Below, piece by piece: positions 1 through 38,622 of a stretch of 38,622 nt of DNA. The notes beneath the pieces were generated by a model. That model worked only from the letters and a program-made list of their open reading frames with translations. It was not told the origin of the DNA and did no database searches. The DNA lies in assembly GCA_012521015.1 (NCBI GenBank), contig JAAYNE010000079.1, positions 1 to 38,622 on the forward strand, given 5' to 3'. The position numbers and the translations under genes are program-made. The DNA comes from Clostridiaceae bacterium (GTDB taxonomy: Bacteria; Bacillota; Clostridia; Saccharofermentanales; DTU023). The stretch's first letter is position 1, and the number at the start of each line of letters is the position of its first letter.

Positions 1-22
1 TAATACCTCGGCCGAGGTATTA
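1..22. repeat. Perfect 22-bp palindrome at the window edge
   Basis: The first 22 bases are a perfect palindrome with 11-bp arms (TAATACCTCGG and its reverse complement) and a GC-rich centre in AT-rich surroundings. It could be an operator or the end of a longer structure cut by the window edge. There is no loop, so it would form a hairpin poorly and suits a dimeric DNA-binding protein better. Function is unknown. Confidence 0.45.
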
Positions 23-83
23 GAAAACCAAGCAGCATAGCAGTAACCATTGTGGCAAAGGAATTTACACCAACATTTAGGAC

Positions 84-200
84 TTGACTTATAATATAAA
101 ACACTTAATTAAAGAATAATTTATATTATGTTTTACGTTATTTTAAAGTATTAAAAATATTTAATTATACTTCTGAAATGGTTTCAGAAGATTTTTTATT
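84..200 (+). promoter_or_regulatory. argG leader with intrinsic-terminator-like hairpin
   Basis: A perfect 9-bp inverted repeat (CTTCTGAAA at 170-178, TTTCAGAAG at 182-190, 3-nt loop) is followed at once by ATTTTTTATT, the form of a rho-independent terminator. It lies 40 bases before the argG start. Possible promoter elements lie upstream (TTGACT at 84-89, TATAAT at 90-95, AT-rich -10-like stretches to about 160), so the hairpin would be in the argG leader and could act as an attenuator. It could instead end a transcript entering from the left. No clear ARG box was recognised. Confidence 0.45.
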
Positions 201-239
201 CCTATGTGGTACATATTTATTAACATTTTGGGAGGTTTT

Positions 240-1487
240 ATGCAAAATCCATATGAATTATTAAAGCAAACAGAAAAAGTTGTTCTCGCATATTCCGGTG
301 GCTTGGATACTTCAGTCTTGGTTGCTTGGTTAAAAGAGCAAGGTGTTGCAGAAGTTATTTGTGTTGCCGCTGATGTCGGTCAAATATCCGATCCACAAGC
401 TTTAGAAACAAGAGCTATTAATACTGGTGCCGACAAATTCTATTGTCTGGATTTAACTGAAGAGTTTTTGGATGACTACATCTTTCCCACAATGCAAGCC
501 GGAGCAAAATACGAAAATGTTTATTTACTCGGAACAGCAGTTGCCAGACCGATTATCGCTAAAGGATTGGTCGAAATTGCCAGAAAAGAAAATACCGATG
601 TAATCGTGCATGGTTGTACAGGTAAAGGCAATGATCAAGTCAGATTTGAATTAACGATTAATGCTTTAGCACCTGAAATGAAAGTTGTCGCTCCTTGGAG
701 ATTTTGGGATATCAAGGGTCGTTCCGAAGAAATTGACTACGCGGAAGCTCACAACATCCAATTAGAATTTTCCAGAGAAGAAGATTATTCAATGGATGAA
801 AACATTTGGCATCTTTCACACGAAGGTTTGGATTTGGAAAATCCTGCTAATGTTGCAAATTTAGACAAAATCCTGCATTGGGTAACTCCGCCGGAAAAAG
901 CTCCGGATCAAGCTGAAATTGTCGAAATTGAGTTTTTGCAAGGTAAACCGGTCGGTCTCAACGGCAAAAAAATGAATTCTGTCGATTTAGTTTATGCCTT
1001 AAATGAAATTGGCGGAAAACATGGAATCGGTATTGACGATATTGTGGAAAGTCGTCTGGTCGGAATGAAGAGCCGTGGTGTCTATGAAAATCCGGCAGGT
1101 TCAATTCTCTATTTTGCCCATCACAAATTAGAAACTCTGACAGTTGAAGCAAATACCTTGCATTTCAAATTGCCAATTGCTCATAAATATGCTGAACTGG
1201 TTTACAACGGCAAATGGGAAAGCTCTTTGCGAAAAGCTCTGGCAGCTTTTGTTACAGAAACTCAAAAATTTGTGACAGGAACCGTAAAAGTAAAATTGTA
1301 CAAAGGTAGTATGCAACCGGCAGGTTTAACTTCCCCCTACTCATTATTTGATGAAGGTTATGCAACTTTCGAGCATGCTGAAGTGTATGACCATGGTGAT
1401 GCCAGCGGGTTTATCAAATTATTCGGTTTATCCAATAAGCTTCAGGCAATGTTACAAAATCCTGAAAATAAATTAAAAGAGCACTAA
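240..1487 (+). CDS. argG: Argininosuccinate synthase
   Basis: A 415-residue enzyme, the usual family length. It joins citrulline and aspartate using ATP to give argininosuccinate, the penultimate step of arginine synthesis, in the cytoplasm. The N-terminal PP-loop AYSGGLDTSV binds ATP, and conserved blocks such as VHGCTGKGNDQVRFE and SREEDYSMDENIWHLSHEG form the substrate sites. The ATG at 240 is chosen because GGGAGG lies just upstream and the protein then begins MQNPYELLKQ; an upstream ATG at 204 would add 12 atypical residues. argH follows after 4 bases, so the two form an operon. A terminator-like hairpin precedes the gene and may attenuate it. Identification is firm. Confidence 0.97.
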   Translation: MQNPYELLKQTEKVVLAYSGGLDTSVLVAWLKEQGVAEVICVAADVGQISDPQALETRAINTGADKFYCLDLTEEFLDDYIFPTMQAGAKYENVYLLGTAVARPIIAKGLVEIARKENTDVIVHGCTGKGNDQVRFELTINALAPEMKVVAPWRFWDIKGRSEEIDYAEAHNIQLEFSREEDYSMDENIWHLSHEGLDLENPANVANLDKILHWVTPPEKAPDQAEIVEIEFLQGKPVGLNGKKMNSVDLVYALNEIGGKHGIGIDDIVESRLVGMKSRGVYENPAGSILYFAHHKLETLTVEANTLHFKLPIAHKYAELVYNGKWESSLRKALAAFVTETQKFVTGTVKVKLYKGSMQPAGLTSPYSLFDEGYATFEHAEVYDHGDASGFIKLFGLSNKLQAMLQNPENKLKEH

Positions 1488-1491
1488 AACA

Positions 1492-2874
1492 ATGAAATTA
1501 TGGCAAGGTATGCTCTCGGGTGAGCTAAATCAAAAAGCAGAAGAATTTAATGCATCTTTTGCAATTGATCAAAGAATGATCTGTCAAGACATTGATGGAT
1601 CTATTGCCCATGCCACAATGCTGGGAAAAACCGGTATTTTGTTACAAAACGATGTTGAACAAATTATTACAGGTCTGCAAGAGATTAAGGGCGATTTAAA
1701 AAATAATTTATTAAAACTGGACCCGCAAGCTGAAGATGTCCACACTTTTATTGAGAATGAATTGACTAAACGTATTGGTGAAGCAGGTAAAAAACTTCAT
1801 ACCGCCCGTTCAAGAAATGATCAGGTCGCAACAGATCTCAGACTTAATTTGCGTTCTGAGATTGCTCAAATCACTGAACTTTTGCAAGATTACATTATGG
1901 CAATGTGCAGTTTAGCAGAACAAAATCTGACAACTATTATGCCGGGATATACACACTTACAGGCAGCTCAACCGATTACATTAGCTCATCATCTGTCCGC
2001 ATATTGCATGATGGCTTTGCGTGATTTAGAGAGACTTGCCGACTGCAGAAAAAGACTTAATCAATCACCTTTAGGCGCATGTGCTCTAGCCGGTACAAGT
2101 TATCCGATTGATCGTCAATTGACTGCTGAATTGTTAAATTTTGAATCCGTAATGCAAAACAGTATGGACGCGGTAAGCGATCGGGATTTTATTCTCGAAT
2201 TAAACGGTGTTTTGGCTATTATCGCGATCCACCTTTCCCGCCAGGCGGAAGAACTGATTATCTGGAGTTCACAACCTTACAGCTTCATTAGAATAGCCGA
2301 TGAATTCTCAACCGGTTCTTCGATCATGCCGCAGAAAAAAAATCCGGATATGGCTGAGTTAATCCGGGGTAAATCCGGCAGAGTTTTAGGTAATTTAATT
2401 CAAAGCTTAACTATGATCAAAGGCTTACCGCTTGCTTATGCCAAAGATATGCAAGAAGATAAAGAATCAATTTTTGATTCTGTTGACACTGTGAAAATTT
2501 GTCTGGAAATAATGGCAAATATACTCTTATCCTTAACAATTAATCAGGATCAAATGCTGCACGCAACTGAATTAGGTTATTTGGCTGCTACTGATTTAGC
2601 AGATTATTTAGTCAAAAAAGGCATTCCGTTCAGAGATGCACATCATATGATTGCACAGTTGGTCGGAATAGCCGATAAGGAAGGAAAAACTCTCGCCGAG
2701 CTTCCGTTAGAAGTTTATCGTGAGATATCACGTTCATTTGAGGAGGATATTTTCGAGGTAATCGATATGAAAAATATCGTTAACGCTAAAAATTCTTTCG
2801 GTGGACCGGCTCCGGCAGAAGTCGAGCGTCAAATCGCTTGGATTAAACAAAAACTACAAGCTTTTTCAATATAA
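1492..2874 (+). CDS. argH: Argininosuccinate lyase
   Basis: A 460-residue member of the fumarase/aspartase superfamily. It splits argininosuccinate into arginine and fumarate, the last step of arginine synthesis. The superfamily signature GSSIMPQKKNPD is at about residues 280-292. HTARSRNDQVATDLRL near residue 101 and TIMPGYTHLQAAQP near 155, with the catalytic His, are also present. The ATG lies 4 bases after the argG stop, so argG and argH are co-transcribed. No terminator is evident before the transporter gene 80 bases downstream, so arginine synthesis and amino-acid uptake may share transcripts. Length and motifs are normal. Confidence 0.97.
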   Translation: MKLWQGMLSGELNQKAEEFNASFAIDQRMICQDIDGSIAHATMLGKTGILLQNDVEQIITGLQEIKGDLKNNLLKLDPQAEDVHTFIENELTKRIGEAGKKLHTARSRNDQVATDLRLNLRSEIAQITELLQDYIMAMCSLAEQNLTTIMPGYTHLQAAQPITLAHHLSAYCMMALRDLERLADCRKRLNQSPLGACALAGTSYPIDRQLTAELLNFESVMQNSMDAVSDRDFILELNGVLAIIAIHLSRQAEELIIWSSQPYSFIRIADEFSTGSSIMPQKKNPDMAELIRGKSGRVLGNLIQSLTMIKGLPLAYAKDMQEDKESIFDSVDTVKICLEIMANILLSLTINQDQMLHATELGYLAATDLADYLVKKGIPFRDAHHMIAQLVGIADKEGKTLAELPLEVYREISRSFEEDIFEVIDMKNIVNAKNSFGGPAPAEVERQIAWIKQKLQAFSI

Positions 2875-2956
2875 AAATTATAAAGAAATACGGATTAAAA
2901 TTAAAATATTCAACATAAATATAAACACAATAATAAAAACATTGAAGGAGAAAATA

Positions 2957-3739
2957 ATGAAAAAAACAATTAACAAAAAATCAATTTTATTTGTACTTTT
3001 AGCTGTTTTGCTAATAGTAAGCGTTGTTGCTTGCGGTAGCAAGAAAGACACAGCCAAAACCGGTAAAGCATTAAAAGACGGAGTACTTGATCTTGCTACC
3101 AATGCGCACTTTCCTCCGTATGAATTCTATGATGGTGAAGATATTGTCGGTATCGACCCTGAAATCGCTCAAGCAGTTGCTGATTATCTGGGTTATGAAT
3201 TTAAAATTCATGATATGGAATTTAACAATATCATCGCCTCAATTGAAAGCGGAAAAGTCGATGGTGGAATTGCCGGCATGACCGTAACAGAAGAACGCTT
3301 AGAAAGCGTGAATTTTTCCGATTCATATGCTACCGGTATTCAATCAATTATTGTCACCCAAGATTCAGACATCAAAGGTTTGGATAATCTTGCAGACAAA
3401 ATAATCGGAACTCAATTGGGTACAACCGGTTATATTTATGCTATAGATGATTTTGGTGAAGAGAATGTTCTTGCTTTTGATAAGGGTGCCGATGCTGTTG
3501 TTGCTCTCAACTCAGGTAAAGTTAATGCCGTTATTATAGACAATGAGCCGGCAAAAAGTTTTGTTGAAGCAAATGAAAATTTGAAAGTCCTCGAGACTGA
3601 CTATTTAGTTGAAGATTATGCAATCGCTTTAACCAAAACCAATGATGCTCTCTTAGAAGAAGTCAACGAAGCTTTGACTGCTCTTGGAGAAAGCGGAGAA
3701 CTACAAAAAATTATTGATAAATATATCAAAGCCGAATAA
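2957..3739 (+). CDS. Polar amino-acid ABC transporter substrate-binding lipoprotein
   Basis: A 260-residue extracellular receptor of the SBP_bac_3 family. The N-terminus has Lys residues, a hydrophobic stretch (ILFVLLAVLLIVSVV) and a lipobox ending VVAC at about residue 27, so it is lipid-anchored outside the membrane. The mature part has the family pattern: HFPPYEFYDGEDIVGIDPEI near the start, then IESGKVDGGIAGMTVTEER and NFSDSYATG. The ATG at 2957 has GAAGGAG 6 bases upstream; a longer reading frame from 2801 overlaps argH and lacks a signal peptide. Permease and ATPase genes follow. Substrate cannot be read from sequence; adjacency to argGH makes arginine or another basic amino acid a reasonable guess only. 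Confidence 0.92.
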   Translation: MKKTINKKSILFVLLAVLLIVSVVACGSKKDTAKTGKALKDGVLDLATNAHFPPYEFYDGEDIVGIDPEIAQAVADYLGYEFKIHDMEFNNIIASIESGKVDGGIAGMTVTEERLESVNFSDSYATGIQSIIVTQDSDIKGLDNLADKIIGTQLGTTGYIYAIDDFGEENVLAFDKGADAVVALNSGKVNAVIIDNEPAKSFVEANENLKVLETDYLVEDYAIALTKTNDALLEEVNEALTALGESGELQKIIDKYIKAE

Positions 3740-3762
3740 ACTCAAATTTGGACTTTAGGATC

Positions 3763-3828
3763 GGATTGTCTCAAAATTTCGAGTACAATAAATTTTAATT
3801 TGCTATATTTCGATTTTTGAGACAGCCC
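3763..3828. repeat. Short element with IS-like terminal inverted repeats
   Basis: TGTCTCAAAA at 3767-3776 and TTTTGAGACA at 3815-3824 form a perfect 10-bp inverted repeat around a 38-base AT-rich centre. Read inward from both ends, the similarity extends further: GGxxTGTCTCAAAAxxTCGA. Ends of the form GGCTGTCTCAAAA are common at insertion-sequence termini in Firmicutes, so this looks like a roughly 66-bp miniature element or excision remnant. It lies between receptor and permease genes, where the transcribed hairpin could lower expression of the downstream genes. No transposase is present. Confidence 0.5.
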
Positions 3829-3919
3829 CTTTATATCTACTTTAGTTAATTAGCAAACGAGAGAAACAATCTGCCGACTCAGCAGGTAGTTATCATACAA
3901 ACGATATTAGGAGACGTTC

Positions 3920-4639
3920 ATGGTAGTATCCCTACAAGTAATAGTAGATTTTGTTCAAAATAACTTTATCAAAGATGATAATTGGAAGTATCTAGCGAAC
4001 GGTTTTTCGATTACTCTTCAAGTCACATTTTTTGCATTTTTGCTCGGTTTTGCTTTGGGAATTTTTTTAGCAATAATCAGAGTTGCTTGTAAAGATTTAA
4101 GACCAAGCTGGAAAACTCCTTCCGGTTTTTTAATTAATCTATTAAGTAAAATATCTAATATCTACATAACAATCATTCGCGGAACACCTACCACCGTTCA
4201 ACTCTTAATCATGTTCAACGTAATTTTGGTTAATCTACATAATTTAAAAATTGTAGCTATTTTGACTTTTGGTTTAAATTCAGCAGCTTATATGGCTGAA
4301 ATATTTCGCAGTGGTATCCAAGCCGTTAGTACAGGTGAAATAGAAGCTGCAAGATCACTTGGTTTAAGTTATTTGCAGACAATGTCAAGAATTGTAATGC
4401 CACAAGCTTTTCGTAATTGCTTACCTGCCTTCGGTAATGAGGTTATCACCTTGTTCAAAGAAACCTCTATCAGCGGTTTTATAGGTTTAGTTGACTTGAC
4501 ACGCGGAGCAGGAATCTTAATCAGCAAAACTTTTCGGGCAGCACCGCCTTACTTTGCTTCAGCACTGATTTATTTAATTGTAGTGCTAATTCTTGAACAG
4601 ATTTTTCATGCTTTAGAAAGAAGAATAACTCATGATTAA
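3920..4639 (+). CDS. Polar amino-acid ABC transporter permease
   Basis: A 239-residue inner-membrane permease of the HisM/GlnP type. A first membrane segment lies around residues 30-55 ([21 protein letters not shown]), then [16 protein letters not shown], then the EAA loop that contacts the ATPase ([17 protein letters not shown], about residues 137-153). The C-terminal segment is [16 protein letters not shown]. The ATG has TAGGAGA 7 bases upstream. It overlaps the ATPase gene by 8 bases, suggesting translational coupling, and is separated from the receptor gene by an inverted-repeat element. A single permease gene suggests a homodimeric channel. Substrate is unassigned. Confidence 0.93.
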
Positions 4640-5357
4640 AATCCGTAATTTATATAAAAATTTTGATGAGCTTGAAGTGTTGCGTGGTGTCAATTTAGAA
4701 ATTGAACCCAGTGAGAAAGTTGTTATCATCGGTCCGTCAGGCTCCGGAAAATCAACTATGCTACGCTGCATGAACCTATTGGAAAAACCGACTTCCGGCG
4801 AAATAATTTTTAAAGATGAGATCATAAACGATAGTCATGTTGATATTAACAAAGTCAGAGAAAATATGGGTATGGTATTTCAACAGTTCAACCTTTTTTC
4901 TAATCTTAATGTTTTGGAAAATTTAACTCTGGCTCCGATCATGCGCCACCATTTAAAGAAAGATGAAGCTGAAAACAAAGCTATAGATTTATTAAAACGT
5001 ATCGGTTTACCTGAAAAAGCAAACAATTATCCCAAACAATTATCTGGCGGACAACAACAAAGAATCGCCATCGCCCGAGCTTTAATGATGGATCCCGACT
5101 TATTATTATTTGATGAACCAACTTCCTCTCTCGATCCTGAAATGGTTGGTGAAGTATTGGAATTGATGACTGAACTAGCTGAAGCAGGTATGACTATGGC
5201 TGTCGTAACTCATGAGATGGGTTTCGCTCGCGAAGTCGCAAATCGCATTCTGTTTCTTGACGAAGGTTTGATCGTTGAAGACAGTTATGATCCAAACGAC
5301 TTTTTTAGCAATCCGCAAGAAGAACGCACTCAACAATTCTTATCCAAAATTCTTTAA
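4632..5357 (+). CDS. Polar amino-acid ABC transporter ATP-binding protein
   Basis: A 241-residue cytoplasmic ATPase of the GlnQ/HisP type that powers the neighbouring permease. Walker A is GPSGSGKST (about residues 35-43). The Q-loop is VFQQFNLF, the ABC signature LSGGQQQR, Walker [13 protein letters not shown], and the switch histidine lies in VVTHEMGFA. The length matches the family. The start overlaps the permease gene by 8 bases. It is the last gene of the plus-strand run; a strong stem-loop follows about 95 bases after the stop. Amino-acid uptake is certain at family level, not at substrate level. Confidence 0.95.
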
Positions 5358-5451
5358 AGTAAACTTCTTATCAATGATTCGTCTTTAATAATATTCAAAT
5401 GTTAACAGTCGAATTATGTGTGGCTTATAAAAATTCAAAAAGCTATGACTC

Positions 5452-5513
5452 ATCTGTCTAAAATCGCAAACTCGGGCTAAGGCCCTCAAACAGTGCGATT
5501 TCTGACGACAGAT
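5452..5513. terminator. Three-tier stem-loop between convergent genes, likely bidirectional terminator
   Basis: Three nested stems are visible: ATCTGTC (5452-5458) with GACAGAT (5507-5513); AAATCGCA (5461-5468) with TGCGATTT (5494-5501); and GGGC with GCCC (5474-5485). On the plus strand a TTTTTT run follows at about 5522. On the minus strand AGCTTTTTGAATTTTT follows. It sits between the ends of the transporter ATPase gene (plus) and the thioesterase gene (minus), as a two-way terminator should. It is more elaborate than a normal terminator, so a small RNA is a lesser possibility. Confidence 0.6.
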
Positions 5514-5577
5514 TCGCTAAGTTTTTTAGAATTTTTACCACAAACACATACTTCGACCGTTATATTTCGAATTAATA

Positions 5578-6246
5578 TCAGACTTCTCGTTGTTTATCCT
5601 GTGATTTTGTTGAATATTCTGATTTTTTTGCAATATAATCTCTAATAAACCGGTCAGCAAGATCCAAAATTTCAGGTGATAATTCTGGGAGATGACGGTC
5701 ACGGCGAAAGAATGAAGCTGTTGCAACACCAATCAATTTTTGCTCAAAATCTTCTGCTGAACTATCAACCAGATCAACGATATTAGCACATCCAGATTGA
5801 TTGATAACATATAAATTGATCTCAACCACAATGACTGTTTTTCCGGATTGAATAACTCTTGCTTTTCCTACTAATAAATCACCGGCAAAAACAGGCTGCA
5901 AAAAGCGATAACTTAGGTCAATTGTGGCTGTAGGTTGACCTAAGTAAATCATACAGTTACCGGCTGCCGTATCGGCTAAAGTCATCAATACACCGCCGTG
6001 CACCACACCGTTGGGATTTAAATGTTGCTCGGAAACCAATAGTGATACAACCGATTTCTGATGCTTGATCATTTCTATTTTTGCCCCTAATGCATTGGCA
6101 AAATGGTTTTGTTCCAAACGCTCAATAATCATTTGACGCAATAATGCATGAAATTCTCGATCAGATGTATCTATAGTCTTTTCTTTAGAATCTTGCAGAT
6201 GAGATTTTGTATTATTTAAATTTTCAGAATGTTGCTTTTCCTTCAC
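5578..6246 (-). CDS. PaaI-type hotdog-fold thioesterase
   Basis: A 222-residue protein with a hotdog thioesterase domain at about residues 30-175. The core motif NPNGVVHGGVLMTLADTAAG is the PaaI/4HBT helix with the HGG turn and the acidic residue. Family members hydrolyse acyl- or aryl-CoA esters; the substrate here is unknown. The charged, low-complexity N-terminal tail (about 25 residues) and C-terminal tail are unusual. The GTG start at 6246 lies inside the end of thrB (23-base overlap), with GTAGGA upstream, so it is probably co-translated with thrB. If a later start is used the domain is unaffected. It is last in the minus-strand threonine gene run. Confidence 0.78.
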   Translation of the reverse strand: MKEKQHSENLNNTKSHLQDSKEKTIDTSDREFHALLRQMIIERLEQNHFANALGAKIEMIKHQKSVVSLLVSEQHLNPNGVVHGGVLMTLADTAAGNCMIYLGQPTATIDLSYRFLQPVFAGDLLVGKARVIQSGKTVIVVEINLYVINQSGCANIVDLVDSSAEDFEQKLIGVATASFFRRDRHLPELSPEILDLADRFIRDYIAKKSEYSTKSQDKQREV

Positions 6247-7213
6247 GTCCTACCACACCTTCATGATCAAGTCCGAGAATTTTGACTTCCCAAGCATTGC
6301 CTAAGCAGGTTTGGATCTTGTTTTTTATTTCTTGTGCATTAGCCTGTGAGTTGCAGGTGACAGTCAAAATTGACGGTCCTGCACCTGAAAGAACACTACC
6401 ACACGCTCCGGATTGTATTCCAACGTTCAGTATTTCATAAAAATTAGGAATTAAACCTGCCCGATAAGGCTGATGTAATTTATCTTGTAGACCTAAGCTC
6501 AATAAATCGTGATTTGCATCGGACATACCTTTGAGCAAATAACCCAATGCTCTGATATTAAAAATTGCATCGGCACGTGATACTTCCGCAGGCAAAATAC
6601 CTCTGGCTTTAGCCGTCTGCAAGCTGAAACTTGGAATATTGATGATAAAATTAACATCTGAACTCACACTCAGCTCTTGAGTAACGACTTGTGGCAGATT
6701 ATCCGAATCTAAGATTGCAGCCAATTGTAAACCGCCAAAGACAGCCGGACTTAGATTATCCGGATGTTGCTCAATTGTTGAAGCAATCGCTAAAATTGCA
6801 TCTTTCGTAAAAGGATTTACATTGTGTGTATTGTAGTCCGATTCAATTTGATCAGTGGAATATAGATATTCGGCAATCCATTGTGCAGCTCTCGCACCTG
6901 CAACATAACAGGTTGCTGAAGATCCCAGCCCCTTGGCTACCGGAACATCACTACGGATACATTCAACCTTGGTCGGAATTGGCAATTCAACATTGAACAA
7001 ACGGCAATATTGAGCATAAGCCTCTAACATCGGCATTTGAGATGCTGTTCTTGTAGCAAGCCACTTTACCTGTTCTTCATAACTTACCGGTTGTTCCGGA
7101 TTCTCCCAGGTAAAAGTAAACCAATTATATAGCTTAAACGCTATGCCTAAACAATCAAAACCGGGACCTATATTCGCACTGGTGGCAGGAATTCTTACTG
7201 TATACTGTTTCAT
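6224..7213 (-). CDS. thrB: Homoserine kinase
   Basis: A 329-residue GHMP-family kinase that phosphorylates homoserine, the substrate-preparing step before threonine synthase. The N-terminus VRIPATSANIGPGFDCLG is the GHMP substrate block; the ATP-binding motif is PVAKGLGSSATCYVAGA at about residues 86-102. The C-terminal glycine-rich motif is SGACGSVLSGAGPSI. The ATG at 7213 has AAAAGGAAATATT directly before it; an upstream in-frame ATG at 7237 has no such site. thrC lies upstream on the same strand, 183 bases away. Slightly longer than typical Gram-positive ThrB, otherwise normal. Confidence 0.94.
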   Translation of the reverse strand: MKQYTVRIPATSANIGPGFDCLGIAFKLYNWFTFTWENPEQPVSYEEQVKWLATRTASQMPMLEAYAQYCRLFNVELPIPTKVECIRSDVPVAKGLGSSATCYVAGARAAQWIAEYLYSTDQIESDYNTHNVNPFTKDAILAIASTIEQHPDNLSPAVFGGLQLAAILDSDNLPQVVTQELSVSSDVNFIINIPSFSLQTAKARGILPAEVSRADAIFNIRALGYLLKGMSDANHDLLSLGLQDKLHQPYRAGLIPNFYEILNVGIQSGACGSVLSGAGPSILTVTCNSQANAQEIKNKIQTCLGNAWEVKILGLDHEGVVGREGKATF

Positions 7214-7396
7214 AATATTTCCTTTTAATATACTCATACTTTTTTCAAAAATATTAATTTTTTTAAAATCATATCACTATACCGGCAACATTAAAACAAT
7301 GGTTTTAAACAAAAGCCGTTCTATATATTTATCGATTAATGTTGAATGTTCTTAAAATCATTCTGCACCTACATTTAGTACCTTCGTATAACACCT

Positions 7397-8848
7397 TCAT
7401 ATATTATGTATATTGGCAAAAACTGCTTTTGCCATTTGATCTGCTGAAATGACTACTTCCTTATCTTGAGGTAATTGCCATAATTTGCTAACCGTTTGCG
7501 GAATTTCTTGTCCTGACAATTCAGCAATGACTTCGATTGATTGCCAATCATCTTGCGGGATTTCTCTATTTAAAGCTGATAATATTTTTTCCATAAACTT
7601 ATATGGACTTGCTGTACTGGCTACTAAAGTCAAATCAGTCAATCCTGCTTTAGCAATTGCTGAATAGGCAACAGCAGTGTGTGGATCAATCAAATACTCA
7701 TATGCATGATAAACCTCACTAATTGCAGTTGAAGTTTCATTTTCATCTGCCCAGGAAGCAGTTAAATCCAAAAAGTCAGTATCAATTTGAAATTTACCGG
7801 AAATATTTAAGTCCTGCATCAAAGATTTAATCCATTCATTATCCGGATTTTTTAAATATAAATAGCGTTCTAAATTGCTGGCAACCAAAATATCCATTGA
7901 AGGCGACGAAGTTTTGACTAAAGAACGATTACTATCATAAATTCCGGTTTGTAGAAAATCTGCTAAAACATTATTCTGATTAGCTGCTAAATGAATTCTT
8001 CCCAAAGGTAAGCCCATTGCTTTGGCATAACAAGCAGCTAAAATATTGCCGAAATTGCCGGTCGGTACCACAATTGACATCGGCTCGCCATATGCTAAAG
8101 AATTCGCTGCAACCATTTGCAGATAGCTATTAATATAGTAAACCATCTGAGGAATCAGGCGTCCGATATTGATCGAATTAGCAGAAGATAAAGCATAACC
8201 GGCTGTTGCCACCTCAGCAGCGAATTCCTGATCAGAAAATAACTGTTTTACACCACGTTGACAATCATCGAAATCACCTTGTAAAGCAATAGCTCTTACA
8301 TTATCGTGTTCACGACACAGCATCTGTCTTTTTTGAAAAGAGCTGACACCATTATGTGGATAAAAAACTATTACCCTGAAATGTTCTACACCGGCAAAAC
8401 CCTCCATCGCTGCCTTGCCCGTATCACCTGAAGTTGCAGTTAGAATTAAAATATCTTGTTTAAATTGGAGTTGCTCCTTGGCAGCCTGCATCAAATGCGG
8501 CAAAAATTGGAGAGCCAAATCTTTAAAGGCAAGAGTTGGTCCATGCCATAACTCTAAAAAACCGGTCTGAGCATTAATTCTGTGAACCGGAACAATTTGC
8601 GGATCATCAAAATTTTCACCATATGCAGCACTAACTATTTCCGCAACAACTTGATCAGTTAAATCGGAAAAGAATATTTTGAAAACTCTTTTAGCAATTG
8701 TCTGATAATCTGAGCCTTGCCAGGTGGCAAAATCAATTTCCGGTAATTCTTGTGGTACAAAAAGTCCGCCATCCGGTGCTAAACCTTGAAGAACCGCTTC
8801 GGAAGGTGAAAAGAAGTCACTATTATTTCTGGTGCTGTGATATTTCAT
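7397..8848 (-). CDS. thrC: Threonine synthase
   Basis: A 483-residue PLP enzyme converting O-phosphohomoserine to threonine. It belongs to the long threonine synthase class: YHSTRN near the start, GLAPDGGLFVP, and the PLP lysine in GPTLAFKDLALQFLP (about residue 109). The Ser/Gly phosphate loop of PLP is TATSGDTGKAA. The ATG at 8848 has GAGGATAAA before it. It lies between lysC and thrB on one strand, giving aspartokinase, threonine synthase and homoserine kinase together; homoserine dehydrogenase and aspartate-semialdehyde dehydrogenase are not in the window. Confidence 0.95.
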   Translation of the reverse strand: MKYHSTRNNSDFFSPSEAVLQGLAPDGGLFVPQELPEIDFATWQGSDYQTIAKRVFKIFFSDLTDQVVAEIVSAAYGENFDDPQIVPVHRINAQTGFLELWHGPTLAFKDLALQFLPHLMQAAKEQLQFKQDILILTATSGDTGKAAMEGFAGVEHFRVIVFYPHNGVSSFQKRQMLCREHDNVRAIALQGDFDDCQRGVKQLFSDQEFAAEVATAGYALSSANSINIGRLIPQMVYYINSYLQMVAANSLAYGEPMSIVVPTGNFGNILAACYAKAMGLPLGRIHLAANQNNVLADFLQTGIYDSNRSLVKTSSPSMDILVASNLERYLYLKNPDNEWIKSLMQDLNISGKFQIDTDFLDLTASWADENETSTAISEVYHAYEYLIDPHTAVAYSAIAKAGLTDLTLVASTASPYKFMEKILSALNREIPQDDWQSIEVIAELSGQEIPQTVSKLWQLPQDKEVVISADQMAKAVFANIHNI

Positions 8849-8945
8849 TTTATCCTCATATGTCAGTATGTTGTTTAGTCATAAGAATAGAAGTTCTTAC
8901 TCGCTTCGCTCGGATTGAATCGCGACATCTCTTCACTTCAATATT

Positions 8946-10280
8946 CTAATGACTTGCAGAATCGTCATGGTTTTCCCGGAAAAATTCATTATAAATTGTA
9001 GCTACTGATTTTTCAAAATCATCATTTGCAATACCAACAATAATATTAAACTCACTTGAGCCTTGAGAAATCATACGAATGTTAATTCCCGCATCTGCTA
9101 ATGCTCCGAATACTCTTGCAGAAACACCGGCACGCATTGCCATATTTTCACCTACAACCGCTAACAATGCCAAACCCGGCGTAATATCTATACGGTCAGG
9201 TGAACAATAGATATCTATTTCTTCCAGTATTTTTCTTTCTTTGCCTTGCATGCTTTCTTCGCGCACAATTAATGATACAGTATCTATTGAAGACGGCATA
9301 TGATGAATCTGAATTCCATTGGTTTCAAACACTGAACACAATTTGCGCAAAAAACTCACATCCTCGGTCATTCGATATTTTTCTACATTGATAACCATAA
9401 AGTCTTTTACACCGGCTACTCCGGTTAGAATCGGATCTGATTTCGTTCTTTTAGCCCTCGGTAAAATCAATGTGCCCGGATCATTGGGCGCATTAGTATT
9501 AAGAATATGAATCGGAATACCTCTTTGTCTCGCAGGAAATATGGCCTCATGGTGTAAAACTGCAGCACCCATATAGCTCAATTCACGCAATTCATCATAT
9601 GTTACAATTCGTAAAGGCATCGGATTATCAACAATTCTCGGATCAGCTGCTAAAAAACCTGAAACATCTGTCCAGTTCTCATACTTTTCAACCGAAAGTG
9701 CAGAAGCTACAATAGAACCGGTAATATCCGATCCGCCTCTGGAGAAAGTAATAATTGAACCGTTCTCTTGGGCGCCGTAGAATCCCGGAATTACAAAACA
9801 GGAATCTTTAATATTTTCTTTAATTAAAATACGAGTAATGTTCTCATCGTATTTTCCATTTTGATCAAAACGAATTATGTCAGCCGCATCAATAAATTGA
9901 TAATCAAGATATGCTGCCATTAATTTTGCCGAAAAATATTCGCCGCGGCTGGCGGCATAATCTCTAGAAGTTCCCGCAATCAGCTTTTGTTCAACTTCAT
10001 CCAATTCAGGTTCAAGATCAATCGTCAAATTCAAATCATTTTGAATTTTTAAAAAACGTTCTTTAATTGAAGCAAAAACCTCTTCACCGCCAATCCCGAT
10101 TTCCATTAATTGATGGCATAAATACAGCATGTCGGTAATTTTATGATCATCAGCAAAGCGTTTACCAGGCGCAGACACAATCGCAATCTTTCTTTCACTA
10201 TCTGCCATAATGATCGATTTTACTTTTTTAAACTGGGAAGCATCAGCACACGATGTTCCACCAAATTTTGCCACTTTCAT
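8946..10280 (-). CDS. lysC: Aspartate kinase
   Basis: A 444-residue enzyme phosphorylating aspartate, the entry to the Lys/Thr/Met pathway. The N-terminal kinase domain shows KFGGTSCA (residues 4-11) and the FSRGGSDITGSIVA block near 180. C-terminal ACT domains, the usual sites for feedback control by lysine or threonine, include ENMAMRAGVSARVFGALADAGINIRMI. The length fits the single-polypeptide clostridial type. The ATG at 10280 overlaps the stop of the upstream EamA remnant (ATGA) and has TGGAGA upstream. No lysine riboswitch is visible in front; the upstream gene has been truncated, so the original promoter arrangement may be lost. Confidence 0.94.
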   Translation of the reverse strand: MKVAKFGGTSCADASQFKKVKSIIMADSERKIAIVSAPGKRFADDHKITDMLYLCHQLMEIGIGGEEVFASIKERFLKIQNDLNLTIDLEPELDEVEQKLIAGTSRDYAASRGEYFSAKLMAAYLDYQFIDAADIIRFDQNGKYDENITRILIKENIKDSCFVIPGFYGAQENGSIITFSRGGSDITGSIVASALSVEKYENWTDVSGFLAADPRIVDNPMPLRIVTYDELRELSYMGAAVLHHEAIFPARQRGIPIHILNTNAPNDPGTLILPRAKRTKSDPILTGVAGVKDFMVINVEKYRMTEDVSFLRKLCSVFETNGIQIHHMPSSIDTVSLIVREESMQGKERKILEEIDIYCSPDRIDITPGLALLAVVGENMAMRAGVSARVFGALADAGINIRMISQGSSEFNIIVGIANDDFEKSVATIYNEFFRENHDDSASH

Positions 10281-10429
10281 TTTTTATCTCCATTTTTATT
10301 ATAGTTTACTAAGCTTATTCCTGCTACCACTAAAAGTAAGGCAGCTATCAAGTTTATTCTTAAAATATTTTCTTTTAAAATAAGAGCTGAACCGATCATT
10401 CCGACTACAGGAATCAAGCTCCTAAACAT
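10277..10429 (-). pseudogene. C-terminal remnant of an EamA/DMT-family transporter
   Basis: A 50-residue reading frame, MFRSLIPVVG followed by a hydrophobic run, fills the gap between the DUF1538 gene and lysC. SLIPVVGMIGSALILKE and the helix AALLLVVAGISLVNY resemble the last two membrane helices of EamA drug/metabolite transporters, where a P-V-x-x-x-x-x-A-x-x-x-x-E pattern precedes the final helix. Intact members are about 290 residues, so over 80 percent is gone. The ATG is 2 bases after the DUF1538 stop, and the TGA overlaps the lysC ATG. It reads as the 3' end of a former transporter gene, retained perhaps because it couples translation to lysC. Confidence 0.6.
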
Positions 10430-10431
10430 AC

Positions 10432-12291
10432 TCAATTTTGAAACAGATTTTCATCGGCTGTAAGTCCATATGAATCCGTTACAGGTAAAGCAAAAATTGT
10501 AACAATATGACTATTCTGTTCATCTAAAGCATCCAACAATGTTTGACTAACTTTTAATGTAATATTTGCATCAACTAAAAACCAAATCACTTCTTTTTCC
10601 GGTTGAAGTCGCATTGATTTGCTAAGCCAAGTTCCCGCCCTTGCATCACGACCATGCAAGATTGTCGCACCGGTTGAACCGGCAGATCTTGCTAAATCAA
10701 TGACATTTTCCGTATAACCACGTTCTACTACACAAAAAATTAAATCTTTGTGCTCACCTGCAATTTGATCCAAGGCAACCGTACAAACTTCTTTTTGATC
10801 AGCAGGAGCAACTTCTTGCTGAAGATGCTTGGACCGTATAGTTTGAATTTTATTAATTGAACCTAAAATCATAATACTTAAAACCGGTGTCATCGCAATC
10901 ATTGCTATAATTCCGAATCCGTCACGCAGAACATCTGCTGTAGGAATACTGTCGGCTACACCTTGAGCAAAAGCTAAAACAAAAGTTGCACTCATCGGAC
11001 CTGAAGCAACTCCGCCGGCATCAAATGCAATACCGACAAAGACCGGATCAACAAAATAAGACAATATAATTGCTATAGCAAAACCGGGCAATAAAAAGAA
11101 CCATAGTTGAACCTGAGGTGACATAACTTTAACCATTGATAAAGCAATTGCAATTCCGACACCAATTGAAAGAGTGCCTTTCAAAACTTTCACCGGAATA
11201 TTCCCCGCAGTGACATCTTCCACTTGTTCGCCTAAAACGTGAACTGCCGGTTCAGCCAATACAACCATCATACCTAATAAAAGCCCGAATATTGGAAGCA
11301 TGCCGAAATACCTATCAGCCAAGCCCATGCCCAGAATGCGCCCCATATCCATAAATCCTTCATTTGCTCCCACCAGAAACAATGTTAATCCAATAATTGT
11401 ATAGACCAGACCGCGAATAATTCTAACTATTTCTTTACGTTCAACTTTAAATTTGAAAAAGTTAAAGATAAAAAATAAAGCTGCGATCGGAATTAATGCT
11501 TTAATTGATTCAATTAAAGTATGTTGCAGAGCTGAGAAAATCGGAGACCACACTTCAGTTGAAGTGGCAAATTCTACTGCTTCACCATGAATGTTTTGTT
11601 GTCCGGAAATAACTGAAATTAACATTACTGCCAAAATCGGTCCGGCACTCATTGCACCTACCATACCAAAAGAGTCTTCTTCTGTCGTTTTCCCGCCTTT
11701 AGTCCGCGACAAACCGATTGAAATTGCCAGTACAAATGGCGTGGTTAAAGCACCGGTTGTTGCACCTGATGCATCGAAAGAAATTGCTAAAAACTCTTCT
11801 GAAACCTGGGTTCCTAAAACGAAAATTACCAGATAAACCAAGGTCATCATTATATTATATTTGAAATTACTGAGGATCCTGATCGAAGCAATCGAAATCA
11901 ATACACCGACACCTACAGAAATCATTGTAACCAAAAAACCTGCATCCAGTGTTCCACCGGAAGCACTTTCTACTTGATCACCGAGAATTAAGATGTCCGG
12001 TTCAGCAATCGTAATTAAAAATCCGAGTGCAAAACTGAGCAGAATTGTTTTAATCAAACTTTTACTTGTTGCTATTTCACGTGCCATATGATAGCCAATC
12101 GGCTCCATGCTCTGATCTACACCCCAGAGAAAAATCGAAAGTCCGGCAAAAACCAGAAATGCACCGACAAAAAATCTTTGTACAACCGGAATGTCGATCG
12201 GGATAAATATCAAGCCCAAGATCGCTACAAAGATTACAATTGGGATTAAAGATTGAGAAACCTCTTTAGTTTTTGATTGTAGTATATTCAT
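10432..12291 (-). CDS. DUF1538 membrane protein with C-terminal P-II-like domain
   Basis: A 619-residue inner-membrane protein made of two homologous halves of about 240 residues. The halves share an AEPxxxxLGxQVE motif (AEPDILILGDQVE, AEPAVHVLGEQVE) and a xAFDAxGxxxGxxxxxFVLA-type motif (ISFDASGATTGAL, IAFDAGGVASGPM). This repeated architecture is typical of carriers, so a transporter is likely. After the last helix (about residue 500) comes a cytoplasmic domain with GATILHGRDARAG, resembling the P-II fold of the protein encoded just upstream. The ATG has AGGGGGAT before it, and 9 bases separate the genes. Substrate unknown; position beside lysC/thrBC hints at a nitrogen or amino-acid link, an inference only. 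Confidence 0.85.
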   Translation of the reverse strand: MNILQSKTKEVSQSLIPIVIFVAILGLIFIPIDIPVVQRFFVGAFLVFAGLSIFLWGVDQSMEPIGYHMAREIATSKSLIKTILLSFALGFLITIAEPDILILGDQVESASGGTLDAGFLVTMISVGVGVLISIASIRILSNFKYNIMMTLVYLVIFVLGTQVSEEFLAISFDASGATTGALTTPFVLAISIGLSRTKGGKTTEEDSFGMVGAMSAGPILAVMLISVISGQQNIHGEAVEFATSTEVWSPIFSALQHTLIESIKALIPIAALFFIFNFFKFKVERKEIVRIIRGLVYTIIGLTLFLVGANEGFMDMGRILGMGLADRYFGMLPIFGLLLGMMVVLAEPAVHVLGEQVEDVTAGNIPVKVLKGTLSIGVGIAIALSMVKVMSPQVQLWFFLLPGFAIAIILSYFVDPVFVGIAFDAGGVASGPMSATFVLAFAQGVADSIPTADVLRDGFGIIAMIAMTPVLSIMILGSINKIQTIRSKHLQQEVAPADQKEVCTVALDQIAGEHKDLIFCVVERGYTENVIDLARSAGSTGATILHGRDARAGTWLSKSMRLQPEKEVIWFLVDANITLKVSQTLLDALDEQNSHIVTIFALPVTDSYGLTADENLFQN

Positions 12292-12300
12292 GTAATCCCC

Positions 12301-12942
12301 CTATGCTTGATAACCGCCTGTAATACGCGAAACAGGTAACACAAAAATGATTCCTTTACTCGGTTTATCTAAATTCATTTCAGTTATTAAACATTCTTTA
12401 ATCGGCTCAACCGATTCATTTTTAACCAAAAGCATTACAATGTCTTTTTGCGGTTCAATATTGATTGGGAAAAATGATTCAGCAGGAACACCCGCACCAC
12501 GACCATGGATAATCGTACCACCAACCTCTCCGATTTGGCGAACATTGCGCATAACTTCTCTGCCTTGTCCTTCATTTACTATTACAAAAATACATTGATA
12601 ATCAAAACACTGTGGATCAAATCTTTCATTTTCTGAAAGATTGCTCAAGCGACCAAAACGACTGATCGGAATGGAAAAAGCTATCCCATGTCTTTTACGC
12701 TGAATATTGAAACTCTCAAGCATCATCTCATGAATAGCATCTTCAAATCTTGACTCAATCGGCAAAAATATAATTTCTTTTTGGGTTTCCTCCAGACCGA
12801 GAATTTCCAAAAATTTGTTGGAAACAGTTCCCTCACCGAGCATAACAACACCGCCCGTCAAGCCTAATATTCTCATTTCGCTTAGAACTTGCTTAGCCTT
12901 GCCGCGATTAAGTACACTTAAGAATAAAGATTGACTATTCAT
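12301..12942 (-). CDS. Tandem P-II-like regulatory protein
   Basis: A 213-residue soluble protein built from two P-II-like halves. Residues 1-100 hold LGLTGGVVMLGEG and residues 115-210 hold VGGTIIHGRGAG, each followed by a strand such as EIIFLPIES or DIVMLLVKNES. The HGRGAG loop matches the HGRDARAG loop in the C-terminal domain of the DUF1538 protein encoded immediately downstream, so the two probably interact. P-II proteins sense nucleotides or 2-oxoglutarate and gate transporters; whether these loops bind anything is unknown. The tyrosine-bearing T-loop of classical GlnB is not evident. Start ATG with AAAAGGAGA upstream. It is the first gene after hisIE, 112 bases away. Confidence 0.8.
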   Translation of the reverse strand: MNSQSLFLSVLNRGKAKQVLSEMRILGLTGGVVMLGEGTVSNKFLEILGLEETQKEIIFLPIESRFEDAIHEMMLESFNIQRKRHGIAFSIPISRFGRLSNLSENERFDPQCFDYQCIFVIVNEGQGREVMRNVRQIGEVGGTIIHGRGAGVPAESFFPINIEPQKDIVMLLVKNESVEPIKECLITEMNLDKPSKGIIFVLPVSRITGGYQA

Positions 12943-13054
12943 TAAATTCTCCTTTTACTGTCCTATTCGAATCATTGTCTACTCAAAAATTACTTACCGA
13001 TATTACTGTTATTTGATTCCACCGAATAATCGGTTTTGATTACCAAAATCCTAT

Positions 13055-13681
13055 TTACCATTCTTTGATTTCTTTACGTTTCTTGTATTTTTGCTTAAGA
13101 CCGTGCCGCTTAGCCAAATTATTTTTGATGTCTGCTAAAGTCACGCCGCTTTGATTAAACAGTAAAGTCAAATGATAGAACAAATCGCTGGCTTCATTGA
13201 TAATTTCTGTCTTGTCATTATTTTTGACAGCGATTACTGTTTCAGTCATTTCTTCACTGGTTTTTTTGAGGATTTTATCAATACCCTGTTCAATTAAATA
13301 TTTCGTATATGAACCATCCTGTGGATTATCTATCCGATCTTGAATCGTTTTTTCTAAAATTTCTAAAGTAAAATAATCATCGTCAAAACAGCTGACATTC
13401 CCCAAATGACAAGTTGGTCCATCAGGTTTAACCCGAATTAATAAAGCATCCTGATCACAATCAAGACACATACTAATTACATGCTGAATATTTCCACTGG
13501 TTTCGCCTTTTTTCCATAGCTCTTTTCGTGACCTGGAATAAAACCAAACCACTTGATCTTGCACTGTTAAATTATAGGCCTCCTCATTCATAAAACCGTT
13601 CATTAAGACTTGACCGGTATTATAATCTTGTAAAATCACTGAAAGCAGGCCGTTATTTTTTGAAAAATCAGGTTGCATCAT
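13055..13681 (-). CDS. hisIE: Phosphoribosyl-AMP cyclohydrolase / phosphoribosyl-ATP diphosphatase
   Basis: A 208-residue fusion performing steps 2 and 3 of histidine synthesis. The HisI half (about 1-115) has VWFYSRSRKELWKKGETSGN and the metal-binding cysteines of CLDCDQDALL and GPTCHLG. The HisE half (about 120-208) is an all-alpha NTP-pyrophosphohydrolase with SEEMTETVIAVKNND and EASDLFYHLTLLF. It is the last his gene, separated from hisF by 219 bases carrying two tandem palindromic units, so its expression may be set apart from the genes upstream. The ribosome binding site is weak (ATGAGA). Family and activities are clear. Confidence 0.95.
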   Translation of the reverse strand: MMQPDFSKNNGLLSVILQDYNTGQVLMNGFMNEEAYNLTVQDQVVWFYSRSRKELWKKGETSGNIQHVISMCLDCDQDALLIRVKPDGPTCHLGNVSCFDDDYFTLEILEKTIQDRIDNPQDGSYTKYLIEQGIDKILKKTSEEMTETVIAVKNNDKTEIINEASDLFYHLTLLFNQSGVTLADIKNNLAKRHGLKQKYKKRKEIKEW

Positions 13682-13735
13682 TCGAATCTCATTTCTTTTC
13701 TTGTTTTGCTTTAATTATCCTTATATACGATATAT

Positions 13736-13882
13736 AAAGGTGACAACGCTACAACTTTTTGCCATTATTTTCTGGCATAAGCCGCTTTGTTGCCACCTTT
13801 TCAAAATGTTTCAAATCATTTGGTGACAACGTTGCAACTTGTGTCACCGTTTTTCTAGCATAAGTTGTTTTATTGTCACTTT
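13736..13882. repeat. Two tandem imperfect palindromic units between hisF and hisIE
   Basis: Two related units of about 63 bases start GGTGACAACG at 13739 and 13822, a spacing of 83. Each folds on itself: AAAGGTGACAAC pairs with GTTGCCACCTTT in unit 1 (one mismatch), and GTGACAA pairs with TTGTCAC in unit 2. Unit 1 also has an inner TGCCA/TGGCA stem. They share the core TAGCATAAG/TGGCATAAG. The pair fills most of the 219-base gap inside the his run. They may be a REP-like intergenic repeat, or act in mRNA processing or attenuation. Confidence 0.6.
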
Positions 13883-13900
13883 ATATAATATCTCGCATTT

Positions 13901-14674
13901 CTACAATTGTACTTCAATTCCGGCTTCTACAAGAGCTTTTTTCAATTCCGGTATTGCAACTTCATTTTGATGAAAGATTGATGCAGCCAAGCCGGATTTG
14001 ACAAATGTTTGTTTGAACAATTCTATAAAATCCTCTATCTTACCGGCACCGCCACTGGCGATTAACGGTTTATCCGTATATTTCACTGCTTCCTTGAAAA
14101 ATTCCAAATCAAAGCCTTGTTTTACACCATCAAAATCAATTCCGGTAATTAAGAATTCACCTGCACCCAATTTGGTAAATTTCTCTAATGCATTAAAAAC
14201 TTCCCAATTCGATTTTTTTGTGCCGCCATGGGTATAAATATAATGTTTACCGGTTTCAGAATCAAGTTGAATATCAAAAGCTATAATGATTTTTTCCGAA
14301 CCAAATTTCGAGGCGGCTTCTTCGATAAAAAGCGGATTGTTCAAAGCTGCACTGGCAATACTCACTTTATCTGCACCGGCTTGAAGAATTCTGGCAACAT
14401 CTGCCAAAGAAGCAATGCCACCGCCAACAATCAATTCAATATCAATCTCAGAAGAAATCGCGTAAATCAAATCAATATTAAAATCTGCACCGGTTTGAGT
14501 TTTGGAAATATCCAATATCGCCAATTTATCAGCACCGGTTTCACAATAATGCTTTGCCATCGTCAAAGGGTCACCCATTTCTTTTAGCCCTACAAAATTT
14601 GTACCTTTGACTACTTTACCGTCTTTCAAATCCAAGCAAGGAATTATTTTGCGAAAATTATTTTTTGTTTTCAT
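13901..14674 (-). CDS. hisF: Imidazole glycerol phosphate synthase cyclase subunit
   Basis: A 257-residue (beta-alpha)8-barrel that uses ammonia to make imidazole glycerol phosphate and AICAR. KIIPCLDLKDGKVVKG contains the first catalytic Asp; FDIQLDSETGKHYIYTHGG contains the second Asp. Phosphate-binding loops are VGGGI and IASGGAGK. The block LITGIDFDGVKQGFDLEFF departs from the usual TSxDxDGTxxGYD (Gly-Ile for Ser, Val for Thr), so the enzyme is somewhat divergent. Its normal glutaminase partner HisH is not encoded between hisB and hisA, nor elsewhere in the window. The start has only a weak purine-rich site upstream. A HisF role is very likely from operon context. Confidence 0.9.
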   Translation of the reverse strand: MKTKNNFRKIIPCLDLKDGKVVKGTNFVGLKEMGDPLTMAKHYCETGADKLAILDISKTQTGADFNIDLIYAISSEIDIELIVGGGIASLADVARILQAGADKVSIASAALNNPLFIEEAASKFGSEKIIIAFDIQLDSETGKHYIYTHGGTKKSNWEVFNALEKFTKLGAGEFLITGIDFDGVKQGFDLEFFKEAVKYTDKPLIASGGAGKIEDFIELFKQTFVKSGLAASIFHQNEVAIPELKKALVEAGIEVQL

Positions 14675-14768
14675 ACTATTTTTCTTTATTGCTCTCTATT
14701 ATTATCTATATATTACCGTTTAGTGCTATCGATTATTATACTGCCCAATATAAATTTTCGGATTTACA

Positions 14769-15473
14769 CTAAATAATATTATCCCAAAAATTTGGTTTAT
14801 GACCGGCTTTTCCGACTATGGCTTCCGTTATACCCAGTTCAAACAGATGGTCGAGATCATCTTTGTTGCGTACACCGCCACTTGCAATTACTTTATGCTG
14901 CGTCAAATTATTAATTCTCGCCGTGTTTGCAAAATTCGGCCCTTGATCCATACCGTCTTTGTTTATATCTGTATAAATAATACCGGCTAACGAAAGATTT
15001 TCGATTAAGGGTAAATATTGATCTACAGTCATGCCACTATCTTCGGTCCAACCGTTAATAAAAATTTGGTTAATTCTCGCATCCAAACCAACAAAAATCC
15101 TTCCGGGATAAAGAACCGTCATCTCTTGAAGCCACTCTAAGTCCGTGATTGCTCTGGTTCCGAGAATAAAATAATCAATCCCTTGTTTTGCATAGTTTGC
15201 AATGGATTTAGCATTACGCAAACCGCCGCCAATTTGCAAAGGTAGATCCGTCAAATTTTTCAACTTGGAAATCAATTGCATTTCTTTCGTTTCTTGTGCT
15301 TTTGCTCCGATTAAATCAATTATATGAATCCTTGCAACTTGTTGAAATTGACTGTAAAACTCAATTGCTTCTTGAGGTGTACGTTGCATTAGAGATTTTT
15401 GCTGATAATCCCCTTGCCTTAGACGCACATTTTGACCGTCAATTAAATCAATCGCCGGAATAATCTTTATCAT
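14769..15473 (-). CDS. hisA: ProFAR isomerase
   Basis: A 234-residue (beta-alpha)8-barrel that isomerises phosphoribosylformimino-AICAR-phosphate, step 4 of histidine synthesis. KIIPAIDLIDGQNVRLRQGDY carries the first catalytic Asp. GLDAR at about 127-131 is in the position of the second. Phosphate loops are QIGGGLRN and IASGGVRN. It is of normal length. AAAGGATTTCTTA before the ATG gives a good ribosome site. It sits 41 bases after hisB, where hisH is found in many his operons, so hisH is missing here. The gap to hisF is 94 bases. Confidence 0.94.
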   Translation of the reverse strand: MIKIIPAIDLIDGQNVRLRQGDYQQKSLMQRTPQEAIEFYSQFQQVARIHIIDLIGAKAQETKEMQLISKLKNLTDLPLQIGGGLRNAKSIANYAKQGIDYFILGTRAITDLEWLQEMTVLYPGRIFVGLDARINQIFINGWTEDSGMTVDQYLPLIENLSLAGIIYTDINKDGMDQGPNFANTARINNLTQHKVIASGGVRNKDDLDHLFELGITEAIVGKAGHKPNFWDNII

Positions 15474-15514
15474 TAAGAAATCCTTTCATATTCTATGGCA
15501 AATGCAAACAAAAA

Positions 15515-16093
15515 TTACTCAATAACCCCTTTAGATGATGGAACACCACCGTCAGTTTCACTTAGAGCAATTCTTAAACTTCTGGCAAAAGCTTTGAATA
15601 TCGCTTCAATTTCATGATGAGTATTTCCTTTTTTTAGCAAATCAATATGCAAAGTCATTCTGCTATTCATCGCAACGGCATTAAAAAATTCCCCAATCAG
15701 TTCAACATCAAAATCTCCAACTTTTGCTGTGGTAAAATCAGCTTGGAAATTCAAATGTGGTCTACCAGACAAATCTAGGACAACCCTTGCCAACGACTCA
15801 TCCATCGGTAAATAAAAGTAACCGTATCTTTGATAAGACTTTTTTGCCGTATAAAGTTCTCGAATCAGTTGACCTAAAACAATTCCGATATCTTCCACCG
15901 TATGATGAAAATCGACTTCCAGATCACCATCGGCAATCAATTCCAAATATAAATCTGAGTGGAAACTGAATAAGGTCAGCATGTGGTCAAAAAAACCAAT
16001 TCCGGTATTAATTTTCGATTCAGCAGCTAAGCGGTCTTCTGCTAAACTTACTTCTATTGTGGTTTCTAAAGTCGAGCGTTTTTTATTTAACAT
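15515..16093 (-). CDS. hisB: Imidazoleglycerol-phosphate dehydratase
   Basis: A 192-residue monofunctional dehydratase (step 6), without the phosphatase half found in enteric HisB. The paired His motifs that bind two metal ions are DFHHTVEDIGIVLG and NTHHEIEAIFKAFARSLR. FFDHMLTLFSFHSDL is the substrate block. The ATG at 16093 is preferred because GGAG lies 8 bases before it; an upstream in-frame GTG at 16099 would be only 2 bases from that site. It lies between hisC and hisA, 29 bases from hisC. Because this protein lacks a HisN domain, histidinol phosphatase must be encoded elsewhere. Confidence 0.95.
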   Translation of the reverse strand: MLNKKRSTLETTIEVSLAEDRLAAESKINTGIGFFDHMLTLFSFHSDLYLELIADGDLEVDFHHTVEDIGIVLGQLIRELYTAKKSYQRYGYFYLPMDESLARVVLDLSGRPHLNFQADFTTAKVGDFDVELIGEFFNAVAMNSRMTLHIDLLKKGNTHHEIEAIFKAFARSLRIALSETDGGVPSSKGVIE

Positions 16094-16122
16094 CTTCACA
16101 TCTCCATTCCATACTCTTACTC

Positions 16123-17112
16123 TTAATGTCTATATTTCTCTTTCCATTCAACAATTGCTTGATTCAATATCGAATAATCATCAAGTTTGATAATTGAATA
16201 ACGTGCTGCATTTTTCAAAATTGGAACATCATATGTCCTGGGTAAAAAACCTTTTTCGATTAAATATTTTGCCATATCTACAGCTAAATCGCCATAAGTA
16301 AAAATATAATTAGCAAGTGACGGCTTGATTGTTATCAAACTCTCAACCTGAGCTAAAGCTCTCTCTAATTGTCTTTTGCTTTCAAATTGATAATTTTTAT
16401 ACTCAGATAATTTTTCTTTATCAGAAAATAATTCACTCGCTAAATTTAAAGATAAAGAATTCAAAGGGTACGGATGATTAATACTGTTAATTTTAGCAAA
16501 AGTTTCGCCCCGCGCAATTGCCAAGCCAATTCTTAAGCCGGCCATCCCATACACTTTGCTTAAAGTCCTTAAAACTACAATGTTATCACCTTGTGGCCTT
16601 TCATATTTCTCAGCAAAATCTATATAACATTCATCTAAAACCAAATACCCGCCAACCTCAGCCATTGTATCTACCAAGAGTTGTAATTCCTCTGTTTTAA
16701 ACATTATTCCTGTCGGATTATGCGGATTGGAAATCAAAAACAGAGACGGCTTTTGCTCTTTAATTGCCTGGACAACTTTAGCAAAATCAAAAGAAAAATC
16801 CGGTTCACAATCAACAGTCAACAGCTCCGGTTTAATTTGTTCCGTATAGACTTTGTACATCACAAAATCCGGATTCAAACTCATGACACCGTTTTGACCG
16901 AGAGTCATTATGATTTTTTGAATCCACTCATCCGAACCGTTTGCTACCTCAATTTCAGACGGATTCAAATCATAAGCTTGTGCATAAATATTTATAAAAC
17001 GTTGTCTTTCTTGATCAGGGTATTGATTATAATCAGTATTTTTAACAACCTTTATAATTTGCTCTTCACTCAGCGGTTTCAGCGGACTGGTATTACGATT
17101 CATTATGATCAT
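16123..17112 (-). CDS. hisC: Histidinol-phosphate aminotransferase
   Basis: A 329-residue fold-type I PLP aminotransferase that transfers the amino group from glutamate to imidazole acetol phosphate (step 7). The PLP lysine is in TLSKVYGMAGLRIG (about residue 189). ISNPHNPTGIMF and LDECYIDF are the cofactor-contact motifs. ATG at 17112 has GGAG 6 bases upstream; a TTG at 17124 would include that site in the coding region. It is slightly shorter than the common 350 residues. Other class I/II aminotransferases look similar, but position between hisD and hisB settles the role. Confidence 0.92.
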   Translation of the reverse strand: MIIMNRNTSPLKPLSEEQIIKVVKNTDYNQYPDQERQRFINIYAQAYDLNPSEIEVANGSDEWIQKIIMTLGQNGVMSLNPDFVMYKVYTEQIKPELLTVDCEPDFSFDFAKVVQAIKEQKPSLFLISNPHNPTGIMFKTEELQLLVDTMAEVGGYLVLDECYIDFAEKYERPQGDNIVVLRTLSKVYGMAGLRIGLAIARGETFAKINSINHPYPLNSLSLNLASELFSDKEKLSEYKNYQFESKRQLERALAQVESLITIKPSLANYIFTYGDLAVDMAKYLIEKGFLPRTYDVPILKNAARYSIIKLDDYSILNQAIVEWKEKYRH

Positions 17113-17218
17113 GTTTTTCTCCAATATTTGATTACTTTTAACTATTTATGTTTAACTTCCTCAAATTTCAATTTTAGTTATTTTTTGATTTCTACCGACA
17201 ATGAAATATTATCCCCTT

Positions 17219-18478
17219 TTACAACTTGTCTTTACGAATTTTTAAACTCTCTGCATGACAAAATAATCCTTCTGCTTCAGCTACTTCAATTGCCGGATCA
17301 ACAATTTTGCAAAAAGTGTCCTGCGCAATATTGATAATTGCATGGCTGGTCAAAAAATCATTAACATTCAAGCCATGACTGAATCTTGCACTTTGATTGG
17401 TTGGCAAAACATGTGACGGACCTGCAACATAATCTCCCACAGCTTCCGGTGAATAATTACCTTGAAAAACTGCTCCTGCATACTTGATTTGCGGAATAAT
17501 CTCTGCCGCAGCTTGATGTTGAATTGAAACATGTTCCGGTGCAATATAGTTGATAACATTAATCAAATCTTTTCTGTTTCCAACAATTGAATAGTGGTTA
17601 TTTTGCAAAGATTGAGCAATTATTTCAGCTCTGCCTTGTGAAGCCAAAGCTTCTAAAGCTTTCATTCGTACTGTTTTCAACAAATCAGACGACTCTGCTA
17701 CCAAAAAAGTCCTGGCTTCCGGATCATGCTCGGCTTGAGCAAACAAATCAAAAACTACTGCGTCCGGATTGGCAGATTGGTCTATATAAACCAAAATTTC
17801 ACTAGGTCCGGCTATCATATCGATACCAACTTCACCGAAAACCAATCGTTTGGCATTAGCTACAAAACTGTTACCGGGACCGACAATTTTATCCACTTTG
17901 GGAATTGTTTCCGTGCCGTAAGCTAATGCAGCTATAGCCTGTGCTCCGCCGACTGTATACACATTTTCTACTCCACAAATATATAAAGCAGCAAAAGTAA
18001 TATTATTCTCGGTATAAGTAGGAGTTACTACATGAATTTCCGAAACACCAGCAACTTTGGCAGCGATAATGCTCATCAAAACCGAAGAAGGATATAAGGC
18101 TTGCCCGCCCGGAACATAAAAGCCTACTCTTTCTAAAGGATGATAGACATATTGGAATTCACCCAAATCAAGATCTTGATGTTTAATCTTTGCTTCATAG
18201 GATTCTATTCGCTGTTTAATAAATTGTAAAGCATCTTGTAATTCAGGTTCCAAAGCTTCATAACTTGCTTTCAAATACTCAACGGGAACCCTGAATTCTA
18301 CAATCTCTTGCTGATCAAACTTAGCTGTGTACTCACGTAAAGCCTGATCTTTATTTTTGCGGACAGTCTGTAAAACTTGCATTACTTGTTCGGTTTGCTC
18401 AAGATTAGTTTCAGACACAGCATCACTGAACACTAATTTAAAATCTTGACAACTGTAAATCGGTTTTAATTCAATCAT
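17219..18478 (-). CDS. hisD: Histidinol dehydrogenase
   Basis: A 419-residue zinc- and NAD-dependent enzyme that oxidises histidinol to histidine in two steps, the end of the pathway. Signatures: PGGQALYPSSVLM, GPGNSFVANAKRLVFG, IAGPSEILVYID and AQAEHDPEA, plus the catalytic pair region PEHVSIQ. The ATG at 18478 is chosen because GGAG lies 9 bases before it; an in-frame ATG at 18493 has no site. A 110-base gap separates it from hisG; hisC follows after 106 bases. Length and motifs are normal. Confidence 0.95.
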   Translation of the reverse strand: MIELKPIYSCQDFKLVFSDAVSETNLEQTEQVMQVLQTVRKNKDQALREYTAKFDQQEIVEFRVPVEYLKASYEALEPELQDALQFIKQRIESYEAKIKHQDLDLGEFQYVYHPLERVGFYVPGGQALYPSSVLMSIIAAKVAGVSEIHVVTPTYTENNITFAALYICGVENVYTVGGAQAIAALAYGTETIPKVDKIVGPGNSFVANAKRLVFGEVGIDMIAGPSEILVYIDQSANPDAVVFDLFAQAEHDPEARTFLVAESSDLLKTVRMKALEALASQGRAEIIAQSLQNNHYSIVGNRKDLINVINYIAPEHVSIQHQAAAEIIPQIKYAGAVFQGNYSPEAVGDYVAGPSHVLPTNQSARFSHGLNVNDFLTSHAIINIAQDTFCKIVDPAIEVAEAEGLFCHAESLKIRKDKL

Positions 18479-18588
18479 TATGCAAAACTCCATTTTTCAT
18501 CACTTGAAAACTATGAGCAATTCTCTTAAAGCATTGTAGTATTATTAAAAAATTTCTTTTATAATTCTTCTTTTCATTATTCAAGAAA

Positions 18589-19194
18589 TTATTCGAAAAC
18601 TCCAATCTCTTTCAAAAAAGGATAAATTTTTTCCTCTTTTGTATAAAAAGTTTGGCGATTAGCAATCAACCGTGCATGCACATCCATTATTTTCTCATAC
18701 TCTATCAAACCGTTGGCACGCAATGTACTACCAGTTTCAACGATATCAACAATGCCGTCTGCCAAACCAAGCAATGGTGCTAGTTCTACAGAACCGTTGA
18801 GATGAATCAATGAAACCTGCTGGCGTTTTTCTTTGAAATATTTAAAAGCAATATTTCTAAATGTTGTCGCAATCGTTCGGAAACGCTCTACTCCCGGCAA
18901 ACCACAAATAGAAAAATGGCATTCGCCGAACGGAAGGCGTGAAACATTCATAATATCGTATTCATTTTCCGTAATAATATCCAAACCGATAATTCCGATG
19001 TCAGCGCTACCGTTTTCAACATATATTGGTACATCCCTGCCTTTGGCGTAAATAAATTTTACCTCATTAACAATTGTATATAAAGAGCGCGACTTCTCAT
19101 CTAAACCTGTAGAATACTGTTCCAAGCCCTGTTTTTCTAAATAATTCATAAAATCGCTCAACAAACGACCTTTGGGTAATGCGACCGTAATCAT
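18589..19194 (-). CDS. hisG: ATP phosphoribosyltransferase, short form
   Basis: A 201-residue catalytic subunit for the first committed step of histidine synthesis, condensing ATP and PRPP. It is the short form that lacks the C-terminal regulatory domain and needs HisZ. Motifs: VALPKGRLL at the start, VENGSADIGIIGLDII, and the PRPP-binding stretch DGIVDIVETGSTLRANGL. The ATG overlaps the hisZ stop (ATGA), so the two subunits are translationally coupled, fitting their joint octameric enzyme. Histidine feedback would act through HisZ. Confidence 0.95.
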   Translation of the reverse strand: MITVALPKGRLLSDFMNYLEKQGLEQYSTGLDEKSRSLYTIVNEVKFIYAKGRDVPIYVENGSADIGIIGLDIITENEYDIMNVSRLPFGECHFSICGLPGVERFRTIATTFRNIAFKYFKEKRQQVSLIHLNGSVELAPLLGLADGIVDIVETGSTLRANGLIEYEKIMDVHARLIANRQTFYTKEEKIYPFLKEIGVFE

Positions 19195-20003
19195 ATTAAA
19201 CCTCCGTCTTCAAGATTGAGAGCAATGCCGAATGCACTGTCATTATATTCACCACCACTTAAAAGAGGCGTATTGTAATTCAAAAAAACTTGAAAATATA
19301 AACCATTGTAATAGCTTTGAGGTGATCTAAACGACAGATCCAACATGAACTTAATCTGATGTTGTTCTGCTATGTTTCTAATCTGATTGATTAATTTCAT
19401 TCGAATATCATCGGAAAATTCTTGTTGAATTAAATCAAACTGTTGACTGACTCTGGTCGACAATATTTTATACAGTGGATGATCCGCACCAAGTTTTTCT
19501 TTTAATGCACTCAAATTTTTATCATAAATCAAAAATCTGATTTCGTTATCCAAGTCATATTTTTCTAAATATAAATCAATCAAATAGTCATTATTAGTAA
19601 TTAATGATCGCAAAACTTGATTCTGCTGTTCAGTCCGCTCCTGAATAAAATCCAAATGCAGTTTTATACTGTTGACAATCTCATCTGTACTTGGCTGATA
19701 TAATTCAACACCGGCTTGATAAAACGAACGATAATTCCTGATTATCGGACCATAATAACAAAACAGACGATCAGCTAAAAAATATGCTTCATTGAAATTC
19801 AATAACGATCTGGTCCAGTCACTGCGAATTGCATACATTCGCTCATCACGTTCAAAAACAATGCTACTTGGCTGAAATTTCTTGTCTTCGATTCTGAAAG
19901 GCTCAACCATATTTAAATCAATCAATTTATAGCCTTGATCAGCCATGAGTTTTGTATATTGATAACCCAGTAACATCCTATTTAAAAGTTCTTGATTAGA
20001 CAT
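19191..20003 (-). CDS. hisZ: ATP phosphoribosyltransferase regulatory subunit
   Basis: A 270-residue paralogue of class II histidyl-tRNA synthetase without aminoacylation activity. The class II core is visible: DLNMVEPFRIEDKKF and the motif-2-like RSDWTRSLLNF with YYGPIIRNYRSFYQAGVELY; near the C-terminus come YYNGLYFQVFLNY and LLSGGEYNDSAFGIAL. The C-terminal anticodon-binding domain of HisS is absent, and the chain is shorter than typical HisZ (about 390). It is the first gene of the his run, directly behind the predicted promoter and operator. GAGGTAATAGA precedes the ATG, and the stop overlaps hisG. HisZ rather than HisS is supported by that coupling. Confidence 0.9.
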   Translation of the reverse strand: MSNQELLNRMLLGYQYTKLMADQGYKLIDLNMVEPFRIEDKKFQPSSIVFERDERMYAIRSDWTRSLLNFNEAYFLADRLFCYYGPIIRNYRSFYQAGVELYQPSTDEIVNSIKLHLDFIQERTEQQNQVLRSLITNNDYLIDLYLEKYDLDNEIRFLIYDKNLSALKEKLGADHPLYKILSTRVSQQFDLIQQEFSDDIRMKLINQIRNIAEQHQIKFMLDLSFRSPQSYYNGLYFQVFLNYNTPLLSGGEYNDSAFGIALNLEDGGLI

Positions 20004-20071
20004 TCTATTACCTCAAATTGTTGTTAATTAAAATTGAAATTATTTTAAATATAGTATATGCTTTATATACT

Positions 20072-20105
20072 TCATCACTTTATTGCGCTAAAGTGATGAT
20101 GTCAA
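20072..20105 (-). promoter_or_regulatory. his promoter with overlapping perfect inverted repeat (putative HisR operator)
   Basis: On the minus strand TTGACA (20105-20100) is followed by 17 bases and TAAAGT (20082-20077). A second reading is TTTAGC, 17 bases, TATATA just downstream. TCATCACTTTA (20072-20082) and TAAAGTGATGA (20089-20099) form a perfect 11-bp inverted repeat with a 6-base centre, filling the space between -35 and -10. A bound dimer would block polymerase. The neighbouring divergent gene encodes a TrpR-like protein, the obvious candidate ligand. The hairpin lacks a T-run, so a terminator is unlikely. Confidence 0.65.
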
Positions 20106-20173
20106 AAATAATAACAAACTTTTTTATCAGTAGCAAGCAAAAATAATCGACTCAATCAATTTAGGAGAAAATA

Positions 20174-20461
20174 ATGCATATAGATAATTTAAAAGACAAA
20201 TCTTTAGACAATTTGTTTAAAGGCATACTTGCTCTAAAGACTATTGAAGAATGTTATCAGTTCTTCGATGATCTCTGTACAGCAAGTGAAATCATTGCAT
20301 TAAAACAGAGATTTCAGGTTGCAACTCTGATCAAGCAAGGTAAAACCTATTCTGAAATCGAACAGATTACCGGTACTTCCAGCGCTACCATCTCCCGTGT
20401 CAGACGTGCCTTAGAATACGGTAGCAATGGCTATAACACGATTATTGATCGATTAAAATAA
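20174..20461 (+). CDS. hisR: TrpR-like YerC/HisR-family transcriptional regulator
   Basis: A 95-residue all-helical DNA-binding protein of the YerC/YecD branch of the TrpR superfamily. The helix-turn-helix lies at about residues 55-80: GKTYSEIEQITGTSSATISRVRRALEYG. The upstream part (CTASEIIALKQRFQVATLIKQG) is the TrpR-type dimer core. In Firmicutes, members of this group have been linked to histidine-gene control (HisR). Here it is divergent from the eight-gene his run, with a perfect inverted repeat over the his promoter. Histidine as corepressor is an inference. TAGGAGAAAATA before the ATG is a strong ribosome site. Confidence 0.82.
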   Translation: MHIDNLKDKSLDNLFKGILALKTIEECYQFFDDLCTASEIIALKQRFQVATLIKQGKTYSEIEQITGTSSATISRVRRALEYGSNGYNTIIDRLK

Positions 20462-20505
20462 TGATTAATTATTTGCATTTAATAAGATTTCAATCCTAAC
20501 GCTGA

Positions 20506-20561
20506 TTGTTGATGAATAATAAAATTGAAAAAGGCGGTTGTTGATGAATAATAAAATTGAA
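20506..20561 (+). repeat. 24-bp direct repeat duplicating the 5' end of the HAD gene
   Basis: TTGTTGATGAATAATAAAAT plus TGAA occurs at 20506-20529 and again at 20538-20561, separated by 8 bases. The second copy contains the HAD start codon (ATG 20544). The first copy's ATG (20512) opens a 10-codon frame, MNNKIEKGGC, whose TGA overlaps the HAD ATG as TGATG. The duplication thus created a coupled upstream mini-ORF. AAGGCGG between the copies serves as ribosome site for the real gene. Confidence 0.75.
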
Positions 20562-21218
20562 GCTGTGATTTTTGATGTTGACGGAGTTTTACTTGATAGT
20601 ATGCCGAGTTTAAATGCTTTACCATCTATTGTTTTGCAAAAATTAGGCATTGAACCGGAACCAAATTTAGGTCAGACTTTATTTGCTGAAACTTTTGAGA
20701 CTGCATGCGAATATATGATTAAAAGATATAATTTGAAATATTCTTCAGAGCAACTATATGAGGCATTAATGGATTATCAAACAGATATTTATATCAACGA
20801 AATTATGCCTAAGAAATACGCCAAAGAAACTTTGGAATATTTAAAACAATCCGGCATTCCTATGGTGATTGCTACTTCAAATGAACGTTATCTCTGCGAA
20901 GAAGCGATGAAAAAACATGGTTTTTATGACTATTTTTCCGGTATCATCACTTCACCTGAAGTCGGGAATACCAAGGAAGAACCAGATATTTTTTATGCTG
21001 CCTTAGAATTACTAGGTAAGCCAAAACAAAATACCGTTTTATTCGAAGATGGTCTACATGCAATTATAACTGCAAACAATATGGGATTACCTGTAATCGG
21101 TGTTTTCGATCAAGAAAGCTCACATCTGCAAACCGAAATTCGAAAACGGGCAAATCAATACGTAACCGGCTTAGACAAATGGTTAGATTCCCCTGTAGCG
21201 AAAAATTTGGCTTTTTAG
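20544..21218 (+). CDS. HAD-superfamily hydrolase (phosphoglycomutase/phosphatase-like)
   Basis: A 224-residue cytoplasmic phosphatase of HAD subfamily IA. Motif I is VIFDVDGVLLDS (residues 7-18) with the nucleophile and acid/base Asp pair. Motif II is PMVIATSNERYL. Motif III is a lysine in the NTKEEPD region, and motif IV is VLFEDGLHAI. A helical cap lies between motifs I and II. Family members act on small phosphorylated metabolites. It would be tempting to see the missing histidinol phosphatase here because the his genes are adjacent, but known HisN proteins of the HAD type look different and the gene is on the other strand. The ATG at 20544 follows AAGGCGG. Confidence 0.85.
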   Translation: MNNKIEAVIFDVDGVLLDSMPSLNALPSIVLQKLGIEPEPNLGQTLFAETFETACEYMIKRYNLKYSSEQLYEALMDYQTDIYINEIMPKKYAKETLEYLKQSGIPMVIATSNERYLCEEAMKKHGFYDYFSGIITSPEVGNTKEEPDIFYAALELLGKPKQNTVLFEDGLHAIITANNMGLPVIGVFDQESSHLQTEIRKRANQYVTGLDKWLDSPVAKNLAF

Positions 21219-21271
21219 TTTTTAATTTTGGTTAAAGTAATGTCTGATAATTCCGTCAGCCAGACCAAATT

Positions 21272-22714
21272 TCACGCTGATTCTTGATCATAAACTGCAC
21301 GAATGATTATTCTGGTAATTTTTGAATTCTCAGCTTGAACTATCATTTCCATTTTTGTACCTTGTTGATTACCCGGAATAATAAAATTTGATTCAGGAGA
21401 AAACGGATAATTTTTATAAAAATTATTTAAATCCATATTGTAATACAATGAATCCGTTTCACCCTTGGCTGATCCTAAACTTAATTTATCGGATTTTTCA
21501 TTCAATTCTAATTGTTCGACAATTCCCGACCATGTATTACTTTCTAGATCACCAAATCCCTTGATAATTAAAGTTAATTGATCATATTGAACTTGCCAAA
21601 AAACTGCACCGGTTTGTAGAGGATCTTCCATTTCAATTTTTTCAATTTTCGGTTCCCCAAGAAGGGTATTTAGTTTATCACTATAATACATTTCTCTGAC
21701 GCCATTGCTTGACCAAGACAATAAAAAATCATCTTCATAGTATAGATTCAAATGCTGGTTTTTAATCTTATCCGGATAAGGATCAGATACGGAAATTAGG
21801 TTATTAGTTTGCTTAAATGTACAGGTACGAATGTTATTTTGGTTTTTCGTTATAGTAGTTAACTCTTGATGATATTCAATAGAATTTGGCATCAATAGAT
21901 AAACTACACTATTGAGCGGTTCAGTTTCAATACTCAAACGATAATAATTGATCAAAAGTTGTGCTTTGTTGTTCTCTATTTCAGAAATTTCATCTTCAAC
22001 TTGTTCCGGATATGCTTGCAATAACAACCATGCCAACATATCTTTGTCCCGATCATTCAGAGCTTTAAAATAGAATCGGGAAAATTCATATATTTGATTA
22101 ATTTCTTTAATCCAGTTTGCAGATAAATAGGGTTTGCCCTCCGCATCATGTTGAATTCCTATGATCGTTGAAACAACTTCCGTCTCCTGATCAATTTTAT
22201 CATTAACTTCCTGATCATCTTTAAAAAAAATCAATTCATAATATTCCGTACTCTCCGCTTCAAGAGCCAAACCGGACAAGGTTGTACTGATGCTAATTGT
22301 AATCTGGCGTTTTAATTCATCAGGCACACGACGAAATTCGATGATTTCCTTTTTCTCCGGATGAGACATCGCTTCAATATAAAGTGAGAAATCATTGAGC
22401 GAAAGATCTATTTTACTCGACTCAGGTATTGCTGTATAGACTTCTTGGACACTGGCACTGTTATTAATCGAATCAATCATTGCTGACAAGAGTGAAATAT
22501 CTGTAATTTCGCCATCGGCATTGGTATTTATTTTATAAGGAAGCTTTACTTTATTCTCAGTTCTATTATTTGTGCGAACAGAATTCGATCCTAAACTCAA
22601 ACAGCCGGATAGTATTGAAAGCAAAATCAACACACTAGAAAAAATAGCTGAAACTCTTAATATGTTTCGCTTATTCCGTCCGCTTTTTTGTTTTTTTATT
22701 ATTCGCAGTTTCAT
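21272..22714 (-). CDS. Uncharacterised lipoprotein coupled to sigH
   Basis: A 480-residue predicted lipoprotein that I do not recognise. Residues 1-20 are basic (KLRIIKKQKSGRNKRN), 22-37 hydrophobic (LRVSAIFSSVLILLSIL), followed by the lipobox LSGC with Cys at about 38, so it is likely anchored on the outer face of the membrane. The rest is acidic and polar, with mixed helix and strand and no further membrane segment. Its ATG overlaps the sigH stop (ATGA), so it is translated from the sigH mRNA. This placement fits a sensor, an envelope or a developmental role tied to SigH, but nothing in the sequence shows that directly. It ends 53 bases from the HAD gene in convergent orientation. Confidence 0.75.
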   Translation of the reverse strand: MKLRIIKKQKSGRNKRNILRVSAIFSSVLILLSILSGCLSLGSNSVRTNNRTENKVKLPYKINTNADGEITDISLLSAMIDSINNSASVQEVYTAIPESSKIDLSLNDFSLYIEAMSHPEKKEIIEFRRVPDELKRQITISISTTLSGLALEAESTEYYELIFFKDDQEVNDKIDQETEVVSTIIGIQHDAEGKPYLSANWIKEINQIYEFSRFYFKALNDRDKDMLAWLLLQAYPEQVEDEISEIENNKAQLLINYYRLSIETEPLNSVVYLLMPNSIEYHQELTTITKNQNNIRTCTFKQTNNLISVSDPYPDKIKNQHLNLYYEDDFLLSWSSNGVREMYYSDKLNTLLGEPKIEKIEMEDPLQTGAVFWQVQYDQLTLIIKGFGDLESNTWSGIVEQLELNEKSDKLSLGSAKGETDSLYYNMDLNNFYKNYPFSPESNFIIPGNQQGTKMEMIVQAENSKITRIIIRAVYDQESA

Positions 22715-23340
22715 AAATCTTGTTTGTCTTGATATTCGCTCAATTTTTTACGAACTCTCTGGAGGGCTCCGTCCACACTTTTAGTTGAAACATTTAATTT
22801 ATCGGCAATTTCCCGATATGTTTTGCCTTGCAAATATAAACTTGCAACCTGATCTTCGTATTTACTTAAATAATTCTGTAAAAAGTTCTCCAAGTCAATT
22901 TTTAGTTCTTTGTCTAATAACAAACTTTCCGGCGTTAGGGCTGACTCGTCAGATAAAACCTCAAAAAAAGATATCGGTTCATCTTCTGAGCTATTACTAT
23001 AAGAATAATCCAAAGACAGGCTTTCATTCAACGGCTGATGTTTTTTTCTGGTAGCAGTCCTGATTGCATCATATAATCTTGAATCTACAACAGCTGAAGC
23101 ATAGTTTTTGAATGGTACATTTTGCGTCGCATCAAAGCTGGAAATTGCTTGATACAAACCGATCATACCTTCTTGAATTAAATCCTCCTGATCGCCACCT
23201 TGTAAAAATAAACGTCTTGTTTTGCCGGCAACCATATTTTTATATTTTTTCAATAAAACTTCCATTGCTTGCTCATTATTATTTCTTATTAAAGTGATTA
23301 ATTCTTGATCTGTCAATTCATCATATACTATATCTGGCAT
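22711..23340 (-). CDS. sigH: RNA polymerase sigma factor, SigH (Spo0H) type
   Basis: A 209-residue sigma-70 family factor. Region 2 is at about residues 15-90: AMEVLLKKYKNMVAGKTRRL, DQEDLIQEGMIGLYQAISSFD and FKNYASAVVDSRLYDAIRTATRKKH. Region 4 is at about 150-205: YEDQVASLYLQGKTYREIADKLNVSTKSVDGALQRVRKKL. It resembles Bacillus SigH closely in layout. SigH controls the move to stationary phase, competence and sporulation; comF lies nearby in the window. The cysS-mrnC-rlmB-sigH order matches Firmicutes, except that the gene usually between rlmB and sigH (yacP/rae1) is absent. A sigma-A-type promoter lies upstream; the ribosome site is weak. Confidence 0.88.
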   Translation of the reverse strand: MPDIVYDELTDQELITLIRNNNEQAMEVLLKKYKNMVAGKTRRLFLQGGDQEDLIQEGMIGLYQAISSFDATQNVPFKNYASAVVDSRLYDAIRTATRKKHQPLNESLSLDYSYSNSSEDEPISFFEVLSDESALTPESLLLDKELKIDLENFLQNYLSKYEDQVASLYLQGKTYREIADKLNVSTKSVDGALQRVRKKLSEYQDKQDL

Positions 23341-23433
23341 CGGATAATATCTTCTTCTATCTATTACAAATTAATGATTTCATTGTCTATTCGAGTTAAC
23401 TATTGCCTTATCTGTTTCAGAATTAATCTTCAC

Positions 23434-23462
23434 ATCATATCTACTGCTAATTATTGCTTCAA
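23434..23462 (-). promoter_or_regulatory. Promoter for sigH
   Basis: On the minus strand TTGAAG (23462-23457), a 17-base spacer and TATGAT (23439-23434) form a good sigma-A promoter. Transcription would start near 23427, leaving a leader of about 87 bases before the sigH ATG. It lies just after the rlmB stop, so sigH and the coupled lipoprotein gene can be expressed apart from rlmB. Confidence 0.6.
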
Positions 23463-23472
23463 CTATTACAGG

Positions 23473-24267
23473 TTAAGACTTGCGTTGTTCTACAGCTTGA
23501 AAAACGATAATTCCTGCGGCAACGGCTGCATTCAATGAATTAATCTGACCATGCATTGGAATAGTAACTAAAAAGTCACAACGTTTTTTGATGTTCTCAC
23601 TCATACCTTTTGCTTCATTGCCAATTATTAAAGCAATGGAGCCTTTGTAATCAACCTTTTGGTAATTTTCTGCACGATCTACTTCCGTGCCATAAATCCA
23701 AAAATTCTGTTCTTTAATCCTGTCAATGAAAGTTGCCAAATTAGTCACTCTGGCAATCGGTACAAATTCAATTGCACCAGCGGAAGCTTTTGCCACATGA
23801 GCATCAGCAGTAACTGAACGCCGTTCCGGAATCACAACCAAATCGATTCCAGCAGCTTCTGAAATTCGCAAAATCGAGCCGAAATTATACCCATCTTGTA
23901 AATTATCCAAAATCAAGATAAAAGGTTGTTTCCCTTTTGCTTTAAGTTCTTCAAGCAATACAAAAGGATCTACATAATTTTTCGGAGATACTTGAGCAAT
24001 GATACCTTGATGTCTTGGAGTTTCTGCCATCTCCTCGAAAACATTTTTTTCTACTTCAATGATGATTGCACCTTGTTCTTTACATTCAAGAACTAACTCA
24101 TGCAATCTTTGCTCACGACGTTGATTAGTTTTTACAACCCAAACTTTATTAATCGAACGTCCTGCACGTAGTGCTTCATTAATCGGATTACGACCTTCAA
24201 TTCGGTCAAGATATTTTTCAGCATTATTTTCAACTTTATCGTTTGTAAGTTGATTATCTTTAGTCAA
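23473..24267 (-). CDS. rlmB: 23S rRNA (guanosine-2'-O-)-methyltransferase RlmB-type
   Basis: A 264-residue SPOUT methyltransferase. The N-terminal substrate-binding domain (about 20-95) begins RIEGRNPINEALRAGRSI. The knotted SAM-binding domain shows FILILDNLQDGYNFGSILR, VTADAHVAKASAGAIEFVPIARV, IALIIGNEAKGMSE and IPMHGQINSLNAAVAAGI, all characteristic of TrmH/RlmB enzymes. It is predicted to methylate a 23S rRNA guanosine in the cytoplasm. The TTG at 24267 is preferred because GGAG lies 6 bases before it; a TTG at 24279 would contain the site. It follows mrnC after 20 bases. RlmB versus a paralogue rests on the mrnC-rlmB-sigH context. Confidence 0.9.
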   Translation of the reverse strand: MTKDNQLTNDKVENNAEKYLDRIEGRNPINEALRAGRSINKVWVVKTNQRREQRLHELVLECKEQGAIIIEVEKNVFEEMAETPRHQGIIAQVSPKNYVDPFVLLEELKAKGKQPFILILDNLQDGYNFGSILRISEAAGIDLVVIPERRSVTADAHVAKASAGAIEFVPIARVTNLATFIDRIKEQNFWIYGTEVDRAENYQKVDYKGSIALIIGNEAKGMSENIKKRCDFLVTIPMHGQINSLNAAVAAGIIVFQAVEQRKS

Positions 24268-24287
24268 AATAAACTCCAAAGTATTAT

Positions 24288-24671
24288 CTACAATGTATCA
24301 AATTCTAAATCCGGATTAGCTTTGCTTAACAGATCAAGTAATCTTTCGGTATCACCTTCAAGATAAATATAACCGATCAAAGTTTCAAATGCAGTTGCTT
24401 GACGATAGTCCGCCGGATCAACATTACGAGCGGACGGCACAGATAGGTTGCCGGCTCTTTTGACTACTTGAACCTCAGATTCGGACAAGTACGGTAACAC
24501 TAATTGTAAAGCTTCAGCTTGAGCCTCCGCATTGACCAGTTTAATTACTTCACTATGTAAAGGACCGGCTTTTGCCGAATACAATTTTAATAATGACAAA
24601 CGAATTTGCAGTTCATAAACCGCATCTCCGATATATGCCAAGGTTGAAATCGGCAAATCCAAGGTTTTCAC
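24288..24671 (-). CDS. mrnC: Mini-ribonuclease III
   Basis: A 127-residue RNase III catalytic domain without the double-stranded RNA-binding domain, matching Mini-III. LAYIGDAVYELQIRLSLL at about residues 11-28 contains the acidic metal-binding residues, and FETLIGYIYLEGDTERLLDLL near residue 93 is the second half of the active site. Mini-III matures 23S rRNA ends. The start is GTG, overlapping the cysS stop as TAGTG, so it is coupled to cysS. rlmB follows, placing two 23S rRNA maturation genes together. Identification is firm. Confidence 0.93.
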   Translation of the reverse strand: MKTLDLPISTLAYIGDAVYELQIRLSLLKLYSAKAGPLHSEVIKLVNAEAQAEALQLVLPYLSESEVQVVKRAGNLSVPSARNVDPADYRQATAFETLIGYIYLEGDTERLLDLLSKANPDLEFDTL

Positions 24672-26092
24672 TATTCATTCTCAACTTCCCGACTGATTTT
24701 AGGTCCTTGAGGAGTATCCTCAATTTTGTAACCTAAATAATTCAACTCATCTCTTATTTTGTCTGCTGTAACGAAATCACGTTTCGCTTTGGCTTGATCT
24801 CTCAATTTTACCTGTTCAAGAATCTCAGCCGGAATCTCTTCTTCCGCTTTCTTTTCTGCATCTAAGCCCAAGACAGCACATAATTCAACAATACAATCAC
24901 GGGCTTTTTGTAGGGAATCGGCACTTAATTCATAATCTGTAGATACGATATTGACATGACGCACTAAATTAAAAATTGCAGCAAATGCATCAGGTGTATT
25001 CAAATCATCGTCCATCGCGCGTTTGAATTCTTCAACCGTACCGGCAATATAATCCAACAGTTCTGTAGATTTAATTTGATCAAATTCAGAATCTGCATTT
25101 GCAATTAGAAATTCTATATTCTCCACACTGCGTAAAATTCTCCGCCAACCATGAGTAGCTGCCATTAAAGATTCCTCTTCAAAATTCAACGGCATCCGAT
25201 AGTGGGCTTGTAAGATGAAAAATCGCAAAACATCATAGCCATACTCACCGGATAGTTCTCGTACTAAGAAAAAATTACCACCGGATTTTGCCATTTTTAC
25301 ATTATCAACATTGATAAATCCATTATGCATCCAATAATTCACAAAAGGCTTGCCATTAGCAGCTTCGCTCTGGGCAATTTCATTTTCATGATGTGGGAAC
25401 ATCAAGTCCATCCCACCGGCATGAATATCGATCGTATCTCCTAAATATTTTTTGCTCATTGCCGAACACTCAATATGCCAGCCCGGTCTACCTTCGCCCC
25501 AAGGTGATTCCCAGGCAGGTTCGCCTGCTTTTTTTAATTTCCAAAGCACAAAATCACTTAAATTGCGTTTATCGTTGAGCAATTCAACTCGTTCTGAAGC
25601 CCCGGCTTCCTGATCATTAAGATCACGTCTTGAGAGTTTTCCATAATCGGCAAATTTGGATGTATCAAAATAAACTCCATCGTTTAAAACATAGGTATAA
25701 CCTTTTTCTTCCAAAGTAGAAATCATTTCAATAATTTCCGGAATCGTTTCAGTTGCTCTCGGATGGTAATCAGCCCGCATTATATTGAGATTGTCTGCAT
25801 CATGGTAATACTCTTTAATCATTTCATCTGCCAATTGCTTAACGGTAAGATTGCGTGATTGAGCTCGATTAATCATTTTATCATCAATGTCGGTGAAGTT
25901 TTGCACATAGGTTACTTTAACATTTTTATAGAGTAAATAACGACGTAATGTATCATAAACAACAAAAGGCCTGGCATTACCTAAATGGAATAAATCATAA
26001 ACCGTCGGACCGCAAACATAAATTGTAATATGATTTTTTTGTTGAGGAATAAGTTCTTCTTTTCGTCTTGTTAAATCATTATATATGTGCAT
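24671..26092 (-). CDS. cysS: Cysteinyl-tRNA synthetase
   Basis: A 473-residue class I synthetase that charges tRNA-Cys. The HIGH-type motif is in YVCGPTVYDLFHLGNARPF, whose Cys begins the zinc site; WHIECSAMS supplies another zinc Cys and the PHHENEIAQSEA block follows. The KMSKS-type loop reads KMAKSGGN, with Ala in place of Ser. A helical C-terminal region follows. The ATG at 26092 has TTGGAGG 6 bases before it; an upstream in-frame ATG at 26158 falls inside the ncRNA. No T-box leader is visible, although cysS is T-box controlled in some Firmicutes. Its stop overlaps mrnC. Confidence 0.96.
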   Translation of the reverse strand: MHIYNDLTRRKEELIPQQKNHITIYVCGPTVYDLFHLGNARPFVVYDTLRRYLLYKNVKVTYVQNFTDIDDKMINRAQSRNLTVKQLADEMIKEYYHDADNLNIMRADYHPRATETIPEIIEMISTLEEKGYTYVLNDGVYFDTSKFADYGKLSRRDLNDQEAGASERVELLNDKRNLSDFVLWKLKKAGEPAWESPWGEGRPGWHIECSAMSKKYLGDTIDIHAGGMDLMFPHHENEIAQSEAANGKPFVNYWMHNGFINVDNVKMAKSGGNFFLVRELSGEYGYDVLRFFILQAHYRMPLNFEEESLMAATHGWRRILRSVENIEFLIANADSEFDQIKSTELLDYIAGTVEEFKRAMDDDLNTPDAFAAIFNLVRHVNIVSTDYELSADSLQKARDCIVELCAVLGLDAEKKAEEEIPAEILEQVKLRDQAKAKRDFVTADKIRDELNYLGYKIEDTPQGPKISREVENE

Positions 26093-26111
26093 TAAATGCC
26101 TCCAAGTAAAA

Positions 26112-26286
26112 TTAATAAAACCCTTAAAAATGCACTTCTTTTGAAACCTAGCCATCAAGACCAGGTGGGTGTCCTGCGGCGGTCTTTGACTTTACCGGAG
26201 GGCATAAGTCGTATTCCACATCGACTCCGGACTCCCCTAAAAACGTTGCAGGTTCAAATATGAAGCGACTTACATTCCAAGGGTAC
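26112..26286 (-). ncRNA. raiA: Structured non-coding RNA downstream of comF, probable raiA-motif RNA
   Basis: About 175 bases, GC-richer than the surroundings. They have their own promoter on the minus strand and no plausible protein. Paired segments: ACCCTT (26284-26279) with AAGGGT (26125-26120); AATG with CATT; TTTGAACC with GGTTTCAAA; CCTGC with GCAGG; and a hairpin CCGGAG/CTCCGG enclosing TCG/CGA. The closing stem is followed by TTTTATTAATTTT, a plausible 3' end. raiA-motif RNAs in Firmicutes are often next to comFC and raiA genes, and this one directly follows comF; I assign it by location and size, not by a remembered consensus. 6S RNA is the main alternative. It lies upstream of cysS but lacks T-box sequence. 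Confidence 0.6.
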
Positions 26287-26290
26287 TTAT

Positions 26291-26319
26291 AATATACAAA
26301 ATAATACCTAACAGTTCAA
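26291..26319 (-). promoter_or_regulatory. Promoter for the comF-linked ncRNA
   Basis: On the minus strand TTGAAC (26319-26314), a 17-base spacer and TATATT (26296-26291) make a strong sigma-A promoter. The expected start falls at 26284-26287, exactly at the base of the RNA's closing stem. This precision supports a discrete RNA gene rather than a leader read from comF. Confidence 0.7.
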
Positions 26320-26383
26320 GAATTTCTCTTTTTGTTGAGTCTTGAATTGTAAAAAATAGCAAAAATCAGATGATTTATCGTTG

Positions 26384-27133
26384 CTAATCGATGACTTGAT
26401 GTTCGGTTGCCACAACCATAGCTCTTACTTTCAAACCTTGAATTAACAGAGGTTTCGCTGCTTCTAAAAGCGTAATACCGGTCGTTGTCACATCGTCAAA
26501 CAATATTACGGTTACGTTTTCTTGCTTGATTTTACGTATAAGATAATCCGAATCAGGATTAATTATAAATGCATCTTTTAAATTCGTTTGCCTAGCCGTC
26601 ATATTTCGCATTTCAGTTTGCCTTGCTGTTTCACGTTGACGAATCAAAAAATCAGGCAAAAATGTTATTTCCGAAAATCCGGCTATCAATTCAGCTATTT
26701 TAGCAGCTTGATTGAATCCTCTTTGCCTTAATCTTTTTTTACCTAAAGGAATCGGCACGACAACTGCTTGTTTTTTGTGATAAAACCAATATTTCTGCCA
26801 CACCAAGAACATTATCGCAGCAAACCAATTTGCCAAATAAAGATTATGATAAAATTTATAATTTAAAAGCAGTCGATTGATTGGTTCTTGATAAGCAAAT
26901 AAAGCTTTAATTTCTAGATCCGATTGTTCAAAACACCAAGTATTTTCCGGAAATAACAAGGGTAATTTGCTCAGACAATCTTTACATGTATGACGCATGA
27001 GAAATGATAAATGCGGATTAGTATTGCGATTTTTCAGTACACCTAAACGTAATAATTCACTCTGCCGAAAAAAGTTACTACCGGCAGAAAGATTACAGAT
27101 AAGACAATTTTCCGCCCGCAAAAAATTCAACAT
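26384..27133 (-). CDS. comF: ComF-family phosphoribosyltransferase-like protein
   Basis: A 249-residue ComFC protein. The N-terminal zinc-finger-like cysteines are in ENCLICN (about residue 8) and CKDCLSKL (about 50). The C-terminal phosphoribosyltransferase fold has VPIPLGKKRLRQRGFNQAAKIAELI and the PRPP-loop VILFDDVTTTGITLLEAA near residue 215. ComFC takes part in DNA uptake during natural transformation, on the cytoplasmic face. No comFA is present. The ATG lies 3 bases after the metK stop, with no separate ribosome site, so translation is probably coupled to metK. A structured RNA with its own promoter follows downstream. Confidence 0.88.
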   Translation of the reverse strand: MLNFLRAENCLICNLSAGSNFFRQSELLRLGVLKNRNTNPHLSFLMRHTCKDCLSKLPLLFPENTWCFEQSDLEIKALFAYQEPINRLLLNYKFYHNLYLANWFAAIMFLVWQKYWFYHKKQAVVVPIPLGKKRLRQRGFNQAAKIAELIAGFSEITFLPDFLIRQRETARQTEMRNMTARQTNLKDAFIINPDSDYLIRKIKQENVTVILFDDVTTTGITLLEAAKPLLIQGLKVRAMVVATEHQVID

Positions 27134-27136
27134 CTG

Positions 27137-28327
27137 TCAGAGCTTTTGTGCAGCGATTTTTAATTGATCTGCTTTATCGGTTTTTTCCCAAGGAAGTTCT
27201 ATATCCGTACGCCCCAAATGACCATAGGCTGCTGTTTGTTTGTAGATCGGTTTTAATAAATCAAAATCTTTAATGATGGCTTGCGGTCTTAAATCAAAAT
27301 TCTCTCGGACAATTTTTTCCAAATCCTGTTCTGCAATCTTGTTTGTACCGAAAGTATCAACGAAAATCGAAACAGGTTTTGCAACGCCTATCGCATAAGC
27401 CAGCTGTACTTCGCAAGAATCAGCTAAACCTGCTGCAACAATGTTTTTAGCTACATAACGGGCAGCATAAGTTGCAGATCTATCCACTTTTGTCGGATCT
27501 TTACCGGAAAGAGCTCCTCCGCCATGCTTGCCGAATCCGCCATAAGTGTCAACCACAATTTTTCTGCCGGTTACACCGGTATCGCCTTCAGGACCGCCTA
27601 TCACAAAACGTCCGGTCGGATTGATCAAAATTCTGGTTTTTTCATCGTACAAACCTGCCGGTAAAACAGGCTTCAAAACATACTCTAATACTTCCTGTTC
27701 AACTTCCTCCAGACTGCTTGATTCTCTATGTTGAGTTGAGATTACCACCGTATCAATGTGGACGGGCCGGTCATCTTCATATTCAATTGTAACTTGAGAT
27801 TTGCCATCGGGTAAAAAGGTTTTTGCCTGTCCGGTTTTCCTTGCAACAGCTAATTGCTTTGCTAGTTTATGTGCTAAAGAAATCGGCAAAGGCATCAATT
27901 CTGGTGTATCTTTATTGGCAAAACCGAACATGATCCCCTGATCTCCGGCACCGCCTGATAATCCGTCATCCGCTTCGCCCATACGTTTTTCATATCCTTG
28001 AGCAACTCCTTGGGCAATATCCGGTGACTGTTCATCAATTGAAGTCAATACGGCACACGAATCAGAATCAAAACCTAATCGATGATCTGTATAGCCTATT
28101 TCCTGAATGGTATTTCTCACTACTTGAGGAATGTCTATATATGAAGTGGTTGTAATTTCTCCGGCAACAAAAACTAAACCGGTACTGACCATTACCTCAC
28201 ACGCAACTCGCGCATTCGGATCATCAGTTAAAGCCGCATCTAAAATCGCATCGGAAATCTGATCACACACTTTATCCGGATGTCCCTCCGTAACTGACTC
28301 CGAAGAAAAAAACATTTTCCTTGCCAT
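27137..28327 (-). CDS. metK: S-adenosylmethionine synthetase
   Basis: A 396-residue enzyme making SAM from methionine and [25 protein letters not shown] is at the N-terminus, the ATP-binding [10 protein letters not shown] near residue 117, and the phosphate loop [22 protein letters not shown] near residue 260. The ATG at 28327 gives the family length and has AAAGG upstream; an in-frame ATG at 28357 adds 10 atypical residues. A SAM-I riboswitch with a terminator lies in its leader, so high SAM should switch it off. comF follows 3 bases after the stop and should share this control. Confidence 0.97.
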
Positions 28328-28409
28328 ATTGATCAACCTTTCTCCTATTTTTCGCATTTCTTATTATTTCTCGAAAGAATTTCTGATGATTTCTTGTAAC
28401 TTTGTTATT

Positions 28410-28440
28410 AAAAAAGCCTCTCACCCGGAGAAGCTTTTTT
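28410..28440 (-). terminator. Riboswitch-controlled terminator before metK
   Basis: On the minus strand AAAAAAGCTTCTC pairs with GAGAGGCTTTTTT around the loop CGGGT, ending in a T-run: a strong intrinsic terminator. It directly follows the SAM-I aptamer. It should form when SAM is bound and be displaced by an antiterminator using the 3' side of the aptamer when SAM is low. Confidence 0.88.
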
Positions 28441-28443
28441 GAA

Positions 28444-28532
28444 CTCATCTCTCAGGTATTACCTGCCGGAATTGGCACCGTCTTACGGTTGCCGGGTTTC
28501 ATAGGGCCGTTCCCTCCGCCACTCTAGATAAG
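28444..28532 (-). promoter_or_regulatory. SAM-I riboswitch (S-box) aptamer
   Basis: On the minus strand the aptamer has the S-box features. P1 is CTTATC pairing with GATGAG at the two ends. After P1 comes AGAGTGGCGGAGGGA with the P2 kink-turn region, then GGCCCTATGAAACCCGGCAA, ACCGTAAGACGGT (P3 loop), GTGCCAATTCCGGCAGG, and the P4 hairpin AGGTAATACCT with GAGAGATGAG closing P1. It precedes a terminator and metK. Binding SAM should end transcription of metK and comF. Confidence 0.95.
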
Positions 28533-28557
28533 ATTAATTTATATTAACTTGTTTTTT

Positions 28558-28586
28558 AACCTAACATGAGATCAGCTAGCTGTCAA
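28558..28586 (-). promoter_or_regulatory. Promoter for the SAM-I riboswitch-metK transcript
   Basis: On the minus strand a consensus TTGACA (28586-28581) is followed by 17 bases and TAGGTT (28563-28558). Transcription would begin near 28551, about 20 bases before the aptamer P1 stem. Spacing and position are right for the metK leader. Confidence 0.72.
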
Positions 28587-28688
28587 GCATTCAGATTTAG
28601 AAACTCTAGACTCTTTTTTATTTTTATTCTCCATCAGAACAGTGACTTGCTTTTTTCATATTTTTTCTTAAATCTACAAAATGTTTCA

Positions 28689-29975
28689 CTATTCTCGCGT
28701 AAATCTTATCTGATCCTCTTCTTTTGTTTCCATAATATCATATGAATATAACAGTTCTTCTTCCCATTGCGGATTTTTCTTAGATTGTACATAGTTATGA
28801 ATTGTATTGGCAGCGTGTTTCGCTTGTGAAACTGCCAAATTGACTGTTTTTGCACCGGTTACAACATCACCTGAAGCAAAAACCCCTTCCTTTGTAGTCA
28901 TCATATGCTCGTCTACTATGACACGACCTTTCTCATCTAATTCGATTTCAGGCGATGTTGCCACAATATTTTTTTGCGATTCTTGCGAGATAGCAACAAT
29001 AACCGTATCAGTTTCAATAAATTCTTCCTTGCCTGATCCGTTCTCAGAATTATCGATATAATAGACCCCTTCTTTCGTGATGCGAGTTGGAGTGGAATAA
29101 AACGAGAATATAACGCCATCCATTTTTGCCCATTCATACTCATCCCGACGACAAGGCATATCAGACTCACCTTTTCGATATAAAACAACTACTTCTCGTA
29201 CAGATTGTCTGATCGCAGTTCGAGCACAATCCATCGCTACATTGCCGGCACCGATCACAACAACCTTGTCACCAAGATCGTATACTTCAGGTAATTTCAG
29301 AAAATTGATTGCATAATGGACATGCCCCAAGGAATCCCCGGGAATCTCAAGTTTAACTGGTTTCCAGACTCCTGTACTCATAAACACTGCATCAAAACCG
29401 TCACGTAGCATATCATCAACAGTTGTGGTCGGTCCGACCGTTGTATGTGGCTGAATTATTGCACCTAATTCACGCAATTTAGCTTCCAGGCGATCTAGAA
29501 TTTTTTTAGGTAAACGAAACTCCGGGATACCGTAACGCATAATACCGCCAATTTTAGCTTGACTTTCATATATTGTTACTTGATAACCTACCCGTTGTAA
29601 ATAGAATGCCAATGCAATTCCTGCTGCACCACCACCGATAACACCAATATTGCCGCTATACTCCTGTGTAGAAAAAAGATCAAGATTATCCAAACAATAT
29701 TGGGCAATATAATGTTCAATTTGTCCAATTTGTACCGGTGTTGATCTGACGCCGCGGATACAATGACCCTGACAATACTCACTATGTGGGCAAACCAAAG
29801 AACAAACAATAGTCAAAGGATTATTCGTGAACACAAGATTACCAGCTTCTTTGATTTTTCCGTCAATCAAGAGTTTGATAAATTCCGGAATAGGATTGTT
29901 AATCGGACAAGCTTCCCTGCACTTTGGTTTTTTACACTGTAGACACCATTTGGCTTCATCTAAAATATTGAGCAT
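28689..29975 (-). CDS. GltD/NfnB-type NAD(P)-dependent oxidoreductase
   Basis: A 428-residue flavoprotein like the small subunit of glutamate synthase or NfnB. The N-terminal Fe-S region has cysteines in WCLQCKKPKCREACPINNP and CSLVCPHSEYCQGHCIRG. FAD binds at IGVIGGGAAGIALAFYL (about residue 109) and NAD(P) at KVVVIGAGNVAMDCARTA (about 243). A C-terminal FAD motif is GVFASGDVVTGAKTVNLAV. No glutamate synthase large subunit, NfnA or dihydropyrimidine dehydrogenase partner lies beside it, so the electron acceptor is unknown. It stands alone upstream of metK on the same strand, with its own intergenic region of over 400 bases. The start has only a weak site (AGGGTAAG). Confidence 0.85.
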   Translation of the reverse strand: MLNILDEAKWCLQCKKPKCREACPINNPIPEFIKLLIDGKIKEAGNLVFTNNPLTIVCSLVCPHSEYCQGHCIRGVRSTPVQIGQIEHYIAQYCLDNLDLFSTQEYSGNIGVIGGGAAGIALAFYLQRVGYQVTIYESQAKIGGIMRYGIPEFRLPKKILDRLEAKLRELGAIIQPHTTVGPTTTVDDMLRDGFDAVFMSTGVWKPVKLEIPGDSLGHVHYAINFLKLPEVYDLGDKVVVIGAGNVAMDCARTAIRQSVREVVVLYRKGESDMPCRRDEYEWAKMDGVIFSFYSTPTRITKEGVYYIDNSENGSGKEEFIETDTVIVAISQESQKNIVATSPEIELDEKGRVIVDEHMMTTKEGVFASGDVVTGAKTVNLAVSQAKHAANTIHNYVQSKKNPQWEEELLYSYDIMETKEEDQIRFTRE

Positions 29976-30422
29976 ATCTTACCCTACACTTTCATTCTCA
30001 TATTTTTAAAATAAAAAAATATACACCGAGTCAATTTTGAGTTTTCAGATATTAGGCTATATCAAAAACCTAATCTAAATTATAAATAGAATACACCTTA
30101 TTGTCATGTTGCTAAAAGTGATGATTGCTGTTCATTTGTATATTTTCTGAAATATTTTTTATGAATTTGTAAATTATATTTCTCCTTTTTTTAACTTTTT
30201 CCAAGTTTTATTAATATTTACCAAAAAAACAACTCTATGAAATTCATTTCAGATGTACAATAGTTTCAACTAAATTTTCAAATGATCTCACTTTATTAAA
30301 TTTTCAAATTATCTCACTTCATTAAATTTTCAAATTATCTTGCGGTATAAGAATATCTTGTTAGTAAAATTAGTGTTGTTTTTTCGTCTTAGCAAAGTAA
30401 ATCAGAAAAGTGAGAAGTAACC
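29976..30422. other. Gene-free AT-rich region between divergent genes
   Basis: This 447-base intergenic region separates the GltD-like gene (minus) and the Tad cluster (plus), so it must hold both promoters. It contains the 26-bp tandem repeats at 30271-30340. TTGACT near 30031 on the minus strand could be a -35 for the GltD-like gene, but no convincing -10 accompanies it. TTGCGG (30340) with TAAAAT (30365), spaced 19, is a weak candidate for the Tad promoter. No open frame of note was found. Confidence 0.5.
30271..30340 (+). repeat. 26-bp tandem repeat, 2.7 copies, upstream of the Tad cluster
   Basis: TAAATTTTCAAAT(G/T)ATCT followed by CACTT(T/C)AT repeats at 30271-30296, 30297-30322 and 30323-about 30340; the third copy breaks off after ATCT. 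The array ends about 80 bases before the first Tad gene and next to its probable promoter. Evenly spaced copies on the same helical face suggest binding sites for a regulator. Slipped-strand copy change is also possible. Confidence 0.7.
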
Positions 30423-31415
30423 ATGAGAAAAATTTATCTTATAGATCCGAATCAAAAATATGCAGAAAAACTACAAAAACGGCTTAATCCAAAATTAAGA
30501 CCGATCGCAAAAATTAAGTTGTTGATTTCGCCGGCAGAATTAAGGGACGATTTTGATTTAGCAATTATTCATGCAAGCTATTTTCTCGATTATCGATATG
30601 TGCATCAATTGAAGAAAATTGAAAGCCTTAAGACGATTCGACTAAGTGATGGAATAACTCGTCTAGATCAACAACCATCAATCACAGATTCTACCGGATC
30701 CGATTTATCAATTTTATCACGTAGAACCACAATCACGGACTGGTTACATTGGATATTATACAAACTCAATAAAATCGAACAACAAATTGAAAGCAGACAA
30801 AATCAAATCCATTTACTTTTCACTTTTAACCAATATATTCGTCATCTATTTTTTCAAAAATGGATAATGGAACAAAATGCTGAAGGGAATAAAATTTTCG
30901 TACTACCAATCAAGCCTTTGTATTTATGGAATTATCAGGCTGATTTTCATATCGGACCTGATTTATCCGATCTTATTTTACAAATTGAACAAGATATCGA
31001 AATCAGTGAAAAAGATTTTGGTTTGATTTTCGAAAAACAAAAATCCGGCGTTTTCCTGTCTCGTAGTAATTCGGCTACAGACGACGTATTTGCTTATGAA
31101 CATAAGTCTATCTTAACTATAGGGAAATTATTTAAAAGATTTATTACTAAACATGAAAAATCCAGCAGCGGTTTAATTGATGTTGAAGCTAAACCCTTTC
31201 ATTTAGTTAAGGATTTGGCATCAGTTTGCGATGTATGTCATTTCGACTTAGGTGAAGAAGATAATTATGGAGTACGTATCGCTAAAACAGAAATCGCGAC
31301 ATTTTTGGCGGGAAAAAGTCCGACCGTCAAATTCGAACCGATTATCTTAAACAAATCAATCGAACCAATAACCCTGAATAAACCTTTCGTATCAACTGTA
31401 CTAAATAAGTCATAG
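30423..31415 (+). CDS. TadZ/CpaE-like protein lacking a recognisable P-loop
   Basis: A 330-residue protein at the head of the Tad cluster. The N-terminus (KIYLIDPNQKYAEKLQKRL, then DFDLAIIHASYF) looks like a degenerate receiver domain, as in TadZ/CpaE. The place where these proteins carry a MinD-type Walker A reads IHLLFTFNQYIRHLFFQ, with no GGxGKT; SDLILQIEQDI then resembles a later TadZ segment. The last 28 residues hold three near-repeats (EPIILNKS, EPITLNKP, STVLNKS). It probably localises the secretion machine without ATP hydrolysis. Homology is inferred from place and weak pattern. The ribosome site GTGAGAAGTAACC is modest. Confidence 0.55.
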   Translation: MRKIYLIDPNQKYAEKLQKRLNPKLRPIAKIKLLISPAELRDDFDLAIIHASYFLDYRYVHQLKKIESLKTIRLSDGITRLDQQPSITDSTGSDLSILSRRTTITDWLHWILYKLNKIEQQIESRQNQIHLLFTFNQYIRHLFFQKWIMEQNAEGNKIFVLPIKPLYLWNYQADFHIGPDLSDLILQIEQDIEISEKDFGLIFEKQKSGVFLSRSNSATDDVFAYEHKSILTIGKLFKRFITKHEKSSSGLIDVEAKPFHLVKDLASVCDVCHFDLGEEDNYGVRIAKTEIATFLAGKSPTVKFEPIILNKSIEPITLNKPFVSTVLNKS

Positions 31416-31560
31416 GTATAACAGGAACGATATACAAAAGTAGGATTCTACTCAACGACCTTCTTATAACTATTATTAGACAGGACGTTAATTACATCAA
31501 CCAGAAATCGAAAAAAGGAGCTTTTTCCGCTTCTAAAACTATGATAAGAGGGATAATAAT

Positions 31561-32706
31561 ATGTTAAATCATCAAGCCCGACAGCAATTCATTGAGCATT
31601 TGGTTGCCAAGTATACAGAAATTGATCGTCTATCAGACATTGAATTAAAGCAGCTATTGACCAAATTAGTCGCTGAATATCAAGATATGTCTCAATTCAA
31701 CCTGCCGGAAAGAAAATTATTAATCAATCAATTATTTAATACAATGCGCGGGTTAGACTTATTGCAACCGTTTGTTGATGATAATTCAATTACCGAAATC
31801 ATGGTAAACGGAACGAATGCTATCTTTATAGAAAGAGATGGTCAAATTTATCAAACAGCAGTGAAATTTGACCATGCCGATCATTTAACTCATGTCATAA
31901 CCCGATTTTTCGGCAAAGCCAACCGTTTAATTAATGAACAAAATCCGATTAACGGTATGCGTTTAGCCGATGGCTCACGGATTCATGCTGTTCTGCCACC
32001 TGTTGCACCCGAAGGACCGGTTATGAGTATTAGAAGATTTACGGGAATAAAACCTCGTTTAGAGTCTTTAGTTGAACACCAGACATTAACAGAACATGCG
32101 GCAAATACATTAGTTGACTTTGTCCAAAATAAAAAGAACATCTTTATTTCCGGTGGTACCGGAACAGGAAAAACTACTTTTCTCAATGCACTTTCAGCTT
32201 ACATTGGCAAAAAGGAAAGAATCGTGACAATTGAAGATCATCTAGAATTGGATTTACAAGAAATCGACAATCTTGTACGTTTAGAAGCCAGAGAATCAGG
32301 ACCGGACGGTCAGGGAGCTATTACGCTTGACCAATTAATTCGTTCTTCACTAAGGCTAAGGCCGGATCGTATTTTAGTCGGAGAAATAAGAGGAAGTGAA
32401 GCCTTTGATATGATTCAGGCTATGAGTACCGGTCATCCGGGTTCAATGTCGACCGGACACGGAAATAACAGTTTGGAAATGTTAAATAGAATCAGTTTGA
32501 TGATTTTGATGTCTTCCAGTTTGCCTTGGGACGCTGTCCGTAGATTAGTTGCTTCGGCACTTGACGTAAACATTCATTTGACCAGATTACCTAACGGAAA
32601 AAGAATTGTTCAAGAAATCAGTCATATTAAAGGATACGAAAATCAACAATTCCAAATAAAATCTTTATACAGTAGGCAAGGAGATGATTTGATATGTCAC
32701 ATTTAA
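31561..32706 (+). CDS. tadA: Tad/CpaF-type secretion ATPase
   Basis: A 381-residue hexameric ATPase of the type II/IV secretion family that drives Flp pilus assembly at the inner face of the membrane. The N-terminal part shows ITEIMVNGTNAIFIERDG. Walker A is FISGGTGTGKTTFLNA (about residue 195), the Asp box and Walker B lie in VTIEDHLELDL and RPDRILVGEIRGSEAFDM, and the His box is in STGHPGSMSTGHGN. The ATG has GAGGGA 8 bases before it. It overlaps the next gene by 13 bases. Subfamily assignment is clear. Confidence 0.93.
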   Translation: MLNHQARQQFIEHLVAKYTEIDRLSDIELKQLLTKLVAEYQDMSQFNLPERKLLINQLFNTMRGLDLLQPFVDDNSITEIMVNGTNAIFIERDGQIYQTAVKFDHADHLTHVITRFFGKANRLINEQNPINGMRLADGSRIHAVLPPVAPEGPVMSIRRFTGIKPRLESLVEHQTLTEHAANTLVDFVQNKKNIFISGGTGTGKTTFLNALSAYIGKKERIVTIEDHLELDLQEIDNLVRLEARESGPDGQGAITLDQLIRSSLRLRPDRILVGEIRGSEAFDMIQAMSTGHPGSMSTGHGNNSLEMLNRISLMILMSSSLPWDAVRRLVASALDVNIHLTRLPNGKRIVQEISHIKGYENQQFQIKSLYSRQGDDLICHI

Positions 32707-34205
32707 AACAGTTTGCAAAAATGATATTACCTGCTTTGCTTTTTGTTTATTTATCATCTTTGACTTGGATAGATTTGCAAAATCAAAGTATCCTTATATT
32801 ATTTCTTGCAACTCTGATTATCTGTTACGGTCTGACCAAATTTGTTACGGGCAGAAAAGCATCTGCCAAAATTGAACAGTATAAAATTCTACTTGAATAT
32901 CTGAGCAGTCGGCTAGCGGCCGGACATACCTTGGAAATCACATTGATGGAAGCTTCAAACCGTCTCCAAGAAGAATTAGGACGTAGGAGTGTTTTGGCAA
33001 AATGTCTTAAACAGTTAAATCAAGGCATGAAGGCTCAACTTGATTTGGAACGTTGTTTATTTAATTTGAAAAAGCAATTTAAATGTAAAACCGGTGATGC
33101 TTTCTTCGATGTCTTACCTTATCTTAATCATTACGGTGGGCGTTTGGATATTTTCGTTAAACAAACTCATCGAACTTTAAATGCGGAAATCCAAATGCAA
33201 AAAGACATTCAATCAGAACAAAATGCCCAAAATAGTGAGGCTATCATTCTTATGTTTTTGCCCTTTTTATTTTCACTCATTTTAATAAGAAATAGTTCTT
33301 CATATGCAGATTCATTGTCTGAAGTCAAATGGAGCAGACCATTATTAGCAATTATTTTCTTGATCGCCCACTTGGCAATCTGCGGGACTCTGATTATTTT
33401 TGCACAGAATCCGGCAAATTTTAAAGAAAAAGATGTTTTTATTAATTTATCAGGCAAAAAACCAAAATCAAAAATCATGACATTTACTGCTCAATTAATA
33501 TTATCTTATGCGCCTGCCAAATTCGGTTATAATTTAGCCGAAACTGTGAGGATTTTGTCACAAAATAAACCGCATGCTTGGCTAATTTTTCTTAAAAGAA
33601 AAGTATTTCTCACCTTTAGTCTTACATTGATTGCTGGCGTGTTTTGTCTGCTGAAGATAATACCTTGGTCCATTTTATTACTCACCCCGCTATTTTTTTG
33701 GTTCATTCAGGATATTGATCTTTTGCAAAGAGAAAATAAGTTGAAACAACAGATCAGAATTGAATATCCTACCTTTTTAAATTCAATGGTTGTGCTCTTG
33801 CGTAGTGGAATCAGTCTTGACCGTAGTCTGAGGCTTATGATCGATTCATATCAAAACAGTATCAATTCTCAACTTAAGTCCGATCTTGCCCAAATCAAAC
33901 ATTCTTTGAGTGTGGGAGAAAGTGCATATATTGCAGTATTGCAGATAACAGATAATTTGCCACAAGAAGAAATTGCCTCTGTTTTGCAATTAATGGCACG
34001 TTATGATCGAGATGGAGGACAAGAAATATTGGATATCTTGGATTTACAAGCTAATGCAAGTTGGCAATTGTATCGTAATGCAATGCGTCGCCGTTTACAA
34101 ACTAAAAATATGGCTTTGTTATTACCAATGGCAACGGATTTATTTATTGTAATTATAATGGCAATGTTACCTGCCGTTGCCAGCATGAGTAATTTGCAAC
34201 TTTAA
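32694..34205 (+). CDS. Fused TadB-TadC inner-membrane platform protein
   Basis: A 503-residue membrane protein made of two GspF-type halves. The first half (about 1-240) has two N-terminal helices, the cytoplasmic segment ILLEYLSSRLAAGHTLEITL, and helices at about 182 and 222. The second half (about 265-503) repeats this: helices near 300-345, then FLNSMVVLLRSGISLDRSLRLM, YDRDGGQEILDILDLQA, and a last helix (LLLPMATDLFIVIIMAML). TadB and TadC are normally separate; here one chain supplies both. It overlaps tadA by 13 bases, with AAGGAGATGA upstream of its ATG. Confidence 0.8.
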   Translation: MSHLKQFAKMILPALLFVYLSSLTWIDLQNQSILILFLATLIICYGLTKFVTGRKASAKIEQYKILLEYLSSRLAAGHTLEITLMEASNRLQEELGRRSVLAKCLKQLNQGMKAQLDLERCLFNLKKQFKCKTGDAFFDVLPYLNHYGGRLDIFVKQTHRTLNAEIQMQKDIQSEQNAQNSEAIILMFLPFLFSLILIRNSSSYADSLSEVKWSRPLLAIIFLIAHLAICGTLIIFAQNPANFKEKDVFINLSGKKPKSKIMTFTAQLILSYAPAKFGYNLAETVRILSQNKPHAWLIFLKRKVFLTFSLTLIAGVFCLLKIIPWSILLLTPLFFWFIQDIDLLQRENKLKQQIRIEYPTFLNSMVVLLRSGISLDRSLRLMIDSYQNSINSQLKSDLAQIKHSLSVGESAYIAVLQITDNLPQEEIASVLQLMARYDRDGGQEILDILDLQANASWQLYRNAMRRRLQTKNMALLLPMATDLFIVIIMAMLPAVASMSNLQL

Positions 34206-34433
34206 TTTTAGAATTTATTTTTATCTTTACTTTTTTAGATTTGAGTAGTTGTACAACATAAGCAATTTACAGATTTTGTTTAGAGAACAGGAAAACAAAC
34301 CAATTTTTATTAATCGAACAAAACAGAAACAACGAGAAACTAAGTTAAATTTTATTAATTAAGCAACGCAAAAAAGAGAAAAAATTTTTTATTAATTAAA
34401 AAATCACTATTTAGCATTAAGAAAGGAAAAAAT

Positions 34434-34622
34434 ATGTTAAAAATCAAAGACTATCAACAAAAACTAAAAGACGAACAAGGCTTAGGCACATTAGAAATTG
34501 TTTTAATAATTGCCGTGCTGATTGCAGTTGCCTTAATATTCAGAACCCAATTATCAAGATTTGCCAGAAGTCTGATAAATAAGGTGTTCGATTATTCAAT
34601 AATAGACGATATCAGCTATTAA
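34434..34622 (+). CDS. Flp1-type class IVb pilin
   Basis: A 62-residue prepilin. After a hydrophilic leader comes the prepilin peptidase site DEQG/LGTLE, with Glu at mature position +5, then the hydrophobic helix IVLIIAVLIAVALIF that packs in the pilus core. The mature protein is about 43 residues, as for Flp pilins. AAGAAAGGAAAAA before the ATG is a good ribosome site. A 228-base AT-rich gap upstream may hold its own promoter, giving the high expression a pilin needs. No prepilin peptidase gene lies in the window. Confidence 0.85.
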   Translation: MLKIKDYQQKLKDEQGLGTLEIVLIIAVLIAVALIFRTQLSRFARSLINKVFDYSIIDDISY

Positions 34623-34629
34623 TAGCAAA

Positions 34630-35760
34630 ATGAATCAATACATCCGTTTAGATATAAAAAAAATTGAACAAATGCAGGAGTTGGAACTTCTGCATTTGCT
34701 GCAACTCAACTTTGATTTTTCTAATGAATTTATCAAAATTTCTGATTCAAAAAACAAGCTAGACTATCTCTTGTTTAACATACCAATAGGTAAAAATATA
34801 GTATTTGACTGGTGCGAATCTGAAAAATTCAAAACTGCTGATAGCAATCTGCAAAAAGCTTTTTATTTTGTATTATTGAAAGTTATTACAGATAATTTAT
34901 CCGAACTACATCAACATTTGCTAAAGCCTAATCTCAATTTAATTCGTCCCGAGTTAATTACTTTTTGCCAAAACTATGCAACTATAACAAGAATTCAATG
35001 GTTGGTTTTACCCTCAGATTTGCAAATAGGAATACCTGTTTCTTTAATCAAGCAAAAATCCGGCAATCTGTGGAATTATATTTCAGATAGTAAAACCGAA
35101 TTAAAAAATATTGTAATGAGTCATTATCAATTGGTCGCAGAAGATCGTTATAAAGAAGCTAGAGATTTATTAAACAATAATGTTAAGCATGAATTATTAG
35201 TAAACCACTCTGTAGACTTTGAACCAAAAGCTGAAAAAATAAATAGAAAACCTAAAGCAATAAACAGAGTCAAAACTAAAAGAAAATCAGAAACAAGGAA
35301 TATTTCAAAATCGATAGGAGAAGTAAAACCACATAAAAACAGCTTTATTAAAAAATTCATGAATCGCCTAAAAAATGCAAATAGATATAAAAAAACTGTC
35401 CCGAGCGAGACAACGGTTCCGCTTAATCCCCAAGATGATCTGTTTCGTTTAGCAATGCTATCAGAAGGACCACCAGGAACGCTTGCTGAAAGTGAAGGAA
35501 TCCGGGCATTCGTTCTAGTAGATGAATTTTTGATCGGTAGAGATAGAATGATTTGTGACTTGGTTTTGACTCAATCAACTATCGGCAGAGTACATGCCAG
35601 AATTTCTCGGCATGGCAGCCATTATTTTTTGGAAGATCTTGGTTCTGCCAACGGAACTACTTTAGACGAAAAAAAACTCAACAAACATCAAACCTATCTG
35701 TTACCGGATCAATGTCGTTTGAAGTTTGCTGATCGAACTTTTTATTTCCATGTTGAATAG
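34630..35760 (+). CDS. FHA-domain protein of the Tad cluster
   Basis: A 376-residue protein. The N-terminal region (about 1-190) is of the kind called DUF6382 in clostridial Tad clusters. A long, Lys-rich, probably disordered linker (about 195-265) follows. The C-terminal FHA domain (about 290-376) has FLIGRDRMICDLVL, STIGRVHARISRHG and LGSANGTTLDEKKL, i.e. the GR, SxxH-type and NG motifs that bind phosphothreonine. It may link a Ser/Thr kinase signal to pilus assembly; no kinase gene is in the window. It starts 7 bases after the pilin stop without a clear ribosome site. A 30-base perfect stem lies at codons 14-23. Confidence 0.78.
   Translation: MNQYIRLDIKKIEQMQELELLHLLQLNFDFSNEFIKISDSKNKLDYLLFNIPIGKNIVFDWCESEKFKTADSNLQKAFYFVLLKVITDNLSELHQHLLKPNLNLIRPELITFCQNYATITRIQWLVLPSDLQIGIPVSLIKQKSGNLWNYISDSKTELKNIVMSHYQLVAEDRYKEARDLLNNNVKHELLVNHSVDFEPKAEKINRKPKAINRVKTKRKSETRNISKSIGEVKPHKNSFIKKFMNRLKNANRYKKTVPSETTVPLNPQDDLFRLAMLSEGPPGTLAESEGIRAFVLVDEFLIGRDRMICDLVLTQSTIGRVHARISRHGSHYFLEDLGSANGTTLDEKKLNKHQTYLLPDQCRLKFADRTFYFHVE
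34669..34698 (+). other. 14-bp mRNA hairpin within the start of the FHA gene
   Basis: CAAATGCAGGAGTT (34669-34682) pairs with AACTTCTGCATTTG (34685-34698), with one G-U pair and a 2-base centre. It starts 46 bases after the pilin stop codon. No T-run follows, so it is not a simple terminator. It could protect the 3' end of a processed pilin mRNA and lower FHA protein output. Confidence 0.55.
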
Positions 35761-35912
35761 CTATCTTTCATCATGACAGAAATTGATTCCGAAGTATCTC
35801 AGAATCTTGGGATCCTGCAAATTCCGGTTTGCTGTGCTTTTGCTTTTTAAGTCAATGTCCCAAAAAAGGAATGTCTTTTTTTGACAATCTCTACTAAAAG
35901 GTGTCAATGCGA

Positions 35913-36542
35913 TTACTTTGTACCAAATAATCGATCACCTGCATCCCCTAAACCCGGAACAATATATGCATCTTCATTTAAACATTTATCTTTTGCAGCA
36001 CAGAAAATCGGGACATCGGGATGAGTCGAATGCAGATTTTCAATACCTTCAGGGGCAGCGATAACACACACAAATTTAATTGAAGTAATATTGCGTTTTT
36101 TAAGTTGACTCACAGCATCTACTGCCGAAACACCGGTTGCCAACATCGGGTCTAAAAGAATTACATCTCTGCTCTCGACATCTTCTGGTAATTTGCAATA
36201 ATATTCAACCGCTTTTAAAGTTTCCGGATCACGATATAATCCAATATGGCCTACTTTAGCCATTGGAATCAAATCCAACATCCCATCAACCATGCCCAGA
36301 CCCGCTCTTAAAATCGGAACGAGAGCAAGAGTTTTTCCAGCAATTATTTTTGCTTGAGCAACAGCCACGGGAGTTTCAATTTCAACAGTTCTTAAAGGAA
36401 GATCCCGTGTAACTTCATATGCCATCAAACGTGATACTTCGGTTGTTAATTCCCTAAATTCTTTAGTGGCAGTATTCTTATCACGCATTAATGAGATCTT
36501 GTGTTGGATTAAAGGATGATCAAAAATAAAGACGTTTTCCAT
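35913..36542 (-). CDS. upp: Uracil phosphoribosyltransferase
   Basis: A 209-residue salvage enzyme making UMP from uracil and PRPP, usual length. [20 protein letters not shown] at the N-terminus, [13 protein letters not shown], and the PRPP loop [18 protein letters not shown] are diagnostic; the C-terminus has [28 protein letters not shown] precedes the ATG. It converges with the FHA gene, 152 bases apart. It is alone on its strand apart from satD and its broken partner upstream. Identification is firm. Confidence 0.97.
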
Positions 36543-36628
36543 CTAAACCTCCTAGAAGATATTTATCTTTGGTTATTTTAACGAATTTAGTAAGTATTAA
36601 CAAGAAATTATTGTATCCAGATTTTAGG

Positions 36629-36834
36629 TTATAGAATTATTGCTGAAAAAATTACTATCAGAAAGCTAAACAAAGTCCCGATTAAATAATATTCTCTAAA
36701 AGCCGGACTTTTTATTATTTTTTCATATCTTTTATCTGCCTGCATTTTTTAAACTTTTTATGTTCTTTTAATTCAGACATTTGCTTTGTTTGTAAGTAAT
36801 AATCGCCCAGTAAATGTGAAATCAATAATATCAT
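36629..36834 (-). pseudogene. Internally deleted DUF3307 (SatE-like) membrane protein gene
   Basis: Two short frames follow satD. Frame 1 (36834-36715) reads MILLISHLLGDYYLQTKQMS then ELKEHKKFKK, the N-terminal pattern of DUF3307 proteins (HLLGDYYLQT). Frame 2 (36745-36629) reads MQADKRYEKI, then SPAFREYYLIGTLFSFLIVI, resembling the C-terminal end of the same family (an EYYLIGTL segment before the last helix). Intact members have about 240 residues; roughly 170 central residues and the reading frame are lost. DUF3307 genes commonly sit next to satD, which supports the reading. Confidence 0.65.
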
Positions 36835-36853
36835 TAAGAACTTTATATATTAT

Positions 36854-37504
36854 TTATAATCTTTCCTTTTCTATATATTCATTTAAAACTTTAAAAGAAT
36901 CTTTCAATGAATAAAACTGACTACTTTCAAGGGATCTACTTATCGTTGATTGTACTTTGCCTAATTGTTGTGCAGTCGTTTGTTGCTGATAATTATTCTC
37001 AGTATAGACTTTTATAACCTGAACTTGATTCTCTGACCAATTATTTTTGATGATACTTATCAAAGAAAACAGTGCATTTATCAAAGATAAATTAGTATTC
37101 TTTTTTCCTATTTTATGATTAGTAATAACTCTTTCCTTTTTCTTTTCAGATTCTTTTATTTGCTCCAAATTATACCTTGCTATACGATACGCTTCTCCAT
37201 CAATTAAGTTTGAATTTTCTTTATATATAGCAGTATCTATGGAGCCTATACCCATACCAAATCTTATTTTCAAAGGATATAATTTTAATTCTAATCCAAT
37301 TAAAATCTCCATTATTTTACTTCCATTATGAAGTAATCCTTGAAATGAATCACCTGAATTTATTGTAAAATTAGAAGATATTGAGTTTTTATACTTTTTG
37401 TTGATCTTATCTATAACCTCTAAAAATTTTTCCTGAGTAAATGTTCCGTTACAGCTCTGTCTAGATTTTTTTATATCGGCTATTACAGCTACATAACTTT
37501 CCAT
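36854..37504 (-). CDS. satD: SatD-family protein
   Basis: A 216-residue protein. The N-terminus YVAVIADIKKSRQ and the later FTINSGDSFQGLL are the family blocks (DIKxSR and GDxFQG), reminiscent of a nucleotidyl-cyclase-like fold. KIRFGMGIGSIDT follows. The C-terminus (about 160-216) holds a helix-turn-helix, TTAQQLGKVQSTISRSLE, suggesting DNA binding. The biochemical function is not known; the name comes from the sat operon of streptococci. ATG at 37504 has AGGAGG 5 bases before it; an upstream in-frame ATG at 37591 has none. A broken DUF3307 gene, its usual partner, follows after 19 bases. Confidence 0.82.
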   Translation of the reverse strand: MESYVAVIADIKKSRQSCNGTFTQEKFLEVIDKINKKYKNSISSNFTINSGDSFQGLLHNGSKIMEILIGLELKLYPLKIRFGMGIGSIDTAIYKENSNLIDGEAYRIARYNLEQIKESEKKKERVITNHKIGKKNTNLSLINALFSLISIIKNNWSENQVQVIKVYTENNYQQQTTAQQLGKVQSTISRSLESSQFYSLKDSFKVLNEYIEKERL

Positions 37505-37591
37505 ACAACCTCCTGCTATGAATTTTATATCTATCTCACAATTATTATTTGAATTTAATGGCAAATTTTCTGATAACAGGAAATGCTCCAA

Positions 37592-37766
37592 TTAGAAGCA
37601 AACTTCTAAATTTCAGAAAAAACAACAATATTGGAAGTTCAGTTCCAATTTTAACAATTTGAGAATTAAGAATATTTTTAAATTTTAGCCTATATTCATG
37701 CTACATAAGAGCTGAATTTGTAGCGTAAAAGTAAAGTTTTTAAATAGTTAACTCATATAGTGAGTT
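37592..37766. other. Three small hairpins between satD and the CRISPR array
   Basis: TTAGAAG/CTTCTAA (37592-37609), ATTGGAA/TTCCAAT (37630-37649) and AACTCA/TGAGTT (37750-37766) are perfect inverted repeats with 4-6 base centres. The last lies about 30 bases past the leader-distal end of the array and could end its transcript, though only a loose T-rich stretch follows. The others may belong to the satD upstream region. Otherwise the 290 bases hold no gene I can see. Confidence 0.35.
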
Positions 37767-37794
37767 TTATAAATTTTTAATATTAATAAAACCA

Positions 37795-38622
37795 ACTTCA
37801 ATCCACGCACTCCAAGCGGAGTGCGACGACTTGACCAACAATCGAAGAAGATGCCGAGCAAAACTTCAATCCACGCACTCCAAGCGGAGTGCGACTGCTT
37901 TTTATGCATTGAGTATAAACCGACAAAATACTTCAATCCACGCACTCCAAGCGGAGTGCGACTCCACCATGTAAGCACTTTTAGCTGTTTCTTTGAACTT
38001 CAATCCACGCACTCCAAGCGGAGTGCGACAATCTGTGCCGGAATCGAATATTTCATCATCTGCACTTCAATCCACGCACTCCAAGCGGAGTGCGACACTC
38101 TCATAGTGTCTATGCACGTTACTTTCATTGTACTTCAATCCACGCACTCCAAGCGGAGTGCGACACAACGCTTAAAGGAGGTGACAAAATAAATGAGACT
38201 TCAATCCACGCACTCCAAGCGGAGTGCGACTCTCCTTCTTCAACATCAACACCGAATTTATCTTTACTTCAATCCACGCACTCCAAGCGGAGTGCGACAC
38301 TAGCCCAAAGAAGCGGTCAATTATTACAGATTACTTCAATCCACGCACTCCAAGCGGAGTGCGACTTGTTAGTGGTTTTATTACTCTGTTATTTGGTAAT
38401 TGACTTCAATCCACGCACTCCAAGCGGAGTGCGACGTTATGGATAAGCTGACCGCTTTAAATAACACACTTCAATCCACGCACTCCAAGCGGAGTGCGAC
38501 GGTATCGCTATTGCGTAAGTAAATAAAGCACCCACGACTTCAATCCACGCACTCCAAGCGGAGTGCGACCAATTTGCATTTCCGTATTAATTTCTTGCCC
38601 AAACTTCAATCCACGCACTCCA
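37795..38622 (-). CRISPR. Type I-C-like CRISPR array, cut by the right edge
   Basis: Twelve identical 33-base repeats start at 37795, 37863, 37930, 37997, 38064, 38132, 38198, 38266, 38333, 38403, 38468 and 38537; a thirteenth (38603) is cut at the window end. Twelve spacers are 32-37 bases. In the usual I-C orientation the repeat reads, on the minus strand, GTCGCACTCC...GGATTGAAGT, with the stem GCACTCC/GGAGTGC. Typical I-C repeats end GAAAC or GAAAT, so the GAAGT end is a variant. Transcription is therefore expected leftward, with leader and cas genes beyond the right edge and the oldest spacer at 37828. No repeat shows decay. Apparent open frames through the array are artefacts. Confidence 0.97.

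Follow-up and report, generated by a model that had tools for sequence, protein, structure and literature searches.

A divergent 6S RNA gene predicted upstream of cysS in an uncultured clostridial lineage

On the minus strand of the 38,622-nt clostridial DNA analyzed here (the window), a short segment separates a comF-like gene (26384–27133; TIGR00201, 85 bits, below cut-off) from cysS (24671–26092), and the question raised by this locus is which RNA, if any, the segment encodes. The elements follow one another as a sigma-A type promoter, TTGAAC-17-TATATT (26319–26291), the RNA segment itself (26286–26117; 5′ end AGUACCCUUGGAAUG, 3′ end GCAUUUUUAAGGGUUUU), the cysS ribosome-binding site GGAGG (26099–26103), and the cysS start codon, ATG 26092. 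The original prediction described a discrete, promoted and structured RNA of about 175 nt at this position, favored a raiA-motif RNA as its identity, named 6S RNA as the test that would redirect the assignment, and fell back on a new RNA if neither applied. The promoted, structured RNA between comF and cysS was borne out, at approximately 170 nt, and the 6S test did redirect the assignment; the raiA reading was not upheld. 6S RNA (SsrS), which is well known in bacteria, mimics an open promoter and thereby blocks RNA polymerase. On sequence comparison, the segment is a divergent yet otherwise standard 6S RNA (SsrS, RF00013), an ordinary gene and no new class. We place at roughly 95% the probability that it is the ssrS gene of an uncultured clostridial lineage, with its own sigma-A type promoter, and the first element of a cysS-mrnC-rlmB(-sigH) unit.

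Taken by itself, the window sequence makes a weak case. A promoter scan of the segment gave one match compared with 2.8 expected in shuffled sequences, fewer than by chance, and the fold energy had a z score of −2.0, with 9 of 200 shuffles equally good. The promoter and fold signals gain significance through comparison with relatives. Across 38 loci, the best promoter upstream of the 6S gene had a mean score of 9.0 compared with 6.1 for shuffled flanks, and 29 of these orthologous loci had the −10 element exactly 7 nt ahead of an invariant CC in the closing stem. The window keeps this spacing, with a closing stem that starts approximately 7 nt past the −10 hexamer, where the original prediction had placed it relative to the expected start site.

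At the gathering threshold, Rfam gave no match at the segment, and the sole match in the window was a SAM riboswitch before metK (RF00162, 80 bits, 28442–28534, minus strand). Downstream of the riboswitch, a hairpin and a run of T (AAAAAAGCTTCTCCGGGTGAGAGGCTTTTTT) resemble its terminator. Matches to SSRC38 and rliB in the region were at chance level, and no tRNA or tmRNA was detected in the window. With permissive settings, the segment aligned to RF00013 over the full length of the model (positions 1–187; 27 bits, E = 8e-4 in 341 nt), and a search of the whole genome returned this locus as the sole 6S match (E = 0.0012). The score lies below the 46.4-bit gathering score of RF00013, so annotation misses the 6S gene in this genome. 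6S RNAs measure approximately 160–200 nt and usually come from one gene with its own promoter, in agreement with the ~170-nt RNA, single genomic match, and conserved promoter found here.

A 6S match was present in 52 of 59 related genomes and exceeded the 46.4-bit cut-off in 35 of them, with scores of up to 68 bits; the genus of the window occupies the bottom of the range (25–45 bits). The homologues are mostly from uncultured genomes. In a DNA search made without any RNA model, the window RNA was 93–94% identical in three congeners and about 72–81% identical in most of the other family relatives matched, for example 80% over positions 48–156 in one genome (G036). Because relatives score above the cut-off and DNA similarity leads to the same places, the low score of the window copy is best explained by divergence inside a known family. 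A model built from the 29 aligned sequences (R1) gave a single site in the genome of the window, with 154 bits, a score that is not independent because the window is in the alignment, and it also matched named clostridial genomes of another collection (L073 at 120 bits, L062, and L064). In the same collection, the Rfam 6S model scored above cut-off in L067, L079, and L080. The 27-bit score would also suit a new RNA class that merely resembles 6S, but the orthologues at this one locus form a graded series (25–68 bits) and have their helices and pRNA template in common, the above-threshold 6S genes of relatives occupy the same place, and RF00013 covers the segment end to end; we consider a separate class scarcely credible.

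The favored reading had been a raiA-motif RNA (ModT) beside comF that had lost its hpf neighbor. comFC genes flank 74% of raiA-motif RNAs (PMC11706538), and the comF-like gene directly upstream of the segment is a neighbor shared with this class in Bacillota. However, the raiA model (RF03072) found no match in the region at E values of up to 10 and none in the whole genome at E values of up to 1, whether sequence or structure is considered, whereas the 6S family matches from end to end. Downstream, where raiA/hpf would be expected, lies cysS, as originally noted, and the sole gene in the genome for an S30AE protein (the Pfam family of hpf/raiA) lies on a different contig (C67). As far as the Rfam model can tell, a raiA identity is refuted, and we assign it next to no probability. 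The linkage of comF without hpf, proposed to be informative, is a coincidence of context, and a false lead concerning raiA without hpf is removed.

The predicted 6S fold was assessed in an alignment of 29 distinct sequences, including the window (A2). All coordinates are on the minus strand. The closing helix (helix 1) pairs 26275–26284 with 26120–26129, with 98.6% of cells paired and two-sided changes in 5 of 10 pairs; helix P2 (helix 2) pairs 26254–26260 with 26138–26144 (97.5% paired); the hairpin in the 3′ half of the central bubble (3′-CB hairpin, helix 8) spans 26146–26166 (99.0% paired); and the apical, or upstream, helical arm spans 26167–26236 (helices 3–7). Over the entire fold, standard pairs were formed in 97.8% of cells and two-sided changes were seen in 21 of 44 pairs compared with 12.1 in shuffles. 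When the 3′ partners were slid by one to three columns, pairing was 36–52% and two-sided changes occurred in 5–10 pairs; this control is somewhat generous because it was mainly the RNAalifold consensus of A2 that supplied the pairs, and the two-sided counts are less affected. The strong covariation bears out the prediction of a discrete structured RNA, and the closing stem, central bubble, and long apical arm that characterize 6S RNAs are all present. The closing stem, P2 adjoining the central bubble, and the 3′-CB hairpin are shared with 6S-1 of B. subtilis (bsrA, RF00013), whose 3′ bubble contains a hairpin and whose helix P2 is disrupted when the pRNA is made (PMC8876501).

A predicted template for a 14-nt pRNA, 5′-GCAGGUUCAAAUAU (which reads as the plus strand), is located at 26248–26261 (minus strand). 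The template sits on the 5′ side of the bubble in all 46 rows compared (45 loci, with the window present twice), and the copy fits the pattern G-N-N-G-G-(U/C/G)-(U/C)-C-A-A throughout, with GG at positions 4/5 and UC(C)AA at 7–10. The residue before the pRNA start is A in the window; one genus has G there at a few loci. In lactic acid bacteria, the hallmarks of 6S pRNAs are GG at 4/5 or 5/6, AA at 9/10, and an adenine beside the start site (PMC8414754); the window template carries all of these. The B. subtilis 6S-1 pRNA is 5′-GUUCGGUCAAAACUA (PMC12005410); like the predicted window pRNA, it starts with G and has UCAAA at 7–11, and it differs in having GG at 5/6 rather than 4/5. The window RNA also differs from 6S-1 in its length of approximately 170 nt and its location before cysS.

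The genes downstream of the 6S gene, all on the minus strand, are cysS, mrnC (24288–24671; Mini-III RNase domain, PF00636), rlmB (23473–24279; TIGR00186 above cut-off), and a sigH-like sigma factor gene (22711–23340; best matched by SigH models, which scored 185 bits and so did not reach their cut-offs). 6S and cysS shared a contig and strand in each of the 54 genomes in which the two could be placed, and in the above-cut-off relatives (35 of 59) nearly all 6S matches were directly upstream of cysS. The distance between the two was 30–224 nt in one sister family (f4) and mostly 750–940 nt in another (f3); two of the distances in families f1 and f4 were measured on partial DNA matches and are therefore maximum values. 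An ORF resembling serine acetyltransferase (cysE), a label read from the ORF sequence and not from a family search, occupies the gap in L062 and in the four f3 loci that were inspected. The order metK-comF-6S-(cysE)-cysS-mrnC-rlmB-sigH recurs in the sister families, with not every gene in every genome; comF and sigH, each of which lacked a tblastn match in part of the genomes, are less constant than cysS, mrnC, and rlmB. The cysE-cysS-mrnC-rlmB-sigH order resembles the B. subtilis operon. In a class-wide sample outside this order, 6S was upstream of cysS on the same strand and within 3 kb in at least two genomes among the matches listed; these two (G167 and G233) belong to one family, with a distance of 1.8–1.9 kb, a rough impression from rows read by eye. 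We found no report of a 6S gene adjoining cysS or cysE in the open-access literature searched, which is not proof that none exists. In lactic acid bacteria, the 6S gene neighborhood is also conserved at the family level, as here, but the neighbors are rarA and uspA (PMC8414754). The order-level link of the cysS operon with 6S is new, if modest, and is the only uncommon trait of this 6S RNA.

cysS is often leader-controlled in bacteria, and the segment might instead be a cis-acting leader of cysS, an attenuator or T-box-like element, rather than a free RNA. The RNA ends approximately 14 nt before the cysS ribosome-binding site, the gap is short throughout the family, and a distant relative (L067) does carry an Rfam T-box in the interval from cysE to cysS. 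Against this, the conserved parts are those of 6S RNA, and sister families carry the same RNA before cysE or 750–940 nt from cysS, so the fold is not tied to cysS; in the window, no match to the T-box model (RF00230) or to another riboswitch was found before cysS. We judge a dedicated cysS leader to be highly improbable, and a secondary cis effect of the 6S RNA on read-through is possible. In L067 the T-box lies at 1895–2117 (plus strand), just upstream of cysS and after cysE, and a 6S gene is found upstream of cysE there too.

Taking the segment as a 6S RNA, its 3′ end bears on how cysS is transcribed. The closing stem is followed by a U-rich tract (mean of 5.9 U in 8 nt, 38 loci), an arrangement like that of an intrinsic terminator, but with the entire 6S body as the loop; that the stem and U tract terminate transcription is our guess. 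No conventional terminator was found between 6S and cysS. The gap to cysS is 13–91 nt in 33 of 35 genomes of the window's family, too short to accommodate a terminator of its own; some of the transcription of cysS therefore probably passes through the 6S gene, as it does for ygfA in E. coli. An alternative listed cysS start (TTG at 26158) overlaps the 6S gene and is not used. Judged from the short gap, co-transcription from a shared promoter with read-through is likely; alternatively, cysS could be read from comF or from an undetected promoter inside the 6S gene. In two more distant members (L067 and L059), inspection by eye shows a hairpin and then T residues after the 6S gene, pointing to the close junction of 6S and cysS as a derived state. 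In E. coli, 6S RNA is the promoter-proximal part of a bicistronic ssrS-ygfA unit with a downstream metabolic gene (PMC2848244). The window arrangement is likened to this unit, with 6S heading a protein-coding gene, but the downstream gene is cysS (or cysE-cysS) rather than ygfA, and co-transcription, demonstrated in E. coli, is inferred here.

Comparison of relatives establishes the predicted fold and pRNA template together with the conserved promoter and locus; from family membership, we infer that the RNA sequesters sigma-A polymerase and releases it through pRNA synthesis. Transcription would begin at a sigma-A type promoter belonging to the 6S gene, with 6S as the first part of the cysS-mrnC-rlmB(-sigH) unit, and the mature ~170-nt RNA would fold into the closing stem, P2, an open central bubble with its 3′ hairpin, and the long apical arm. 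If it behaves like the 6S RNAs that have been studied, it would bind the sigma-A holoenzyme as a mock open promoter and hold it as growth slows. On the return of nutrients, polymerase would copy a pRNA starting 5′-GCAGGUUCAAA from the bubble, and this copying would open P2 and release the enzyme. The closing stem and U-rich tract probably form a leaky terminator or a processing boundary, at which part of the transcripts would end as 6S RNA while others would continue into cysS. A further and rather doubtful proposal is that 6S is a built-in first element of the (cysE-)cysS-mrnC-rlmB-sigH operon in this clostridial order, which would place a brake on sigma-A polymerase, the supply of Cys-tRNA, and a stationary-phase alternative sigma factor on one promoter, with the closing stem as a leaky terminator that sets their ratio.

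The conserved position of 6S as the leading element of the cysS operon would be a second example, besides ssrS-ygfA, of a 6S RNA fused to a downstream protein gene. The comparison also shows that, in one genus, 6S RNA can diverge so far that its score drops under the Rfam cut-off, while at this locus other members of the family score above it, and an annotation pipeline would report the 6S RNA as missing in such a genome. In three genomes of one genus in the same order (G037, G040, and G053; family f2), cysS was present and 6S gave no match at E values of up to 1; the 6S gene there may be lost or still more divergent. A search for plasmid-borne copies of the RNA gave no match. An apparent second copy in one genome (G002) was a 127-nt assembly overlap between two contigs and not a duplication. 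Another genome (G026) has two 6S matches near contig starts (C244:58–235 and C283:53–229), which could be two copies or an assembly or strain effect. Directly after sigH in the window, a gene at 21272–22714 (minus strand) encodes a 480-residue protein without a Pfam or NCBIfam match; many relatives have a weakly similar counterpart in this position (20–43% outside the closest congeners).
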